From contig NZ_VFQF01000002.1 of NCBI RefSeq assembly GCF_006717145.1, positions 434,001-498,000 on the forward strand: a stretch of DNA of 64,000 bases, in the 5' to 3' direction. Made by a program: the position numbers and the translations under genes. Below are positions 1-64,000 of this stretch, in pieces (the stretch's first letter is position 1; every line of letters starts with the position of its first letter). The DNA comes from Humibacillus xanthopallidus (lineage in GTDB: Bacteria; Actinomycetota; Actinomycetes; Actinomycetales; Dermatophilaceae). The notes below the pieces were generated by a model. The model saw only the letters and a program-made list of their open reading frames with translations, ran no database searches and was not told the DNA's origin.

Positions 1-718
1 ACTCGCGGATCGCGGCGTTGGAGTGGCTCACGAGGAAGACCGTGCCGGCCTGCTCGCGGATCTCGGCAATGCGCTCGCGGCTGCGGGTCTGGAACTCCGC
101 GTCGCCGGTCGCCAGGGCTTCGTCGATCATGAGGATGTCGGGTGCGGCGGCGGTCGAGATGGCGAAGCGCAGGCGCGCCCCCATGCCTGACGAGTAGGCG
201 CTCATCGGCAGGTCGACGAAGTCGCCGATGCCGGAGAACTCCACGATGTCGTCGTAGCGCTCGCGCACCTCGCGAGGCGAGAGCCCCAGCGCCAGCCCGC
301 CGATCATGACGTTGCGCGAGCCGGTGAGCCCGGTGAGCAACACGGCGTTGACGCCGAGGAGCGCGGGCCGGCCTGCGGCCCAAGCACGCCCACCACTCGG
401 GGGGATGAGCCCGGCGATCGCGCGCAGCAGCGTGCTCTTGCCCGACCCGTTGCGGCCGATGATGCCGACTGCCTCGCCGTGGCGCACGACGAAGGAGACT
501 CCCTTGACGGCATGCACCTTGCGCACGTTGCCGACATCGACCTGCCGCCGCTGGCGCAGGATGCGCTCGAGCCACGGTTGCTCGCCCTCCGTGGTCGTCG
601 CCTTCTTCCGCGCGCCGAAGACCGTGTAGACGATGTCGAGCTCCGAGCAGATGACGCTCGGCGTCGCCTCGCGCGCACCGGTCCGGTCGCGATCACGCAC
701 TGTCTCAGTCGCTTCCAT
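1..718 (-). CDS. ABC exporter ATPase (TagH/Wzt type), 3' end outside window
   Basis: About 239 codons are visible; the C-terminus lies beyond base 1. It is the nucleotide-binding subunit of an ABC-2 polysaccharide exporter acting at the inner face of the membrane. The Walker A motif GRNGSGKST is near residues 88-96, the signature YSSGMGAR near 172, and the Walker B stretch LMIDEALATGD near 193. The N-terminal extension of about 65 residues before the ATPase core is usual for TagH/Wzt proteins that serve cell-wall or O-polysaccharide export. The ATG overlaps the stop of the permease gene by 14 bases, so the two are probably translationally coupled. The substrate cannot be read from the visible part; the flanking glycosyltransferases suggest a surface glycan. 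Confidence 0.93.
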   Translation of the reverse strand, partial: MEATETVRDRDRTGAREATPSVICSELDIVYTVFGARKKATTTEGEQPWLERILRQRRQVDVGNVRKVHAVKGVSFVVRHGEAVGIIGRNGSGKSTLLRAIAGLIPPSGGRAWAAGRPALLGVNAVLLTGLTGSRNVMIGGLALGLSPREVRERYDDIVEFSGIGDFVDLPMSAYSSGMGARLRFAISTAAAPDILMIDEALATGDAEFQTRSRERIAEIREQAGTVFLVSHSNAAIRE

Positions 719-1655
719 AGCGACCCTCCCCACGCCAGAAGAAGACGAGGCCCCCGGCCCCGAGCACGACCGCCCAGATGCCGGCGGCCGCCCAGCTCGA
801 CCACGTGAGCGGGTACTGGTCCATGAGGGCCTCGCGGCCGATCGTCATCGTCACCGCGAGCGGCTGGTAGAGCAGCAGCATGCTGACGATCCCGTGGCCG
901 GCGTAGTGGGTGATGCTGAAGAAGACGCCCGAGACGTAGCGGGCGAGCCGGATGACGACAGGCACGAGGTTGGCCGTGTCACGCGCGGCGTTGACGATGC
1001 GGGCGAGGAAGAACGCGATGCCGAGGTTGATCGCGGTCTGGAGCACGAGGGCGGGCCCGAAGAGCAGCCAGTGCCACGAGAACGGCTCTCCCGTCAGGGG
1101 GATCATGACGAGCAGCACTCCGAAGGCCGGCAGGGTGACGAGGAGCTGGGTGAGGGTCACCGACATCGGCAGGATCGCCCGGGGGAAGCGCAGCGCGCGG
1201 ACGAGGCCGATGTTGGCGGTCACGGCGCGGGCCCCGGCGATGATCGCCGAGGCGGAGTAGCCGAAGACGAAGATGCCGACGGTGAGGAAGGCGATGTAGT
1301 TCTCGGTGCCGCCGCGGGTCTTGAGGAGCACGCCGAAGATGAGGTAGTAGGAGCCGACGAGCAGCAACGGGTTGATGACCGCCCACAGCTGCCCGAGGTG
1401 GTTGTTCTGGTTCGTCGCGTAGGCCTGGGCCGACGACAGGTGCCACACGAGGTGCCGGAATTCCCAGATCTCGCGCAGGTAGTGCCGTCGGTGGGGGCGC
1501 ACACCCAGCTCGGAGAGGCCCGCGGACCGCGCCAACTCGGCGCACTCCTCGGGTGAGAGCGGGCTGGGGGTATGCCGTCCGGTGGCCGCGTCGCTCGCGG
1601 GCGCGCCTGCGGGTGGCTCCGTCAGCGACAGGGTCTCGGTCGACGGGCTGCTCAT
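705..1655 (-). CDS. ABC-2 type polysaccharide export permease
   Basis: 316 residues with a soluble N-terminus of about 80 residues and then about six hydrophobic segments, the TagG/Wzm pattern. The segment LGQLWAVINPLLLVGSYYLI is typical of ABC2_membrane permeases of teichoic-acid or O-antigen exporters. The ATG overlaps the upstream glycosyltransferase stop as ATGA, which fixes the start better than the upstream in-frame codons. It forms the membrane channel for the ATPase encoded just downstream. A long reading frame continues upstream of this start, but it is the antisense shadow of the glycosyltransferase gene. Confidence 0.93.
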   Translation of the reverse strand: MSSPSTETLSLTEPPAGAPASDAATGRHTPSPLSPEECAELARSAGLSELGVRPHRRHYLREIWEFRHLVWHLSSAQAYATNQNNHLGQLWAVINPLLLVGSYYLIFGVLLKTRGGTENYIAFLTVGIFVFGYSASAIIAGARAVTANIGLVRALRFPRAILPMSVTLTQLLVTLPAFGVLLVMIPLTGEPFSWHWLLFGPALVLQTAINLGIAFFLARIVNAARDTANLVPVVIRLARYVSGVFFSITHYAGHGIVSMLLLYQPLAVTMTIGREALMDQYPLTWSSWAAAGIWAVVLGAGGLVFFWRGEGRYGSD

Positions 1656-3538
1656 GAGGCCAGCCGGACGGCGCGGTGCTCGGCAGGTGTGGCGCCGGTG
1701 GTCGCGCCCTCGTCGAGGGAGGCGTAGATGCCGGCGTAGGTGCGTGCGGCGGCCGCCCACGTGCGCCGGGCGGCGACGTGAGCGCGCCCGGCCCGGCCGA
1801 GCGCTTCCCGGCGCGCCGGGTCGCCTGCGAGGTCGACGATGGTCGCGGCGAGGGCCGCGAGGTCGCCGACCGGCACGAGCACGCCACGGGGGGCGCCTTG
1901 CGCAAGCGCACGACTGGCGTCCGCGGCCGTACCGCCGAGGAGCTCGGCCAGGGGCGGCAGGTTGCTCGCGACGACGGGTCGACCGAGGGCCATGGCCTCG
2001 ACCGGCTTGAGGGGAGGCACGAGCGCGGTCACGGACGTCGGCCGGCGCGGCACGCAGAAGATGTCGATCGCGGCCTGGGCCGCGAGGGCGCCGGCTCGCG
2101 GCAGACGGCCCGGGAGCACGACGCGCGTGCGAACGCCCTTGTCCTGCAGACGATCTGCTGCTGTGCGGAGCCGGTCGAGCTCGGGACCGTCCCCGACGAC
2201 GAGCACGACGACGGTGGGGTCGTCGACGAGCGCCGCGACCGCCACGAGCTGGTCGATGCCCTCGTAGGCGTTCAGCGTGGAGACCGTGCCGACAACGACG
2301 GCGTCATCCGGGATCCCGAGGTCGCGTCGGGCGCTCGCACCGTCGGGCGTCTCGGTGACCAGGCGGTCGTCGACGCAGTTGCCGACGACATGCACCCGGT
2401 GTGGCTCGATGCCGCGGCCCACGATCTCGTCGCGCATCCCCTCGGAGAGGGTGACGACTGCCGAGGCGAGCTCCATGCAGCGGGTCTCCGTGGCCCGGGT
2501 CCAGCGGTAGAAGTCGCTCGTCGGGTCTCCGCCTCGTGACCGCCACGTCTCCTCGAGGAAGCCCCGCACCTCGTAGACGACAGGCAGGTCGAGCCGGCGG
2601 CCGGCGATGAGGGCAGCCTGCGCGTTGAGGTGGTTGCTGTGGGCGTGGATGACCTCGGCCCCGACAGCGGTCGCCTGCAGGGCCACCGCCTCGGCGTGCG
2701 CGACGAGCGAGCGGTCGGGAGCGCCGGGAGTCACGTCAACCAGGGGTCGGAGCGACCGGAGGTAGTCGACGCCGTCGCGAGTCACCTTGTCCTGCGCGGC
2801 GATCCGGCCCCTGGTCACGGGGTGGCCCGGCGGGGTCATGGCGGCCACGCGGTATCCGGAAGCCTGCTGCGCCGTGAGGATGCCGTGCGTGCGGATCGTG
2901 TAGCCCGCCTGCACGTCCGGCAGCGCGTTCGTCACGACGTGGAGGACAGAAGTCCTCTGACCCACCCTCGATCGCCCCTGCCGCGGCGCCGTCAGCGGCT
3001 CGAGCGCGGAGCCGCGCAGCACGGCGGTCTGCCCGTCGAGCCAGCGCCGGTGCCGTCGCACGAGCGGCCCGGAGTGGGCGGCGAGGAGCGCCCGAGCCTC
3101 CAGCAGGTGGCCGCGAGTCTCGAGGACGTATGCCGTCCGAGCCGTCGGGTGCTCGCCCTCCACCGCGCCCATTCCGTTCCCGACTCCTGTGCCCACTCCG
3201 GTGCCCAGCCCGGTTGCCGCCCCTGCGGCCAGGGCGCGCTCGCGTGCCCGGCCCCTCGTCGTGCCGACGCGGACGGCCAGGAGGCAGCTCGCGGCATCTC
3301 GACGACCGGAGGCGGCGGTCAGGACGATCCCGAGGGCGGTCGCGCCGGCCAGGTCGGCGGCAGCCGTCAGGGCAGGGCGCGGCAGCAGGCGTCCACACAC
3401 CCAGGCGGCCTGCCAGGGATTGCGTACGAGATGAATCGCCAACGTGGACAGGGCTGTTGGCGCATTGCGGAGCACCCGGAGCCCCGCCGGGAGGTCGGTG
3501 GCCGGTGGCCGCGAGTTTGCCTCGCGTTCAACATCCAT
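1652..3538 (-). CDS. Family 4 glycosyltransferase with long N-terminal extension
   Basis: 628 residues. The C-terminal about 420 residues form a GT-B glycosyltransferase: an acceptor domain starting near SVLHVVTNALPDVQAGYTI (residue about 205), and a GT4 nucleotide-sugar domain with VGTVSTLNAYEGIDQLV, VVLVVGDGPELDRL and the EX7E-like region around PLKPVEAMALGRPVVAS. The first about 200 residues are Ala/Arg rich with a Gly-rich GTGVGTGVGNG stretch and resemble no domain I know. It likely transfers a sugar onto a lipid-linked or growing surface glycan. It is the first gene of a three-gene operon with the exporter (ATGA overlap). The frame stays open far upstream, but that part is antisense to the next gene; the ATG at 3538 is the first plausible start. 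Confidence 0.88.
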   Translation of the reverse strand: MDVEREANSRPPATDLPAGLRVLRNAPTALSTLAIHLVRNPWQAAWVCGRLLPRPALTAAADLAGATALGIVLTAASGRRDAASCLLAVRVGTTRGRARERALAAGAATGLGTGVGTGVGNGMGAVEGEHPTARTAYVLETRGHLLEARALLAAHSGPLVRRHRRWLDGQTAVLRGSALEPLTAPRQGRSRVGQRTSVLHVVTNALPDVQAGYTIRTHGILTAQQASGYRVAAMTPPGHPVTRGRIAAQDKVTRDGVDYLRSLRPLVDVTPGAPDRSLVAHAEAVALQATAVGAEVIHAHSNHLNAQAALIAGRRLDLPVVYEVRGFLEETWRSRGGDPTSDFYRWTRATETRCMELASAVVTLSEGMRDEIVGRGIEPHRVHVVGNCVDDRLVTETPDGASARRDLGIPDDAVVVGTVSTLNAYEGIDQLVAVAALVDDPTVVVLVVGDGPELDRLRTAADRLQDKGVRTRVVLPGRLPRAGALAAQAAIDIFCVPRRPTSVTALVPPLKPVEAMALGRPVVASNLPPLAELLGGTAADASRALAQGAPRGVLVPVGDLAALAATIVDLAGDPARREALGRAGRAHVAARRTWAAAARTYAGIYASLDEGATTGATPAEHRAVRLAS

Positions 3539-3631
3539 TGCCACACTGGCGCCGCGTCTGGGGGTCACGTCACCAGCGTCGGGTGACTCGCGTAACGCCA
3601 GACCCGTGCCGATCGAACGAGAGCCGAACAG

Positions 3632-5515
3632 ATGCCAAAGTCTGCGTGGACCGACGGTCCGCTGACCCGCGACCTCGCGAGGGCGAGGAGTGCGCTGAGC
3701 CGCGCTGCCAGCGATCCCGTTGCGCGACAGGCGCTCCCGCGCAAGGTGCGCGTCGAGCTCGGTCGGCGCCTGCCTGCGCCACCGCGTCGTCGCAACCGCG
3801 TCGACGTGCCGCGACCCGACATCCCCGGGGGCCCGGTCAATCGACCCGGGGTCACGGCCGCGGTGATCCTCGACGACTTCTCGGCCCTCGCGCTGCGCTA
3901 CGAGTGGGAGCAGGTCGCGGTCGAGCCGTCGACCTGGCAGCAGACCCTGCACTCGCGGCCGGTCGACCTCCTCTTCGTCGAGTCCGCATGGAACGGCAAC
4001 GGTGGCGCCTGGCGCCTCGCCATGACGGGGGAGGGCGCGCCGTCGGTGGCACTCACCGAGCTCGTGGCGTGGTGCCGGCAGCACGGCATACCGACGGTGT
4101 TCTGGAACAAGGAGGACCCGCCGAACTACGACGCCTTCCTCCCGACGGCCCGCCTCTTCGACCAGGTCTTCACCGTCGACGCGGGCCGCATCGAGGACTA
4201 CCGGCGCGACCTCGGCCACGACCGGATCGCGCTGCTGCCCTTCGGTGCCCAGCCGCGCATCCACAACCCGATCCGCCGGGGCCCGGGCCGGGTGCGCGAC
4301 GTCGCGTTCGCCGGAACGTACTTCGCCGACAAGCACGACGAGCGGCGCGACCAGATGGCGACGGTCCTGGAGCCGGCGCTGCCGCTCGGCCTCGAGATCT
4401 GGTCGCGCATGGCAGGTGGGGACAAGCGCTACCAGTTCCCCGGTGCCTACGCGCGAGCCGTCGTCGGCAGCCTGCCCTACGAGCGCCTGCTCGGCGCCTA
4501 CACCTCGTACCGCGTCTTCCTCAACGTCAACTCGGTCGTCTCGTCCACGACGATGTGTGCGCGTCGGCTCTTCGAGCTCGCCGCGGCACAGACGGCCGTT
4601 CTCTCCGCACCGTCCGCGGCGATCGAGCCGTTCTTCGGTGACACCGTGCGGGTGAGCGCCTCGACGGAGCAGACGGAGCTCGAGCTGCGTGCCCTCCTGC
4701 AGCACCCGGAGTACCGCGACCGTCTCGCCCTGCGCGCCCACCGCCGCGTGCTCGACGAGCACCGCTACGAGCACCGGGTCGCCGCGGTGCTCGGCTCGGT
4801 CGGGATCCCTACGACCGAGCGGGACTGCTCCGTCTCGGCGGTCGTGCCCTCGATGCGCCCCGACCAGGTCGACCACGTCCTCGACTTCCTTGCGGCACAG
4901 TCACACCCGCAGCTCGAGCTCGTCCTCGTCACGCACGGCTTCGAGGTCGACGAGCGGCAGGTGCGGGCGAGGGCGCGCGACCTGGGTCTGAGCGCCGTCA
5001 TCGTCGCAACACCCCGGCAGGGGACCCTCGGGGCCTGCATGAATGCCGGTGTGGATGCGGCTTCGGGTCGCTTCGTCGCGAAGATGGACGACGACAACCA
5101 CTACGCCGAGCACTTCCTGCGCGACCTCGTGCGCGCCTTCGACTACTCGGAGGCGAGCGTCGTCGGCAAGTGGGCGCACTACGCGCACCTGCGCTCGACG
5201 GGCGCCACCCTGCTGCGCTTCCCCGACGCGGAGCACCGCTACGTCGACCTCGTGCAGGGCGGCACCATCGTCGTGCCCCGTGAGATCGCTCGGCAGGTGC
5301 GCTTCGAGGACCTGCCCCGGCGGGTCGACACGACCTTCCTCGAGAAGGTGCGGCGCGACGGTGGCCGCGTCTACTCCACCGATCGCTTCAACTTCGTCTC
5401 GATGCGGGCGGCCACGCCCGACGGCCACACCTGGCCCGTCTCGGACCTCGAGCTGCTGGCCCGGCGGGGGTCGCTCGTCTTCCACGGCGATCCCGTCGAG
5501 CACGTCACCGTCTGA
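3632..5515 (+). CDS. CgeB-like plus GT2 two-domain glycosyltransferase
   Basis: 627 residues. Residues about 70-390 resemble the DUF3880/CgeB glycosyltransferase-like family (LLFVESAWNGNGGAWRL, IPTVFWNKEDPPNYDAF, DVAFAGTYFADKHDERR, FLNVNSVVSSTTMCARRLFE). Residues about 400-620 are a GT-A family 2 domain: CSVSAVVPSMRPDQVDHVL, GACMNAGVDAASGRFVAKMDDDNHY with the DDD metal and nucleotide-sugar site. Two catalytic domains in one chain suggest it adds two sugars or a disaccharide repeat. It is divergent from the exporter operon, with 93 bases between the start codons, so the two sides may share control. No signal peptide, so it is cytoplasmic. Confidence 0.86.
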   Translation: MPKSAWTDGPLTRDLARARSALSRAASDPVARQALPRKVRVELGRRLPAPPRRRNRVDVPRPDIPGGPVNRPGVTAAVILDDFSALALRYEWEQVAVEPSTWQQTLHSRPVDLLFVESAWNGNGGAWRLAMTGEGAPSVALTELVAWCRQHGIPTVFWNKEDPPNYDAFLPTARLFDQVFTVDAGRIEDYRRDLGHDRIALLPFGAQPRIHNPIRRGPGRVRDVAFAGTYFADKHDERRDQMATVLEPALPLGLEIWSRMAGGDKRYQFPGAYARAVVGSLPYERLLGAYTSYRVFLNVNSVVSSTTMCARRLFELAAAQTAVLSAPSAAIEPFFGDTVRVSASTEQTELELRALLQHPEYRDRLALRAHRRVLDEHRYEHRVAAVLGSVGIPTTERDCSVSAVVPSMRPDQVDHVLDFLAAQSHPQLELVLVTHGFEVDERQVRARARDLGLSAVIVATPRQGTLGACMNAGVDAASGRFVAKMDDDNHYAEHFLRDLVRAFDYSEASVVGKWAHYAHLRSTGATLLRFPDAEHRYVDLVQGGTIVVPREIARQVRFEDLPRRVDTTFLEKVRRDGGRVYSTDRFNFVSMRAATPDGHTWPVSDLELLARRGSLVFHGDPVEHVTV

Positions 5516-5586
5516 CCTGCTGTCCACGTCACACCCCACCTCACCACCCCACCCTCCGCCCGTCCGACCACCTGCCCGGGAGCACC

Positions 5587-6819
5587 GTGACCACCGTGAG
5601 CGCCCCACCGCCCGCCCGACGCCTCGTCGCGTCCTACTGCTTCCCGCCGTACTCCGACACGGCCGCGATCGTCGCTGCCAAGCGCGTGGCCGAGCACGGG
5701 GAGCCCGTCGACGTCGTCTTCAACGCGATGGACGCGATCCGCAGCCGTGACCCCGGGCTCGTGCGGCTCTGCGGAGGTCTCGTGCGTCGGTGGGCCGCGG
5801 TGCCGTCGCGCACGGCGTTCAGCTCGTGGAGCTCGATCGGCGACTTCCAGCGGCTCGGCCTCGCCGAGGTCGCCCGCTGGGAGGCGGAGCAGGGGCCCTA
5901 CGCCTCGCTCTACAGCCGGGCTCAGTTCGCGGCGTCGCACTTCCTCGCGGCCGAGGTGAAGCTCGGCCGGCCCGACATCGTCTGGGACGCCGAGTTCTCC
6001 GACCCGCTGTCGCACGACGTGCAGGGTGGGGCTCGCGCCACGCCCGCGGAGGACGACCGCACCCTGCGCCGGCTGCGCGTCGCCATCGAGGCAGCCGGGT
6101 TCCGTCCGCCTGCTGGCCTCAACGCTTTCGAGTGGTGCGAGGTCGCGGCCTTCGCCCTGGCCGACCGGGTCATCTTCACCAATGAGCACCAGCGCGACTT
6201 CATGCTCGAGGGCTGCCACGACCCGCAGCTCGCCGCGCGGGTCGAGCAGGTGGCCGTCGTGTCACCGCACCCCACGCCGCCGAGTGAGCTCTATGCCGCC
6301 GCGTCCCCGCAGCTGCGCCTCGACCCCGCGCGCCGGCACATCGGCTACTTCGGCAACTTCTATGCCAACCGCGGCCTGTCGCTCGTGCTCGACGGCATCA
6401 GCCTCCTGCCCCCGTCGACCCGCGGGCAGCTCGCGCTGCACGTCTTCACCAGCGACCCCGACGAGCTCGACAAGGAGGTCGCCCGGCGGGGCCTGTCCGG
6501 CGAGGTGCACGCGCGTCCGTTCGTCGGCTACCTCGACTTCCTCGCCCTGACCCGCCGGATGGACTGCCTCCTCGTGACCGACGCGGTCAGCCCGCCCGGC
6601 GCACGCAACCCCTTCCTCCCCTCGAAGTGGAGCGACTACCGCGGCAGCGGCACGCCGGTGTGGGGCATCGTCGAGGAGGGGAGTGCGCTCGACGCGCAGC
6701 CCCTCGACCACCGCAGCCCGGTCGAGCACGCCACCGCGGCAGCCCAGGTGCTCCAGCGCATCGCCCATGTGGTCCCGGTCGCTGGCGCGGCCCCTCAGGA
6801 CCCGTCGCGGGGTCGATAG
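5587..6819 (+). CDS. Glycosyltransferase, GT-B-like
   Basis: 410 residues, starting with GTG preceded by GGGAG. It has the two-lobed GT-B layout: an N-terminal lobe opening with RLVASYCFPPYSDTAAIVAAKR and a C-terminal lobe with IGYFGNFYANRGLSLVLDGI and PFVGYLDFLALTRRMDCLLV, as in GT4-type enzymes. The usual C-terminal EX7E motif is not clear; the corresponding part reads NPFLPSKWSDYRGSGTPVWG. It follows the CgeB-GT2 gene by 71 bases in the same direction and probably acts on the same glycan. Its 3' end overlaps the convergent small gene by 25 bases. Confidence 0.83.
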   Translation: MTTVSAPPPARRLVASYCFPPYSDTAAIVAAKRVAEHGEPVDVVFNAMDAIRSRDPGLVRLCGGLVRRWAAVPSRTAFSSWSSIGDFQRLGLAEVARWEAEQGPYASLYSRAQFAASHFLAAEVKLGRPDIVWDAEFSDPLSHDVQGGARATPAEDDRTLRRLRVAIEAAGFRPPAGLNAFEWCEVAAFALADRVIFTNEHQRDFMLEGCHDPQLAARVEQVAVVSPHPTPPSELYAAASPQLRLDPARRHIGYFGNFYANRGLSLVLDGISLLPPSTRGQLALHVFTSDPDELDKEVARRGLSGEVHARPFVGYLDFLALTRRMDCLLVTDAVSPPGARNPFLPSKWSDYRGSGTPVWGIVEEGSALDAQPLDHRSPVEHATAAAQVLQRIAHVVPVAGAAPQDPSRGR

Positions 6820-7088
6820 GCAGCCGACGGGTCCGGGCGCACCCGGATCTCGCGGTAGAGGCGCAGGTCGTCCCGCAGCCACCGCGGGTTCGGCAGTCGC
6901 CGCCGCCCCAGCTCCGCGGCATACCGCTCCATCGCCTCGAGCAGCTCGTCCTGGGCGAGATTCAGATGGTCTCTGTTGACGGCGCCGCAGCGCAACGAGC
7001 GAACGCGCGTCTGAGCGGCTGCGACCTGGGCCATCAGCTCCGCTGTCCGCTGTGGCTGGGTCGGGTCACGGGGTGCTGCACTCGTCAT
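6795..7088 (-). CDS. Hypothetical protein, 97 residues
   Basis: A small, mostly helical, highly charged protein with no family I recognise. The centre carries NRDHLNLAQDELLEAMERYAAELGRRR and the end is Arg/Pro rich. There is no signal peptide or membrane segment. The frame has high third-position GC, which supports it as coding. It is convergent with the preceding glycosyltransferase gene and overlaps its 3' end by 25 bases. It lies downstream of the large glycosyltransferase gene on the same strand (125-base gap) and may be co-transcribed with it. Function unknown. Confidence 0.6.
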   Translation of the reverse strand: MTSAAPRDPTQPQRTAELMAQVAAAQTRVRSLRCGAVNRDHLNLAQDELLEAMERYAAELGRRRLPNPRWLRDDLRLYREIRVRPDPSAAYRPRDGS

Positions 7089-7213
7089 GAGCCGGCTTCC
7101 GGTATGCCGTGGCCGCTCAGTGGTGCGGACGCGATGCCCCTTGAGAGTACGCCTGCGGCCAGCGGACCCGTTGGCACCCATCGATGTCGTCGGCACGCCC
7201 ACCGCGCAAGCCG
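7089..7213 (-). other. Intergenic gap, nothing recognised apart from one GTATGCC word
   Basis: The 125 bases between the 97-residue gene and the large glycosyltransferase hold no open frame of note and no clear hairpin. They carry one copy of the over-represented word GTATGCC near 7102. Confidence 0.5.
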
Positions 7214-10200
7214 TCAGCCGAGGATGATGCGGCGCAGCTGGTCGCCCGACGTCGAGCCGGCGAATCGCTCGGCTGCGACTGCGGCCGCCTCCGTTCCGGC
7301 CACAGCCCACCCGCCGCGTCCCGACAGGTCGAGCACCCGCTCCGCCGCGCTCCCGGCGTCGCGCGCCACCCAGTCGTCGGGGAAGAGTCCCCTCGCGCCA
7401 CCGATCTCGGCATAGACGGGCCAGTCGCGCACGACGGGAACGGCGCCGCTGGCCGCCATCTCGACGAGCCCGATGTGAAAGCCCTCGCGGCGGCTCGAGC
7501 TGACCCCCCAACCCACCCGCTGCAGCACCTCGGGCAGCGACCGGGTGTAGCCGACGAAGTCGACGGCCTCGACGAGGCCGGAGCCGCCGGTGCCGCCGGT
7601 GCCGCCGGAGAGCAGCCGGGACCGGAAGCGCTCTGCCGCTCGGCTCTCGACGCCGTTGCCGCTCGACAGCGGGAAGTCGGTGCCGACGAGCAGCAGCCGC
7701 CAGCGGTCGTCCTCGGCGCGGAGGCGCTCGAGCAGGTCGAGGGTCCAGCACGGGTCCTTGACCTGCTGACCCCACCCGACCATGCCGAGGGTGTGCTCGG
7801 CCCCCTCGAGCTTGGGCAGCGCGTAGCGGCCGACGTCGACCGGGTTGGCGACGACGTGCTGGCGCACCCCGTCGAGCCGCCCGCCCAGGGCTCGCTCGGT
7901 CGCCAGCCGCAGGTGCTCGCTCGGGAAGATCGCGTCGTCGACCCGCTCCCACCGAGCCGTGTGCAGCCACGCGCTCAGGGTGTCGACCCCGTGCAGCCGC
8001 ACGACGACCCGGGTGCGGTCGGGCACGTGCTCGGTCGCGAGCGACAGCCCCTTGTCGGCCCAGTCGACGAAGAGCACGTCGGTGTCGAGGACCGCCGCCG
8101 TCGCCGCGTCGAGCGTGGGGCGACCCGCGCTCCTCGCCGCGACGCGCTCGCGCACGGTGACGGGGTCGACGGCAGTGTTGCCGTAGCGGCGGTCCCGCGC
8201 GGCGAGGTCGAGCACCTCGACGGCAGCGTGACCCTCGAGCTCGCGAACGACCGCGCCCGCGAACTTCGGGTAGGCGCCGGGCAGCACGGTGACCCGAGGT
8301 CGCGCCGACGCTCGGGGCCTCTCGGGGGTCCTCTCCCGGGCCGCGGCCTGTCGCTCGGGCGGCGGGTCGATCACCGGGCTCAGCAGCTGCCCGACCTGCG
8401 AGCTGCGCAGTGGCGCAAGGAAGCTCGTCGGTCGCGCGACGATGGGAGAGCTCGGCGCCGCCGTGTGCAGCACCCGCGCGAAGAGCAGGTCGAGGGCGAT
8501 GGTCGCGAGGAAGGTGACGCGGTCGAGGTCCCCGGAGGCCAGAGCGTCGTCAGCGTGCCGCAGGCACGTCGCCACGACACCCGGCACGTCGGCCGGCTCG
8601 CCCGACAGGGTCGGCGCGGCTGCCCCGTCCTCGTCGATCCTGATGAGCGCCTCGAGGGCTCCGTGGCCGGCAGCCTCTGCCTCGGCCGGGCCCGCCACGG
8701 CCAGGCAGTCGTCGAGCAGCTGGGTGGCCGCGGCCCGGCGTCCCGCACGCACGAGCCGGTATGCCGCCCCGGTCCACAGCGCCGCCGGTGACCGTTCGTC
8801 GCCGGTCGCCTCTGCGTCACGCAGCACCTGCGAGGCCTGACGCAGGCCGAGTGCCTCGGCACGGCTGAAGCCCGTGCGGCTGGCGGCCACCTCGAGCGTG
8901 AGGGCGGCGAGCTCCGGCCCGCCGTCGCGCCGGTGGGAGCGTCGCCCGCCTCGCCCATCACCTCGCCCGTCACGATGCCGGTCACCAGGCCTTTCACCGC
9001 GGCCCGAGCGCCGGCCGGCGAGACGGTCGACCACGCGGTCACCCGCGGCGTCGAGGACGAAGAGCTCTCGCGGCCCGTGCAGGAGGGCAGTGGCCGGCTC
9101 GTCGGTACGGGCGGCTCCGGCTGCCGCCACCCGGGCCGGCAACACCTCAGGGGCGAGCCGGCGCGTGATCCGCAGGCCCTCCCGGGTGAGGCGCCGCGCT
9201 GCCCGGCCGGCGCGGTTTGCCCTCGCGGCCTGCCCGTCCCGGTCCGGCTCTGCAGGCAGCAGGCGGCTCACGACCGAGGCGGTCGCGGGCTCGATCGCAG
9301 GTAGGTCAGCAGGCAGCACGGCGAGACGGTGGGTGGTGTGGCTCGAACGCAGCGGGTCGGCGAGGCGACCGCGCAGGTGGAGGACGCGGACGGCATACCC
9401 CGCCTGGGTGAGGAGGCGGAGGGCGCCCGCGTGCGCGTTGACCGACCGGGCGTCACCGGCGACGACGACGAGCGGATGGGTGATGCGCGGCGGTGTCGTG
9501 AGGGCCGCCCACGGCGAGCGGGCCCGGCCCAGCTGCTGGCGCACGAGGGAGTCGACGAGCTCGGTCGGCTCTGCCGTGCGCAGCTGCTCGACGACGGCGA
9601 GACGCGAGCCGAGGTCACGGGTGCCAGTGGGCGTCGGCGAGCGGAAGTAGGCCGCGCCGCGACGGGCCGGGGTGAGGTCGTAGCCGCTGAACTGGCGCTC
9701 GAAGGTGCCGAAGAGGTGCGCCGTCAGCACCGAGTCCTCGTCGTGGCGCAGCGACGGGACGAAGGGCGTCTCCAGGAGCCAGCTCGTCGGATAGACCTTG
9801 GCGCCGACGGAGCTCGCGAGCTCGAGGTCGGTGACGACGGACGGCGCACGCCCCGGTGGCAGGGACCCGTCGGGCTCGACGTCGACGACGCGCGCCGCCG
9901 CCACCCGGTCGGGGGCAGCCGAGGCGAGGAGCAGCTCGAGGTAGTCGGGGCCGACGAAGTCCTTCTCGGCGACGAAGGTGGTCCAGGCGCCGCGGGCGCG
10001 GGCGAGTGCGGCGTTGCGGGCGGCGGCGCGCGTGGTGCCGTCGGCGGCGACGAGCACGACCTCGGGGCCCGAGGAGATCCCGTCGAGCTGCACCGCGACG
10101 CGCGCGGCGACCTCGGCCCGGTGGGCGTCCGAGTCGTCGGCCAGAGTGACGACGACCTCGAAGCGGTGCGCGGCCAGCGTCTGCGCCGCGAGGCTGTCGA

Positions 10201-10261
10201 GGCATCGGCGCAGGTGGTCGCTCTTGGCGAGCGCGGGTACGACGACGGTGAGCTCGGGCAC
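7214..10261 (-). CDS. GT2-GT4 bifunctional glycosyltransferase
   Basis: 1,015 residues. The N-terminal about 230 residues are a GT-A family 2 domain (MPELTVVVPALAKSDHL, TTRAAARNAALARARGAWTTF), although the usual DXD is replaced by the AEKDFV stretch. The middle, about 330-650, is helical with a low-complexity Arg/Gly segment (GDRHRDGRGDGRGG). The C-terminal about 300 residues are a GT4 lobe: VRLHGVDTLSAWLH, LGMVGWGQQVKDPCW, RLLLVGTDFPLS and EGFHIGLVEMAASGAVPVV, the EX7E motif. The GTG start is 6 bases after TAGCCT, fitting a leaderless transcript. It probably decorates or builds the same surface polysaccharide as the neighbouring enzymes. Confidence 0.87.
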   Translation of the reverse strand: MPELTVVVPALAKSDHLRRCLDSLAAQTLAAHRFEVVVTLADDSDAHRAEVAARVAVQLDGISSGPEVVLVAADGTTRAAARNAALARARGAWTTFVAEKDFVGPDYLELLLASAAPDRVAAARVVDVEPDGSLPPGRAPSVVTDLELASSVGAKVYPTSWLLETPFVPSLRHDEDSVLTAHLFGTFERQFSGYDLTPARRGAAYFRSPTPTGTRDLGSRLAVVEQLRTAEPTELVDSLVRQQLGRARSPWAALTTPPRITHPLVVVAGDARSVNAHAGALRLLTQAGYAVRVLHLRGRLADPLRSSHTTHRLAVLPADLPAIEPATASVVSRLLPAEPDRDGQAARANRAGRAARRLTREGLRITRRLAPEVLPARVAAAGAARTDEPATALLHGPRELFVLDAAGDRVVDRLAGRRSGRGERPGDRHRDGRGDGRGGRRSHRRDGGPELAALTLEVAASRTGFSRAEALGLRQASQVLRDAEATGDERSPAALWTGAAYRLVRAGRRAAATQLLDDCLAVAGPAEAEAAGHGALEALIRIDEDGAAAPTLSGEPADVPGVVATCLRHADDALASGDLDRVTFLATIALDLLFARVLHTAAPSSPIVARPTSFLAPLRSSQVGQLLSPVIDPPPERQAAARERTPERPRASARPRVTVLPGAYPKFAGAVVRELEGHAAVEVLDLAARDRRYGNTAVDPVTVRERVAARSAGRPTLDAATAAVLDTDVLFVDWADKGLSLATEHVPDRTRVVVRLHGVDTLSAWLHTARWERVDDAIFPSEHLRLATERALGGRLDGVRQHVVANPVDVGRYALPKLEGAEHTLGMVGWGQQVKDPCWTLDLLERLRAEDDRWRLLLVGTDFPLSSGNGVESRAAERFRSRLLSGGTGGTGGSGLVEAVDFVGYTRSLPEVLQRVGWGVSSSRREGFHIGLVEMAASGAVPVVRDWPVYAEIGGARGLFPDDWVARDAGSAAERVLDLSGRGGWAVAGTEAAAVAAERFAGSTSGDQLRRIILG

Positions 10262-10267
10262 GCGCCG

Positions 10268-10273
10268 AGGCTA
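10268..10273 (-). promoter_or_regulatory. Leaderless-type -10 box for the GT2-GT4 gene
   Basis: TAGCCT, then 6 bases, then GTG; no Shine-Dalgarno can fit between. Confidence 0.55.
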
Positions 10274-10340
10274 GGTGGCACCGCTTACAGTGCGGAGAAC
10301 ACCGCGTGACGAGCACGTGGACGCGAGGAGGTCACCTGCC

Positions 10341-11213
10341 GTGCCCGAGGGCGACACCGTCTGGCGCACCGCGCAGCGGCTCCATGCCGCGCTCGCGGGC
10401 AAGCCGATCGTCGAGGCCGACCTGCGCTGGCCGGAGATCTCCACCGCCGACCTCAGCGGCCGGGAGACGATCGAGGTCGTGAGCCGCGGCAAGCACGTCC
10501 TGCACCGCATCGAGGGTGGGCTCACCCTGCACTCACACCTGCGCATGGAGGGGCAGTGGCGCATCGAGGCGACGCCGGCGCTGGCGGCGCGCTGGCGGCG
10601 CAACCCGCAGCTGCGGGCGCTCGTGTCCGCGGCCGACTGGACCGCCCTCGGCCTCCGGCTCGGCATGCTCGACCTCGTGCCGACGGGCCGCGAGGGCGAC
10701 CTCGTGGGTCACCTCGGGCCCGACGTGCTCGGCCCCGACTGGGACGCCGCGCAGGCCGTCGACAACCTCGCCCGTGCGCACGTGCCGATCGGGCAGGCCC
10801 TGCTCGACCAGCGCAACCTCGCGGGCGTCGGCACGATGTGGTGCGCCGAGACGCTCTTCCTCGAGAAGCTGCCGCCGTGGACCCTCGCCGACGGGCTCGA
10901 CCGCGCCGTGCTCGAACGGGTCGTCGCGCGCGCACACCGGCTCATCGACAACGGCAAGAACCACGCTGTGCAGTCGAGCACCGGTTCCCACCGGCTCGAC
11001 GATGCGCACTACGTCCACGCCCGCAGCGGCCGGCCCTGCCGGAGGTGCGGCACGACGGTGCGCGTGGCGCCGATCGGGGTGCCGCCGCAGGAGCGCACGA
11101 TGTTCTACTGCCCGAGCTGCCAGGGCGGCCTCGGGCCGACCGACGACGGTCGTGCGCAGCGGCCGCTCGGAGCCGAGGGCCGGTCGGCGACCGGCCGCAG
11201 GGTGGTGCGCTGA
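10341..11213 (+). CDS. nei2: Fpg/Nei family DNA glycosylase (Nei2-like)
   Basis: 290 residues. After removal of the initiator Met, Pro-Glu (MPEGDTVWR) form the catalytic N-terminus that makes a Schiff base with the abasic sugar. The helix-two-turn-helix region includes NLAGVGTMWCAETLFL, and the C-terminal zinc finger reads CRRCGTTV...FYCPSC with four Cys. The PEGDTVWR start and the finger spacing match the actinobacterial Nei2 branch of endonuclease VIII, which excises oxidised pyrimidines. The GTG is preceded by GAGGAGG at 9 bases; the longer upstream frame would destroy the required N-terminal Pro. It is divergent from the glycosyltransferase gene. Confidence 0.93.
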   Translation: MPEGDTVWRTAQRLHAALAGKPIVEADLRWPEISTADLSGRETIEVVSRGKHVLHRIEGGLTLHSHLRMEGQWRIEATPALAARWRRNPQLRALVSAADWTALGLRLGMLDLVPTGREGDLVGHLGPDVLGPDWDAAQAVDNLARAHVPIGQALLDQRNLAGVGTMWCAETLFLEKLPPWTLADGLDRAVLERVVARAHRLIDNGKNHAVQSSTGSHRLDDAHYVHARSGRPCRRCGTTVRVAPIGVPPQERTMFYCPSCQGGLGPTDDGRAQRPLGAEGRSATGRRVVR

Positions 11214-11379
11214 CCCGCACGGGGTCGTGCGCTGTGACGGGCACGGGGTCGTGCGCTCACGGGGTCGGGCCAAAACCGTGCCGGTGTCGGCGGGCCGTCC
11301 TAGTGTGGATGGTCGAGACCGGCAGACCGCTCGGTCCCGCCCAGTCCCGCTCGAGACCCCGACCCCGAAGGAGTGCGTC
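11214..11379 (+). other. Intergenic region with a short direct repeat and a promoter-like box
   Basis: GCACGGGGTCGTGCGCT occurs at 11218 and again at 11241, each able to form a 4-bp hairpin; this may weakly terminate nei2. TAGTGT at 11301-11306 is a good -10 candidate for the VOC gene, giving a leader with the AAGGAG ribosome site near 11368. Confidence 0.4.
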
Positions 11380-11793
11380 ATGGCCTCTCGACTCAACCCC
11401 TACATCAGCTTCCGCGACAACGCCCGTGAGGCGATGGAGTTCTACCAGAGCGTCTTCGGTGGCGAGCTCAACGTCAGCACGTTCGGCGAGTTCGGCGCCC
11501 CCGAGGGCACGCCCCCCGACGGCATCATGCACGCGCAGCTCAACACGCCGAGCGGCTACACCATCATGGCGGCCGACACCCCGGCGGGCATGAGCCACAA
11601 CCCCGGCGACACGATGAGCGTCAGCCTGAGCGGCGACGACGGCGACGACCTCCGCGGCTACTTCGCCAAGCTCTCCGAGGGCGGCAGCGTCAGCGTGCCG
11701 CTCGAGAAGCAGATGTGGGGTGATGAGTTCGGCATGGTGACCGACCGGTTCGGCGTCGGCTGGATGGTCAACATCGCCGGCGCCCCGGCCTGA
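11380..11793 (+). CDS. VOC superfamily (PhnB-like) protein
   Basis: 137 residues. It begins SRLNPYISFRDNAREAMEFYQSVFGGEL, the standard opening of PhnB-like glyoxalase/bleomycin-resistance-fold proteins, and ends WGDEFGMVTDRFGVGWMVNI. The length is normal for a single-chain protein of two beta-alpha-beta repeats. Members are annotated variously as 3-demethylubiquinone methyltransferase-like, which is an old mis-transfer, so no reaction is assigned here. The ATG follows AAGGAG by 6 bases. It stands alone between nei2 and the convergent kinase gene. Confidence 0.9.
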   Translation: MASRLNPYISFRDNAREAMEFYQSVFGGELNVSTFGEFGAPEGTPPDGIMHAQLNTPSGYTIMAADTPAGMSHNPGDTMSVSLSGDDGDDLRGYFAKLSEGGSVSVPLEKQMWGDEFGMVTDRFGVGWMVNIAGAPA

Positions 11794-11827
11794 CTGCCGG
11801 CGCTGCTGTCGCCCGGCGCGGCTCTGG

Positions 11828-12775
11828 TCAGCCCCGCAGCCGGGCGAGCTCGGCGGCCAGCTCGCCCGGGCTGACGAAGCTCGTGTGCGTGCCTTCGGTG
11901 CCGCATGCCCAGGCTCCGGCCACCGCGCCGGACAGGGCTGCCGACCGGGCGCCCCTGCCGGCCAGCCAGGCCGACAGGAAGCCGGCGACGTAGGCGTCGC
12001 CCGCGCCGTTCGAGTCGACGGCCGGCCGTCCGGGCACGTCGACCGCGGGCACCGCGAAGCGGCCACCCTCACGCACGGTGACGCGGCTGCCGCGGGCGCC
12101 GTCCATGACGATGACGACCCGCGCCCGTCCCCGGTCCAGCACGTCGGCGACGACGGCGTCCTCGACCCCCTCGAGGCGTGCGCCTGACACGAAGACGAGG
12201 TCGGCGGCCCGGGCGAACGGCCGGTGGTGGGGGTTGCTGCCGTCCCAGTCGTGCAGGTCGGTCGAGGTCGTCAGGCCGCGCCCGGTCGCGTCGTCCAGCG
12301 CTGCCACCGTCCACGGCATGATCGACGCGTGCACGTGCCGGGCGGCGGCGACCGCGTCGCGCCACAGCGCGGCGTCGGGCTCGAGGTCGTAGGGGTGGCG
12401 CGGGTCGTAGAACGACATCCGCCGCCCTTGGGGGTCGACGAGGTTGACCGCCCGCCGGGTGCCCGACGGATGCACGACGTGGTCGAAGCGGACACCTTCG
12501 GCGGCCAGCCGCTCGGTGACCATCCGACCCTCGGCGTCGTCGCCGATGACGTCGACGAAGTGCGTGACGAGCCCGAGGTGGTGGCAGCCCAGCGCGACCC
12601 CGGTGCCGGTGTGTCCGACGACCGTCCGGATCGGCGGCACCACGTGCGAGTCGGCGAGGGGCACCGGCAGAGCCTCGACCCGCACGATCGTGTCGACGCC
12701 GGCGCCACCGACGACGAGCACGTCGGTCTGCACGTCGGTCTGCACGTCGGGGGCCCGGGGCGGCGTGGTCGTCAC
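11828..12775 (-). CDS. PfkB-family (ribokinase-like) carbohydrate kinase
   Basis: 315 residues. The N-terminal signature region reads VLVVGGAGVDTIVRVE, and the C-terminal PfkB signature is VDSNGAGDAYVAGFLSAWL, where the Asp of GAGD is the catalytic base. It phosphorylates a sugar or nucleoside-like substrate with ATP; the substrate cannot be deduced. A small in-frame repeat QTDVQTD (a 12-base direct repeat) sits just before the first strand. The GTG start overlaps the stop of the upstream lipoprotein gene as GTGA, so the two are co-translated although a functional link is not obvious. Convergent with the VOC gene, with 34 bases between. Confidence 0.92.
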   Translation of the reverse strand: MTTTPPRAPDVQTDVQTDVLVVGGAGVDTIVRVEALPVPLADSHVVPPIRTVVGHTGTGVALGCHHLGLVTHFVDVIGDDAEGRMVTERLAAEGVRFDHVVHPSGTRRAVNLVDPQGRRMSFYDPRHPYDLEPDAALWRDAVAAARHVHASIMPWTVAALDDATGRGLTTSTDLHDWDGSNPHHRPFARAADLVFVSGARLEGVEDAVVADVLDRGRARVVIVMDGARGSRVTVREGGRFAVPAVDVPGRPAVDSNGAGDAYVAGFLSAWLAGRGARSAALSGAVAGAWACGTEGTHTSFVSPGELAAELARLRG

Positions 12776-14052
12776 GGGCGCGTCACGCCGAGGATGCCGA
12801 GGCACATCTCGTCGGTCGTTCCCTCGCCCCACACGACATACCGCTCCGGTATGCCGCGCAGCTCGGGCAGCTTGTCGCGCCAGGCCTGGTCGTGGGTGCA
12901 GGTCACCTGCAGGCGGTCGCCGGGCTTGATGGCGGTGGCCGGGATGGAGACGGCGCCCTGGTTGTCGAAGTCCCAGACCTTGGTGTCGAGCAGGGTGCGT
13001 GCCTTGGGCGTGCCGGGGTTGAGGTCGATGCGGATGCTCGACCCGAGGCGGTGCATGTGACCGGCGACGGTGCGCACGGTCGCCGGCTGCTGCACCGTGC
13101 GGGAGCACGACTGCGTCGCACCGGGCGTGGGCGTGAAGGTGCCGTCGCAGAGCAGCAGGAGCCCCGCGACCATGCGCCCCGCGTTCGCGCCGAAGCGTGC
13201 TGAGACGTCGAGCACGGCGGCATCCCGGTTGCAGAGCGGGCCCGAGTGACCTGCCCTGCAGGGCAGCTCGACCGGCGCGGGCAGGAGCATCGTGTCGAGC
13301 GGCGTCAGCGCCTTGGTCGAGATGCGCAGGTCGACGGCGGTGCGGTCGGGCGTCGCGCCGTGCAGCAGGTTGTAGTGCACCTGCAGGACGAGCAGCGAGC
13401 CCTTCGGCAGCGGGATGCCGATGTCGGGGTCGAGCAGCCGCTCGGTGCCGCCCGGCGCCCAGGCCCCGACCCACGGTGCGTCGTCGAGCATCGAGCCCTG
13501 TGAGCCGAGCCCGGTGCCGCCGAAGCACGTCCAGCCGTCGCCGGGAGTCTCCGCGTCTCGCTGGCGAGCGGCAGCGGCCTGGCTGGGCGGCACCCGGTAG
13601 AGGATGACGTGGTGCACCTCGGCGGGCTGGCCCGGCGCGATGTCGAAGCCGGTGACGAAGGAGTCGCGCGCGATCTTCGGGTCGAGGACGAAGCAGCGGT
13701 AGTCATCGGTGCCGCCGCTCGGTGCCTTCGGGGTGTAGGGGGCCGGAACCGCGACGCTGCGCAGCGACTCCCCGGGACGCAGGGCGGCCGGAGCAGCCTT
13801 GGGAGTGGACGAAGCCCCGTGCCCGGAGGCCCCGGACTGCCCTGCGCCAGAAGCCTGCCCGGATGAAAGCCCGGACGCGTGGCCTGAAGGGTCACCGGCT
13901 GACGTCGGGTGCCCGGTGGCGCCGTGGGTGGCTCCCGCGTGGCCGTCGAGGCGCGACTGCGCGGCGAGGTTGGGGCTGCCGCAGCCTGCGGCCAGCAGCG
14001 CGGCCACGGCCAGGGCCGCGCCGAACGGGGCGAGGCGCCGTCGGGTCGTCAC
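12772..14052 (-). CDS. Secreted lipoprotein with copper type II monooxygenase-like fold
   Basis: 426 residues. A lipoprotein signal peptide ends LLAAGCGS, with the lipidated Cys near residue 24. A 60-residue Gly/Ser/His-rich linker follows. The rest resembles the two domains of peptidylglycine alpha-hydroxylating/dopamine beta-monooxygenases: VHHVILYRV and VHYN in the first half, and HMHRLGSSIRI, VTCTHD and a Met in TTDEMCLGIL near the end, matching the His-X-His and Met copper ligands. Many Cys suggest disulfides. It should sit on the outer face of the membrane; its substrate is unknown and enzyme activity is inferred only from ligand-like residues. The GTG start is 6 bases after TACACT (leaderless type). 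It overlaps the PfkB gene (GTGA). Confidence 0.8.
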   Translation of the reverse strand: MTTRRRLAPFGAALAVAALLAAGCGSPNLAAQSRLDGHAGATHGATGHPTSAGDPSGHASGLSSGQASGAGQSGASGHGASSTPKAAPAALRPGESLRSVAVPAPYTPKAPSGGTDDYRCFVLDPKIARDSFVTGFDIAPGQPAEVHHVILYRVPPSQAAAARQRDAETPGDGWTCFGGTGLGSQGSMLDDAPWVGAWAPGGTERLLDPDIGIPLPKGSLLVLQVHYNLLHGATPDRTAVDLRISTKALTPLDTMLLPAPVELPCRAGHSGPLCNRDAAVLDVSARFGANAGRMVAGLLLLCDGTFTPTPGATQSCSRTVQQPATVRTVAGHMHRLGSSIRIDLNPGTPKARTLLDTKVWDFDNQGAVSIPATAIKPGDRLQVTCTHDQAWRDKLPELRGIPERYVVWGEGTTDEMCLGILGVTRP

Positions 14053-14058
14053 CGCACC

Positions 14059-14064
14059 AGTGTA
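14059..14064 (-). promoter_or_regulatory. Leaderless-type -10 box for the copper lipoprotein
   Basis: TACACT, 6 bases, then GTG. Confidence 0.55.
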
Positions 14065-14071
14065 GGAAGCC

Positions 14072-15796
14072 TCAGGGACTCTCGGGTGTCCTGCTGACCG
14101 GGATCCGCCGGGCGTCGGGCGCGCTGAGCCGCTCGGCGTTGGCCTCGGAGTCGGCCAGCTCCTTCTGCGACTCGAGCTCGGCCTCGACGCGTGCGAGGTA
14201 GGAGGCGACTGCCCGGGCCACGTCGTCGTCGGTCCAGCCGAAGATGGGAGCGACGAGCCGGGCGGCGGCGTCGGCGCTCTCGGTGCCGCGGTGGGGCGTC
14301 TCGATCGAGATGCGGGTGCGGCGGGCGAGGATGTCGTCGAGGTGGAGGGCGCCCTCGTGCGTCACGGCGTAGACGACCTCGACCTTGAGGTACTCCTCCG
14401 CCCCGGGCAGCGGCTCGAAGAGGCTGCGGTCGCCCTCGGCGAGCGCGAAGAGCTCGTGGACGAGCGACCCGTAGCGCTGGAGCAGGTGGTTGATCCGCCA
14501 CACCGGCAGGTCCTGGTGCCGGGCGAGCCGGTCGACCTGGTTGACGAGGGCGGGGTAGCCCTCGGCGCCGGAGAGCGGGATGAACTCGGTGACGCTGTCG
14601 GAGACGTCGCCGCCGATGTCCTCGCGCGCGGCGTCGACGGCGTCGGCCGCCATGACGCGGTAGGTCGTGTACTTGCCGCCCGCGATCGAGATCAGGCCCG
14701 GCTGCGGACGGGCGACGGCGTGCTCGCGGGAGAGCTGGCTCGTGTCCTCGCTCTCGCCCGAGAGCAGCGGGCGCAGTCCGGCATAGACGCCCTGGATGTC
14801 GTCGTGGGTGAGGGGCACGTTGAGCACTGCGTTGAGGTGCTCGAGGATGTAGTCGATGTCGGCGCGGGTCGCGGCGGGGTGCGCGAGGTCGAGGTCCCAC
14901 TCCGTGTCGGTCGTGCCGATGATCCAGTGGGTACCCCACGGGATGACGAAGAGCACCGACTTCTCGGTGCGCAGGATGAGGCCGGTCTCGGAGTTGATGC
15001 GGTCGCGGGCGACGACGATGTGCACGCCCTTGGAGGCCTGCACGTGGAAGCGCCCACGCCCGCCCGCCATCGTCTGGATGTCGTCGGTCCACACCCCGGT
15101 GCAGTTGATGACGACGGAGGAGTGCACCTCGACGCGCTCGCCGGTCTCGACGTCCTCGACGACCGCGCCGACGACCCGCTCGCCGGCACGGAGCAGGTCG
15201 ACGACGCGGGCGGAGGAGAGCACCGTCGCGCCGTATGCCGCGGCCGTGCGGACCGTCATCATCGTGTGGCGGGCGTCGTCCGCCTGGGCGTCGTAGTAGA
15301 GCAGCGCGCCGGTCAGGGCGTCGCGCTTGAGCGACGGAGCGAGCCGCAGGGCGCCGGTGCGGGTCAGCTGCTTGTGCCGGGGCGTCGACCGGGCGCCGCC
15401 CATGGAGTCGTAGAGCGTGAGTCCTGCTGTGACGTAAGGACGCTCCCAGCCCCGGCCGGTCAGGGGGTAGAGGAACGACACGGGTCGCACGAGGTGCGGA
15501 GCGATGCGCGTGAGCATGAGCTCACGCTCCTTGAGGGCCTCGCGCACGAGGTCGAAGTTCATCTGTTCGAGGTAGCGCAGGCCGCCGTGGAAGAGCTTCG
15601 ACGAGCGCGAGGACGTGCCGGAGGCGAAGTCGCGCTGCTCGACGAGGGCCACGGAGAGCCCGCGGGTGGCGGCGTCCAGTGCCGTGCCGGCCCCGGTGAC
15701 GCCGCCGCCGACGACGAGCACGTCGAACTTCTTCGTCGCCAGGCGCTTCCATGCCGTGGCGCGGTAGTCACCGTTCAGGCGGACCGGACTCGTCAT
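14072..15796 (-). CDS. glpD: Aerobic glycerol-3-phosphate dehydrogenase (FAD)
   Basis: 574 residues. It oxidises glycerol-3-phosphate to dihydroxyacetone phosphate and passes electrons to quinone at the membrane. The N-terminal FAD-binding motif is [23 protein letters not shown], followed by [17 protein letters not shown], characteristic of GlpD. The C-terminal DAO_C domain runs from about residue 400. The ATG is preceded by GGAGG. It is divergent from glycerol kinase with only 69 bases between start codons, so the two enzymes of glycerol use are likely controlled together. Confidence 0.96.
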
Positions 15797-15852
15797 GCGG
15801 AAACCTCCAGCCGTTGTGCCGAGGGCTCCACCCTAACCACGCCTGCCTTCGA

Positions 15853-15858
15853 TAGGTT
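15853..15858 (+). promoter_or_regulatory. Leaderless-type -10 box for glpK
   Basis: TAGGTT, 7 bases, then ATG. The same hexamer at the same distance precedes the ankyrin gene at 18031. Confidence 0.55.
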
Positions 15859-15865
15859 CGGGGCC

Positions 15866-17392
<1,527 letters not shown>

Positions 17393-17442
17393 CGGCATAC
17401 CTGCTCGGCGGACCCCAGCCGCCTCGGCGCGGGTGTCGGAGG

Positions 17443-17934
17443 TCAGGCCAGGGCCGCGATCACGGCGTCGTAGTCGGGCTCCTGGCCGATGGTCGGCACG
17501 ACCTGCGTGTGCGTGATGATGCCCTCCGCGTCGATGACGACGACCGCGCGCGCGAGCAGCCCGCGGAAGGCGCCGTTGTTCATCGCGACCCCGTAGTCCT
17601 CGCCGAAGTGCGAGCGGAACGTCGAGGTGACGAGGACGTTGTCGATGCCCTCTGCCCCGCAGAAGCGGTTCAGTGCGAAGGGAAGGTCGGCCGAGACGCA
17701 GATGACCGTTGTGTCCTCGAGGCCGGCGGCGAGCTCGTTGAAGCGGCGCACGCTCGCGGCGCAGACGCCGGTGTCGATGCTGGGGAAGATGTTGAGCACC
17801 ACGCGAGTGCCGTGCGGCAGCGTCACGTCGTGCAGGTCAGAGCCCGTGAGGGTGAACTCCGGAGCGATGTCTCCCACGGCGGGGAGCTCTCCGACGGTGT
17901 GGACCTCGGTGTCGCCGAGACGGGTGGTTGCTAT
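17443..17934 (-). CDS. tpx: Thiol peroxidase; family-consistent start is an ATA codon
   Basis: An atypical 2-Cys peroxiredoxin reducing peroxides in the cytoplasm. The peroxidatic Cys lies in SIDTGVCAASVRRFNE and the resolving Cys in ALNRFCGAEG, both as in Mycobacterium Tpx. The first canonical start in frame (GTG, 17877) would remove the conserved N-terminus: codons upstream read ATTRLGDTEVHTVGELPAVG, which lines up with the Tpx start MAQITLRGN..NTVGELPAVG. The codon in the Met position is ATA (17932-17934), and an in-frame TAG lies just three codons further up (TAG AAC CGT TGC ATA). TAGAAC ends 6 bases before ATA, the same layout as the leaderless genes here. With ATA the protein has 163 residues; with GTG, 144. 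Confidence 0.88.
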   Translation of the reverse strand: MATTRLGDTEVHTVGELPAVGDIAPEFTLTGSDLHDVTLPHGTRVVLNIFPSIDTGVCAASVRRFNELAAGLEDTTVICVSADLPFALNRFCGAEGIDNVLVTSTFRSHFGEDYGVAMNNGAFRGLLARAVVVIDAEGIITHTQVVPTIGQEPDYDAVIAALA

Positions 17935-17940
17935 GCAACG

Positions 17941-17946
17941 GTTCTA
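17941..17946 (-). promoter_or_regulatory. Possible -10 box for tpx
   Basis: TAGAAC, 6 bases before the ATA codon; it departs from TANNNT at the last base. Confidence 0.35.
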
Positions 17947-18017
17947 GCATCCGGGCGCCGCGGGCGCGCGGCGCGTCCGTCGACGGCGGCCGGTGCACCG
18001 CCACCCCGTGCTCCGCG

Positions 18018-18023
18018 TAGGTT
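18018..18023 (+). promoter_or_regulatory. Leaderless-type -10 box for the ankyrin gene
   Basis: TAGGTT, 7 bases, then ATG at 18031. Confidence 0.55.
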
Positions 18024-18030
18024 GTCCCCC

Positions 18031-18447
18031 ATGACGGAGCAGACGGGCCCGCCGCTCGACCCGGAGCAGACCCGACAGGTGGTCGCGATGGCCATGGAGC
18101 TCGCGCGCGAGGGCCGCACGGAGGACCTCGTCGACCTCGTCGACCACGGCCTGCCGGTCGACGTCTTCGACGGGGCAGGCAACACCGTCCTCATGCTCGC
18201 TGCCTACCACGGCCACCCCGAGACGGTGGCCGCCCTCGTCGAGCGCGGCGCCGACGTCGACCGCTGCAACGCCCGTGACCAGTCGCCGGTCGCCGGCGCA
18301 CTCTTCAAGGGCGAGGACGAGGTCGTGCGTCTCCTCGTCGAGGCCGGCGCAGACCTCGATGCCGGCAGCCCGAGCGGGCGTGCCACGGCGGAGCTCTTCG
18401 GCCAGCAGCACCTCATCGAGCCCGAGGAGGTGGCACGCCGTGGCTGA
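18031..18447 (+). CDS. Ankyrin-repeat protein
   Basis: 138 residues with about three ankyrin repeats; the clearest are GNTVLMLAAYHGHPETVAALVERGADV and the next unit with VVRLLVEAGADL. No catalytic domain or signal peptide, so it is probably a cytoplasmic binding protein with unknown partner. It sits beside tpx (divergent), an arrangement like the ankyrin proteins found beside catalase or peroxidase genes elsewhere, which hints at a role in oxidative stress, but that is inference. Its stop overlaps the start of the next small membrane protein by 8 bases. Confidence 0.88.
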   Translation: MTEQTGPPLDPEQTRQVVAMAMELAREGRTEDLVDLVDHGLPVDVFDGAGNTVLMLAAYHGHPETVAALVERGADVDRCNARDQSPVAGALFKGEDEVVRLLVEAGADLDAGSPSGRATAELFGQQHLIEPEEVARRG

Positions 18448-18691
18448 CCCGCAGCAGTCGACCGGGGCGGGCACCCGCTTCGTCATCAACATGATCGGGG
18501 TGGTGGGGCTCGTCTTCGGCGTGCTGCCGATCGTGCGCTACCTCCTGCAGCTCGACTTCTTCGGGTTCACGACCGCGCCCTACGACTGGCTGCAGCTCGA
18601 GGGCGCCGCGCGGTTCCTGCCGCCCGCCATGGTCCTCGTCGTCTGCATCGTCGCGGCCTACCTGCTCGAGAAGCGGCTCGAGCGCAGCTGA
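18440..18691 (+). CDS. Small membrane protein, two transmembrane segments
   Basis: 83 residues with two hydrophobic segments (about 17-36, NMIGVVGLVFGVLPIVRYLL, and about 58-77, FLPPAMVLVVCIVAAYLL) joined by a loop FGFTTAPYDWLQLEG. I do not recognise the family. The GTG start lies inside the 3' end of the ankyrin gene (8-base overlap), which indicates translational coupling and perhaps a joint function. High third-position GC supports coding. Confidence 0.75.
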   Translation: MADPQQSTGAGTRFVINMIGVVGLVFGVLPIVRYLLQLDFFGFTTAPYDWLQLEGAARFLPPAMVLVVCIVAAYLLEKRLERS

Positions 18692-18758
18692 CGCTCCGCC
18701 GTCCCAAGGTTGGACGGTGGCTGACGGTTCAACCACCGCAGCGTGATGTGATGTGGGC

Positions 18759-21632
18759 ATGTCGCTCCGGGCCTCCCTCATCGCCGCGCTCGCCGTCGCG
18801 TCGAGCCTCGCGATCGCGCCCGCTGCGCCGGCCGTGGCCGCTGCGCCGGCTGTGGCCGCCGCACCGGCGTCTGCCGTCGTCGTTTCTGCCCCGGCCGCCG
18901 ACCCGGTGACGCCGGAGGTCGCCTCGGTGCCCGTCGGCCCGGAGCCCGACGGCACTGCCGTGCGGCTCGACGTCTCCGTGTGGCCGCAGGCATCCGGCAA
19001 GCACCCGGTCGTGCTGCTCGCCCACGGCTTCGGCGGCTCGAAGGACTCCGTCACCGACCAGGCGAACGCCCTGCACGACCGCGGCTACGTCGTCGTCGCA
19101 TGGAGCGCCCGCGGACACGGCGCGTCCGGCGGCAAGATCCACCTCAACGACCCGGCCTACGAGATCGCCGACGCCCGCACGCTGCTCGACCTCGCGGCCA
19201 AGCGCAGCGATGTCGAGCTCGACGCGCCCGGCGACCCGCGTGCCGGCGTCATGGGCGGCTCCTATGGCGGCGCGCTCGGACTCATGCTCGCCGGCGTCGA
19301 CCCCCGGGTCGACGGCGTCGTCTCGGCCATCACGTGGAACGACCTCGCCGACGCGTTCTTCCCCCAGGCGGCGGTCACCACGGCGCCCACGACGGCGGCC
19401 GGCCGCGCACCCATCGCGACGCCCGGGCCGTTCAAGCAGGTCTGGGCGACCAACTTCTTCCTGTCGGCCAACCGCGGTGGCGGCGCTTCCGGTGGGTCCT
19501 CCGCACCCGCCGCCACCGGCACGAGCTCGTGCGGGCGCTTCGACCCCACGCTCTGCCGTCTCTTCGTGCAGGCCTCCGAGTCGGGCACCGCATCGCCCGA
19601 GCTGCTCGCCCTGCTCCACGCCCACAGCCCGAAGCCGACCATGGCGAAGGTCACCGCGCCGACCCTCCTCGTGCAGGGCATCGCCGACTCCCTCTTCGGG
19701 CTCGACCAGGCCGACGCCAACGCGCAGGCGCTCGCCGCCAGCCGCACGCCGTATGCCGTCCGGTGGAGTGACGGGGGTCACGACGGCCCGAGCAGCCACG
19801 AGGCGGACGAGACCGAGGCGTCCTACCAGTGGCTCGACCACTACGTGCGCGACAAGGCCCCGCACGACGGGCCCCTGCCGACGGCCGCCTTCACCTACGG
19901 CATCCCCGCCACGCGCAGTGGCCAGCCGAGCACGCTGACGACGCTGCCGGCATACCCCGGCCTGTCGGGTGGGCGGCTCGTCACCCGCGAGCTGCCCCTG
20001 ACGACGACCGAGGGGGCGCTCGTGCACCCGCCCGGCGGCCAGCCGGCGTCGCTCATCGCGGTGCCCGGGCTCGCGGCGCTCGGGATCAGCCTCTCGACCT
20101 ACCAGATCGCGGCGCTGCCCGGGCAGTCGACGGCGCTCGACACGCAGCCGATCGCCGAGGCGACGACCGTCGTCGGGTCGCCGGTCATGCGCTTCACCGT
20201 CACGTCCGACAGCCCCGACGTCACGCTCTTCGCATCGGTGTGGCGGGTGACCGGCGGCTCCGTCACCCTGACCAATCCGCTCGTCGCGCCGGTGCGGCTC
20301 GAGGTGACGCCGGGCCGGCCGACCCCGGTGACCATCTCGCTGCCGGGCGCGACGTACGAGCTGCCCGCGGGCACCCGGTGGCGGGTCCTGCTGACGAGCA
20401 CCGAGTCGACCTATGCCAACTCGCGGGTCCCCAGCCGCATCCGCATCACCGACGCGTCTGCCCTGACGCTGCCGGTCGCGGTGGGCACGAGCGTCGGGGG
20501 AGCCGTCGCCGGAGGGCTCGACACCGAGGCGGTCATCGCCCTGGCCCTGCTCGGGGTGCTCCTGCTCGTCGCCCTCGGCGGATGGCTGGTGCGGCGCCGG
20601 CGCAGGCGTCACCTGCCGGCGCGTCCGGACCTCGCCGACATCCCGCTCGTCGTCGAGGGTCTCGTCAAGACCTACTCCGACGGGCACCGCGCCGTCGACG
20701 ACGTGTCGTGGCGGGCCGAGAAGGGCCAGGTCGTCGGGCTGCTCGGCCCCAACGGCGCCGGCAAGACGACGACGATGCGCATGGTCATGGGCCTCATCGG
20801 CTCCGACGCCGGCTCGGTGCACGTGCTCGGCGAGGAGGTGCAGGCCGGCTCACCGGTGCTCGGCCGGGTCGGTGCCCTCATCGAGGGGCCGGGCTTCCTG
20901 CCCCACCTCACGGGTCGGCAGAACCTCGAGGCCTACTGGGCCGCGACCGGTCGCGCGACCGAGGACGCCCACTTCGACGAGGCGCTCGACGTCGCGGCTC
21001 TCGGTGGAGCGGTCGACCGTCCGGTCAAGTCCTACAGCCAGGGCATGCGGCAGCGGCTCGGCATCGCCCAGGCGATGCTCGGGCTGCCGGAGCTGCTCAT
21101 CCTCGACGAGCCGACCAACGGCCTCGACCCGCCACAGATCGCGGCGATGCGCCCGATCCTGCGCCGGTATGCCGAGACCGGTCGCACCGTCGTCATCTCG
21201 AGCCACATGCTGGCCGAGGTCGAGATGACGTGCACCCACGTCGTCGTCATGCACGCCGGCCGCGTCATCACCGCAGGCCTCGTGGCCGACCTCGTCGACA
21301 GCGACGACACGACGATCGTCGACCTGCCCGAGCACGTCGACCACCACGCGCTCGCGGCGGCGGTGCACGCGCTCGAGGCCTCCGAGGGCATCACCGAGGT
21401 GCGCGTCGACACCCCGACCCGGCTCGTCGTCGTGGCCGACCGGGGTCGCGCTGACGTCGTCGCTGCAGCGGTGGCCGCCGGGCTCCCGGTCGTCGGCGTC
21501 AGCAGCCGGCGCCACCTCGAGGAGGTCTTCCTCGGTGTCATCTCGTCGGCCACCGCCCCGGGCGAGCCGATCGAGCCCGGTGACGAGGGCGCGTCCCTCG
21601 TCGAGCGACTGAGGCAGGTGAGGGCCCGATGA
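18759..21632 (+). CDS. Secreted alpha/beta hydrolase fused to an ABC transporter ATPase
   Basis: 957 residues. Residues 1-28 are a signal peptide; about 70-370 form an X-Pro dipeptidyl-peptidase/CocE-like alpha/beta hydrolase with VVLLAHGFGGSKDS, nucleophile Ser168 in MGGSYGGALG, an acid Asp in LVQGIADSLFG and His344 in SDGGHDGPSS. About 400-590 is a beta-rich domain like the CocE C-terminus. One transmembrane helix (about 591-610) ends in RRRRRRH, placing what follows inside the cell. Residues about 630-850 are an ABC ATPase: Walker A GPNGAGKTT, signature YSQGMRQR, Walker B LLILDEPTNGLDP. So one chain has an external hydrolase and a cytoplasmic ATPase. The downstream permease overlaps by 4 bases (ATGA). 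Substrate unknown. GTG at 18753 is an alternative start. Confidence 0.9.
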   Translation: MSLRASLIAALAVASSLAIAPAAPAVAAAPAVAAAPASAVVVSAPAADPVTPEVASVPVGPEPDGTAVRLDVSVWPQASGKHPVVLLAHGFGGSKDSVTDQANALHDRGYVVVAWSARGHGASGGKIHLNDPAYEIADARTLLDLAAKRSDVELDAPGDPRAGVMGGSYGGALGLMLAGVDPRVDGVVSAITWNDLADAFFPQAAVTTAPTTAAGRAPIATPGPFKQVWATNFFLSANRGGGASGGSSAPAATGTSSCGRFDPTLCRLFVQASESGTASPELLALLHAHSPKPTMAKVTAPTLLVQGIADSLFGLDQADANAQALAASRTPYAVRWSDGGHDGPSSHEADETEASYQWLDHYVRDKAPHDGPLPTAAFTYGIPATRSGQPSTLTTLPAYPGLSGGRLVTRELPLTTTEGALVHPPGGQPASLIAVPGLAALGISLSTYQIAALPGQSTALDTQPIAEATTVVGSPVMRFTVTSDSPDVTLFASVWRVTGGSVTLTNPLVAPVRLEVTPGRPTPVTISLPGATYELPAGTRWRVLLTSTESTYANSRVPSRIRITDASALTLPVAVGTSVGGAVAGGLDTEAVIALALLGVLLLVALGGWLVRRRRRRHLPARPDLADIPLVVEGLVKTYSDGHRAVDDVSWRAEKGQVVGLLGPNGAGKTTTMRMVMGLIGSDAGSVHVLGEEVQAGSPVLGRVGALIEGPGFLPHLTGRQNLEAYWAATGRATEDAHFDEALDVAALGGAVDRPVKSYSQGMRQRLGIAQAMLGLPELLILDEPTNGLDPPQIAAMRPILRRYAETGRTVVISSHMLAEVEMTCTHVVVMHAGRVITAGLVADLVDSDDTTIVDLPEHVDHHALAAAVHALEASEGITEVRVDTPTRLVVVADRGRADVVAAAVAAGLPVVGVSSRRHLEEVFLGVISSATAPGEPIEPGDEGASLVERLRQVRAR

Positions 21633-22570
21633 GCGAGACTCCACGACCCGGCTCCCGGGAGGTCAGCGAGCACGCACCCGGCGAGGCGCTGCTCGATGTC
21701 ATGGAGCCCGCCGGTGCGACACCCAGCGGGCCGATCACTCGCGTGCACAGCCCGCTGTCCTGGCGTGCCGAGGTGCGTCGCCAGTGGGGCCGTCGGCGCA
21801 CGACGTGGGCCTTCGGTCTGCTCCTCGCGCTCCCGCTCGTGCTCGTCGGGTCGTTCTTCTTCGGCGAGCGCTCCTCCAACAGCAACCGGGGCGGAGCGAG
21901 CTCACGGATCTTCGACCTCGCCCAGGACGGCGCGGCCAACTTCAGCCTCGTGCTCGTCTTCCTCGCGTCCGAGCTGCTCCTCGTGCTGCTCGCCGCCCTC
22001 TTCTGCGGCGACGCCGTGCCGTCCGAGGCCTCGTGGGCGTCGCTGCGCTACCTGCTCGTCGCGCCCGTGCAGCGGGCCAGGCTGCTGACGAGCAAGCTCG
22101 TCGTCGGGGTCGGGTCGACCCTGCTCGCGACCGTGCTGCTGCCCGCGTGGGGGCTGCTCGTCGGCGGCATCTTCTACGGGTGGGACCCCCTGACGAACCC
22201 CCTCGGCGAGAACCTCACGTGGGGCCAGTTCCTCCCGCGGCTGGTGCTCGCCATGGCCTACATCTTCATCACCCTCCTGCCGATCGCCGCCATCGCCTTC
22301 TGGCTCGGCACGCGGTCCGACGCACCGCTCGCGGCCGTGGGCGGTGCCGTGCTCGTCAGCATCCTGCTCAACATCCTCGACCAGCTCGACGCCCTCGACC
22401 CCTACCGCAACGCCTTCCCCGGCCACTACTCACGGGCCTGGCAGGACGCGCTCGCCGTGACCCCCGACTACTCCGACATGTTGCACGGCGCGCTGTGGTC
22501 ACTGGTGTGGGCGGTCGCCTTCACGATGCTCGCCTACCGCCGCTTCCGCCGCTCCGACATCCTCAGCTGA
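21629..22570 (+). CDS. ABC-2 type permease, partner of the hydrolase-ATPase fusion
   Basis: 313 residues: a soluble N-terminus of about 55 residues, then about six hydrophobic segments, including WAFGLLLALPLVLVGSFFFG, FSLVLVFLASELLLVLLAALF and LPIAAIAFWLG. The stretch PSEASWASLRYLLVAPVQRARLLTSKL is typical of ABC-2 permeases (NatB/YhaP type). It overlaps the fusion gene by four bases (ATGA), so both are made together and should form one transporter, with the secreted hydrolase tethered to it. Confidence 0.92.
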   Translation: MSETPRPGSREVSEHAPGEALLDVMEPAGATPSGPITRVHSPLSWRAEVRRQWGRRRTTWAFGLLLALPLVLVGSFFFGERSSNSNRGGASSRIFDLAQDGAANFSLVLVFLASELLLVLLAALFCGDAVPSEASWASLRYLLVAPVQRARLLTSKLVVGVGSTLLATVLLPAWGLLVGGIFYGWDPLTNPLGENLTWGQFLPRLVLAMAYIFITLLPIAAIAFWLGTRSDAPLAAVGGAVLVSILLNILDQLDALDPYRNAFPGHYSRAWQDALAVTPDYSDMLHGALWSLVWAVAFTMLAYRRFRRSDILS

Positions 22571-22582
22571 CGGGTCGGGGCG

Positions 22583-22730
22583 CTCCGCCGACCACGACAG
22601 TCCCGCCGTGGCGGGATCGTCGCGGCCGGACACCGCCGACCGCCGCAAACCGTCCAGCCGTGGCGGGATCGTTGAGGTCTCACACCGCCGCCCGCCGCAT
22701 CCATCCAGCCGCGGCCGGATGGATGCGGTG
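22583..22730. repeat. Three related GC-rich hairpin units between convergent genes
   Basis: Three diverged tandem units of about 50 bases share CCGCCGxCC...CAGxCGtGGCGGGAT. The first contains TCCCGCC-GT-GGCGGGA (22601-22616). The last has a 12-bp stem CCGCATCCATCC/GGATGGATGCGG (22695-22706 and 22717-22728) ending next to the DUF309 stop. They probably act as a two-way transcription stop. Confidence 0.6.
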
Positions 22731-23156
22731 TCAGGCCACCTGCCGGCGCAGGCAGTCGACCACGGCGCGCAGGTCCAGGCCGTATGCGCCGCGGCCTGTC
22801 GCGGCATACGCCTCGAGCCTCAGGACTGCTCGGTCCGCGAGCTGCTCCGCACCGGTCGGGTTGCCACGGGCGGCGTGGGTGAGGGCCACGCAGGCCTGGG
22901 CGAGGCCCTGCCACAGGTCGCGCTCCTCGGCCGGCCCGGCCTTCCAGCGCGCCTCGAGCACCTCGTGGGCGGAGAAGGGCCGCCCGCCGTCGACGAGCTC
23001 GCGCGCCACCCGGATGGTCTCGTCAGGAGGAAGCGGATCCTCCGACACTGGCTCGACGCCCTCGGCGCCGTAGGGCAGCGGTCGACCCAGCGCGTCGCGG
23101 GGTCTCGCCTGGCGCGCACGCCCGCGGGCGTCGCGGTCACGCTCGTTCGAGGGCAC
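22731..23156 (-). CDS. DUF309 domain protein
   Basis: 141 residues. The DUF309 core is seen in GRPFSAHEVLEARWKAGPAEERDLWQGLAQACVALTHAARGNPTGA, with the His-Glu pair characteristic of this small helical family. No enzyme function is established for the family. The GTG start lies 4 bases after the stop of the ECF sigma factor gene, so it is the third gene of the DGPF-ECF42-DUF309 operon. Its 3' end faces the hairpin cluster shared with the convergent ABC permease gene. Confidence 0.88.
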   Translation of the reverse strand: MPSNERDRDARGRARQARPRDALGRPLPYGAEGVEPVSEDPLPPDETIRVARELVDGGRPFSAHEVLEARWKAGPAEERDLWQGLAQACVALTHAARGNPTGAEQLADRAVLRLEAYAATGRGAYGLDLRAVVDCLRRQVA

Positions 23157-23160
23157 GACA

Positions 23161-24447
23161 TCAGCCTCTCAGGAATCGCGAGCCGACGCGTCGCCGCGCC
23201 CACTCATCGGCAAGCTGGTCGCGGCGCCGGGTGAGGTGGGCACGCTCAGCAGCGTTGCCCGCGAGGGCGATCGCGCGGTCGTATGCCGTCCGCGACTCGC
23301 CGCTGCGACCCAGGCGCCGCAGCAGGTCGGCCCGCGTGGCGTGGAAGGCGTGATAGCCGTCGAGCGCCCCGGCGAGCCGGTCGACCTCGGCGAGGGCCAC
23401 CGACGGTCCGTCGACCTCGGCGACGGCGACCGCGCGGTTGAGCCGCACGATCGGCGAGGGGTCGAGCGCCACGAGGCGGCCGTAGAGCGCGACGATCGTC
23501 GACCACTCGGTGTCGCGGGCCGACGGCGCATCGGTGTGCACCGAGCTGATCGCGGCCTGCAGCTGGTAGCGGCCGGGCGGCTCCCCACCGGCCGCCACCG
23601 CCGCGATGCGCTCGTCGACGAGCGCCCGGCCCTCGGCGATGAGGGCACGGTCCCAGGCGCCGCGGTCCTGCTCGTCGAGCGTCACCAGCTCGCCGGTGCG
23701 AGAGACGCGCGCCGACCGCCGGGCGTCGGTGAGGAGCATGAGGGCGAGCAGACCGGCCACCTCACCGTCCTCGGGCAGGAGGACCCGCAGCAGCCGGCCC
23801 AGGCGGATCGCCTCGTCGGTGAGGTCGACGCGCAGCGGGTCGTCGCCCGCACCGGTGAGGTAGCCCTCGTTGAAGACGAGGTAGACGACGGCGAGCACAC
23901 CGGCGAGCCGCTCGCGGACGTCGTCGGCCGACGGCACGCGGTAGGGGATGCCGGCTGCCTTGATCTTCGCCTTGGCGCGGGTGATCCGCTGCGCCATGGC
24001 GGTCTCCTGCACGAGGAAGGCCCGGGCGATCTCGGCGACGGTGAGGCCGCCGAGCATCCGGAGGGTGAGCGCCACCCGGGCCTCCATCGCGAGCGCGGGG
24101 TGGCAGCAGGTGAAGACGAGTCGGAGCCGGTCGTCCTCGACCGGGCCGGTGGGCTCGGGGGGCGTGTCGTCGTGGGCCATGAGGGCCGCCTGGTGCTTGG
24201 CGTCGCGTCGGGACTCGCGACGCAGCCGGTCGATCCCCTTGCGGGTGGCCGTGGTCGTCAGCCAGCCGCCGGGGTTGGGTGGGATGCCGTCGCGCGGCCA
24301 GCGCTCGGCGGCCGTCGCGAAGGCCTCGGCCGCTGCATCCTCGGCGACGTCGAGGTCGCCGAAGCGGCGCGCGAGCCCCGCGACCACCCGTGCCCACTCC
24401 TCGTGGTGGACCCGGGTGAGGACGTCGTCGACGGGCGGTTCGGTCAC
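23161..24447 (-). CDS. ECF42-type RNA polymerase sigma factor with C-terminal TPR domain
   Basis: 428 residues, much longer than simple ECF factors. The sigma2 region covers about residues 10-80 (VAGLARRFGDLDVAEDAAAEAFATA, PPNPGGWLTTTATRKGIDRLRR) and sigma4 about 110-170 (TLRMLGGLTVAEIARAFLVQETAMAQRITRAK). The C-terminal about 230 residues hold the helical, TPR-like domain of the ECF42 group, with SSVHTDAPSARDTEWSTIVALY. ECF42 genes characteristically sit beside a DGPF (YCII-related) gene, as here. No anti-sigma gene is present; control through the C-terminal domain is known for the group. The GTG overlaps the DGPF gene stop (GTGA), which sets the start. Confidence 0.95.
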   Translation of the reverse strand: MTEPPVDDVLTRVHHEEWARVVAGLARRFGDLDVAEDAAAEAFATAAERWPRDGIPPNPGGWLTTTATRKGIDRLRRESRRDAKHQAALMAHDDTPPEPTGPVEDDRLRLVFTCCHPALAMEARVALTLRMLGGLTVAEIARAFLVQETAMAQRITRAKAKIKAAGIPYRVPSADDVRERLAGVLAVVYLVFNEGYLTGAGDDPLRVDLTDEAIRLGRLLRVLLPEDGEVAGLLALMLLTDARRSARVSRTGELVTLDEQDRGAWDRALIAEGRALVDERIAAVAAGGEPPGRYQLQAAISSVHTDAPSARDTEWSTIVALYGRLVALDPSPIVRLNRAVAVAEVDGPSVALAEVDRLAGALDGYHAFHATRADLLRRLGRSGESRTAYDRAIALAGNAAERAHLTRRRDQLADEWARRRVGSRFLRG

Positions 24448-24815
24448 AGCCCGTCGAGCCGGGCCATCCCGATGCCCCGGAACCGGTGGACCTCCTGCGG
24501 CCACCGGAGCACCGTCGCGAGCCGACCGGCCCAGTAGCGCGCCGTCTCGTCGTCGGGCACGTCGATGGCGCAGAAGCCGCCGAGGTGCTCCTTGGTCTCG
24601 GCGAACGGCCCGTCGGTGAAGACCGGCTTGCCGTCGACCGCCTCGACGCTGAAGAGCGCCGTCGAGCGGTCGAGCCCACCGTTGGTGAAGATGAGCACCC
24701 CCGCGGCCTGCATCTCGGCCACGACGGCCCTCGAGGCGACGCCCTTGTCGGTGATCTCCTCGGTCGTGTGGTCGGGCACCCACTCGTCGTTGAACGTGAT
24801 CAGGTACTCCGGCAT
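24444..24815 (-). CDS. YCII-related DGPF-motif protein
   Basis: 123 residues of the YCII/DGPF family: MPEYLITFNDEW at the start and VFTDGPFAETKEHLGGF in the middle, the eponymous DGPF motif, followed by RWPQEVHRFRG. The fold is a ferredoxin-like dimer; the biochemical role is unsettled, although these genes are regular partners and targets of ECF42 sigma factors. The ATG has the strong ribosome site GGGAGGAG, unlike the many leaderless genes nearby. First gene of the operon. Confidence 0.93.
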   Translation of the reverse strand: MPEYLITFNDEWVPDHTTEEITDKGVASRAVVAEMQAAGVLIFTNGGLDRSTALFSVEAVDGKPVFTDGPFAETKEHLGGFCAIDVPDDETARYWAGRLATVLRWPQEVHRFRGIGMARLDGL

Positions 24816-24963
24816 CGTCGTCTCCTCCCAGTCGTTGCGAGATCCTGCGGACCTGCGCGCGGCAGCCCGGTCGGCCGCTGCTCACCCGGTCTACGAACGC
24901 CCGCGCCTCGATACGACACCTACCATGTCCGGGTCAGTCACTGTCGCACACGAAGGTCGCCGA

Positions 24964-25743
24964 ATGATCGAGATCCTGAGCCCCACCGAGCTCGCGCGTG
25001 CGAAGGAGACCGGCGGTCTCGTCGCCGACATCCTGCAGACGATGAAGAGCCGCAGCACCGCCGGCACCAACCTCTTCGACATCGACGACTGGGCCCGGGC
25101 CATGATCCTCGAGGCCGGAGCGGTGTCCTGCTACGTCGACTACGAGCCGTCATTCGGGCGAGGACCCTTCGGCCACTACATCTGCACCTCGGTCAACGAC
25201 GCCGTGCTCCACGGGATGCCGCGCGACCAGGCGTTGGCGGACGGCGACCTCGTCTCGCTCGACCTCGCCGTCTCCCTCGGCGGGGTCGTGGCGGACTCCG
25301 CCATCAGCTTCGTCGTCGGCGACTCGCCGGAGCCTGAGAGTGTCGCGATGATCACCGCCACCGAGCGGGCCCTCGCGGCCGGCATCGCCGCCGCTGGACC
25401 GGGCGCGCGGATCGGCGACCTCTCCCACGCCATCGGTGAGGTCCTGACCGCCGCCGGCTACCCGGTCAACACCGAGTTCGGCGGTCACGGCGTCGGGTCG
25501 ACGATGCACCAGGAGCCCCACGTGTCGAACGCCGGGCGGCCCGGCCGGGGATACACCCTGCGGCCGGGCCTGCTGCTGGCGCTGGAGCCGTGGGTCATGG
25601 CCGACACCGCCGAGCTCGTCACGGACGCCGACGGGTGGACGCTGCGCAGCGCGACCGGTTGCCGCACCGCCCACAGCGAGCACACGATAGCCATCACCCC
25701 GGACGGGGCCGAGATCCTCACTCTCCCAACGGTGCAGGGCTGA
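24964..25743 (+). CDS. map: Type I methionine aminopeptidase
   Basis: 259 residues. It removes the initiator Met from new proteins. All five metal ligands are visible: Asp in VSLDLAVSLGG, Asp in GGVVADSAIS, His in GGHGVGSTMHQEPHV, Glu in LLALEPWVM, and Glu in TAHSEHTIAI. The length without an N-terminal zinc-finger extension fits the short type I class. The spacing between the first two Asp residues is normal. It probably starts at ATG 24964 after GAAGGTCGCCGA. It is convergent with the LLM oxidoreductase, with 9 bases between stops. Confidence 0.93.
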   Translation: MIEILSPTELARAKETGGLVADILQTMKSRSTAGTNLFDIDDWARAMILEAGAVSCYVDYEPSFGRGPFGHYICTSVNDAVLHGMPRDQALADGDLVSLDLAVSLGGVVADSAISFVVGDSPEPESVAMITATERALAAGIAAAGPGARIGDLSHAIGEVLTAAGYPVNTEFGGHGVGSTMHQEPHVSNAGRPGRGYTLRPGLLLALEPWVMADTAELVTDADGWTLRSATGCRTAHSEHTIAITPDGAEILTLPTVQG

Positions 25744-25752
25744 GGTCCGCCG

Positions 25753-26625
25753 TCAGAGCTCGCGCGCCGCGGGGATGATCCGCTCGCCGAAGATCTCGAG
25801 CTGGTCGGTGCTCGAGCCGTCCCACACGCCCGTGTGCACGTGCGTGATGCCGAGCTGCGCGAGCTCCCCGAGGTGGGCCAGCACCTCGTCGACCTTCTCG
25901 CCCTGGGCGCCGATGTCGAAGAAGCCCATGACGGTCTTGTCGATCTCGTCGTAGTCGCGACCGAGCGCGTCGCAGTGGCCGCGCAGCACGTCGAGCTTGT
26001 GGGCGAGGTCGGGGCTGTCGAAGAGGTTGCACGCCTGGGCGTACTGCGCGACCATCCGCAGCGTCTTCTTCTCTCCGCCGCCGCCGATGAGGATGGGCGG
26101 GTGCGGGCGCTGCACCGACTGCGGCGAGTTGAGCGTGCTGCCCAGCTGGTAGTGCTTGCCCGTGTAGGGCTCGTCGCTGTCGCTCCACATCTGCAGGCAG
26201 ATCTGAAGGGTCTCCTCGAGCCGCTCGAAGCGCTCGGCGGTGGACGGGAACGGCAGCCCGAGCCCGACGCACTCCTCCTCGTTCCACGCCGCGCCGATGC
26301 CGAGCCAGGCGCGCCCCCTGGAGAGCACGTCGAGCGTCGTGACCTCCTTGGCGAGCAGGCCCGGCTCGCGGTAGATCGCGGCCGTGACCCACGCGAGCAG
26401 CTCGACGCGCTCGGTGACGGCGGCGAGGAAGCCGAGCGTCGTGTAGGCCTCGAGCATCTCGTGCTCCTTGGGGCCGACGCCGCGGATCTGCCAGACGTGA
26501 TCCATGACGGAGAGCTTCGTGAAGCCGACCTCCTCCGCGAGCTTCGCGGTGCGGGTCAGGTCGTCGACGAAGGTGGCCGATCCGCCCGACCACGTGAAGT
26601 TGGCGAGGTGCAGTCCGATGTCCAT
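25753..26625 (-). CDS. LLM-class flavin-dependent (probably F420) oxidoreductase
   Basis: 290 residues. A luciferase-like TIM barrel: DIGLHLANFTWSGG, LSVMDHVWQI, LEAYTTLGFLAAVTERVELLAWVTA, ALGIGAAW-type stretch LGIGAAWNEEE, and HPPILIGGGGEKKTLRMVAQYA, the signature of the F420-dependent LLM class. The substrate is unknown. The ATG at 26625 follows TAGTGT by 7 bases, which makes it a better start than the GTG three codons upstream. It stands alone between map (convergent) and the glycosidase operon. Confidence 0.93.
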   Translation of the reverse strand: MDIGLHLANFTWSGGSATFVDDLTRTAKLAEEVGFTKLSVMDHVWQIRGVGPKEHEMLEAYTTLGFLAAVTERVELLAWVTAAIYREPGLLAKEVTTLDVLSRGRAWLGIGAAWNEEECVGLGLPFPSTAERFERLEETLQICLQMWSDSDEPYTGKHYQLGSTLNSPQSVQRPHPPILIGGGGEKKTLRMVAQYAQACNLFDSPDLAHKLDVLRGHCDALGRDYDEIDKTVMGFFDIGAQGEKVDEVLAHLGELAQLGITHVHTGVWDGSSTDQLEIFGERIIPAAREL

Positions 26626-26632
26626 GCCGAGC

Positions 26633-26638
26633 ACACTA
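26633..26638 (-). promoter_or_regulatory. Leaderless-type -10 box for the LLM oxidoreductase
   Basis: TAGTGT, 7 bases, then ATG at 26625. It favours that start over the GTG at 26634, which would leave no room between box and start. Confidence 0.55.
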
Positions 26639-26707
26639 CGTCTGACCCGTGGCGCGCGCTTCCAGCAAACCCTCAGGTATGCCGGTGCGTGGGCTCGCGC
26701 ACCCCGC

Positions 26708-28210
26708 TCACGTATGCCGTCCGGCGGGCTCCACCCCGGCCGCTCGGTCCGCGCTCGCGCCCGCCTGGTCCGCGCTCGTGGCCTTCCGGTGCGCGGCGAT
26801 GACCGAGGAGTAGAAGTGGCCCGAGTCCTTGACGGTGCGGTGCTGGGTGTCGTAGTCGACGCGCACGATGCCGAACCGGCGGTCGTAGCCCCAGGCCCAC
26901 TCGAAGTTGTCGAGGAGCGACCACACGAGGTAGCCCCGCACGTCGGCGCCGGCGTCGAGGGCGTCCGCGACGGCGCCCAGGTGACGTACCAGGTAGTCGG
27001 TGCGCTCCGGGTCGCGCACCCGTCCGTCGGCGTCGACCTGGTCGTCGAACGCGGAGCCGTTCTCGGTGATGAGCAGGGGCAGGTCGGGGTAGCGACGCGA
27101 CAGGCCGACGAGCAGCTCGGTGAAGCCGTCGGGGTCGATGTTCCAGCCCATCGCCGTGTGCGGCGGTGCGGTCGGCGGGAACTCGACGTGCTCGGCGCCG
27201 ACCCACGGGCTCGCGCCGTCGCCGTGCCCGTCGGCGGTCGCCCTCGGCCGGCTGCCGTCGTAGTGGCGAACGACGCAGCTCGCGTAGTAGTTGACCCCGA
27301 GCGTCGTGAGCGGTGTCGTCAGGGCGTCGAGGTCGCCGTCGCGCACGAAGCCGAAGTCGGTGACACCCGCGACGTCGCGGACGAGGTCGTCGGGGTAGGT
27401 CCCCTCCATCATCGGCTGGAGGAAGGCGCGGTTGGCGAGCGCGTCGACCGTGCGCACCGCGTCGAGGTCGCGGGCGTCGGTCGGGTCAGCAGGCCGGGGC
27501 ACGTGGAAGTTGAGCGCCGCGCCGATGCCCACGTCGTCGCCCACCGCCGCGCGAATCGCCTGTGATCCCAGGCCATGTGCGAGGTTGAGGTGGTGCACGG
27601 CCGCCATCGCCGCTGCGGGCTCGGTGCGACCCGGGGCGTGCACGCCCGCGGCATACCCGAGGTAGGCGCTGCACCACGGCTCGTTCAGCGTCAGCCACAG
27701 GGGGATCCGGTCGCCGAGCTGCCCGGCCACGAGCCCCGCGTAGTCGGCGAAGCGCAGGGCGGTCTCGCGCTCCGGCCACCCGCCGGCGTCCTCCAGCGGC
27801 TGGGGCAGGTCCCAGTGGTAGAGCGTGGGAACGGGGCGGATTCCCTTGTCCAGCAAGCCATCCACGAGACGCGAGTAGAAGTCGAGCCCCTCCTGGTTGA
27901 CGGCGCCGCTCCCCGTGGGCTGGATGCGCGGCCAGGCGATGGAGAAACGGTAGGACTGGAGGCCGAGGTCGGCCATGAGTGCCACGTCGTCACGCCAGCG
28001 GTGGAAGTGGTCGACGGCGACGTCGCCGGTCTCCCCGCCGGCGGTGCGGCCCGGCGTGTGGCTGAAGGTGTCCCAGATCGAGGGCCCGCGGCCGCCCTCG
28101 TGCACCCCTCCCTCGATCTGGTAGGACGCGGTGGCAGCCCCCCAGCGGAAGCCCGCCGGGAAGCGTGCGGCGATGGTCTCGGGCGAAGCGGTCGTGCTGG
28201 TGTGGGTCAT
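26708..28210 (-). CDS. Family 1 glycoside hydrolase, beta-glucosidase type
   Basis: 500 residues. GH1 signatures: FRWGAATASYQIEGGVHEGGR at the N-terminus, acid/base Glu in WLTLNEPWCSAYLGY, and nucleophile Glu in LLITENGSAFDD. There is no signal peptide, so it acts in the cytoplasm on imported oligosaccharides. The ATG overlaps the stop of the GH31 gene (ATGA). Paired with an alpha-xylosidase, it could remove the beta-glucose exposed after xylose is cut from xyloglucan fragments; this is inferred from the neighbours. The C-terminal tail of about 25 residues is Ala-rich and ends within a copy of the GTATGCCGTCCG word. Confidence 0.95.
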   Translation of the reverse strand: MTHTSTTASPETIAARFPAGFRWGAATASYQIEGGVHEGGRGPSIWDTFSHTPGRTAGGETGDVAVDHFHRWRDDVALMADLGLQSYRFSIAWPRIQPTGSGAVNQEGLDFYSRLVDGLLDKGIRPVPTLYHWDLPQPLEDAGGWPERETALRFADYAGLVAGQLGDRIPLWLTLNEPWCSAYLGYAAGVHAPGRTEPAAAMAAVHHLNLAHGLGSQAIRAAVGDDVGIGAALNFHVPRPADPTDARDLDAVRTVDALANRAFLQPMMEGTYPDDLVRDVAGVTDFGFVRDGDLDALTTPLTTLGVNYYASCVVRHYDGSRPRATADGHGDGASPWVGAEHVEFPPTAPPHTAMGWNIDPDGFTELLVGLSRRYPDLPLLITENGSAFDDQVDADGRVRDPERTDYLVRHLGAVADALDAGADVRGYLVWSLLDNFEWAWGYDRRFGIVRVDYDTQHRTVKDSGHFYSSVIAAHRKATSADQAGASADRAAGVEPAGRHT

Positions 28211-30585
28211 CGGGCATCTCCTTCGAGGTCGATCTCGAGCGTGCCCCCGTCGACCTCGACGGTAACCCCGCCGACCGCATACGGCAGGTCGGCGACCGGG
28301 GCGACGAGTCTCCCACCGGTGACGCGGACCCGCTCGGGGTCGCCGCCCGGGACGACGACGTGCCACGAGCCGTGGCCCTCGGGCCCGGAGGTGCGGCGGA
28401 CGACGATCGTGTCGTCACGACGGCTCACGGCGAACACCGTGTCGTCCGCTCCTTCCCGGCCGGGCACGACGACGTCGCGATCGCCGTCGGCCAGCTCGAC
28501 GAGCGCGAGCGTCACGCCGTCGGCCCAGTCGTACTCCGGGGTGTCGGTCCGGTCGCCGAGCGGCAGCACGGTGTCGGGCCGGACGAGCAGCGGCAGCGAG
28601 TCGAACCCGTGCTCCTCGCGCACCCAGCCCGGGCCGGTGACCGTGCGGCCGTCGAGCAGTGAGGTCCAGCGGCCGGCGGGCACGTAGTAGTCGACCTGCC
28701 CCTCGGCGGAGAACACCGGGGCGACGAGGAGGGAGTCTCCGAGGAGGTACTGCCGGTCGAGGTGGGCGACGGCGGGGTCGTCGGGGAACTCGAGGAGCAT
28801 CGGGCGCATGACACCGACCCCCTCGGTCGTCACGTCGCGGCCGACCCGGCTGAGGTAGGGCATGAGCGCGAGCTTGAGCCGGGTGAAGCGGCGCGTCACG
28901 TCGACGGCCTCGTCGTCGAAGGCCCACGGCACCCGGTAGGAGTCGGATCCGTGGAGGCGGCTGTGGCTCGACATGAGCCCGAAGGCGACCCACCGCTTGA
29001 AGACCGCGGGGTCGGGCCTGCCCTCGAAGCCACCGATGTCGTGCGACCAGTAGCCGAAGCCGGAGTAGGCGAGCGAGAGCCCGCCGCGCAGCGACTCGGC
29101 CATCGACGGGAAGGTCGAGTCGCAGTCGCCGCCCCAGTGCACGGGGAACTGCTGGCCCCCGGCCGTCGCGGAGCGGGCGAAGAGCACGGCCTCGCCCTCG
29201 CCGCGCCGGTCGCGCAGGAGGTCGAAGACGGCGCGGTTGTAGACCTGCGCGTAGTAGTTGTGCATCCGCTCGGGATCCGAGCCATCGTGCCAGACGACGT
29301 CGGTCGGGATGCGCTCGCCGAAGTCGGTCTTGAAGGCGTCGACCCCGATGTCGAGGAGGCGGTCGAGGTGGCCCGTGAACCAGTCGACCGCGGCGGGGTT
29401 CGTGAAGTCGACGAGGCCCATCCCGGCCTGCCACTTGTCCCACTGCCAGACGCTGCCGTCGGGGCGCCGCACGAGATAGCCCTTCTCCATACCCTCGGTG
29501 AAGAGCGCCGACCGCTGGGCGATGTAGGGGTTGATCCACACGCAGATGCGCAGTCCCTTGGCCTTGAGTCGGCGGATCATGCCCTCCGGGTCGGGGAAGG
29601 TCGCCGGGTCCCACACGAAGTCGCACCAGTGGAACTCGCGCATCCAGAAGCAGTCGAAGTGGAAGACCGACAGGGGCAGCCCTCGCTCGGCCATGCCGTC
29701 GACGAAGGAGGTCACCGTCGCCTCGTCGTAGCTCGTGGTGAACGACGTCGAGAGCCAGAGTCCGTAGGACCAGGCCGGCACCTGGGGCGCGCGTCCGGTC
29801 AGCGCCGTGTAGGTCGCGAGGATCTCCTTGGGCGTGGCGCCGTGGATGACGTAGTACTCGAGCTGCTCGCCGGCGACGGAGAACTGCGTCGCCGAGACGG
29901 CCTCGGAGCCGACCTCGAACGACACCTCCTCGGGGTGACGCACGAAGACGCCGTAGCCGGCGTTCGTGAGGTAGAACGGCACGTTCTTGTAGGCCTGCTC
30001 GCTGCTCGTGCCGCCGTCGGCGTTCCAGATGTCGACGGTCTGCCCGTTCTTGACGAGCGGGCCGAAGCGCTCGCCGAGCCCGTAGACGAGGTCGCCGACG
30101 CCGAGGGCCAGCTGGTCGACCGCCCAGGTCTGCCCGTCCCCGCCGAGGGCGACGCCGGTGCCGCGAGGCATCGACGACGTGAGCTCGCGTCCGTCCGCGA
30201 CGAAGCGGACGGCATACCCCTCGCCCCTGGCGACGTGGACGCTGAGCCGGCCGGCCGTGAGTACCCCGCCCGTCTCGTCGACGGTGGCCGTCGGGGTGCC
30301 CGTGGGGCTGGCCGCGGCACTGCTCGCGAGGGCGAACTGCGGGTGGCGGGGGAGCCCGCCCTCGTGGCGGGTCAGGCGCACCCCGATGACGTCGGGCATG
30401 GGGGAGTGGAAGCGGACCGTGAGCAGCGGGCGGTTGAGCGTGTCGCCCCGCGTGCCGATGCGCGCCGTCGGGGCGTATGCCGTGAGGCTGCGGCCGTCGT
30501 CGCCGACCTCGAGGTCGCGCACCTCTGCAGGACGCAGCAGGGTGACGTCCGCGCGCGTCTGCCAGTAGCCGTCGGTGAACTTCAT
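28207..30585 (-). CDS. yicI: GH31 alpha-xylosidase (YicI type)
   Basis: 792 residues, close to the length of E. coli YicI. It starts MKFTDGYWQTRADV as YicI does. The GH31 nucleophile Asp lies in VDAFKTDFGERIPTDVVWHDG and the acid/base Asp in VHWGGDCDSTFPSM; the KTDFGERIP motif separates alpha-xylosidases from alpha-glucosidases (which usually have DMNE). No signal peptide, so it works on imported alpha-xylosides such as isoprimeverose units from xyloglucan. It follows the permease genes by 38 bases and overlaps the GH1 gene. Confidence 0.95.
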   Translation of the reverse strand: MKFTDGYWQTRADVTLLRPAEVRDLEVGDDGRSLTAYAPTARIGTRGDTLNRPLLTVRFHSPMPDVIGVRLTRHEGGLPRHPQFALASSAAASPTGTPTATVDETGGVLTAGRLSVHVARGEGYAVRFVADGRELTSSMPRGTGVALGGDGQTWAVDQLALGVGDLVYGLGERFGPLVKNGQTVDIWNADGGTSSEQAYKNVPFYLTNAGYGVFVRHPEEVSFEVGSEAVSATQFSVAGEQLEYYVIHGATPKEILATYTALTGRAPQVPAWSYGLWLSTSFTTSYDEATVTSFVDGMAERGLPLSVFHFDCFWMREFHWCDFVWDPATFPDPEGMIRRLKAKGLRICVWINPYIAQRSALFTEGMEKGYLVRRPDGSVWQWDKWQAGMGLVDFTNPAAVDWFTGHLDRLLDIGVDAFKTDFGERIPTDVVWHDGSDPERMHNYYAQVYNRAVFDLLRDRRGEGEAVLFARSATAGGQQFPVHWGGDCDSTFPSMAESLRGGLSLAYSGFGYWSHDIGGFEGRPDPAVFKRWVAFGLMSSHSRLHGSDSYRVPWAFDDEAVDVTRRFTRLKLALMPYLSRVGRDVTTEGVGVMRPMLLEFPDDPAVAHLDRQYLLGDSLLVAPVFSAEGQVDYYVPAGRWTSLLDGRTVTGPGWVREEHGFDSLPLLVRPDTVLPLGDRTDTPEYDWADGVTLALVELADGDRDVVVPGREGADDTVFAVSRRDDTIVVRRTSGPEGHGSWHVVVPGGDPERVRVTGGRLVAPVADLPYAVGGVTVEVDGGTLEIDLEGDAR

Positions 30586-30623
30586 GGGTGATCGGGTTCG
30601 CTTTCGTGTGAGGGAAGTTCAGG

Positions 30624-31559
30624 TCACTTCTCGGCCCCGGCCATGACGCCGCGGGTCAGGGTGCGCTGGAAGATGAGGAAGAAGATGACGCACGGGATGA
30701 GCGAGATGAGCGCGCCCGCGTTCGTCGTCGGCGCGTCCATGAGGCGGTCGCCCTGGAGGGTGGCGAGCGCGACCGGCACCGTCTGCGTGCTGTTGGAGAT
30801 GAGCATCACGAGCGGGATGAAGAACTCGTTCCACGTCCAGATGAAGAAGAAGATGAGCAGGACCGAGAGGGTCGGCCGGGTGATCGGGAAGATGACCCGC
30901 CACAGCACCTGCCAGCGGCTGGCGCCGTCGAGCCGGGCCGCCTCGAGCACCGAGCGGGGGAACGTGCTGAGCACCGAGGAGAGCAGGTAGGTGCCGAAGG
31001 CGCTCTGGATGACGGTGAAGATGATGATGACCGACAGCTGGGTGTTGTAGAGGCCGACCTGCTTCGCGAAGAAGTAGAGCGGATAGACGAGGGCCTCCTG
31101 CGGCAGCATGTTGGCGAGCAGGAACAGGCCGATGATCCAGACCCGGCCCTTGACCCGCCCGATGCCGAGGGCGAAGGCGTTGAGCAGCGAGATGACGGTG
31201 GCGGCGACGGCGACGGTGCCCGAGATGACGATCGAGTTGAGCAGCTTCTGCGGGTAGTTGACCTGGTTCCAGTAGGTCGTCAGGCCCTGCGTGTAGAGCT
31301 CCGTCGGCAGGCTGAGGGGGCCGTTCGTGCTGTAGTCGGACGGCGACTTGAAGGCGTTGAGGAGCATGAGGAGGAAGGGCGCGACGACGGCCAGCGCCGT
31401 GACGGTGACGAGCACGAGGACGACCCAGCGGCCGGGGCCGCGGGTGAAGCGGCTGCGCACGGCGGGTGCTCCGGGGGCCGCTCCCGGGGCGGGCGACGTG
31501 CTGGTCGGGTCGCCGGCACCGGCTGCGCCCGTGGTGGTGGGGGTGACGATGACGCTCAT
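30624..31559 (-). CDS. Sugar ABC permease, MalG type
   Basis: 311 residues with a Pro/Ala/Thr-rich cytoplasmic N-terminus of about 40 residues and six transmembrane segments. The binding-protein-dependent transport motif that docks on the ATPase is LEAARLDGASRWQVLWRVIFPITRPTL. It pairs with the MalF-type gene 3 bases upstream. There is no ATPase gene in the locus; a shared MsiK-like ATPase elsewhere in the genome is likely, as is usual in actinobacterial CUT1 transporters. Confidence 0.95.
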   Translation of the reverse strand: MSVIVTPTTTGAAGAGDPTSTSPAPGAAPGAPAVRSRFTRGPGRWVVLVLVTVTALAVVAPFLLMLLNAFKSPSDYSTNGPLSLPTELYTQGLTTYWNQVNYPQKLLNSIVISGTVAVAATVISLLNAFALGIGRVKGRVWIIGLFLLANMLPQEALVYPLYFFAKQVGLYNTQLSVIIIFTVIQSAFGTYLLSSVLSTFPRSVLEAARLDGASRWQVLWRVIFPITRPTLSVLLIFFFIWTWNEFFIPLVMLISNSTQTVPVALATLQGDRLMDAPTTNAGALISLIPCVIFFLIFQRTLTRGVMAGAEK

Positions 31560-31562
31560 GGC

Positions 31563-32531
31563 TCAGGCGTCCTTTCGCTCGGCGCGGGCCTGGAAGACCA
31601 TGAAGCCGGCGGCGACGAGCACGATGATGAGCGTGAGGACCGTGGCGATGGCCGCCCCGTAGCCGACGTCGAGCTTCTTGAAGAAGGTCGTGTAGGCGAA
31701 GTAGGAGGGCACGTTCGTCGTGTTCTCCGGACCGCCCCGGGTGAGGGCGAAGATCGGTCCGAAGACCTTGAGCGCGGCGATGGTGCAGGTGAGCGCCACG
31801 ACGTAGGTCTCGGGCCGGATCTGCGGGATCGTGATGGCGCGCAGGCGTGCCCACCAGCCGGCACCGTCGAGCTCGGCCGCCTCGTAGAGCTCGGGATCGA
31901 CGCGGCCGAGGGCCGCCATGAAGATGACCACGGGGTAGCCGATCTGCACCCACACCATGACGAGCATGACCGTCGGCAGGGCGAAGGACGGGTCGCCGAG
32001 CCAGTCCTGCGCGAGGGAGCCGAGCCCGACCGCATCGAGGATCGCGTTGACGGCGCCGTCCGGGCGGAGGATCCAGCCCCAGACGATGCCCGCCACGACG
32101 ACCGGCAGGATCTGCGGGAGGTAGAACGTCGCCCGCAGCACCGACACGACGCTGCCGCGGAAGCGGCGGCCGAGGTAGTCGAAGAGGACGGCCGCGAGCA
32201 CGAGGCCGATGATCGTCGGCACGACGACCATGGCGACGATCATGGCGAGGGAGTTGCGGAACGAGGTCCAGAAGAGCTCGTCGGAGAAGAGCCGGGTGTA
32301 CTGGTGCAGCCCGACGAACTTCGGGGTGCCGATGCCCGACCAGCGGGTCAGCGACAGGTAGATGTTGTAGACGAGCGGGATCGCGATGACCGCGGTGAAG
32401 AGGACGGCGCCCGGCAGGAAGTACGTCCAGTAGGAGCGCTCGCGGCGGGCTGGTCGGGGCTGACGGGGCTGGCCGGACTGGCGCGGCGTGCCGGTCCGGT
32501 GGGGCCGGCGGGTCTGGGTGGTGGTCGACAT
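31563..32531 (-). CDS. Sugar ABC permease, MalF type
   Basis: 322 residues. An Arg/Gln/Pro-rich cytoplasmic tail of about 35 residues precedes six transmembrane helices beginning YWTYFLPGAVLFTAVIAIPLVYNIYLSLTRW (first of them). The EAA docking loop is LYEAAELDGAGWWARLRAITIPQIRPE. The ATG has a good ribosome site (GGAGGTAACC). A long GC hairpin separates it from the binding-protein gene upstream. Cytoplasmic membrane channel subunit of the same importer. Confidence 0.95.
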   Translation of the reverse strand: MSTTTQTRRPHRTGTPRQSGQPRQPRPARRERSYWTYFLPGAVLFTAVIAIPLVYNIYLSLTRWSGIGTPKFVGLHQYTRLFSDELFWTSFRNSLAMIVAMVVVPTIIGLVLAAVLFDYLGRRFRGSVVSVLRATFYLPQILPVVVAGIVWGWILRPDGAVNAILDAVGLGSLAQDWLGDPSFALPTVMLVMVWVQIGYPVVIFMAALGRVDPELYEAAELDGAGWWARLRAITIPQIRPETYVVALTCTIAALKVFGPIFALTRGGPENTTNVPSYFAYTTFFKKLDVGYGAAIATVLTLIIVLVAAGFMVFQARAERKDA

Positions 32532-32547
32532 GGTTACCTCCGGTGTC

Positions 32548-32576
32548 GGGGTGGGGCGGGCGGGCCGCCCCACCCC
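32548..32576 (-). terminator. 12-bp GC hairpin between binding-protein and permease genes
   Basis: GGGGTGGGGCGG pairs perfectly with CCGCCCCACCCC around a 5-base loop; no T-run follows. Such hairpins partly stop or stabilise transcripts so that the binding protein is made in excess over the permeases. Confidence 0.65.
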
Positions 32577-32605
32577 GCGTCAGGGCCGTTGTTGGCGCCA
32601 CGGAC

Positions 32606-33931
32606 CTACTTGGACTGCATCTCCTTGACGCCGTCCTGGTAGGGCTTCTCGAGCGACGCCAGCACCGCGGAGGGGTCCTTCGACTGGTTGATGAGCCCCT
32701 GGAGGCTCGAGACGATGACGTCGTAGTAGCCGGGCACGGGCCAGTCGGGATAGAAGGCCAGGCCGTCCTGCTTCAGCAGGGTGGCGAAGTTCTCCGTCAT
32801 CTGGCGGGTGCGGGGGTCCTTGATCTGCGACGGGTCGCCGGCGACGGGGAGCCCGCCCTTCTCGCCGAGGATGTTCTGCACCTCGGGGCGCATCGTGATG
32901 TCGATGAAGTCGTACGCGAGCGACTTGGCCTTGGAGTTCGTCGGGACGACCCAGAGGTTGCCCGACGAGCCGGCGTTGAGCGTGTTGCCGGGGAAGAGCA
33001 TGGTGCCCCAGTCGAAGCCCTTGATCTCGTCGTTGAAGCGGCCGAACCACCAGCTGCCCGAGACGATCATGGGCGTCTTGCCGGCGATGAACGCCGTGCC
33101 CATGTCCTCGGCCTTGGCGCTCGCCGTGTCCTTGGCGATGTAGCCGGCCTTGACCCACGAGTCGAAGGTCTCGGCGCCGTACTTCAGCGGGTCGGCCTTG
33201 AAGTCGACGGGGCCCTTGTAGAGCTGGTAGTTGTTCACGAAGGACCGGTCGGCCTTGGAGAGCGCGAGCTGGTAGTAGAGCTGGCCGGCGGGGTACTCGG
33301 CGCCGGACATGCCCAGACCTGCGATCCCCTTGGCCTTGAACGCCGCCAGGGCGGACTCGAGCTCTGCGAAGGTCTTCGGCAGCGCGACGCCGTTCTTCGT
33401 GAAGAGGTCCTTGTTGTAGTAGACCATCACGTACTCGCCGTAGTTCGGCACGCCGTACCAGGTGTTGCCACCCATGACGCCCTTGTCGTCGTACTTGGCG
33501 GTGGTCTGCAGGCTGGGGCTCAGCTTCTTGTCCCAGCCGCGCTTCTGGGCCTCGGCGGTCAGGTCGGTGAGCAGACCCTGCGAGGCGAGGAGGCCGGCGG
33601 TCGCGTTGCCCTTGTTGTACTCCATGAGGTCGGGGCCCTCGGTGCTGTTGAGGATCATCCCGGCGTTCTGCTGGATCTGCTCGAACGCCTTGCGCTCGAA
33701 CTCGACCGTGACGCCGGGGTGCTCCTTCTTGAAGATCTCGATGGCCTTGTCCCAGGCCGCGCCCATGGCGCCGTTGGCGCTCTCGTAGTGCCAGAGCTTG
33801 AGGGTCGTGGCGCCGGTGTCCTCGGCGGACGACCCCGCCCCTGCTCCGGTCGCGTCGCCGCTGCAGGCGCTGAGGGCCAGGACGCCGACGGCGACGGCCG
33901 CCAGGGCGACTCGAGGGAAGGAAAACGTCAT
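32606..33931 (-). CDS. Sugar-binding lipoprotein of an ABC importer (CUT1)
   Basis: 441 residues. The signal peptide MTFSFPRVALAAVAVGVLALSACSG ends in a lipobox (LSAC), then a Gly/Ser/Ala linker. The body is an SBP_bac_1 fold with TLKLWHYESANGAMG, DLMEYNKGNATAGLLASQG and the C-terminal region IDITMRPEVQNILGEKGGLPVAGDP. It would bind an oligosaccharide outside the membrane; GH31 and GH1 in the same operon suggest a xylose-substituted glucan fragment. The start ATG follows AAGGAGCG. First gene of a five-gene operon, with a palindromic operator 24 bases upstream of its start. Confidence 0.95.
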   Translation of the reverse strand: MTFSFPRVALAAVAVGVLALSACSGDATGAGAGSSAEDTGATTLKLWHYESANGAMGAAWDKAIEIFKKEHPGVTVEFERKAFEQIQQNAGMILNSTEGPDLMEYNKGNATAGLLASQGLLTDLTAEAQKRGWDKKLSPSLQTTAKYDDKGVMGGNTWYGVPNYGEYVMVYYNKDLFTKNGVALPKTFAELESALAAFKAKGIAGLGMSGAEYPAGQLYYQLALSKADRSFVNNYQLYKGPVDFKADPLKYGAETFDSWVKAGYIAKDTASAKAEDMGTAFIAGKTPMIVSGSWWFGRFNDEIKGFDWGTMLFPGNTLNAGSSGNLWVVPTNSKAKSLAYDFIDITMRPEVQNILGEKGGLPVAGDPSQIKDPRTRQMTENFATLLKQDGLAFYPDWPVPGYYDVIVSSLQGLINQSKDPSAVLASLEKPYQDGVKEMQSK

Positions 33932-33954
33932 TGTTCGCTCCTTGGTGGGAAGTT

Positions 33955-33970
33955 GTCGAAGCGCTTCGAC
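33955..33970. promoter_or_regulatory. Perfect 16-bp palindrome, LacI-type operator
   Basis: GTCGAAGCGCTTCGAC has the central CG and symmetric arms of LacI-family operators. It lies just downstream of the presumed promoter of the sugar operon and between it and the divergent LacI gene, so it is the likely site of that repressor. Confidence 0.75.
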
Positions 33971-33998
33971 TGTGACATCGACGAGGGCCATCCGTCAA
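33969..33998 (-). promoter_or_regulatory. Probable promoter of the GH31/GH1 sugar operon
   Basis: TTGACG (33993-33998) as -35 and CACAGT (33969-33974) as a weak -10, 18 bases apart, ending where the operator palindrome begins. Repressor binding would block the transcription start. Confidence 0.5.
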
Positions 33999-34057
33999 TA
34001 GTTTCGTCGGGGGACTTAATGTGCGATGGTGCGTCTGAGCACGAGGGAGGAGATGAC

Positions 34058-35122
34058 ATGTCGGGGACGCCTACCCTGCACGCAGGCGCGGCTCCGCTCG
34101 CCTATGGTGAGCGCATGCCCACGATTGCCGACGTGGCCCGCGAGGCTGGGGTCGCGCCGAGCACGGTGTCCTACGTCCTCAGCGGCAAGCGCACCATCTC
34201 CGCCGAGACCCGTGCGCGGGTCGAGGCCGGCATCGCTCGGCTCGGCTACCGACCCAATGCCGGCGCCCGCGCCCTCGCGAGTGCGAGCACCAAGATCGTC
34301 GGTCTCGTCGTGCCCCTGCGCACCGACGTCAACGTGCCCGTCATCATGCAGTTCGTCGCCGCGATCACCGTCGAGTGCCGGCGTCACGACTACGACGTCC
34401 TGCTGCTCACCAGGGACGAGGGGCCCGAGGCCGTGAGCCGCGTGGTGCAGGGCTCGATGGCCGACGCGATCATCGTCATGGACGTCGAGGCCGACGAGCC
34501 TCGCCTCGAGAGCCTGCGGGGCACAGGCTTTCCCGTCGTGCTCATCGGCGTGCCAGACTCGCCGGGTGAGTTCGCCTGTGTTGACTTGGATTTCGCGGCT
34601 GCGGCGCAGTTGTGCGTCGAGCGTCTCGCCGAGCTCGGGCACACCCACATCTCGCTGCTCGGGGCGACGCCTGCGGTCTACGACCGGGGCACGAGCTATG
34701 CGTTGCGCTTCCGCGCCGGCTTCGAGGAGGCGTCCCGGTCGCTCGGCGTCAGCGGCTCGGTGCACGCCGTCGGGGCAGGCCACCATGAGGTCGAGTCGGT
34801 CGTCGACCGGCTGCTGCGCGAGGAGCCCGAGGTGACGGGACTCGTCGTGCACAACGAGGCTGCGCTCTCGCCGCTGCTCCAGGCGCTGCGCGTGTGCGGG
34901 CACGAGGTGCCGGGCGGCATGTCCGTCGTCGCCCTGTGCCCCGACGACATCGCTGAGACCCAGGCGGTGCCGCTCGATGCCGTCTCGATCCCGGCGAACG
35001 ACGTCGGCCGCCGGGCGGTCGAGCTCGCGATGAGCCAGCTGCGGGGCGAAGCGGTCGAGCAGGAGCTCCTGCCGCCGCACCTGACCGTGCGCGGCAGCGC
35101 CGTTCCGCCCCGCCGCGGGTGA
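34058..35122 (+). CDS. LacI-family transcription regulator
   Basis: 354 residues from this start. The HTH is MPTIADVAREAGVAPSTVSYVLSGKRTISAETRARVE, followed by the hinge and a periplasmic-binding-protein-like effector domain from about residue 80. It probably represses the divergent sugar operon through the palindrome at 33955. Two starts are possible: ATG 34058, five bases after GGGAGGAG, or ATG 34115, six bases after TATGGT, which would give the canonical LacI N-terminus (335 residues) from a leaderless transcript. Both signals are good and both may be used. It overlaps or abuts the ROK gene downstream. Confidence 0.93.
   Translation: MSGTPTLHAGAAPLAYGERMPTIADVAREAGVAPSTVSYVLSGKRTISAETRARVEAGIARLGYRPNAGARALASASTKIVGLVVPLRTDVNVPVIMQFVAAITVECRRHDYDVLLLTRDEGPEAVSRVVQGSMADAIIVMDVEADEPRLESLRGTGFPVVLIGVPDSPGEFACVDLDFAAAAQLCVERLAELGHTHISLLGATPAVYDRGTSYALRFRAGFEEASRSLGVSGSVHAVGAGHHEVESVVDRLLREEPEVTGLVVHNEAALSPLLQALRVCGHEVPGGMSVVALCPDDIAETQAVPLDAVSIPANDVGRRAVELAMSQLRGEAVEQELLPPHLTVRGSAVPPRRG
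34103..34108 (+). promoter_or_regulatory. Possible internal leaderless -10 box for the LacI gene
   Basis: TATGGT, 6 bases, then ATG at 34115, which is the usual first residue of LacI proteins. Confidence 0.35.
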
Positions 35123-35133
35123 GGGGAGCCTAC

Positions 35134-36375
35134 GTGACGGAGTCGACTCGCACGACCGCCCCGCCGGCCGCCCATCCGGGCAGTGACCGGGCGCCCGTCA
35201 CCGGCGCACGGCAGGCCCTCCTGCGCGAGACCAACCTCGCCCTCGTCGTCAGCGCGGTGCTCGGCTCGCCGTCGCCACGATCGCGGGCCGACGTCGCAGG
35301 CCTCACGGGCATGACCCGGTCGACGGTGTCGCGCCTCGTCGACGAGCTCGTCGCCGGTGGGCTGCTCGTCGAGCTCGCGCAGGTCGCGGCCTCCCGGCCC
35401 GGTCGCCCCGCCACCCCGCTGGCAGCGAGCCGTCGAGTCGCCGCCCTCGGCCTCCAGGTCAATGCCGGCTCGCTCGCGGCCACCGTGGTCGCGCTCGACG
35501 GAACCCGCGTCGCCGAGGCCGTCGACGAGGGCGACTTCGTCGACAGCGAGCCCGGACCGGTGCTCGCACGCCTCGGACGTCTGGCTCGGGCCACCATCGA
35601 CGGGCTCCCCTCCGGCACAAGGCTGGTCGGCTGCGGGCTCGCCCTGCCGGGCATCGTCTCGATCGGCCCGGGAGTGCTCCTGCGCGCGCCCAACCTCGGG
35701 TGGTCGGACGTGCGTCCGTGCGACCACCTGAGCCCTGAGGTGCTCGGCGGCCTCGACCTCCGGCTCGGCAACGAGGCCGACCTCGCCGCTCTCACAGTTG
35801 CCCAGGAGGCGCCGGGGCGACCCGGCCCGCTGGCCGACTTCATCTACCTCTCGGGCGAGATCGGCATCGGTGGGGCGGCCGTCGTCGACGGTCGCGTCAT
35901 GACAGGACGCCACGGTTGGGCCGGCGAGATCGGCCACGTCTGCGTGGACCCCGACGGCCCCGCGTGCCCCTGCGGGTCCACGGGCTGCCTCGAGCGGTAT
36001 GCCGGTCGGCACGCCCTGCTCGAAGCCGCGGGGATGCCCCACGACGCGGACCCCACGGAGCTCGCCGAACGCATACGGGCTGGGGACGTCGATGCCACTG
36101 CGGCGCTCGACCGGGCCGCGTGGGCCCTCGCGACGGCCCTGGCCGGCGTCGTCAACGTGCTCGACCTGCCGGTCATCGTGCTCGGTGGACACCTCGGCCG
36201 GCTCGTCGACGTGCTGCGACCCCGGCTCGAGCCGCAGCTGAGCAGGCGCGTGCTCTCGAGCCGGTGGCTGCCGCCGACCATCGAGGTCGCCGGCGACGAC
36301 CCGGCCCCGGGTGCGACGGGTGCGGCGCTGGCCGAGCTGGCGCAGGTCGTCGACCACCCGGCCCGCTGGCTCTGA
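35134..36375 (+). CDS. ROK-family transcription regulator
   Basis: 413 residues. An N-terminal winged HTH (LVVSAVLGSPSPRSRADVAGLTGMTRSTVSRLVDELVAGGLLVE) precedes a ROK domain with LGLQVNAGSLAATVVALDG, the active-site-like region GWAGEIGHVCVDPDGPACPCGSTGCLERYAG, which holds the zinc-binding CxCGxxGCxE motif. Proteins of this shape are XylR/NagC-like repressors of sugar genes. The GTG at 35134 has GAGGGGAG upstream; the GTG at 35119 overlaps the LacI stop and is the alternative start (418 residues). Two sugar regulators of different families in one operon suggest control by two ligands. Confidence 0.93.
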   Translation: MTESTRTTAPPAAHPGSDRAPVTGARQALLRETNLALVVSAVLGSPSPRSRADVAGLTGMTRSTVSRLVDELVAGGLLVELAQVAASRPGRPATPLAASRRVAALGLQVNAGSLAATVVALDGTRVAEAVDEGDFVDSEPGPVLARLGRLARATIDGLPSGTRLVGCGLALPGIVSIGPGVLLRAPNLGWSDVRPCDHLSPEVLGGLDLRLGNEADLAALTVAQEAPGRPGPLADFIYLSGEIGIGGAAVVDGRVMTGRHGWAGEIGHVCVDPDGPACPCGSTGCLERYAGRHALLEAAGMPHDADPTELAERIRAGDVDATAALDRAAWALATALAGVVNVLDLPVIVLGGHLGRLVDVLRPRLEPQLSRRVLSSRWLPPTIEVAGDDPAPGATGAALAELAQVVDHPARWL

Positions 36376-36445
36376 GACGGCGGGGGCGCCCCGGTCCCCT
36401 CTCGATCACACAGCAGTCGATGGAGGGATGGGCGCCCGGCATGCG

Positions 36446-36982
36446 TCAGGTGCTGACGCCACCCTCCTCGTCGGGGAGGGGCGCGAGCACGGGAGGCTCC
36501 GCCGACCACGGGAAGACGATCCACTTGTCGGTCTGGCGCCACACGTAGTCGGGCGTCACCTCCGAGCGGGGCTTGGCGTAGAGGACCGCGCTGCGCGCCT
36601 CGGCGCCGTGCTGCTGCAGGAGGTCGAGCACGAGGGCGAGGGTGCGCCCCGAGTCGGCGACGTCGTCGACGACGAGGATGTGGCGGCCCTTGAGGCTGTC
36701 GGTGTCGAGGTGAGGCGCGAGCAGCACCGGGTCGGGGAGCGTCTCGTCGACGTCGGTGTAGAACTCGACGTTGATCGCATCGGTCAGCTTGATGCCGAGG
36801 GCGTAGGAGAGGCCGCCACCCGGGAGGAGGCCTCCGCGCGCCACGGCGACGAGGACCTCGGGGCGGAAGCTCGAGTCGGCCACGAGCTGAGCGAGCTCCC
36901 GGCAGGCGGTGCCGAACGTCTCCCACGTCAGCACCTCCTTGTCGACAAGGGCCCTGGAGTCAGCGTGGAAGGCGATCGTCAT
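36446..36982 (-). CDS. Phosphoribosyltransferase-fold protein
   Basis: 178 residues. The PRPP-binding loop is HILVVDDVADSGRTLALVLDLL, with the acidic pair and DSGRTL typical of type I PRTases, and the earlier VAVARGGLLPGGGLSYALG. The C-terminal stretch SEVTPDYVWRQTDKWIVFPW is typical of the xanthine/guanine PRTase-like family (gpt-like proteins of actinobacteria). It probably salvages a purine base, but the exact base is not readable. The ATG is 6 bases after TACCCT (leaderless type). Confidence 0.9.
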   Translation of the reverse strand: MTIAFHADSRALVDKEVLTWETFGTACRELAQLVADSSFRPEVLVAVARGGLLPGGGLSYALGIKLTDAINVEFYTDVDETLPDPVLLAPHLDTDSLKGRHILVVDDVADSGRTLALVLDLLQQHGAEARSAVLYAKPRSEVTPDYVWRQTDKWIVFPWSAEPPVLAPLPDEEGGVST

Positions 36983-36988
36983 GGGGCG

Positions 36989-36994
36989 AGGGTA
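36989..36994 (-). promoter_or_regulatory. Leaderless-type -10 box for the phosphoribosyltransferase
   Basis: TACCCT, 6 bases, then ATG. Confidence 0.55.
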
Positions 36995-37045
36995 GTCGCG
37001 CCCTGTGACCGTCGTGTTTCGTGGCTCTCGTCGCTTTTACCCCGG

Positions 37046-38125
37046 TCAGCGACCGGCGGTGCCAGCGCGCACCTCGGCGAGCAGCGGCGGCGGGAAGAGG
37101 GTGCGCGGGTAGAGGGCGATGGCCCCGCCCGTGCCCCGGATCATCACGGTCTCGCCCCGCTCGGCGACGCGGACGATGTCGCGGTAGGCCGTGCGCGCGG
37201 TGCCCGCCTCGGACGTCGCGGTGAAGCTGTCGTCGCCGAAGGTCAGCGTGATGCGGCCGGTGGGGGAGCGGCGCAGCACCCGACGCGTTCCGAGGTAGCC
37301 ACCCACGACGACCGCCGTGATGACGATGACCGTGACGAGGGGCAGGACCCACCGTGTCGTCGTGTCGGAGGAGAGCTGGACGAGCACCGAGAGCGCGACG
37401 AGAAGACCGAGGAGCGAGAGCGTGCCGAGGCCAGTGACCGACTGGACGGTGAAGTCACGTGACATCCGGGCGATCGTCGCGTCGTCGATGGTGGTGCTGG
37501 TGACACGAGCCGGGTCTGCCGGTGCGGCGTCGGTGGACGAGTTCGCTTCTGGCGACGCGTCGCTCGCGGTCGCGGGGTCGCCGTCGTTCATGGCCTGGTC
37601 GGCGCCGTCGGTCGGTCGTGGAGCGCCGACGGGCGCACCTGCCACCCCTGCCTGCGCGGCTGAAACGATCGCGTCGTCGCTCAGCGACGCGGGCAGGACG
37701 ATGAGGGCCTGCGACCCTCGCATGGCGAGGACGAGGTGGTGGCGAACGAGCGTCGCGGCGTCGAAGAGGTGCCACGGCACGTCGAACGCCGGGGGGTCGT
37801 CCTCGCGCTGGAGGACCAGGCCGCCGGGGCCGGCCGTGACCGTGAGGCGGGAGCCGACAGGGAACGTCCGGGAGAAGCGGCGCCGGGCCTGCCAGATGCG
37901 CACGGTGACGAGCACGGCGACCGTCGCGACGGCTAGGAGCAGGCCCACGACGAGCGGGAGCCCGAGCAGCCACTCGAGGGCGAGCACGAGCGTCGCCGGC
38001 ACGAGCAGGTCGACCCACTGCCGCCTCGCGAGCCGGTGCAGCACGAGGGCGAGGGCGACCCGGCCGGGGTCAGATGCGGCCACGACGGTCGAGCGGGTGA
38101 CGGCGGTGCCGGGCGCGGTGCTCAC
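37046..38125 (-). CDS. Membrane protein with two similar halves
   Basis: 359 residues. Each half has a pair of transmembrane helices (about 37-70 and about 228-275) followed by a soluble beta domain: VGSRLTVTAGPGGLVLQREDDPPAFDVPWHLFDAATLV in the first, and GRITLTFGDDSFTATSEAGTARTAYRDIVRVAERGETVMI in the second. This resembles two YcxB-like units in tandem, separated by an acidic Ala/Pro linker (residues about 165-210). Function unknown. GTG is 6 bases after TAGCAT. Alternatively only the second half is a true YcxB domain. Confidence 0.8.
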   Translation of the reverse strand: MSTAPGTAVTRSTVVAASDPGRVALALVLHRLARRQWVDLLVPATLVLALEWLLGLPLVVGLLLAVATVAVLVTVRIWQARRRFSRTFPVGSRLTVTAGPGGLVLQREDDPPAFDVPWHLFDAATLVRHHLVLAMRGSQALIVLPASLSDDAIVSAAQAGVAGAPVGAPRPTDGADQAMNDGDPATASDASPEANSSTDAAPADPARVTSTTIDDATIARMSRDFTVQSVTGLGTLSLLGLLVALSVLVQLSSDTTTRWVLPLVTVIVITAVVVGGYLGTRRVLRRSPTGRITLTFGDDSFTATSEAGTARTAYRDIVRVAERGETVMIRGTGGAIALYPRTLFPPPLLAEVRAGTAGR

Positions 38126-38131
38126 GGGCAG

Positions 38132-38137
38132 ATGCTA
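38132..38137 (-). promoter_or_regulatory. Leaderless-type -10 box for the two-half membrane protein
   Basis: TAGCAT, 6 bases, then GTG. Confidence 0.55.
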
Positions 38138-38175
38138 CGGGCTGGGCCGCAGCGGTCGTGCGGGAGACTGGGCCT

Positions 38176-39393
38176 GTGACCGAGACGCCGCGCACCCCTG
38201 GACCCTCCCGCCGCTCGAGGGTGGCGCCCTTCGAGGTGATGGACGTGCTCGACCGGGTGGCCGTGCTGCGGGCCGCGGGCCGTGACGTCGTGTCGCTCTG
38301 CGCCGGGGAGCCGTCGGGCGGTGCGCCCACCCTCGTCTCGGAGGCCGCGGCCCGCATCCACGCCTCGGGCAGGGCGCTCACCTACACCTCCGCCCTCGGC
38401 ATCCACGAGCTGCGCGCCGAGATCGCCGCCCACTACAGCCGCTGGTATGCCGTCGACGTCGACCCAGCCCGCGTGGCCGTCACGACGGGGTCCTCGGGCG
38501 GCTTCGTGCTGGCCTTTCTCGCAGCCTTCGACCCCGGCGACCGGGTGGCTCTCGCGCGACCCGGCTACCCGGCATACCGCAACATCCTCACCGCGCTCGG
38601 GTGCGAGGTGGTCGAGATCGACTGCGGCGCGGGCACCCGCTTCCAGCCCACGCCGGACCTTCTCGACGCGGCGTCGGCGGACGGGCCGCTCGCGGGCCTC
38701 ATCGTCGCTTCACCGGCGAATCCCACTGGCACGATGGTCGATCGGGCGGAGCTGACTGCTCTTGCGCAGTGGTGTCGGACCAACGGCGTGCGTCTCGTCA
38801 GCGACGAGATCTACCACGGTGTCACCTATCCCGAGCAGTCACCGGCACGCGCTGCTGACCCGCGCGGGGTCTGCGCGTGGGAGGTCGACGACACGGCGAT
38901 CGTCATCTCGTCGTTCAGCAAGTACTGGGGCATGACGGGGTGGCGCCTCGGGTGGATGTTGCTGCCGGACGACCTCGTGCGACCTGTCGACGCGCTCGCG
39001 GGCAACGTGGCGCTGTGCCCTCCGGCGCCGGCGCAGTATGCCGCCGTGTCCGCCTTCGCCCAGGAGTCCTACCACGAGTGCGACGGAGCCGTTGCGGAGT
39101 TCGCCCGCACGCGGAAACTGTTGCTCGACAACGGTTCTCGACTGGGCTGGGGCGAGTCCGCTCCGCCGGACGGCGCCTTCTACTACTGGGCGGACCTCGG
39201 GCCGCAGCTCGAGCGGTGGGGCTCGTCTGGCGACTATGCGCGGGCCCTGCTCGAGGAGGCCGCGGTGGCGATCACACCCGGTGGTGACTTCGACGACCGG
39301 TCGGGTGGGCACTCCGTGCGGCTCAGCTTCGCGGCGGGCAGCACCGCCGTCGCCGAGGCCATCGAGCGGATCGAGGCGTTCAACCGCGGCTGA
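38176..39393 (+). CDS. Class I/II PLP-dependent aminotransferase
   Basis: 405 residues. The PLP Lys is in IVISSFSKYWGMTGWRLGWML; the substrate and cofactor contacts are in SLCAGEPSGGAP, SPANPTGTMVDRAEL and VRLSFAAG near the end. It is an aspartate-aminotransferase-like (AAT_I) enzyme; the amino acid substrate cannot be told. GTG is 6 bases after GAGACT, a box shared with the facing phosphotransferase gene and perhaps a -10 variant. Its 3' end overlaps that convergent gene by 14 bases. Confidence 0.93.
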   Translation: MTETPRTPGPSRRSRVAPFEVMDVLDRVAVLRAAGRDVVSLCAGEPSGGAPTLVSEAAARIHASGRALTYTSALGIHELRAEIAAHYSRWYAVDVDPARVAVTTGSSGGFVLAFLAAFDPGDRVALARPGYPAYRNILTALGCEVVEIDCGAGTRFQPTPDLLDAASADGPLAGLIVASPANPTGTMVDRAELTALAQWCRTNGVRLVSDEIYHGVTYPEQSPARAADPRGVCAWEVDDTAIVISSFSKYWGMTGWRLGWMLLPDDLVRPVDALAGNVALCPPAPAQYAAVSAFAQESYHECDGAVAEFARTRKLLLDNGSRLGWGESAPPDGAFYYWADLGPQLERWGSSGDYARALLEEAAVAITPGGDFDDRSGGHSVRLSFAAGSTAVAEAIERIEAFNRG

Positions 39394-40387
39394 GGTCGTC
39401 GAGCAGTGCCTGGAGCGTACGGTGGGCGGTGCGCGACATGACCGGGTTGGTCTCGCGGTAGTACCAGAGGCAGCCGACGGCCTGGGCGAGGGCCCATCCC
39501 CTGCCGCGGTCCCACTCCTCGTCGTTGCTGCCGAGGGCCTGGCGGTACGCGTCGCGAGCCGCCGGGGTGAAGAGGTTCCAGGCCGGCTGGAGGTCGAGCG
39601 CCGGGTCGGCGACGGCGAGCTGGCCCACGTCGATGACCCCGGTGAGGGCGGGCTGGGCCGCCGGGCCGGTGGCGGCCGTGGGGTCGTCCTCGTCGACGAG
39701 CAGGTTGCCGGGCATGAGGTCGCCGTGAGTCCACGCGTCCAGGTCGGTCCGCGGGGTGCTCCGGAGTCGGCCCCAGAGCGTGGCCAGGGCGACGGTGTCG
39801 ATGAGGCCTGAGCTCAGGTCCTGGCTGCGCCGCACGTATTCGTCGTGCTCGGTGAGCAGGCCGCCCCGACGCGTGCCGTGGAAGGTGCGTCCTTCGGTGG
39901 GCAGGGAGCGCACGGCCCGGACGAAGCCCGCGAGCTGCTCCGCGACCTGAGGGGAGTCCGCGGCATCCGTCTCCGCGGCGGGGATGCCGGGCACCCAGCG
40001 GTAGACCGACCAGGGGAGCGGGTAGCCCGCGCCGGGCTCGCCCAGCGCGACGGGCTCGGGAACGGCGAGCGGCGAGACGGTCAGCAGCCTGCGCGCGGCG
40101 TCCATCTCGCTGAGGAGCTCGACGCGACGAGCCTGCACGGCACCGGCCTGCACGTCACTGGCGCCAACGTCACCGGAGTCGACGTCGCTGGCGTCTGTGC
40201 CTCCCTCGAGGGGCAGCCGAGCGACGAGGTCGGGGCCGATGCGGAAGATGGCGTTGACGGTGCCGTGCGAGCGCACCGGGCGAACCGGCATACCGGCCCA
40301 GGCGGGGAACTGCTCGCTGACCAACCGGGCGACCGTCGTGGCGGAGACCTCGATCTGGTTCGCGTGCATCGGTCTCGCGGGCGGCAT
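39380..40387 (-). CDS. Aminoglycoside phosphotransferase-like (APH) family protein
   Basis: 335 residues. The kinase catalytic loop is LDAWTHGDLMPGNLLVDEDD (His-Gly-Asp and the following Asn) and the metal-binding Asp lies in LTGVIDVGQLAVADPALDLQPAW. The N-terminal lobe contains GTVNAIFRIGPDLVARLP, then a short insertion DASDVDSGDVGASDVQAGAV. Such genes are common and mostly not resistance genes; the substrate is unknown. ATG 40387 follows GAGACT by 7 bases; ATG 40369 is an alternative start. Confidence 0.88.
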   Translation of the reverse strand: MPPARPMHANQIEVSATTVARLVSEQFPAWAGMPVRPVRSHGTVNAIFRIGPDLVARLPLEGGTDASDVDSGDVGASDVQAGAVQARRVELLSEMDAARRLLTVSPLAVPEPVALGEPGAGYPLPWSVYRWVPGIPAAETDAADSPQVAEQLAGFVRAVRSLPTEGRTFHGTRRGGLLTEHDEYVRRSQDLSSGLIDTVALATLWGRLRSTPRTDLDAWTHGDLMPGNLLVDEDDPTAATGPAAQPALTGVIDVGQLAVADPALDLQPAWNLFTPAARDAYRQALGSNDEEWDRGRGWALAQAVGCLWYYRETNPVMSRTAHRTLQALLDDLSRG

Positions 40388-40457
40388 GCGTCGCAGTCTC
40401 GGACCGTGGCTGGGCCCGCGTCCACCCGATTTGCGCCCGCGCACGGGCTCGCGGGTC

Positions 40458-40463
40458 TAGCGT
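40458..40463 (+). promoter_or_regulatory. Leaderless-type -10 box for the DUF5995 gene
   Basis: TAGCGT, 6 bases, then ATG at 40470. The identical hexamer and distance precede the SDR gene at 43387. Confidence 0.55.
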
Positions 40464-40469
40464 CCGAGC

Positions 40470-41228
40470 ATGGGGTGGTGGTCGAGCATCGTCGGTGCGG
40501 TGACGAGCCGCTTCGGGGGCGGCCGTCCCGAGGTGCCCCCGCCGGGCCAGTTCACCTCGGTCGACGCGCTCGTCGCCCGGATGAGCCAGGTGCAGGCGGG
40601 CCTGCCCGACGGCGACGGGGTGCGGGCCTTCAACGGGATGTACCTCACGGTCACCGAGCTCGTGCGCGACCGCATCGCGGCCGGCGGCTTCGCCGACAGC
40701 GCCTTCATAACGCGGCTCGACCTCGTCTTCGCCGGGCTCTACCTCGAGGCGGTGGATGCCGCGCAGCCGGTGAGCGCGTGGCGCCCGCTCTTCGAGCAGC
40801 GGCACACGCCGGGGGTGCTGTCGATCCAGTTCGCGCTCGCCGGCATGAACGCCCACATCAACCACGACCTGCCGATCGCCGTCGTGCGCGCGTGCCGCCA
40901 GCTCGGCCTCACCCTCGACAGCCCCGGTGTGGAGACCGACTACCAGAGCATCACCGGGCTGCTCGCCTCGGTGCAGGAGCAGGTGCGCCAGTCGTTCTTC
41001 ACGGGCCTGGAGCTCGAGATCGACCAGCGGTATGCCGCCCCGCTCGCCAACCTCGTCGGCTCGTGGAGCATCGGCCGGGCCCGCGATGCGGCGTGGGCCA
41101 ACGCGCGAGTGCTGTGGGAGATCCGCAACACCGAACCGGTGCGCACGGACTTCCTCGCCACCCTGTCGAGCACCGTCGGCATGGTCGGGTCGCGGCTGCT
41201 CACACCAGTGGCCGAGCTCGCCCCCTGA
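40470..41228 (+). CDS. DUF5995 family protein
   Basis: 252 residues, mostly helical. Typical family stretches: FTSVDALVARMSQVQAGLP, GVRAFNGMYLTVTELV, ISWRPLF-like VSAWRPLFEQRHTPGVLSIQFALAGMNAHINHDLPIAVV and SWSIGRARDAAWANARVLWEIR. The His pairs in NAHINHDLP could bind a metal or lipid. Function unknown. Ends just before the first hairpin repeat cluster; convergent with the MFS gene. Confidence 0.85.
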   Translation: MGWWSSIVGAVTSRFGGGRPEVPPPGQFTSVDALVARMSQVQAGLPDGDGVRAFNGMYLTVTELVRDRIAAGGFADSAFITRLDLVFAGLYLEAVDAAQPVSAWRPLFEQRHTPGVLSIQFALAGMNAHINHDLPIAVVRACRQLGLTLDSPGVETDYQSITGLLASVQEQVRQSFFTGLELEIDQRYAAPLANLVGSWSIGRARDAAWANARVLWEIRNTEPVRTDFLATLSSTVGMVGSRLLTPVAELAP

Positions 41229-41237
41229 GCCCCTCAC

Positions 41238-41414
41238 CAATCGAAAGAGCAGTTCGTCGGCACCAAAGGGGGCGCCCTCAGCGGCGACCTCAGCAATCGA
41301 AAGAACGGTTCGACGGCACCCCCGGGATTCCCTCAGCAATCGAGAGAGCAGTTCGTCGCCCTTCCAGGCGACCGCGCGGGCGCGCTCGGCGGCGACGAAC
41401 TGCTCTTTCGATTG
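41238..41414. repeat. Repeat cluster A: three direct and one inverted copy of a 24-bp element
   Basis: The 24-base element CAATCGAAAGAGCAGTTCGT(CGGC) occurs at 41238, 41294 (diverged) and 41337, with an inverted copy at 41391-41414. The last two pair into a 24-bp stem with one mismatch around a 30-base loop. It lies between two convergent genes and could stop transcription from both sides. This subtype has AGTTCGTCG where clusters B and C have ACTCCGTCG. Confidence 0.85.
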
Positions 41415-41429
41415 GGATTCAGGTGCGGC

Positions 41430-42722
41430 TCAGGCAGAGGCGGGCAGGGGCTCCGGGAGGGCGGTCTGCCCCCGGGTGCCGCGCTCCTCGGCGACTGGGG
41501 CGGTTTCGACCTCGCCCCGACGCGACCGCAGGGCGGCGCGGAGGCGCCACGCGGCATACAGGGCCACGAGGCTGATGACGAGGTGCAGCCCGAGGAAGCC
41601 GCTCGAGAGACCCATGCCGAGCAGCGCGCCGGCGACGAGCGGCCCGAGAGCCGAGAACGTCGTCTGGATCGCGGTGAACGTGCCGAGCGTCGTGCCGACG
41701 AGACCCTTGGGGGCGAGGCTCGCGGTGAGCGGGTTGAGGACGGGCGCATACATCGTCTCGCCGACGGCGAAGATGCCGAAGGTCGTGACGAAGAGCGCCG
41801 AGGCGATCTCGGGAGTGAACTGGGCGGCGGAGAGCACGACCCACGCGAGCGTCCAGATGCCGCCGACGGCCATGAGCAGGGTGCCAGCGCCGCGCTTGGC
41901 GGTGAGGCGCACGACGACGACCTGCAGCGCGACGATGACGAGGCAGTTGACGGCCGCGGCGAGCCCGATGGCGGTCTCGTCGACGTTGAGCACGGTCAGC
42001 GCATATGCCGGGAGGCCGGACTCGAACTGAGCGTAGAAGCCGAGGGCGAGCGCCACGGCGACGACCGCGGTCCAGCGGAGCGCAGGCACCGCGAAGATGC
42101 GCCGGAGGGCCTCCATCGTGCCAAGGCGCGTCTCGGCCTCGCCCGCCGCGAGCTCGGGAGCGAGGTCGGTCGGGGCGCCGATGCCGGCGACGTGGATCAG
42201 CCCAGCGGAGACGGCGAAGCCGACGCCGGCGGCCAGGAACGCGAAGACCATGCCGTCGGCGCGGTCGAGGTCGACGAACAGACCCGCGACGAAGGCGCCG
42301 ACCGCCATGCCGATGGCCTCGCCGGTGAACTTGTAGGCGAAGACCTTGCGGCGGTCGTCACTCGGCGTCCACCGCAGCACGAGCACCGACGCGGCCGGGC
42401 CGGCCGCGGTCAGGCCGAGGCCGAAGACGAACATGCCGGTGAGGAAGGCAGGCGCCGTCGTGGCCCAGACGAGGCCGCCGACGCCGACGGCTGCGAGCAG
42501 CTTGGCGGCCACCGCGACGGTGACGGGGTTGAAGCGGTCGGACAGGCGGCCGGCGAAGGGAGCCGCGACGAGGGCGCCGACGGAGAAGAGGGTGCTGGCG
42601 AGGGCCGCGGTGAGGGCGCCCCACCCGCGGGTGTTCGCCGCGTACGCGTACTGGTACGGCAGCACCGTCCCCCAACCGAGCATGCCGATGGAGGAGGCGA
42701 GGATGAGCAGCTTGGTGCGCAC
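41430..42722 (-). CDS. Major facilitator superfamily transporter
   Basis: 430 residues, 12 hydrophobic segments. The MFS loop motif between helices 2 and 3 is GRLSDRFNPVTVA, and the matching loop in the second half is VRLTAKRGAGTLL. The overall pattern (helix 1 with MLGWGTVLPYQYAYA) is that of a drug/H+ antiporter-like or unknown exporter. It starts with GTG and has a hairpin in its 5' leader. It is divergent from a MarR regulator, with a perfect palindrome between them, so it is probably an efflux pump derepressed by the MarR ligand. No substrate can be named. Confidence 0.92.
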   Translation of the reverse strand: MRTKLLILASSIGMLGWGTVLPYQYAYAANTRGWGALTAALASTLFSVGALVAAPFAGRLSDRFNPVTVAVAAKLLAAVGVGGLVWATTAPAFLTGMFVFGLGLTAAGPAASVLVLRWTPSDDRRKVFAYKFTGEAIGMAVGAFVAGLFVDLDRADGMVFAFLAAGVGFAVSAGLIHVAGIGAPTDLAPELAAGEAETRLGTMEALRRIFAVPALRWTAVVAVALALGFYAQFESGLPAYALTVLNVDETAIGLAAAVNCLVIVALQVVVVRLTAKRGAGTLLMAVGGIWTLAWVVLSAAQFTPEIASALFVTTFGIFAVGETMYAPVLNPLTASLAPKGLVGTTLGTFTAIQTTFSALGPLVAGALLGMGLSSGFLGLHLVISLVALYAAWRLRAALRSRRGEVETAPVAEERGTRGQTALPEPLPASA

Positions 42723-42749
42723 GAGGTTTCACACCCTTTCTGACGACGG

Positions 42750-42780
42750 GAGGCCGAAGCGAGAACAGTGCTTCGGCCTC
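42750..42780 (-). other. 11-bp hairpin in the 5' leader of the MFS gene
   Basis: GAGGCCGAAGC and GCTTCGGCCTC pair around a 9-base loop, 28 bases upstream of the GTG. No T-run follows in the MFS direction. It may influence mRNA stability or translation. Confidence 0.55.
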
Positions 42781-42799
42781 AAATATTTCGAACACGAAC

Positions 42800-42811
42800 T
42801 TCGATATCGAA
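42800..42811. promoter_or_regulatory. Perfect palindrome TTCGATATCGAA between MFS and MarR genes
   Basis: A 12-bp palindrome in an unusually AT-rich stretch between two divergent genes, with a related half site TTCGAACACGAA just to its left (42788-42799). Likely operator of the MarR protein. Confidence 0.65.
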
Positions 42812-42840
42812 AGACTATCACTCCGCGCTCGGGTGCGACA

Positions 42841-43362
42841 ATGCGGTTCATGGCAGCCAAGCGACGTCAGACGGCCCAGCAGGAGCACGCGTCCGACGTC
42901 GCGACCTACGTCGCCGCCGGCGGCGAGGAGTCGGTGCAGCGGGTCATCACCGCCGTGTATGCCGTGACGAAGAAGCTCGACCAGTGGTACGTGCGGCAGT
43001 TCGCCGACCTCGACCTCACCCAGGGGGAGTGGGCGGTGCTCGCCGCGCTCGCCCGGGCCGGCGACACCTGCCTCACGCCGAGCCAGCTCGCCGACCTCTC
43101 CAACGTCGCGCCGTCCTCGATGACGCACCGCCTCGACAAGATGGCCGGCCGGGGACTCCTGCAGCGCCGGCCCGACACGACGAACCGCACCCGCACGCTG
43201 GTGTCCCTGACGACCGAGGGCTGGGCTCTCTTCAGCGCAGCCGTGCGCGAGTCGAACGTCGTCGAGAGCGACACCCTGCGGGGCCTCAGCAGCAGCGAGC
43301 GGCACGAACTCGCCCGGCTCCTCGAGATCGTCATCGACGGTCTCGACGACGTCGACGCCTGA
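42841..43362 (+). CDS. MarR-family transcription regulator
   Basis: 173 residues. The winged HTH is DLTQGEWAVLAALARAGDTCLTPSQLADLSNVAPSSMTHRLDKMAGRGLLQRRPDTTNRTRTLVSLT, the full MarR signature including the wing DxxxxRxxxxxLT. It likely controls itself and the divergent MFS pump through the palindrome at 42800. ATG 42841 or ATG 42850 (MAAKRRQ) may be the start; neither has a clear ribosome site or TANNNT box. Confidence 0.93.
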   Translation: MRFMAAKRRQTAQQEHASDVATYVAAGGEESVQRVITAVYAVTKKLDQWYVRQFADLDLTQGEWAVLAALARAGDTCLTPSQLADLSNVAPSSMTHRLDKMAGRGLLQRRPDTTNRTRTLVSLTTEGWALFSAAVRESNVVESDTLRGLSSSERHELARLLEIVIDGLDDVDA

Positions 43363-43374
43363 CCGCCTGGGGCG

Positions 43375-43380
43375 TAGCGT
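43375..43380 (+). promoter_or_regulatory. Leaderless-type -10 box for the SDR gene
   Basis: TAGCGT, 6 bases, then ATG at 43387; lies in the 24 bases after the MarR stop. Confidence 0.55.
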
Positions 43381-43386
43381 CGCCTC

Positions 43387-44238
43387 ATGAACGAGACCGG
43401 GCGCCAGGTCGCCCTCGTGACCGGCACCTCCTCGGGGATGGGACTGCACGCCGCCGTCGAGCTCGCCGGGCGCGGGCTCTCCGTCGTCGCGACGATGCGC
43501 GATGTCAGTCGCTCGGATCGGCTCGACGCCGCCGCTGCCGAGGCCGGAGTGCAGCTCGATGTCCGTGCGCTGGACGTGACCGACCACGAGGCGGCTCGCG
43601 CGTGCGTCGACGGGGTGCTCGCCGACCATGGCCGGATCGACGTGCTCATCAACAATGCCGGACGCGGCGCCGTCGGGACGGCCGAACAGCTCGGCCTGGA
43701 CGAGATCAGGGACCAGCTCGAGGTCAACTACCTCGGTCCGGTCGCGCTGACCAAGCTCGTCCTGCCGACCATGAGAGCGGCCGGCTCGGGTCGGGTGCTG
43801 ACGGTCACCAGTGTCGGCGGGGCCGTCGGGCAGCCCTTCGCCGATGCCTACTGCGGCGCGAAGTTCGCGGTCGAGGGCTTCATGCAGTCGCTCTCGACCG
43901 TGATGCTGGCCCACGGCGTGTGGGTCTCGGTCATCGAGCCGGCCGCCGTGGCGAGCGACTTCGTCAGCAACGTCGCACGCCCCGCCGGCGGGGCGCCTGC
44001 CGACGCGTATGCCGTCCAGCTCGAGGCCTACCTCGCTCGCTCGGCGGGTGCCTTCGCTGCGGCACAGCCCGCCCGGGATGCCGGCGTCGCCATCGCCGAG
44101 GCCGCGACCGCGGATGAATACCGCTTCAGGTGGCAGACCTCCGATGGGGCGACGGCGTTCGTCGGTATGTCCCTGGCCGATCTCGACGGCAGCCGCGTGC
44201 TCGGGACGACCCGCACCTGGATCGAGACCCAGGCCTGA
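43387..44238 (+). CDS. Short-chain dehydrogenase/reductase
   Basis: 283 residues. Classical SDR motifs: cofactor site VALVTGTSSGMGLHAA, NNAG in VLINNAGRGAVG, catalytic Ser in VLTVTSVGG and Tyr-x3-Lys in DAYCGAKFAVEGF. The IEP-A variant of the PG motif is VIEPAAVASDF. It is the kind of SDR that acts on retinol- or steroid-like or other hydrophobic alcohols, but the substrate is unknown. It follows marR closely but probably has its own leaderless promoter. Confidence 0.93.
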   Translation: MNETGRQVALVTGTSSGMGLHAAVELAGRGLSVVATMRDVSRSDRLDAAAAEAGVQLDVRALDVTDHEAARACVDGVLADHGRIDVLINNAGRGAVGTAEQLGLDEIRDQLEVNYLGPVALTKLVLPTMRAAGSGRVLTVTSVGGAVGQPFADAYCGAKFAVEGFMQSLSTVMLAHGVWVSVIEPAAVASDFVSNVARPAGGAPADAYAVQLEAYLARSAGAFAAAQPARDAGVAIAEAATADEYRFRWQTSDGATAFVGMSLADLDGSRVLGTTRTWIETQA

Positions 44239-44284
44239 CGTGGGTCTCCTCCACCTCGCCGCATGGGCCGGGGCTCCACCGTCG

Positions 44285-46267
44285 TCAGAAGGGCGGCGGG
44301 TCTGGCGTCGGCCGGATTGAGGCCGCTCCAGTCGGCCCGGGGTCTGGAGCGGAGGTCGAGGCCGATCCAGTCGGCCTGGGGTCTGGAGCCGCGTCCGGGG
44401 TCTGTGCAGCTGTCGGGAGTGCAGCGGTGGCATACGGGGTCGGTGCCGCTGGGGCGCGCACCGGGGTCTCTTGGGGGTGCCGGCCCTCGAGCCAGTTCTT
44501 GGGGTGGGTCGTGTAGGTGCGTGTGGCTGCGGTGTGCCAGGTGAGGGCGTCGTCGTCGCGCGTGGCGGTCCACCAGCCGGCGGTCTTGAGGCGGTGATGT
44601 TGTCGGTGCTTCGCGGTGAGGTTGTCGGGGTGGGTGGGGCCGTGGGGCCAGGGGGTGTCATGGTCGAGGTCGCAGTTGCGGGCGGGAACGGTGCACCCGG
44701 GTCCGCGGCAGGTGCCGTCGACGGCTCGGACGTGTTCGACCATCTCTGCGGTCGGGCGATACCCGGGCGTGATGGCGATGGCGCGTCCAGTGGTGGGGTC
44801 CGCGAGCAGGGTGTGCCAGATGGATCCAGGGGCGGTGATGATCTCGCGCGCGTGAGCGGCGCTGAGGTGTCCGTGACCGGTGAGCTCGCAGGGTTGGTCG
44901 TCGAGACCGAGGGCGGTTTCGAAGGGAATGACGATGATGGCTTTGCCGGCCGGGGACGGTGACATCGCCGCGAACCCGCCACCGGCGCGGACGGTCCCGC
45001 TTCGCGCCATGCCGGTTGCGGCGGCCTCGGTCGCATCGGTACCGGAGGCCCTCGTGGTGCCGTGGGCGTCCCCGCCGCCGTTGCTGCTCTGGGCGGCACC
45101 GGTGGGGGTGGCGCTGAAAGTCGTGCTCGTGCTGTCGGGGACGTCGTTGGCGTGAGCGGGGCTGCCGTCGTTTGTGTTGGCGGCGCCCTCGTCGCTGTCG
45201 GTGGGGCCGCCGCTCTCGGCGTCGTTGCCGGCGTCGTTGCCGGCATCGTTGCCGGCATCGATGGTGGTGTCTGTGGTGGTGTCGCCGTGTGGCCAGCCGG
45301 TGATGGCGGCGCCGGTGAGGTAGTCGGCGCGGAGCTGGTCGAGGGTGCGGGGGTCGCCGGCGGCTCGGGCGGCGCGGGCCGCGGTGTCAGCACGGTCGTA
45401 GGCGGCAACGATCCTGTCGGCGTCGTTGACGACCGTGAGGCGGCCCGTGCCGTCGTCGTGGATCTCGGCCCAGGCGCGGTTGTGGGCTCGGGCGGCACGG
45501 CGTCGTTCGGCGTGGTCGGCGTCTGGGGTGAGCAGAGCCCGGCGGAGCCGTTGCCGGAAGAGGGTGCCGGTCAGGCCGGCCCCGTCGCGGGTCGGGGCCA
45601 GCGTGGTGCGGGCGACGTGGTCGACGGCGTCGTCATCGAGGTGGCGGGTCTGGCGGACGAGCTCGCAGGCGCGGTGGATGGTGGTCGTGCCCGTGCGGAT
45701 CTGTTCGCGCAGGTACGAGCTGCGGGCTGCGGGTGCGGTGGCGAGCTCGAGGCGTATGGACAGGTCGGCCTGGGAGAGGCCGGTGGCGGCGGCGACCTCG
45801 GTGACGACGGCTTCGCGGGCCGACAGCGGGGTGCGCTCGACCCAGGACTGGGCGTGCCGGGCGTCGAGCTCAGCGAGGGCGGTCGCGTGCAGCCGGGCGA
45901 GGGCCTCGAGCTGGTGGTCGTCGGCCATGCCCTTGACGCGTTGTCCGCCCTCGAACCAGGCGAGGTCGGCGGCCATCAGCGCCTCGAACGACGCGGCACT
46001 CGCCGCATCCTCGCGATCCTCGAGGCTCTGCGGGTTTCCAGCGTCCCCAGCCTCGCCGGGGTCCTCGGTTTCAGCGACCGCGTCAGCAACCCCGGCGTCA
46101 CCCATGTGCACGGGTGGAGCAGCCGGGGCGGTCTCGGCCATCAGGGTGGCCACGACCCGGTGTGCGGACCGGGCCACGTGTCGCCCGTCACGCTGCTCCA
46201 TCGTCATGACGAACCCGCGCTCGAGGAAACCCTCGAGACGCGACTGTGAGTCGCTCGTGAACGGCAT
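44285..46267 (-). CDS. DUF222 / HNH endonuclease protein (13E12-type)
   Basis: 660 residues. DUF222 covers about residues 90-330 (ELDARHAQSWVERTPLSAREAVVTEVAAATGLS, LATAPAARSSYLREQIRTGTTT). A linker rich in Asp, Asn, Thr and Gly contains the tandem DAGN repeat (near 45225-45270). The HNH nuclease domain follows: CRGPGCTVPARNCDLDHDTPWPHG...HPDNLTAKHRQHHRLKTAGWW. The C-terminus is Pro/Thr-rich with a repeated DP.PTG.AS unit. Such genes are the mycobacterial REP13E12 family, several of which belong to the LexA regulon. ATG 46267 follows GGGAGGAGG by 4 bases. A LexA-type box lies 28 bases upstream of the start, next to an inserted IS. Confidence 0.92.
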   Translation of the reverse strand: MPFTSDSQSRLEGFLERGFVMTMEQRDGRHVARSAHRVVATLMAETAPAAPPVHMGDAGVADAVAETEDPGEAGDAGNPQSLEDREDAASAASFEALMAADLAWFEGGQRVKGMADDHQLEALARLHATALAELDARHAQSWVERTPLSAREAVVTEVAAATGLSQADLSIRLELATAPAARSSYLREQIRTGTTTIHRACELVRQTRHLDDDAVDHVARTTLAPTRDGAGLTGTLFRQRLRRALLTPDADHAERRRAARAHNRAWAEIHDDGTGRLTVVNDADRIVAAYDRADTAARAARAAGDPRTLDQLRADYLTGAAITGWPHGDTTTDTTIDAGNDAGNDAGNDAESGGPTDSDEGAANTNDGSPAHANDVPDSTSTTFSATPTGAAQSSNGGGDAHGTTRASGTDATEAAATGMARSGTVRAGGGFAAMSPSPAGKAIIVIPFETALGLDDQPCELTGHGHLSAAHAREIITAPGSIWHTLLADPTTGRAIAITPGYRPTAEMVEHVRAVDGTCRGPGCTVPARNCDLDHDTPWPHGPTHPDNLTAKHRQHHRLKTAGWWTATRDDDALTWHTAATRTYTTHPKNWLEGRHPQETPVRAPAAPTPYATAALPTAAQTPDAAPDPRPTGSASTSAPDPGPTGAASIRPTPDPPPF

Positions 46268-46294
46268 GGCGCCTCCTCCCTGACCCCTCAAGTA

Positions 46295-46306
46295 GAACAC
46301 GTGTTC
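46295..46306. promoter_or_regulatory. LexA-type SOS box, left copy
   Basis: GAACACGTGTTC fits the Gram-positive and actinobacterial LexA core GAAC-N4-GTTC exactly, with RNRY in the centre. It is 28 bases upstream of the DUF222/HNH start codon. The last two bases (TC) come from the end of the IS. Confidence 0.75.
46297..46304. repeat. Left 8-bp target-site duplication of the IS
   Basis: ACACGTGT; the same eight bases stand at 47311-47318. Eight bases is the usual duplication of the IS1595 family. The word is palindromic, so a slightly different boundary cannot be excluded. Confidence 0.75.
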
Positions 46307-46328
46307 TGCATATCTGCTTGGGTGAAGT
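46305..46328 (+). repeat. Left terminal inverted repeat of the IS
   Basis: Begins TCTGCATATCTGCTTGGGTG; differs from the right end only by GG versus AA at positions 16-17. Confidence 0.85.
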
Positions 46329-46339
46329 AACATCTGTGG

Positions 46340-47297
46340 ATGACCGCGAATCCGGTTCGGGGAGTGGACTACCCGTCGACGTACCAGCAGCTGCTGGAGT
46401 GGTTCCCGGACAACCAGTCGTGCCTGGACTACCTCGCGGCCCTGCGGTGGCCGGACGGGTTCGTCTGCCCCAAGTGCACGGCGCGTGAGTTCTGGCGCAC
46501 GGGCGCGGGCCTGTGGATGTGCCGGTCATGTGGCAGGCGGACATCGGTGACCGCGGGGACGATCTTCGACCGAACCCGGACGCCGCTGTCGACGTGGTTC
46601 GCGGCGATCTGGTTTCTGACCTCGCAGAAGAACGGGATGTCAGCCCTCGGGCTGCAAAGGGTCCTCGGGTTCGGCTCCTATGAGACCGCGTGGGCCTGGA
46701 TGCACAAGCTTCGCCGTGCGATGGTGCGCCCGGAACGCGACAAGCTGTCCGGTCTCGTCGAGCTCGACGAGACCATGATCGGCGGCGTCAGCCCAGGCAA
46801 ACCGGGGGCCGGGAGCGACAAGGTCCCCGTCATGATCGCCGTGGAGCGCAACGGAACTCGTCGCCTTGGCCGGGTCCGGCTCGCGGTCGCGCAGCGGCCG
46901 AACACCGGCGAGCTCGTCGACTGGGCGAGTCAGGTCATCGAGCCCGGATCGACGGTCCGCACCGACGGCCTGCGCACCCTGCGACGCCTCTCGGAGCTGG
47001 GCTACAAGCACGAGTTCACGACCGGCTACAACGCCGCGGACAAGGCCAGCGTCCTGCCCGGCGTACCTGGTGGCCTCGCTGCTCAAACGCTGGCTGATCG
47101 GCACGCTGCACTTCCGGGTCGAGGAGCACCAGCTGCCCTACTACCTGGACGAGTACACCTTCCGGTTCAACCGGCGCAACGCCAAGTCCCGCGGGCTGCT
47201 CTTCTACCGGCTGCTCGAACAGGCCGTGGTTACCGATCCCCATCCGCTCCACGAACTCCTCAGACCTGACGAAGCACCCATACCCGACTTCACTTAA
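46340..47297 (+). pseudogene. IS1595-family transposase, frameshifted
   Basis: The first frame (46340 to about 47062) has an N-terminal zinc ribbon (CPKC...CRSC), WFAAIWFLTSQKNGMSALGLQRVLG, and catalytic Asp residues in LVELDETMIGG and TVRTDGLRTLRR. Past PGV the frame is lost, and the C-terminus continues in another frame: LVASLLKRWLIGTLHFRVEEH and YLDEYTFRFNRRNAKSRGLLFYRLLEQ, ending TAA inside the right inverted repeat. Restoring two bases at about 47063 would give PGVHLVASLLKRW, as family members read. So this copy is probably inactive unless supplied in trans. IS1595 elements are not known for programmed frameshifting. Confidence 0.85.
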
Positions 47298-47310
47298 GCA
47301 GATATGCAGA
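47287..47310 (-). repeat. Right terminal inverted repeat of the IS
   Basis: Reverse complement begins TCTGCATATCTGCTTAAGTG. The transposase stop codon lies inside it. Confidence 0.85.
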
Positions 47311-47320
47311 ACACGTGTTC
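47309..47320. promoter_or_regulatory. LexA-type SOS box, right copy
   Basis: GAACACGTGTTC, followed by GA so that the right arm is the full GTTCGA. Its first two bases come from the IS end. The original, uninterrupted site would have read TAGAACACGTGTTCGA, one base off the 16-bp palindrome TCGAAC-N4-GTTCGA. Confidence 0.7.
47311..47318. repeat. Right 8-bp target-site duplication of the IS
   Basis: ACACGTGT, identical to 46297-46304. Confidence 0.75.
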
Positions 47321-47421
47321 GAACAAGGGGCAAGGGGTCATCCACAGCCAATTGCCCACGCGGTCAGACGAATTCAGCGATGTCGGAGATGGGCTGGGCC
47401 GCTTGACGTGACGCAGACGTA

Positions 47422-47562
47422 CCGTCGGAATACTGCCTCGATTGGCCGCGGGTGTGCCGACGGAGTGCTCTTTCGATTGCCGCTCTCATGACGCGAGCCG
47501 ACGGAGTGCTCTTTGGATTGAGGGGCGCGGAGGCCTGGGCCGACGGAGTGCTCTTTCGATTG
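47422..47562 (-). repeat. Repeat cluster B: four spaced copies of the 24-bp element
   Basis: GCCGACGGAGTGCTCTTTCG(ATTG), the reverse complement of the element in cluster C, occurs at 47456, 47497 (one change) and 47539, spaced 41-42 bases, with an older copy at 47422. No inverted partner is present, so this cluster does not form the long hairpins. It lies between the IS and the bluB-cobT promoter; open frames running through it into bluB are an accident of the repeats. Confidence 0.8.
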
Positions 47563-47579
47563 GCGCTCTCGTGACGAAC

Positions 47580-47585
47580 TACGCT
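47580..47585 (+). promoter_or_regulatory. Leaderless-type -10 box for the bluB-cobT fusion
   Basis: TACGCT, 6 bases, then GTG at 47592. It lies just after repeat cluster B and decides between several in-frame starts. Confidence 0.5.
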
Positions 47586-47591
47586 CGCAGC

Positions 47592-49262
47592 GTGACCTAC
47601 CGCCGCCCTGTCCCGACGATCGGCGATGCCACCTCGGCGGCCGAACGGGCGCAGGCTCCGGACGCGTGGGCCATGCCCGACGACCTCGCCGCGCTCGACC
47701 GGGTCATCGGCGCCCGTCGCGACATCCGGCGCTTCCGCCCCGACCCGGTGCCCGACGACGTCCTCACGGCAGTGCTGGCCGCCGGTCACCGAGCCCCCTC
47801 GGTCGGCCACTCGCAGCCGTGGCGCTTCGTCGTCGTCACCGAGCAGGCCACCCGCGACGCGGCCGCCCTCATGGCCGACCGGAGCCGCCTGCGCCAGGCT
47901 CACGGCATGGCGGAGGAGTCGGCCCGCGGGCTGCTCGACCTTCGGCTCGAGGGCATCCGCGAGGCACCTCTCGGCGTCGTCGTCGCCTGCGACCGCCGCA
48001 CCCCGGCGGCGGGCGTCCTCGGCCGCGCCACCTTCCCGGACGCCGACCTCTGGTCGTGCGCCGCTGCGATCGAGAACATCTGGCTCACCGCCCGCGCCCA
48101 CGGCCTCGGCCTCGGCTGGGTGACGCTCTTCGAGCCGGCCGAGCTCGCCGGGCTCCTCGGGCTGCCTGACGGCGTCGAGACGCTCGGCTGGCTCTGCCTC
48201 GGCTGGCCCGACGAGCGACCCCCGGAGCCCGGGCTCGAGCGGGCCGGCTGGTCGAAGCGGCTCCCGCTAGAGCAGGTCGTCATGCGCGAGCGCTGGGCCG
48301 AGCGCGACGCACCGACCTCGCACCTGCGCGCCCCCGAGCCCGCCTACGTTGTCGCTGCCCGCGACCGCGCCGATGACCTGCTCACCGTGCCGGGGTCGCT
48401 CGGGGTGCTCGACGCCGTTCTCGACCGCATCACGGCGCTCCCCTCCACGGAGGGTGGGGGCACCCTCGTGATCGCGGCCGCGGACCACGCCGTGACGGCA
48501 TACGACATCAGTGCCTTTGACGCGTCGGTGACGGCGGACGTGGCTCGCGCGACGCGTGCGGGCACGTCGATGGGCGCGGTGGCGGCCCGCTCCGCGGGTC
48601 TCGACCTGGAGTTCATCGATGCCGGGATCGCTTGCAGCAGAGGTGATCTCGTGACAACCGACGCGCTCGATGAGCCGACGTATGCCGCCCTGCTGGCTCT
48701 CGGACGTGAGCGCGGTGCCGCTCTGGCCGGGAGCGGTCCCGTCGCCCTCGGCGAGGTGGGCGTCGGCAACACGACGGTCGCGGCGACGGTGGCGGCAGCA
48801 CTGCTCGAGCTGTCGGCGCAGGAGGTCGTGGGGCGAGGTTCGGCAGCCGACGCCGCGATGGGCGAGCGCAAGCGCGACGTCGTGACTCGGGCCCTCCGCC
48901 GGGTCGGGCCGGTCACCGGCCACGACGCTGTGCGCCGGCTCGGCGGGGGAGAGCTCGCCGTCCTCACCGGCGTGGTGCTCGGCGTCGCGGAGGCCGGTGG
49001 GGTGGTCGTCCTCGACGGGCTCGCGACCTCGGTGAGCGCGCTCGCCGCCACGCGGCTCGAGCCGGCCGTCGCGGCCCACCTCGTCGCGGGTCAGCGATCG
49101 CGGGAGCGGGCGCACGCGCTCGTGCTCCGAGAGCTCGGGCTCGAGCCCCTCCTCGACCTGCGCCTGCGCGCGGGTGAGGGCGTGGGGGCAGCGCTCGCGA
49201 CGGGCGTCATCCGCGACGGACTGGCACTCCGATCCGGCGTCGCGCGCACCCTGCCGATTTGA
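47592..49262 (+). CDS. BluB-CobT fusion: DMB synthase plus DMB phosphoribosyltransferase
   Basis: 556 residues. Residues about 30-230 are BluB, the flavin-destroying enzyme that makes 5,6-dimethylbenzimidazole from FMNH2: DRVIGARRDIRRFRPDPVPDDVL, AGHRAPSVGHSQPWRFVVV and GLGLGWVTLFEPAELAGLLGLP. Residues about 260-556 are CobT, joining DMB with nicotinate mononucleotide to alpha-ribazole phosphate: VIAAADHAVTAYDIS, GTSMGAVAARSAGLDLEFIDAGI, VALGEVGVGNTTVAATVAAALL. Linking both gives channelling of the lower ligand of cobalamin. No other cobalamin gene is in the window. GTG 47592 is chosen because TACGCT stands 6 bases before it; longer frames run through repeats. Confidence 0.92.
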   Translation: MTYRRPVPTIGDATSAAERAQAPDAWAMPDDLAALDRVIGARRDIRRFRPDPVPDDVLTAVLAAGHRAPSVGHSQPWRFVVVTEQATRDAAALMADRSRLRQAHGMAEESARGLLDLRLEGIREAPLGVVVACDRRTPAAGVLGRATFPDADLWSCAAAIENIWLTARAHGLGLGWVTLFEPAELAGLLGLPDGVETLGWLCLGWPDERPPEPGLERAGWSKRLPLEQVVMRERWAERDAPTSHLRAPEPAYVVAARDRADDLLTVPGSLGVLDAVLDRITALPSTEGGGTLVIAAADHAVTAYDISAFDASVTADVARATRAGTSMGAVAARSAGLDLEFIDAGIACSRGDLVTTDALDEPTYAALLALGRERGAALAGSGPVALGEVGVGNTTVAATVAAALLELSAQEVVGRGSAADAAMGERKRDVVTRALRRVGPVTGHDAVRRLGGGELAVLTGVVLGVAEAGGVVVLDGLATSVSALAATRLEPAVAAHLVAGQRSRERAHALVLRELGLEPLLDLRLRAGEGVGAALATGVIRDGLALRSGVARTLPI

Positions 49263-49333
49263 GAGGTCCGAAATGGATCCGCCGCCGGATGGCCTCGGTC
49301 GAGATCGGCGCCGAGGGGGCGTCTGCCGCGCAC

Positions 49334-49339
49334 TAGTGT
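49334..49339 (+). promoter_or_regulatory. Leaderless-type -10 box for the CoA transferase
   Basis: TAGTGT, 7 bases, then ATG at 49347; the same hexamer serves the LLM gene. Confidence 0.55.
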
Positions 49340-49346
49340 CGGCTGC

Positions 49347-50528
49347 ATGACGAGCAGCACCGGGCCTCTCTCCGACATCGTCGTCGTCGACCTCTCGAGG
49401 GCGCTCGCCGGACCGCACTCGACGATGATGCTCGGTGACCTCGGCGCGCGGGTCATCAAGGTCGAGACGCCGGGCCGCGGCGACGACACGCGGGGCTGGG
49501 GCCCGCCCTTCGTCGGCGACGAGGGCGAGCGTGAGTCGACCTACTTCCTGTCAGCCAACCGCAACAAGGAGTCGATCACCCTCGACCTCAAGGATGCCGC
49601 TGACCGCGACGTGCTGCTCGCGCTCGTCGACCGGGCCGACGTGCTCGTCGAGAACTTCCGCACCGGAGTGCTGGAGCGCCTTGGCCTCGGCATCGAGGAG
49701 CTGACCCGGCGCAACCCGCGCCTCGTCGTGCTGTCGATCACCGGCTTCGGACACGACGGGCCCGAGGGCGGTCGGGCCGGCTACGACCAGATCGCCCAGG
49801 GCGAGGCAGGTGTCATGTCGCTGACCGGCTCCGGCCCTGACGACCCGCAGCGCGTCGGAGTGCCCATCGCCGACCTGCTGTCGGGGATGTACGGCGCCTA
49901 CGGCGTCGTCGCCGCTCTCCACGAGCGCGACCGCACCGGCCGCGGAACCGTCGTGCGCACCTCGCTGCTCGCCTCGGTCGTCGGGGTGCACGCCTTCCAG
50001 GGCACGCGCTGGACCGTCGCGGGCGAGGTCGGCCGGTCGGCCGGCAACCACCACCCCTCGATCGCCCCCTACGGCCTCTTCCACTGCCGTGACGGCTCGG
50101 TGCAGATCGCCGTGGGCAGCGAGGGCCTGTGGCAGCGACTGTGCTCGGCCTTCGGGCTCGACCCCGCAGCCCCCGGTTTCGCGACGAACGCCGAGCGGGT
50201 CGCGCACCTTGAGCGGGTCATCGACCTCATCGAAGGCGCCTTCGCCGACTGGGACGCGGAGCCGCTCCTCGAGCGTCTCGCCGAGGTGGGCGTGCCGGCG
50301 GGCAAGGTGCGCGGGCTCGACGAGGTGTATGCGTGGGACCAGGTCGCGAGTCAGGGCTTGCTCGTCGACGTCGACCACCCCACCCTCGGCCGGGTCACGC
50401 TGCCAGGGCCGCCGCTGCGCTTCTTCGACGGTGACGGCACCGAGGTCACCCGCCGCGAGCACGCCGCCCCGCCGACCCTCGACGAGGACGGGGCCGCGAT
50501 CCGCGCCTGGCTGGCGTCAGGGGAGTGA
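49347..50528 (+). CDS. CaiB/BaiF (family III) CoA-transferase
   Basis: 393 residues. It moves CoA between carboxylic acids. Family landmarks: VVDLSRALAGPHSTMMLGDLGARVIKVE at the start, FLSANRNKESITLDLKD, and the catalytic Asp in GRAGYDQIAQGEAGVMSLTG; then VGVPIADLLSGMYGAYGVVAALHERDRTGRG. The acids used cannot be told from the sequence. It is leaderless-type and alone, so the pathway is not indicated by neighbours. Confidence 0.93.
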   Translation: MTSSTGPLSDIVVVDLSRALAGPHSTMMLGDLGARVIKVETPGRGDDTRGWGPPFVGDEGERESTYFLSANRNKESITLDLKDAADRDVLLALVDRADVLVENFRTGVLERLGLGIEELTRRNPRLVVLSITGFGHDGPEGGRAGYDQIAQGEAGVMSLTGSGPDDPQRVGVPIADLLSGMYGAYGVVAALHERDRTGRGTVVRTSLLASVVGVHAFQGTRWTVAGEVGRSAGNHHPSIAPYGLFHCRDGSVQIAVGSEGLWQRLCSAFGLDPAAPGFATNAERVAHLERVIDLIEGAFADWDAEPLLERLAEVGVPAGKVRGLDEVYAWDQVASQGLLVDVDHPTLGRVTLPGPPLRFFDGDGTEVTRREHAAPPTLDEDGAAIRAWLASGE

Positions 50529-50545
50529 GCTCCGGCTCGGGCTGA

Positions 50546-50843
50546 TCACGAGCCGGCACCCGCGGCGCCGGTGCCGGCACCGCCGCTGCCGAGCGGGCAG
50601 CCGTGCACGTGGTCGGGGGTCGATCGCGTGCTCCACTCCGCTAGGCAGATCCGGCAGAGCCCGCACGCCGAGACCACGAGCCGGTGCGGCGATGACCGGG
50701 TCGCCACCGGCGAGGGCGTTCTGGGCGAAGGTGAAGATGCTCAGCTCGTCGTCGGTCATGTCCTCGCGCGGTTTGTCGACGAGGGTCCTGATGCGGGTCA
50801 AGGCGTAGTGCATCCACGCAGCCTCGCTGACGTCCTCGCTCAC
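50546..50843 (-). pseudogene. Small gene with a frameshift; second half Cys/His-rich
   Basis: The first frame from GTG 50843 reads SEDVSEAAWMHYALTRIRTL, VDKPREDMTDDELSIFTFAQ and NALAGG, with good codon bias, up to about base 50700. Beyond that the same frame (to 50517) turns Arg-rich with poor third-position GC. One other frame from about 50700 to the TGA at 50546 has nearly complete third-position GC and reads HRLVVSACGLCRICLAEWS, then PDHVHGCPLG: a C-x2-C-x2-C...H-x-H-x2-C cluster suggesting metal binding. A one-base insertion (or sequence error) near 50700 would join them into a protein of about 99 residues. I do not recognise the family. Confidence 0.6.
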
Positions 50844-51005
50844 GGTGGTTCCTCCTCGTCGAGTGCCCGCCCGGACCGCGTCACACACGTCGTCGTGGCA
50901 ACCTCCGTCGGCGCGGCTGTGCCCCCATCATTGCGGTTGACCCGGCGCGGTGGCGCCCCTGCTCCGGTCGGTGACCGCGCCGGTCGGTGACCGCGCAGGG
51001 GCACG
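50844..51005. other. Intergenic region with an elaborate hairpin near the AraC stop
   Basis: 162 bases. The left part (to about 50950) shows nothing I recognise. The right part holds the duplicated hairpin listed separately. Confidence 0.5.
50955..50998 (-). terminator. Nested hairpins after the AraC gene
   Basis: An outer stem GCCCCTGC/GCAGGGGC encloses two direct copies of CCGGTCGGTGACCGCG, each with its own 5-bp hairpin (CGGTC/GACCG). It lies just after the AraC stop and is the likely terminator, although without a T-run. Confidence 0.55.
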
Positions 51006-51854
51006 TCACCGGAAGCGGGCCGCGAACTCGCCGGGCGTCAGGCCGGTCGCCTTGCGGAAGTCACGGGTGAAGTGGGCTTGGTCGGCGTAGCCGAGGTCGG
51101 CCGCGATGCCGGCCAGCCCAGCATCGGCGTCGCGCAGCCGGTCGGCCGCCTCCTGGAGCCGGCGTCGCCGGATGAGCCACTTCGGCCCGAGGCCGATGCG
51201 TTTGTGGAGCAGCCGCTGCAGCGTGCGCTCGCTGACGTCGAAGCGGTCGCATAGCTCGTCGACCCTCAACAGGTCGGGGGAGGTCTCGACGTCCTCGACG
51301 ATGGCGTTGACGAGCAGGCCCTCCTCGTCGACCGGCGGCAGCCGCCGCAGCTCGGCCTCGACGGTCGCACGGGCCTGGGCCTGAGCCGCCTCCGAGCCCG
51401 GGTCGGGTGACATGACCTCGCGCACGACCGCCGTGAGGGCCGCCCCGTCGATCGCCCTCGGGTCGAGGGTGGTCAGGTCGACGAACCGGTCGGTCATCCG
51501 GCGCACCGGAGCCCGCGTGAGCAGGTGACCCGCTGCTGGCTGGAACATCAGCCCCACCGCCCAGCCGTGACCCGAGAGGACCGTCTGCGACAGGCCCGAC
51601 ACGACGCCGTAGAACCTCGAGTAGGTGCCCGAGACGACGATGAGGCACACGGGGTACTGCAGGACCTTCTGCGGTGCGATCTCGCCGTCGGGCACGTCCC
51701 AGACGGGGATCCAGAAGCGGCGGGCGAGGGTCGCCAGGTCGGGCGACACCTCGGCACGGGCGATCGACCACGTGCGGTCGCTGGGGTCGACGAGGTGGGC
51801 GCGCTCGATGTCGTCGCGTGTCGACGCCTCCGGTGCGCCACTGCCCGTCGCCAT
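51006..51854 (-). CDS. AraC-family transcription regulator
   Basis: 282 residues. The C-terminal AraC HTH pair is DELCDRFDVSERTLQRLLHKRIGLGPKWLIRRRRLQEA and LAGIAADLGYADQAHFTRDFRKATGLTPGEFAARF. The N-terminal about 160 residues form a DUF6597-like sensing domain (PDGEIAPQKVLQYPVCLIVVSG, FYGVVSGLSQTVLSGHGWAVGLMFQPAAG). It probably controls the divergent mycothiol-type gene or a distant target. ATG is 7 bases after TACTTT, within GATACTTT. Confidence 0.92.
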   Translation of the reverse strand: MATGSGAPEASTRDDIERAHLVDPSDRTWSIARAEVSPDLATLARRFWIPVWDVPDGEIAPQKVLQYPVCLIVVSGTYSRFYGVVSGLSQTVLSGHGWAVGLMFQPAAGHLLTRAPVRRMTDRFVDLTTLDPRAIDGAALTAVVREVMSPDPGSEAAQAQARATVEAELRRLPPVDEEGLLVNAIVEDVETSPDLLRVDELCDRFDVSERTLQRLLHKRIGLGPKWLIRRRRLQEAADRLRDADAGLAGIAADLGYADQAHFTRDFRKATGLTPGEFAARFR

Positions 51855-51861
51855 GTGTCGG

Positions 51862-51867
51862 AAAGTA
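51862..51867 (-). promoter_or_regulatory. Leaderless-type -10 box for the AraC gene
   Basis: TACTTT, 7 bases, then ATG. Confidence 0.55.
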
Positions 51868-51956
51868 TCAAGACCCGCCGACGGTGCGCCTCCTACCGTC
51901 GGTCACTCCGAGGAACCGCATCCGCGGTGACCCGAAACGACCAGGAGTGACTGACC

Positions 51957-52532
51957 ATGACCGAACCGTCCACCACCGTGCTCCACGACTACTCGCGCCC
52001 CGCCGACCGGTTCGGCGCCGTCGTCGACCGCCTCGACGACGCCGACTGGGAGCGCGAGTCGCCCTGCGAGGGCTGGAGCGCTCGCGACGTGCTCCACCAC
52101 GTCGTCTCGACACAGCGTGACTTCCTCGCGCAGCACGGTTTCGATGCCGGGGTCGGCGCGGACGCCGAGGCCGACCCGCGTCGAGCGTGGCACGCCCACG
52201 ACGAGCGCCTCCGCGACCTGCTCGCCGACCCGGCCGTCGCCTCGCACGAGTACGACGGAGTCTTCGGCCGCACGACGGTCGGCGCCTCGATCGTGACGTT
52301 CTACGGCTTCGACCTCGTCGTGCACCGGTGGGACATCGCGGCCGCGGCGGGCCTCGACGAGCGGTTCGACGACGGCGAGCTCGACATGATCGAGTCCTCC
52401 GCCGACGGCTTCGGGGAGCACCTCTACGACGACGGCGTGTGCAAGCCCGCCGTGTCCTCGGCGGCAGACGCCGATCGCCAGGCGCGCATCCTCGCGCGGC
52501 TCGGTCGGCGCAGCACCGCCGACGTCGCCTGA
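51957..52532 (+). CDS. TIGR03086-type protein of the mycothiol maleylpyruvate isomerase/DinB fold
   Basis: 191 residues. The DinB-like four-helix N-terminus reads WERESPCEGWSARDVLHHVVSTQRDF, with the GWSxxDVxxHV metal-site motif, and the third metal His is in DLVVHRWDIAAAAG. Family members include mycothiol-dependent enzymes and many of unknown role. AGGAG stands 10 bases before the ATG, so this gene has a normal leader. It is divergent from the AraC gene, 102 bases apart. Confidence 0.9.
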   Translation: MTEPSTTVLHDYSRPADRFGAVVDRLDDADWERESPCEGWSARDVLHHVVSTQRDFLAQHGFDAGVGADAEADPRRAWHAHDERLRDLLADPAVASHEYDGVFGRTTVGASIVTFYGFDLVVHRWDIAAAAGLDERFDDGELDMIESSADGFGEHLYDDGVCKPAVSSAADADRQARILARLGRRSTADVA

Positions 52533-52536
52533 GGGA

Positions 52537-53226
52537 TCAGCGCGCCCAGAGGTACTCAACCTCGGGACGGCCCGCACCGGCATACCGCGACCGACGCACG
52601 ACAACCTTTGTCTCGCAGAGGTGTTCGGCGTAGCGACGTGCCGTGACACGGCTGACTCCCAACGTCTCTGCCAGCTCGCTCGCCGAGCGGCCGCCGTCGG
52701 CGTCGCGCAGCGCCCTCGAGACTCGCGCGAGCAGCTCCTCGCCCATGCCCTTGGGCAGGTGCGTCTCGCCCCCGCTGCGCGCCCCGGCGAAGACCTCGTC
52801 GACCTCCGCCTGCGTCGAGACCTCCTGCCCGTCGCCGTGCTGGTCGCGGTAGGCGCGGTAGGCGAGCAGCCGCTCGCGCAGCGTCGCGAAGACGAAGGGC
52901 TTGAGGACGTACTGCACGACGCCCAGCGACACCGCGGCGCGCACGACGTCGAGGTCACGCGCCGACGTCACGGCGATGACGTCAGCCCGGTGACCAGCCG
53001 CTCGCATGGCCCGCACGACGTCGAGGCCGTGGCGGTCGGGGAGGTTCATGTCGAGCAGCACGACGTCGATCTCCTTGTCCTGCAAGGCCTTCAGCGCCGC
53101 CTGTGACGTACCGACCGTCGCCACGGGCACGAAGCCGTCAACCCGACTGACGTATGCCGTGTGGGCCTCCGCCGCGATCGGCTCGTCCTCCACGACGAGC
53201 ACCCGCAGGCTGTCGGTGCCGGTCAC
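52537..53226 (-). CDS. Response regulator, CitB/DcuR type
   Basis: 229 residues. The receiver domain has the acidic pair in VLVVEDEPIAAEAH, phospho-acceptor Asp in VVLLDMNLPDRHG, and Lys in QYVLKPFVF. The DNA-binding part ends with GRSASELAETLGVSRVTARRYAEHLCETKVV, the HTH of the CitB/DcuR class. Its GTG overlaps the sensor-kinase stop (GTGA). It likely activates the divergent dctA transporter in response to dicarboxylates. Confidence 0.95.
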   Translation of the reverse strand: MTGTDSLRVLVVEDEPIAAEAHTAYVSRVDGFVPVATVGTSQAALKALQDKEIDVVLLDMNLPDRHGLDVVRAMRAAGHRADVIAVTSARDLDVVRAAVSLGVVQYVLKPFVFATLRERLLAYRAYRDQHGDGQEVSTQAEVDEVFAGARSGGETHLPKGMGEELLARVSRALRDADGGRSASELAETLGVSRVTARRYAEHLCETKVVVRRSRYAGAGRPEVEYLWAR

Positions 53227-54989
53227 GACGCCGCGCCCGTCGGCTGGGTCGGGGCGCTCGGCGCAGTCGGCGCACTCGGCTCGGTGTGTGCTCCGGCAAG
53301 GGAGGTATCCCCGCGGCCCGCGGCACCGGGCGCCGGCACCATCGGCACCATCGGCAGCCGCACGGTGAAGCAGGCGCCGGGTGGGCCCGAGACGGCGAGC
53401 CGGCCACCGAGCCGGTCGACGGTCTGGGCGACGAGGGCGAGCCCGATGCCCCGCCGACCCGCGCCACCCGCGGCCTTCGTCGACCACCCGCGGCGGAAGG
53501 CGTCCTCGACCGCGCCCGGGGGCAGACCGGGGCCGGTGTCGGAGACGTCGAGGACGGCATACCGCTGCGGTGGAGTGGTGCTCACGGCTGCTGAGCCGTC
53601 GGACCCCTGGCCGTCTGTCGATGGCTCCTCGACGCGGGCGTCGAAGGAGACCCGGCGGGCGCTCGGGTCCGCGACCTCGGCAACGGCGTCGAGGGCGTTG
53701 TCGATGAGGTTGCCGACGATGGTCACGACGTCGCGGGTCGGGGCGACGTCGGGGGGCCAGTGGGCGCCGGGGGCGATGTCGAAGGCGATGCCGCGCTCGT
53801 GGGCCTCGGCCGCCTTGCCGAGCAGCAGCGCGGTGAGGGCGGGCTCCTCGACGGAGCCCACGACGCGGTCGGTCAGCACCTGCGACACGGCGAGCTCCTC
53901 GGTCGCGAAGTCGAGGGCGCGGTCGGCGTGGCCGAGCTCGATGAGGCTGACGATGGTGTGCAGCCGGTTGGCCGACTCGTGGGCCTGCGACCGCAGGGCC
54001 TCGGCCAGGCCGCGCGCCGAGTCGAGCTCGCCGGTCAGCTCCTCGAGGTCCGTGCGGTCGCGTAGCGTCGCGACGTGGCCGAGCAGCCGGCCCTCCCACA
54101 TCGCCGGGCCGCGGTTGAGCACGAGCACCCGGGCCGCGGTGACGTGCAGCTCGTCCTCGTGTGCGTCGTCATCGGTGAGCGCCGCGGTCAGGGAGGGCGC
54201 GAGACCCAGCTCGCCGACCCGGCGGCCGACGGCATCGGCGGGCAGGTCGAGCAGGCGCTTCGCCTCGTCGTTGGACAGGCGGAGCCGGCCGTCGAGGTCG
54301 GTGATGAGCAGCCCCTCGGTGACGGCGTGGAGGACGGCGTCGTAGTACTCGTACATCTCGCGCAGCTGCTCCTCGCCGAGCCCGTGGGTCTGCCGGCGGA
54401 TGCGACGGGCGACGAGCGCGGTGCCGAGACCCGAGAGGAGGGCGGCGACGAGGCCGGCGAGCAGGATGCCCGGCAGCTGCGCCCGCACCTGCTCACCGAC
54501 GGCCGACTTGCGGATGCCGACGGAGACGAGCGCGACAACCCGGCCCCCGTCGGTGATCGGCTTGACGACGCGCAGCGACGGGCCGAGCGTGCCGGTGTAG
54601 TCCTCGACGACCGTGCCTCCGGCGAGGGCCTCCGCGGTGTGCCCGATGAACGTCTTGCCGATCTGGCTCGGGTCGGGGTGGGTGAAGCGGATCGCCTCGG
54701 GGCTCATGATGACGACGAAGTCGGTGCCGGACTCGACACGCACGCGCTCGGCATACGGCTGCAAGGTCGTCGTCGGCGAGGGCTGCTGGACCGCGGCGAT
54801 GACAGCCGGCGTCGCGGCGACGGTCTCGGCCACCGCGGTCGTGCGGGTGATGGCCTCGATGTCCCCGGCGCGCTGCGCCTGCACCCAGGCCCCCGCGAGG
54901 CCGGCGACGACGACGAGCACGGCGACGCCGACCTGGAGCACGAAGGTCTGGGTCGCGACGCTCCAGCGGGCCGGCGAGCGCGTGCTCAC
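53223..54989 (-). CDS. Sensor histidine kinase, CitA/DcuS type
   Basis: 588 residues. Two transmembrane helices (about 13-35 and about 172-193) enclose a periplasmic sCache-type sensor with VRVESGTDFVVIMSPEAIRFTHPDPSQIG, the DcuS/CitA signature. A cytoplasmic PAS domain follows (AVTEGLLITDLDGRLRLSNDEAKRLL). The phospho-acceptor His is in LRSQAHESANRLHTIVSLIELG, and the HATPase domain carries NLIDNALDAV and DTGPGLPPG. It senses extracellular C4-dicarboxylates or citrate; the dctA next door favours C4-dicarboxylates. An Ala/Pro/Thr-rich tail follows the ATPase. Confidence 0.95.
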   Translation of the reverse strand: MSTRSPARWSVATQTFVLQVGVAVLVVVAGLAGAWVQAQRAGDIEAITRTTAVAETVAATPAVIAAVQQPSPTTTLQPYAERVRVESGTDFVVIMSPEAIRFTHPDPSQIGKTFIGHTAEALAGGTVVEDYTGTLGPSLRVVKPITDGGRVVALVSVGIRKSAVGEQVRAQLPGILLAGLVAALLSGLGTALVARRIRRQTHGLGEEQLREMYEYYDAVLHAVTEGLLITDLDGRLRLSNDEAKRLLDLPADAVGRRVGELGLAPSLTAALTDDDAHEDELHVTAARVLVLNRGPAMWEGRLLGHVATLRDRTDLEELTGELDSARGLAEALRSQAHESANRLHTIVSLIELGHADRALDFATEELAVSQVLTDRVVGSVEEPALTALLLGKAAEAHERGIAFDIAPGAHWPPDVAPTRDVVTIVGNLIDNALDAVAEVADPSARRVSFDARVEEPSTDGQGSDGSAAVSTTPPQRYAVLDVSDTGPGLPPGAVEDAFRRGWSTKAAGGAGRRGIGLALVAQTVDRLGGRLAVSGPPGACFTVRLPMVPMVPAPGAAGRGDTSLAGAHTEPSAPTAPSAPTQPTGAAS

Positions 54990-55117
54990 GCTCGGGTCGC
55001 CGCCCTCGTCGAGAACTCAATGAACACAATCGTGACCCTAGTTCGTCGGGCCAGCACTCTCGTCCTATCAGCCCCGTCCGGTCAGTGAGTGCCCGGGCCC
55101 AGACCACGGAGGTCACC

Positions 55118-56533
55118 GTGAGTTCCACCGCCGACAGCGCCGTCGACGCCCAGCCGGGCCCGACTCCCAAGAAGGACCGCACGCACTATCTCTACGTCGC
55201 CGTCATCGTCGCGATGGTCGCCGGCATCCTCGTCGGGTGGCTCTTCCCCGAGTTCGGGAAGTCGCTCAAGCCGCTCGGCACAGGTTTCGTCAACCTCATC
55301 AAGATGATGATCACGCCGATCATCTTCTGCACCATCGTCCTCGGCATCGGCTCGGTCCGGAAGGCCGCCCAGGTCGGCAAGGTCGGCGGGCTCGCCCTCG
55401 CCTACTTCGTCACGATGTCGACGGTCGCCCTCGGCATCGGGCTCGTCGTCGGCAACCTCATCAAGCCGGGCGCCGGGCTCAACCTCACGCCCGAGATGGC
55501 GGCCGCGGGCTCCAAGGCCGCGACCGGCGAGGCCGAGACGACGGTCGACTTCCTCCTCGGGCTCATCCCCGACACGCTGGTGTCCGCCCTCACGGCCGGC
55601 TCCGTGCTCCAGGCGCTCTTCATCGCGCTGCTCGTCGGCTTCGCGCTGCAGAAGATGGGCAAGCAGGGCGAGCCGATCCTGCGCGGCATCAAGCACCTCG
55701 AGCGCCTCGTCTTCCGTCTCATGGCGATGATCATGTGGGCCGCCCCGATCGGCGCCTTCGGTGCGATGGCGGCCCTCGTCGGAGCCACCGGGCTCGGCTC
55801 GCTCAAGAGCCTCGGGCTGCTCATGGTCGCCTTCTACATCACCTGCGCGATCTTCGTCTTTGCCTTCCTCGGCACGATCCTCAAGCTCGTCACGGGCTTC
55901 AGCGTCTTCGCCCTGATGAAGTACCTCGCCCGCGAGTTCCTCCTCATCGTCTCGACGTCGTCGTCGGAGTCGGCGCTGCCGCGGCTCATCGCCAAGATGG
56001 AGCACCTCGGTGTCTCCCGCCCGGTCGTCGGCATCACCGTGCCGACCGGCTACTCGTTCAACCTCGACGGCACCGCGATCTACCTGACGATGGCGAGCCT
56101 CTTCATCGCCGAGGCCATGGACAAGCCCTTCACCATCGGGCAGCAGATCTCGCTGCTCGTCTTCATGATCATCGCCAGCAAGGGCGCGGCCGGGGTCAGC
56201 GGCGCCGGTCTCGCGACGCTCGCCGGTGGCCTGCAGTCGCACCGCCCCGACCTCGTGCCCGGCGTCGGCATCATCGTCGGCATCGACCGCCTCATGAGCG
56301 AGGCCCGCGCCCTGACGAACTTCGCCGGCAACGCCATCGCCACCGTGCTCATCGGCACCTGGGTCGGCGAGATCGACCGCGACAAGGCGGTCCGGGTCCT
56401 CGCCGGTGAGGACAAGTTCGACGAGGCGAGCATGCTCGACGAGGACGAGGTGGAGCCGTTCGCCGACGAAGCTGTCAGCGCGGCCCCGGCTCACGTCACT
56501 GAGCCGGTGCTCGTGGGCACGTCCCCTCGCTGA
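55118..56533 (+). CDS. dctA: C4-dicarboxylate/H+ or Na+ symporter (DctA, DAACS family)
   Basis: 471 residues. Family signatures: VNLIKMMITPIIFCTIVLGIGSV, the Ser-rich re-entrant loop FLLIVSTSSSESALPRLI, the GYSFNLDGTAIY motif and MIIASKGAAGVSGAGLATLAGGL. It imports succinate, fumarate or malate across the cytoplasmic membrane. GTG 55118 follows GGAGG by 6 bases; the longer frame from 55085 lacks such a site. The divergent sensor-regulator pair is its likely control. A clean terminator follows 44 bases after the stop. Confidence 0.95.
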   Translation: MSSTADSAVDAQPGPTPKKDRTHYLYVAVIVAMVAGILVGWLFPEFGKSLKPLGTGFVNLIKMMITPIIFCTIVLGIGSVRKAAQVGKVGGLALAYFVTMSTVALGIGLVVGNLIKPGAGLNLTPEMAAAGSKAATGEAETTVDFLLGLIPDTLVSALTAGSVLQALFIALLVGFALQKMGKQGEPILRGIKHLERLVFRLMAMIMWAAPIGAFGAMAALVGATGLGSLKSLGLLMVAFYITCAIFVFAFLGTILKLVTGFSVFALMKYLAREFLLIVSTSSSESALPRLIAKMEHLGVSRPVVGITVPTGYSFNLDGTAIYLTMASLFIAEAMDKPFTIGQQISLLVFMIIASKGAAGVSGAGLATLAGGLQSHRPDLVPGVGIIVGIDRLMSEARALTNFAGNAIATVLIGTWVGEIDRDKAVRVLAGEDKFDEASMLDEDEVEPFADEAVSAAPAHVTEPVLVGTSPR

Positions 56534-56556
56534 CCGTCAGGCGGGCTCGTTCCCGC

Positions 56557-56577
56557 CCATCCAAAGAGCAGTCGTCA
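56557..56577 (+). repeat. Worn copy of the 24-bp repeat element
   Basis: CATCCAAAGAGCAGTCGTC resembles the cluster A subtype (CAATCGAAAGAGCAGTTCGTC) with a deletion and changes. Confidence 0.4.
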
Positions 56578-56605
56578 GGGCCACGCGGTTGCCGCGTGGC
56601 CCTTT
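56578..56605 (+). terminator. Intrinsic terminator of dctA
   Basis: GGGCCACGCGG and CCGCGTGGCCC form a perfect 11-bp stem around TTG, followed by TTT. Confidence 0.85.
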
Positions 56606-56632
56606 CGGCCGCCCGCCACCTCCCCAGCCCGG

Positions 56633-56708
56633 CCAATCGAAAGAGCACTCCGTCGCCCTTGGAGGGGGTGGGCCGTCTGGGAGACGACGAAGTGCTCTTT
56701 TCGATTGG
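56633..56708. repeat. Hairpin unit 1 of cluster C
   Basis: Arms of about 24 bp with one mismatch; TTTT near the outer right arm resembles a terminator. Confidence 0.8.
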
Positions 56709-56751
56709 CCGGCGCGTCCGCGCGTCGCCCGTCGCTAGCGCTCATCCCCTT

Positions 56752-56829
56752 CAATCGAGAGAGCACTCCGGCGGCCTTGGACCGGAGGGTGGGCCGAATG
56801 GGAGACGACGAAGTGCTCTTTTCGATTGG
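56752..56829. repeat. Hairpin unit 2 of cluster C
   Basis: Even-type unit with the inner stretch TTGGACCGGAGGGTGGGCCG; arms partly mismatched at CGGCGG. Confidence 0.75.
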
Positions 56830-56878
56830 CGGGCGCGTGTGCGCGCCGGCGGTCTCAACCCGTCGCGCTGTTCCCCCG

Positions 56879-56953
56879 CAATCGAAAGAGCACTCCGTCG
56901 CCCTTGGAGGGGGTGGGCCCTATGGGAGACGACGAAGTGCTCTTTTCGATTGG
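56879..56953. repeat. Hairpin unit 3 of cluster C
   Basis: Odd-type unit, nearly identical to unit 1 except GGGCCCTATGGG in the loop. Confidence 0.8.
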
Positions 56954-56996
56954 CCGGCACGTCCGCGCGTCGCCCGTCGCTAGCGCTCATCCCCTT

Positions 56997-57073
56997 CAAT
57001 CGAGAGAGCACTCCGTCGCCGTTGGACCGGAGGGTGGGCCGTATGGGAGACGACGAAGTGCTCTTTCGATTGG
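56997..57073. repeat. Hairpin unit 4 of cluster C
   Basis: Even-type unit, close copy of unit 2 with a shortened T-run. Confidence 0.8.
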
Positions 57074-57122
57074 CGGGCGCGTGTGCGCGCCGGCGGTCTC
57101 AACCCGTCGCGCTGGTCCCCCG

Positions 57123-57196
57123 CAATCGAAAGAGCACTCCGTCGGCCTTGGAGGGGGTGGGCCCTATGGGAGACGACGAAATGCCCTCTCGACTGG
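57123..57196. repeat. Hairpin unit 5 of cluster C, decayed right arm
   Basis: Right arm reads ATGCCCTCTCGACTGG, with several changes from GTGCTCTTTTCGATTGG. Confidence 0.75.
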
Positions 57197-57239
57197 CGGG
57201 CGCGTGTGCGCGCCGCCCGTCGCTAGCGCTCATCCCCTT

Positions 57240-57296
57240 CAATCGAAAGAGCACTCCGTCGGCCTTGGAGGGCCGACGGAGTGCTCTTTCGATCGG
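57240..57296 (-). repeat. Hairpin unit 6 of cluster C, compact
   Basis: The loop is cut to about 7 bases and both arms pair over about 25 bp with one mismatch. It abuts the permease stop, so it is the best candidate terminator for the sugar operon. Confidence 0.8.
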
Positions 57297-57297
57297 T

Positions 57298-58146
57298 CTA
57301 CTTGGAGAAGCCCGCCGTCAGGCCGCTGAGGAGCTGGCGACGACCGACGACGTAGAGCGCCAGGATGGGCAGGACGCTCATCAGCACGGCCGCGAGGACG
57401 GCGGGGACGTTGATGCCGTACTGCCCCTGGAAGGTCCACAGCGCGAGCGGCAGCACCCGGAGGTCCGGGCTCTGCGTGAGCACGAGGGGCAGCAGGAAGC
57501 CGTTCCAGATGCCGAGGGCGTTGTAGATCGTCACCGTCACGAGCGCCGGGCGGGTGAGTGGGAGGGCGAGCCGCCAGAGCGTCTGCCACTCGCTGCACCC
57601 GTCGAGACGCATCGACTCGAAGAGCTCGTTGGGCACGTCGCGGATGAAGTTGCTGAGCACCAGGACCGAGAGCGGGATGGCGAAGGCGATCGAGGGGAGG
57701 ATCAGCGCCAGCAGGGTGTCGTAGAGGTGCAGCCTGATGATGATGAGATAGACGGGGATGATCGTCGCCTGCAGCGGGATCGCCAGCCCCATGAGGAAGA
57801 GGGAGTTGGAGGACCGGACGAACCGGTTCGGCCGACTCCTGATGATGGCAAACGCCGCCATGAACGACACGAGCACGGCAGGAACCACTGCGCCCACCGT
57901 GACGATGACGCTGTTGACGAAGTAGCGGACGATGCCGGAGTCGATGACCAGCCGGTACGCGTCCAGTGTGGGCTGTTCTGGTGGGGCGAACGGGTTCGTC
58001 ACGAAGTACTCGGACTGGCTCTTGATGCTCGTGATGACGATCCAGTAGATCGGCAGGATCACGATGAAGAGCCAGACCCAGCTCAGGGCTCCGCCGACCC
58101 AGTTGGGGTTGCGGATGCGCTTGGTCGGCGCCGCGGTGTCGGCCAT
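57298..58146 (-). CDS. Sugar ABC permease, MalG type (second sugar operon)
   Basis: 282 residues with six transmembrane segments and the ATPase-docking loop LFESMRLDGCSEWQTLWRLALPLTRPAL. It begins ADTAAPTKRIRNPNWVGGALSWVWL. It follows its MalF-type partner by 2 bases. As in the first locus, no ATPase gene is present. The longer open frame upstream is a shadow of the partner gene. Its stop abuts the last hairpin of cluster C. Confidence 0.95.
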   Translation of the reverse strand: MADTAAPTKRIRNPNWVGGALSWVWLFIVILPIYWIVITSIKSQSEYFVTNPFAPPEQPTLDAYRLVIDSGIVRYFVNSVIVTVGAVVPAVLVSFMAAFAIIRSRPNRFVRSSNSLFLMGLAIPLQATIIPVYLIIIRLHLYDTLLALILPSIAFAIPLSVLVLSNFIRDVPNELFESMRLDGCSEWQTLWRLALPLTRPALVTVTIYNALGIWNGFLLPLVLTQSPDLRVLPLALWTFQGQYGINVPAVLAAVLMSVLPILALYVVGRRQLLSGLTAGFSK

Positions 58147-58148
58147 CG

Positions 58149-59075
58149 TCACGCCCCCTCGAGCTGGCTGGATGTCTTGTCGCCACCGCCGAGCCGTCGG
58201 AACAGCAGGGCCAGACCGAGCCCGACGAGGACGAGGATGACGCCGATGGCACTGGCCTGACCCATGAGGTTGGCCTGGAAGCCGGTCTTGTACATGTCGA
58301 GCGCGAGGACCCGGGTGGCATCCCCCGGACCACCGGCCGTGAGGACGTAGATGAGGTCGAAGAACGTCAGCGAGCCGACGACCATGAGGGTCGATGACGT
58401 GATGATGGTGTTCTTCAGCTGCGGCAGGGTGATCGAGAAGAACTGCCGGATCCGGCCGGCTCCGTCGATCTGGGCCGCCTCGTACATCGAGGTCGGGATC
58501 TGGCGCACGGCGCCCTGGTAGATGAGCGAGTGGAACGGGATGTACTGCCAGGACACGACGAAGACGACGACGCCGAGGGCGAGCGTCGGCTCCCCGAGCC
58601 AGTCCTGGGAGAGGAACGGCAGCCCGAGACCGGTACCGAGGCCGAAGTTGGGGTCGAGCAGGGCCTTGAAGGTGATGGCGATCGCCGCCGAGCTGAGCAG
58701 CAGCGGGATGAAGTAGAGCACCGCGAGGAACGCCCGGTACTTCTGGGCGCCCGCAAGGAACACGCCGAGCAGGATGCTCATGGGTGTCTGGAAAAGCCAG
58801 GAGAGGACAGCGACCTGGAACGTGACCCACATGGCGTGCGGCAGGCCGGGGTTGCTGAGCGTGGCCTTCCAGCTGGTGAGGCCGGAGGGGATGACCTGGC
58901 CGATGCCGTCCCACGTGGTGAAGCTCAGCAGGAGGACGCCGATGAGCGGGATGACGCCGAAGGCGATGAAGAACACCAGCGCCGGGACTGCCAGCCACCC
59001 GAGCGATCGGCCATGGATGTTCGTGGCGGTTCCGGACGAGGCGGGCTTGACGGTCCCGACGCTGGCGATGGTCAC
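58149..59075 (-). CDS. Sugar ABC permease, MalF type (second sugar operon)
   Basis: 308 residues, six transmembrane segments starting LGWLAVPALVFFIAFGVIPLIGVLLLSF (first), and the docking loop MYEAAQIDGAGRIRQFFSITLPQLKNT. The GTG start overlaps the binding-protein stop (GTGA), so all three subunits are translated together. This differs from the first locus, where a hairpin separates the binding-protein and permease genes. Confidence 0.95.
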   Translation of the reverse strand: MTIASVGTVKPASSGTATNIHGRSLGWLAVPALVFFIAFGVIPLIGVLLLSFTTWDGIGQVIPSGLTSWKATLSNPGLPHAMWVTFQVAVLSWLFQTPMSILLGVFLAGAQKYRAFLAVLYFIPLLLSSAAIAITFKALLDPNFGLGTGLGLPFLSQDWLGEPTLALGVVVFVVSWQYIPFHSLIYQGAVRQIPTSMYEAAQIDGAGRIRQFFSITLPQLKNTIITSSTLMVVGSLTFFDLIYVLTAGGPGDATRVLALDMYKTGFQANLMGQASAIGVILVLVGLGLALLFRRLGGGDKTSSQLEGA

Positions 59076-60418
59076 GAGTTCGTGACCGCGTTGAGGTTGG
59101 TCGCGAACTGCTCAGGGGTGATGCTGAGCTGGAAGAGCTTCGAGATGTTGTCGAGAAGCGTCTCTGCGGCAGCGGGCTGGAGGGCCTGGTCCCACGACTG
59201 CGCGAAGGTCTTCGCGCCGCTCGCGACGCCGTAGATGAACTTCAGGAACTCGGCGTCCGCAGACCCGGCGATCTTGGAGTCGGAGCCGTTGACGATCGGG
59301 ATGGAACCCGAGTCGATCCACGCCTTGACCTCGGTGTCGTCGAGGACTCCGGTCTTGAAGAACTTCTTGGCGACCTCCTTCTCGGCGTCGGTGGCCTTCG
59401 CGGAGATCGAGAGGTACTGACCGGGGTTGCCGACGGTGTTCGACGGGTCGCCCTTGCCTCCGGCGACGGGCGGGAAGTTCATCCAGCCGAGGTGGCCGCC
59501 CTTGACGAAGTCGCCGCCGTCGCTCTTCATGCTGCCGTAGGTCCAGGAGCCGTGGAGCATCATGGCCGCCTTGCCGGTGTAGAGCAGGGCCTGGTCGGCG
59601 TTGGAGTCGGCGGTGATCGAGGAGAAGCCCTTGATGAAGCCGTCGGCCTTCACGAGGTCCTGCACCTTGGTGAGGGCCGTGATCGCGTCGGGGTTGGACC
59701 ACGCGTCCTTCTTGCCCTCGAAGGCGGCCTGGAAGACCTCCGGCCCACCGATCCGGTCGAAGAGGAACTCGAGCCACATCATGTTGGTCCAGCGCGACTG
59801 ACCGCCGAGCGAGAACGGCGCGATGCCGGCGGCGTTGAACTTGGGCACGAGCGCCATGATGTCGTCCCACGACGTCGGGGGCTGGACCCCAACCTTCTCG
59901 AAGACCGACTTGTTGTAGTAGAGGACGATCGGCTGGACCGTCTCGACCGGCATCGCGTAGATCTTGCCGCCGACGGTCGCCGCCCCGAACGAGGAGGGGA
60001 AGAGCTTGCTCTTCACGTCCGCGTTCTCGCCGAACCACGACGTCAGGTCCTCGACCTGGCTGGCGTCGACCCAGGACTTGAGGCCGCCGCCGCCCCAGCC
60101 CCAGATGATCGTGGGCGCCTGGCCGGCGCCGAGAGCAGTCTTGATCTTCGTCTTGTAGGCGTCGTTCTGGAACGCCGTCTGGGCAATCTGGCTGCTGGGG
60201 TTGGCAGCGTTGAAGCGGTCGACCGCGCCCTTGCGGATGCCCTCACCGGGCTGGCCCGTGAGGTACCAGTAGGAGGCGCCGCCACCGGCGGCCCCTGCAG
60301 TACCGGAGGCGGTCGAGCTGCTGGGGCCGGAGCTGCCGCACGCGGCGAGGGCGGCCACCACGGGGACGCTCATGACGAGCCCGAGGACGGTTCGGCGAGA
60401 GGGTGTTCTGGGATCCAC
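59072..60418 (-). CDS. Sugar-binding lipoprotein (second sugar operon)
   Basis: 448 residues. The signal peptide begins DPRTPSRRTVLGLVMSVPVV and ends AALAACGSS, with a lipobox Cys and a twin-Arg-like SRRTVLG that could allow Tat export. The mature part is an SBP_bac_1 fold: ASYWYLTGQPGEGIRKGAVDRFN, QAPTIIWGWGGGGLKSWVD, YYNKSVFEKVGVQPPTSWDDIMALV. The ligand is unknown; the facing GH3 gene suggests a xylo- or gluco-oligosaccharide. GTG 60418 follows GGAG by 6 bases. The operator-bearing promoter is about 115 bases upstream. Confidence 0.95.
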   Translation of the reverse strand: MDPRTPSRRTVLGLVMSVPVVAALAACGSSGPSSSTASGTAGAAGGGASYWYLTGQPGEGIRKGAVDRFNAANPSSQIAQTAFQNDAYKTKIKTALGAGQAPTIIWGWGGGGLKSWVDASQVEDLTSWFGENADVKSKLFPSSFGAATVGGKIYAMPVETVQPIVLYYNKSVFEKVGVQPPTSWDDIMALVPKFNAAGIAPFSLGGQSRWTNMMWLEFLFDRIGGPEVFQAAFEGKKDAWSNPDAITALTKVQDLVKADGFIKGFSSITADSNADQALLYTGKAAMMLHGSWTYGSMKSDGGDFVKGGHLGWMNFPPVAGGKGDPSNTVGNPGQYLSISAKATDAEKEVAKKFFKTGVLDDTEVKAWIDSGSIPIVNGSDSKIAGSADAEFLKFIYGVASGAKTFAQSWDQALQPAAAETLLDNISKLFQLSITPEQFATNLNAVTNS

Positions 60419-60530
60419 GTTGATCTCCACATGTGTCGTGGCCGCGGGACGGCCGATTCCTGTGTCACCTTGCCCGAGATTTCCCGGCGAGGCGAGAAAC
60501 ACGGTCTTCCGCAACAACTTGGTGTGTGCG

Positions 60531-60560
60531 ACGATACTTTTCGTAAGTTTTGGGTGTCAA
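60531..60560 (-). promoter_or_regulatory. Promoter of the second sugar operon with operator-like sequence
   Basis: TTGACA (60555-60560) and TATCGT (60531-60536) are 18 bases apart, a strong promoter. CGATACTTTTCG overlapping the -10 resembles the palindrome at 60649 (CGAAAACTTTCG), so the same repressor may bind both. Confidence 0.75.
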
Positions 60561-60648
60561 GGGTTGTGACCAGACCGTGTCCGGGCTCACCAGGCGGGAT
60601 TTCGTGCTCATAGGAGCACCAGATCCCACCCTGACTACTCAGAGACAT

Positions 60649-60664
60649 GTCGAAAACTTTCGAC
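60649..60664. promoter_or_regulatory. LacI-type operator before the GH3 gene
   Basis: GTCGAAAACTTTCGAC is a palindrome with one mismatch, 26 bases before the GH3 start. The CGAA...TTCG form recalls sites of LacI-family regulators of xylanolytic genes in streptomycetes. The LacI gene downstream is the likely partner. Confidence 0.7.
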
Positions 60665-60690
60665 ACACGGCCTCAGCAAAGGAGCTCACC

Positions 60691-63198
60691 ATGGTCGAGA
60701 CGCGCCTTCCCCAGGACGCCCCCGCCCGCCCCATCCTCGTGCCGACCGAGGTGTGGCGCGACCCGGAGCGCAGTCCTGACGAGCGCGTGGACGACCTGCT
60801 CGCACGGCTGACCCTGGCCGAGAAGGTGGGTCAGCTCGGCAGCCGGTGGGCGCTCAACGACATGACGGCCGACACCGAGACCTCCTCCGAGACGTCCCCA
60901 GAGACCTCCTCGGAGGACTCCCCCGACGCGGCCCCCACCGGCGCAGCCCCCAGTGACGATCTCGACCCCGACGAGGTGCTCAACGTCGCCCCCATGCAGG
61001 ACGTCTTCGCAGCCTCCGGCACCATCGCCCTCGAGGACGCCGCTGCCCAGGGGCTCGGTCATCTCACGCGCGTCTATGGCAGCGTCCCGACCACTCCCGC
61101 CGGCGGCGCCGCCGAGGTCATGAAGCAGCAGCGCGTCGTCATCGACGGCTCACGCCTCGGCATCCCGGCGATCGTCCACGAGGAGTGCCTCACCGGCTTC
61201 ACCGCCTTCGGCGCGACCGTCTATCCGGCCGCCATCGCGTGGGGAGCCACCTTCGACCCCGACCTCGTCGAGCGGATGGCGGCCGCCATCGGCCGCGACA
61301 TGGCGGCGCTCGGCATCCACCAGGGGCTCTCGCCCGTGCTCGACGTCGTGCGCGACTACCGGTGGGGCCGGGTGGAGGAGACCATGGGCGAGGACCCCTA
61401 CCTCGTGTCGGTGCTGGGCACGGCATACGTGCGGGGGCTGCAGGGCGCCGGCGTCATCGCCACCCTCAAGCACTTCGTCGGCTACTCGGCGTCGCGCGCC
61501 GCGCGCAACCACGGGCCGGTGCCGATGGGGCGCCGCGAGCTCGTCGACATCATGCTGCCGCCCTTCGAGATGGCAGTCCGCCTCGGCCGGGTCGGGTCGG
61601 TGATGAACTCTTACTCCGACATCGACGGCGTGCCCGCCGGGGCCGACCCCTGGCTGCTCACCGAGCTCCTGCGCGACACCTGGGGATTCGAGGGCACGGT
61701 CGTCTCCGACTACTGGGCGGTGCCCTTCCTCACCTCGATGCACGGGGTGGCGGCCGACATGGACGGGGCCGGCGTGCTCGCCCTCCAGGCGGGCATCGAC
61801 GTCGAGCTGCCCGACACCCTCGGCTTCAGCCAGCAGCTCGTCGACCGGGTCGCGAGCGGCGAGCTCGACGAGGCGGTCGTCGACCGCGCGGCCCGCCGGG
61901 TGCTCCGGCAGAAGATCGAGCTCGGGCTGCTCGACCCGGACTGGACCCCGGAGGGTTCGGTCACCCGGGCCGAGCAGGTGCACCTCGACTCCGCGGAGAA
62001 CCGCGCGCTCGCCCGCGAGATGGCCGAGCGCAGTGTCGTGCTGCTCGACGCCGGCACGGCTCTGCCGCTCGTGGGGGAGGGGCGCACCGCGCCCGCGACC
62101 ATCGCGGTCGTCGGCCCCGCGGCGAGCGACCCGCGCACCTTCATGGGGTGCTACGCCTTCCCCAACCACGTCCTCCCGCGCTACCCCTCGCGCGGTCTCG
62201 GCATCGAGGTGCCCAGCCTCGCCGACGCGCTGGCCGCCGAGCTGCCCGACGCGCGGCTCGTGCACGCCCGCGGCTGCGCGACGCGAGGCGACGACCGTTC
62301 CGGCTTCGCCGAGGCTGTCGAGGCGGCCCGGCAGGCTGACGTCTGCGTCGTCGCCGTCGGCGACCTCGCCGGGCTCTTCGGCCACGGCACGTCGGGTGAG
62401 GGCTGCGACGCCGCCGACCTCACGCTGCCAGGCGTGCAGGGTGAGCTCGTCGCCGAGCTGCTGGCGACCGGCACCCCGGTCGTCGTCGTCGTGGTCTCGG
62501 GGCGGCCGTATGCGCTCGGCGAGATCGCGGGTCGCGCCGCCGGTCTCGTGCAGGCCTTCATGCCCGGCGAGGAGGGCGGGTCGGCGATCGCAGGCGTGCT
62601 CTCGGGGCGGGTCCAGCCGTCCGGGCACCTGCCAGTGCAGATCCCGCGGCACCCCGGGGCCCAGCCGAGCACCTACCTCCAGCCACGACTCGGCGTGGGC
62701 AACGACGGCATCACGACGCTCGACGTCTCGCCGCTCTTCCCCTTCGGATTCGGTTCGTCCTACACGCAGTTCGCGATCGACGGCCTGGAGCTGAGTGCGG
62801 CCGAGATCGCGACGGACGGGGAGGTCACGGTCTCCGCCGTCGTCACGAACACCGGTGACCGCGCCGGTGACGAGGTCGTGCAGCTCTACCTGCGCGACGT
62901 CGTGGCGCAGGTGACGCGGCCCGTCCTCCAGCTGGTCGGTTTCGCCCGCGTCTCGCTCGAGCCCCTAGAGTCTCGCCGTGTGAGCTTCACCGTGCACGCC
63001 GACCGGACGGCATACACCGGCCGCGACCTGCGGCGCATCGTCGAGCCCGGCGACGTCCACGTCATGGTCGGCAGCTCGGCCGGGGACCTGCCGTGCCGAG
63101 GCGTCCTGCGCCTCACCGGCGAGACCCGTGTCGTCGGGGTCGACCGGGTCCTCGACACGCCCGTGCACGTCGGCCCCGCAGAGCGCGTCGCCGGGTAG
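60691..63198 (+). CDS. Family 3 glycoside hydrolase (beta-xylosidase or beta-glucosidase)
   Basis: 835 residues. The N-terminal (alpha/beta)8 domain carries LTLAEKVGQLG, LKHFVGYSASRAARNH (Lys-His) and the nucleophile Asp in GTVVSDYWAVPFL. The second domain includes MAERSVVLLDAGTALPLVG and GVQGELVAELLATGTPVVVVVVSGRP; a fibronectin-like C-terminal domain starts near VTVSAVVTNTGDRAGDEVVQLYL. An acidic Ser/Thr-rich insertion (residues about 65-100, TADTETSSETSPETSSEDSP) is unusual. There is no signal peptide, so it acts on imported sugar. The ATG has AAAGGAG. Exact specificity is undecided; the operator type slightly favours xylo-oligosaccharides. Confidence 0.93.
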   Translation: MVETRLPQDAPARPILVPTEVWRDPERSPDERVDDLLARLTLAEKVGQLGSRWALNDMTADTETSSETSPETSSEDSPDAAPTGAAPSDDLDPDEVLNVAPMQDVFAASGTIALEDAAAQGLGHLTRVYGSVPTTPAGGAAEVMKQQRVVIDGSRLGIPAIVHEECLTGFTAFGATVYPAAIAWGATFDPDLVERMAAAIGRDMAALGIHQGLSPVLDVVRDYRWGRVEETMGEDPYLVSVLGTAYVRGLQGAGVIATLKHFVGYSASRAARNHGPVPMGRRELVDIMLPPFEMAVRLGRVGSVMNSYSDIDGVPAGADPWLLTELLRDTWGFEGTVVSDYWAVPFLTSMHGVAADMDGAGVLALQAGIDVELPDTLGFSQQLVDRVASGELDEAVVDRAARRVLRQKIELGLLDPDWTPEGSVTRAEQVHLDSAENRALAREMAERSVVLLDAGTALPLVGEGRTAPATIAVVGPAASDPRTFMGCYAFPNHVLPRYPSRGLGIEVPSLADALAAELPDARLVHARGCATRGDDRSGFAEAVEAARQADVCVVAVGDLAGLFGHGTSGEGCDAADLTLPGVQGELVAELLATGTPVVVVVVSGRPYALGEIAGRAAGLVQAFMPGEEGGSAIAGVLSGRVQPSGHLPVQIPRHPGAQPSTYLQPRLGVGNDGITTLDVSPLFPFGFGSSYTQFAIDGLELSAAEIATDGEVTVSAVVTNTGDRAGDEVVQLYLRDVVAQVTRPVLQLVGFARVSLEPLESRRVSFTVHADRTAYTGRDLRRIVEPGDVHVMVGSSAGDLPCRGVLRLTGETRVVGVDRVLDTPVHVGPAERVAG

Positions 63199-63205
63199 GT
63201 CTGAC

Positions 63206-64000
63206 ATGGCTGGTCCGAGCGCGCGCACACGCCCCCGCACCACCCTTGCCGAGGTGGCGTCCTCGGCCGGGGTGTCGGTGGCGACGGTGTCGAAGGTGGT
63301 CAACGGACGCACCGACGTGGCACCCGAGACCCGTGAGCGCGTGCAGGACCTGCTCGACCGCATCGGCTACCGCCCCCGCGGCGCGGCCGCCCGGCGCCTC
63401 GCAGTGCGGCCCGCCATCGAGCTCGCGTTCGAGGGTGACCTGCACGCCTACTCCGCCGAGATCATCCAGGGCGTCGTCGACGCCGCAGCGCCGACGGGCA
63501 CCCATGTCATCGTGACGCGCCGGCCGACGGGGGCGCCGCCGGTCGAGGGTCCGCCGGAGGACTGGGCTCGCGACCTCGCCGACTCGGGGGTGCGCGCCCT
63601 CATCGCCGTCACGAGCATCATGTCCGACGAGCAGCTCGCCGCTCTCTCGCGGGCGGGCGTGCACCTCGTCGTCATCGACCCCCTCGAGCTGCCGAACGTC
63701 GACGTCACGAGCATCGGGTCGACGAACTTCGTCGGCGGGCTCTCCGCCGCCCAGCACCTGCTCGACCTCGGGCACCGGCGGATCGCCTTCCTCGGTGGCC
63801 ACCTCGGAGCGGCGTGCAACCAGGCGCGGATGAGTGGCTTCCGGGCCGCGCTCGAGCGGGCGGGAATCGCCGTGCCCGTCGAGTACATCCGCTCCGCCCA
63901 CTTCATGTATGCCGATGGCGTCGCCGGTGGTGCCGCCCTCCTCGACCTCCCGGTGCCCCCGACGGCGATCTTCGCCGCGTCCGACGAGATCGCCGTGGGG
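63206..64000 (+). CDS. LacI-family transcription regulator, 3' end outside window
   Basis: 265 residues are visible. HTH: RTTLAEVASSAGVSVATVSKVVNGRTDVAPETRERVQDLL, followed by the hinge and an effector domain with GSTNFVGGLSAAQHLLDLGHRRIAFLGG. It starts 7 bases after the GH3 stop and is likely co-transcribed with it. It probably represses the GH3 gene and the divergent transporter operon through CGAAA..TTTCG-type sites, relieved by an oligosaccharide. Confidence 0.93.
   Translation, partial: MAGPSARTRPRTTLAEVASSAGVSVATVSKVVNGRTDVAPETRERVQDLLDRIGYRPRGAAARRLAVRPAIELAFEGDLHAYSAEIIQGVVDAAAPTGTHVIVTRRPTGAPPVEGPPEDWARDLADSGVRALIAVTSIMSDEQLAALSRAGVHLVVIDPLELPNVDVTSIGSTNFVGGLSAAQHLLDLGHRRIAFLGGHLGAACNQARMSGFRAALERAGIAVPVEYIRSAHFMYADGVAGGAALLDLPVPPTAIFAASDEIAVG

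Follow-up and report, generated by a model that had tools for sequence, protein, structure and literature searches.

REP, BIME and REPIN elements are short extragenic palindromic units that occur in over 100 copies, as inverted pairs or mosaics at the 3' ends of genes, and the gene for their enzyme is itself flanked by cognate repeats (PMC2817692, PMC3116915, PMC3733652). The CGTC-tagged REPs described by Di Nocera (2013), found mainly in Proteobacteria, carry their tag as an unpaired end and have no known dedicated transposase, leaving open which enzyme mobilises them and how REP-like repeats lacking a RAYT spread (PMC3733652). Here we describe an array at positions 56633 to 57296 of a 64,000-nucleotide stretch of the Humibacillus xanthopallidus genome (the window; contig NZ_VFQF01000002.1), which is a normal cluster of a dispersed repeat family functioning like REP/REPIN. 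We favour, at a probability of roughly 0.58, a reading in which the array represents a dispersed extragenic repeat clustered in BIME fashion, and a Vsr/DUF559-fold nuclease, encoded elsewhere between inverted units, is the cognate enzyme that drives the spread of the repeat.

Architecture of the array

The array lies between a plus-strand gene (55085 to 56533) and a convergent minus-strand gene (57298 to 58152) whose stop codon abuts it, both supported by ORF and gene call. Shortly past the stop codon of the plus-strand gene is a degenerate solitary half-unit core, CCATCCAAAGAGCA (56557 to 56570, plus strand), with 2 mismatches to the 14-mer core of the repeat. The interval before the array also holds a separate GC-rich hairpin unrelated to the repeat family (56580 to 56600, plus strand; 9-bp stem, 3-nt loop; RNA fold of −17.9 kcal/mol, z = −2.3), which receives no terminator score in a terminator scan.

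The initial annotation counted six hairpins, and all six are present, with left arms starting at 56634, 56752, 56879, 56997, 57123 and 57240 (spacings of 118, 127, 118, 126 and 117) and a right arm for every one, that of the fifth degenerate. Hairpin 1 (56634 to 56707; left unit 56634 to 56657, right arm 56685 to 56707; RNA fold z = −4.6) is followed by the first copy of spacer type A (56708 to 56751, D1 family), and hairpin 2 (56752 to 56828; left unit 56752 to 56775, right arm 56806 to 56828) by the first copy of spacer type B (56829 to 56878, D1/D2 families). The alternation continues with hairpin 3 (56879 to 56952; left unit 56879 to 56902, right arm 56930 to 56952), a second type A spacer with 95% identity to the first (56953 to 56996, D1), hairpin 4 (56997 to 57072; left unit 56997 to 57020, right arm 57051 to 57072) and a second type B spacer (57073 to 57122, a D2 copy at 97%). 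Hairpin 5 (57123 to 57195; left unit 57123 to 57146, degenerate right arm 57174 to 57195) is separated by a chimeric spacer from hairpin 6 (57240 to 57295; left unit 57240 to 57263, right arm 57272 to 57295), which has a short loop and an uninterrupted 24-bp stem (RNA fold z = −11.1).

The dimer period proposed for the array agrees with the D2 and D3 repeats, which give 245 and 244. The last spacer (57196 to 57239) is the crossover noted initially, starting as type B (D5, 90% to B) and ending as type A (D1, 91% to A). Growth of the array as a dimer, as originally suggested, is supported. The description of the element as a 24-bp inverted-repeat hairpin needs partial revision: the hairpins stand, but the basic unit is a 24-nt half-site (half a hairpin) that also forms same-orientation tandem arrays. 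We draw this from a cluster at 47456 to 47562 of the window, which holds same-orientation units only (<<<).

Dispersal and position of the repeat

The half-site has the consensus CAATCGAARGAGCASTYCGTCGSC, with sharp edges. Its 14-mer core is matched 16 times in the window at up to 2 mismatches, compared with 0.09 matches expected, and these matches confirm the copies noted at 41.2 kb (>>><; 41238 to 41414, between two convergent genes) and at 47.4 kb. The dispersal predicted from the window extends through the 5,390,744-base genome, where the core at up to 1 mismatch has 304 matches and a reversed control has 0. We compared this genome (G000) with that of a Humibacillus congener, KV-663 (G001), and with an Intrasporangium-like genome of 4,024,382 bases in one contig (G040). 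A sample of 41 stretches from the window's genome (733 kb, window included) contains 55 clusters of 1 to 9 units each in inverted (><), tandem and mixed orientations. A larger set of 144 clusters has a >< pair in 106. The commonest dispersed form is an inverted pair of about 78 bp with a conserved loop. By single linkage, 35 of 51 >< loops in the window's genome and 24 of 39 in the congener fall in one similarity group; with most loops alike, the 78-bp hairpin seems to be dispersed as one unit. A mini-hairpin within the single unit, which would match the imperfect palindrome that each REP unit forms, gained no covariation support; on inspection of the consensus only a 4-bp CGAA/TTCG self-complement is readable, and the variable positions do not compensate. 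No Rfam family matches at its gathering score, the only hit being sX7 at 24.8 bits against a cut-off of 55, in keeping with the earlier remark that no described family is known to have this sequence.

Other short repeats share this genome. GGCATAC/GTATGCC occurs 507 times in the 733 kb, mostly within genes, and 40 times in the window (for example at 41553 and 38571); G precedes GCATAC in 507 of 562 cases in these stretches, and the heptamer also recurs in spacers of the repeat arrays. At L097 (5350 to 6600), an unrelated gene lies between near-identical GTATGCCGTGAGCCCGCC hairpins, perhaps another repeat family containing GTATGCC.

Gene positions taken from an ad hoc codon-based gene caller place 224 of 225 sampled units outside genes, typically just past stop codons. 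The median distance from a cluster edge to the neighbouring gene 3' end is 19 nt in the window's genome, 14 nt in the congener and 4.5 nt in G040. In the window's genome only 3 of 53 placed clusters lie between divergent genes. Intergenic regions between convergent genes hold 31 of the 53, an enrichment (p = 2e-10) whose baseline is affected by the picking of stretches around repeats.

These positions would also suit dispersed copies kept for a function as RNA, whether as terminators in both directions or as stabilisers of mRNA 3' ends between convergent genes. That function would account for the closeness of cluster edges to gene 3' ends, the enrichment in convergent regions, the strong RNA hairpins and the agreement beyond chance of arm positions 14, 16 and 22 within hairpins. 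However, the positions follow equally well from avoidance of genes and promoters, and the arm agreement from both arms having moved together; moreover, 38 of the 144 clusters have no >< pair, the terminator scan scored no T-run terminator-like site in the array, and the element is absent from 184 of 188 family genomes. We therefore regard retention for an RNA function as rather unlikely.

Comparison of orthologous intergenic sites bears on how the clusters arose. Of 27 such sites with units in either Humibacillus genome, 22 are filled in both, with differing array lengths (8 versus 1 and 7 versus 2 units), whereas only 1 of 7 is shared with G040. This indicates that sites are old within the genus, that expansions are separate between genera and that arrays grow locally; local growth is visible as tandem duplication of half-units. 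A clean empty site with a target-site duplication was not found among the filled/empty pairs, which are too diverged to show duplication. At one orthologous site (L098/L116), a second repeat family, GTCGAGTGGCC, occupies the window's genome and the F1 family, to which the array belongs, occupies the congener.

A nuclease gene between inverted repeats

The initial annotation saw no REP-associated transposase in the window, and this extends to the whole genome, in which PF01797 is unmatched at E ≤ 0.001. Weaker PF01797 hits (E ≤ 1) in the window's genome and G040 were rejected as RAYT/Y1 candidates; they overlap M16 peptidase genes on the opposite strand. The Y1 (RAYT-like) transposase suggested as the enzyme is probably not involved: the genome has none, and the repeats instead bracket a Vsr-fold nuclease gene. 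When genes lying between clusters were listed, one family was common to the window's genome, the congener and G040, in the arrangement >>> gene <<<, which is also seen in a fourth genome (G041). The remaining genes found between clusters, LtrA, EamA, CorA and urocanase among them, are ordinary neighbours. The bracketed gene encodes about 334 amino acids, with an AbiEi-like N-terminal part and a Vsr/DUF559-fold nuclease. It is intact in the congener and in G040, where it lies at another genomic place; in the window's own genome a frameshift interrupts it.

Paralogues and homologues of this gene are flanked by different inverted repeats. An inverted exact match of at least 13 nt joins the 500-bp flanks of 19 of 27 homologues class-wide, compared with 29 of 340 ordinary genes from eight of these genomes (Fisher p = 5e-13) and 49 of 812 mismatched flanks; in a second homologue set, from the family, only 11 of 22 have such a match (p = 2e-6). 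With 14-nt inverted flanks as the measure, 7 of 437 ordinary genes in the window's genome, the congener and G040 qualify, one of them a paralogue of the nuclease gene. Where the pattern is clear, the gene has a complete hairpin on either side, and the downstream hairpin begins at or inside the stop codon. The association between repeat and nuclease is well supported. At several f27 loci (L181, L187, L194), the TGA stop of the nuclease gene falls inside its own downstream repeat, TGATCATGGAG.

Cognate repeat families across genomes

A survey of 188 family genomes places the F1 repeat in the window's genome, the congener and G040; G041 gives a single weak hit. A 22-mer pattern is counted 239 times in the congener and 71 times in G040, and the core 14-mer 191 times in the congener. 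These four genomes are exactly those whose nuclease reaches 64% identity or more to the KV-663 protein; the one that follows in identity, that of G043 (53%), has a diverged repeat, ATCGAGAGTGCAG, in its flanks. G041 carries the variant TTCGCGAC around its own nuclease gene and 95 times genome-wide, with 0 copies in Humibacillus, and G040 has 51 copies within 2 mismatches of that variant. What the sequences themselves show is the repeat and where it lies, its confinement to genomes that have the cognate nuclease clade, its bracketing of the gene and the predicted fold.

Further families show the same pairing. The family GTCGAGTGGCCAC occurs 30 times in 669 kb of the window's genome and 0 times in the congener and G040 samples, and the matching paralogue (L167) is found only in the window's genome. 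Arrays of a GTCGAGTGGCCA unit cognate to this paralogue lie at L073, L079, L089, L097 and L098 of the same genome. GTCGAGTGCCCA is found in both Humibacillus genomes, which both carry its paralogue. The distant family TTGATCATGGAGAA has 5 to 159 copies in each of nine f27 genomes, the f27 genomes tested all being nuclease carriers, and 0 copies in the window's genome, G092 and G302. In G092 (stretches L221 to L225), 100 kb contain 15 copies of GGGCGAAGGGGG, which is also present in the flanks of that genome's nuclease gene and has 0 copies in seven other genomes. Flanking repeats show no clear dispersal in random 100-kb samples of G149, G509, G548 and G502, which suggests that flanking repeats are common and expansion sporadic; motifs tested for G177, G179 and G173 have 0 to 1 copies there. 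Some genomes thus show clear genome-wide expansion of a cognate repeat, and samples of others show none. Co-divergence of repeat and nuclease is only modest (Mantel r = 0.26, p = 0.035).

The several nucleases with flanking repeats but no visible genome-wide expansion would fit a different history, in which the repeats around the gene are operators or tolerated insertions, an unrelated and perhaps lost transposase did the dispersal, and the nuclease is a passenger. AbiEi-like domains are DNA-binding autoregulators, which also favours operators. Against this stand the inverted repeats on both sides of the gene, including at the stop codon, the match of variants between gene flanks and genome, the separate families of the paralogues, and a genome without a Y1 transposase, so that we find a passenger role improbable.

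Features of the nuclease

The protein has features of the Vsr/EDxHD nuclease superfamily in its predicted fold and conserved putative catalytic acids. Across 40 homologues, D154, S195, E198, R202, D231, G245 and R261 are invariant and E242, Q254 and D258 nearly so. Profile searches hit 3hrl (E = 2.4e-6) and give a weak match to the mobile intron protein 3r3p, and Pfam at a threshold of 0.001 assigns MTES_1575 to 25 members, DUF559 to 19 and AbiEi_4 to one. The AF2 model has a mean pLDDT of 95.2. Foldseek E-values for the whole chain are weak, but at the level of the nuclease domain there are matches to I-Bth0305I (probability 1.00, TMt 0.76) and to Vsr (0.99).

PADLOC returns AbiEi-type hits, with E down to 1.7e-7 for a distant member. 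Together with the restriction-type fold, these hits could point to defence or self-marking, with chromosomal repeats protecting from, or titrating, a nuclease that attacks foreign DNA. Such a role is very unlikely given copy numbers that run from 5 to over 300 and are near zero in some genome samples; a non-systematic look at the unit turned up neither a partner toxin nor a methylase. Still less credible is a phased binding array for a nucleoid protein, since the raw half-site spacings (near 31, 42, 53, 63 and 74 bp) are periodic near the helical repeat of 10.5 to 10.8 bp (p < 0.005), but collapsing loops of common descent leaves p at only 0.02 to 0.03 at 10.5 bp, the periodicity is not seen in G040, and helical phasing was dropped as a strong claim.

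Upstream motif and cassette boundaries

In 29 of 32 core homologues, whose start codons were chosen by hand from the conserved N-terminus, the 150 nt before the start contain TGTGGA or TCCACA, compared with 50 of 935 and 13 of 340 ordinary genes. The usual place is −46 to −49 for TGTGGA and −57 to −59 for TCCACA, in the context GCCTGTGGATAAC. A second set with automatic starts has the hexamer in 15 of 22 cases, at the fixed place in 9 of 22. The motif resembles a DnaA box.

At a site shared by G040 and G041, the two sequences are about 90% identical as far as the outermost repeat; beyond it, and on through the nuclease gene, the figure falls to about 65%. Similar contrasts between flank and gene identity recur in other genome pairs. 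This drop would fit replacement of a repeat-bounded cassette, although a rapidly evolving gene next to a conserved neighbour would give the same picture, and it appears compatible with a homing endonuclease element, which cuts an allele lacking it and is copied into that allele. Genomes of different genera often have the nuclease gene at a shared site, which suggests that the cassette itself rarely moves.

Proposed mechanism and implications

From these patterns we infer binding, cutting, copying or movement, and a selective explanation of position. The nuclease would recognise the half-site or the hairpin and cut DNA there, and repair of the break would copy hairpins to new places, occasionally carrying the nuclease cassette along, as in homing. 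New copies might persist chiefly right after stop codons, the places where they would do least harm, and once placed, unequal recombination of half-units and dimers could build arrays such as that at 56633 to 57296. A broader version, which we offer tentatively and at a little short of even odds, is that these are widespread actinobacterial mobile units in which a Vsr-fold nuclease, without a transposase, spreads its own hairpin family, possibly timed to replication through the DnaA-box-like site about 48 nt before the start, as a second, unrelated counterpart of what RAYT is for REPs.

A search of the open-access PMC literature on DUF559 with AbiEi, REPIN in actinobacteria and Intrasporangium repeats returned nothing relevant, and an earlier description outside it is possible; relative to the open papers searched, what is new is that the repeat is associated with this nuclease family. 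How such repeats spread can now be put to a bench test, with a candidate enzyme whose fold is predicted confidently, whose catalytic residues are conserved and whose cognate repeat is found in many genomes. If the proposal is true, actinobacterial nuclease genes annotated only as DUF559 or AbiEi-like drive intergenic repeat families, and the repeats are ready-made sets of sites for reading nuclease specificity.

Comparison with known systems

The likeness to REP/BIME suggested at the outset holds for organisation, dispersal and high copy number and fails for the Y1/RAYT enzyme and the GTAG tag. Like REP/REPIN, the Humibacillus repeat is extragenic, lies downstream of genes in high copy and occurs as inverted pairs that seem to disperse as a unit. 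Unlike REP/REPIN, it has 24-bp arms and a conserved loop of about 30 nt, its 24-nt consensus lacks the GTAG tetranucleotide of the REP/REPIN unit end, and it resides in a genome with no Y1/HUH enzyme, its associated enzyme being a predicted Vsr-fold nuclease. With two tested defining features missing (RAYT and GTAG), the family is not REP/REPIN by definition. Whereas the tag of CGTC REPs is an unpaired end, CGTC in the Humibacillus unit is at positions 18 to 21, inside the paired arm.

As in MITEs, the inverted pair resembles the ends of a longer gene-bearing element minus its gene, but here the longer form encodes a nuclease and no transposase, and no target-site duplication was seen among filled/empty pairs too diverged to show one. 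Mitochondrial GC clusters and double-hairpin elements, which are organellar, are small mobile palindromes thought to have spread with nuclease genes. The EDxHD/Vsr-type homing endonuclease I-Bth0305I has, according to the model, the same nuclease fold; the actinobacterial nuclease differs in that it is not seen in an intron or intein and is bracketed instead by repeats that are also found alone in high copy.
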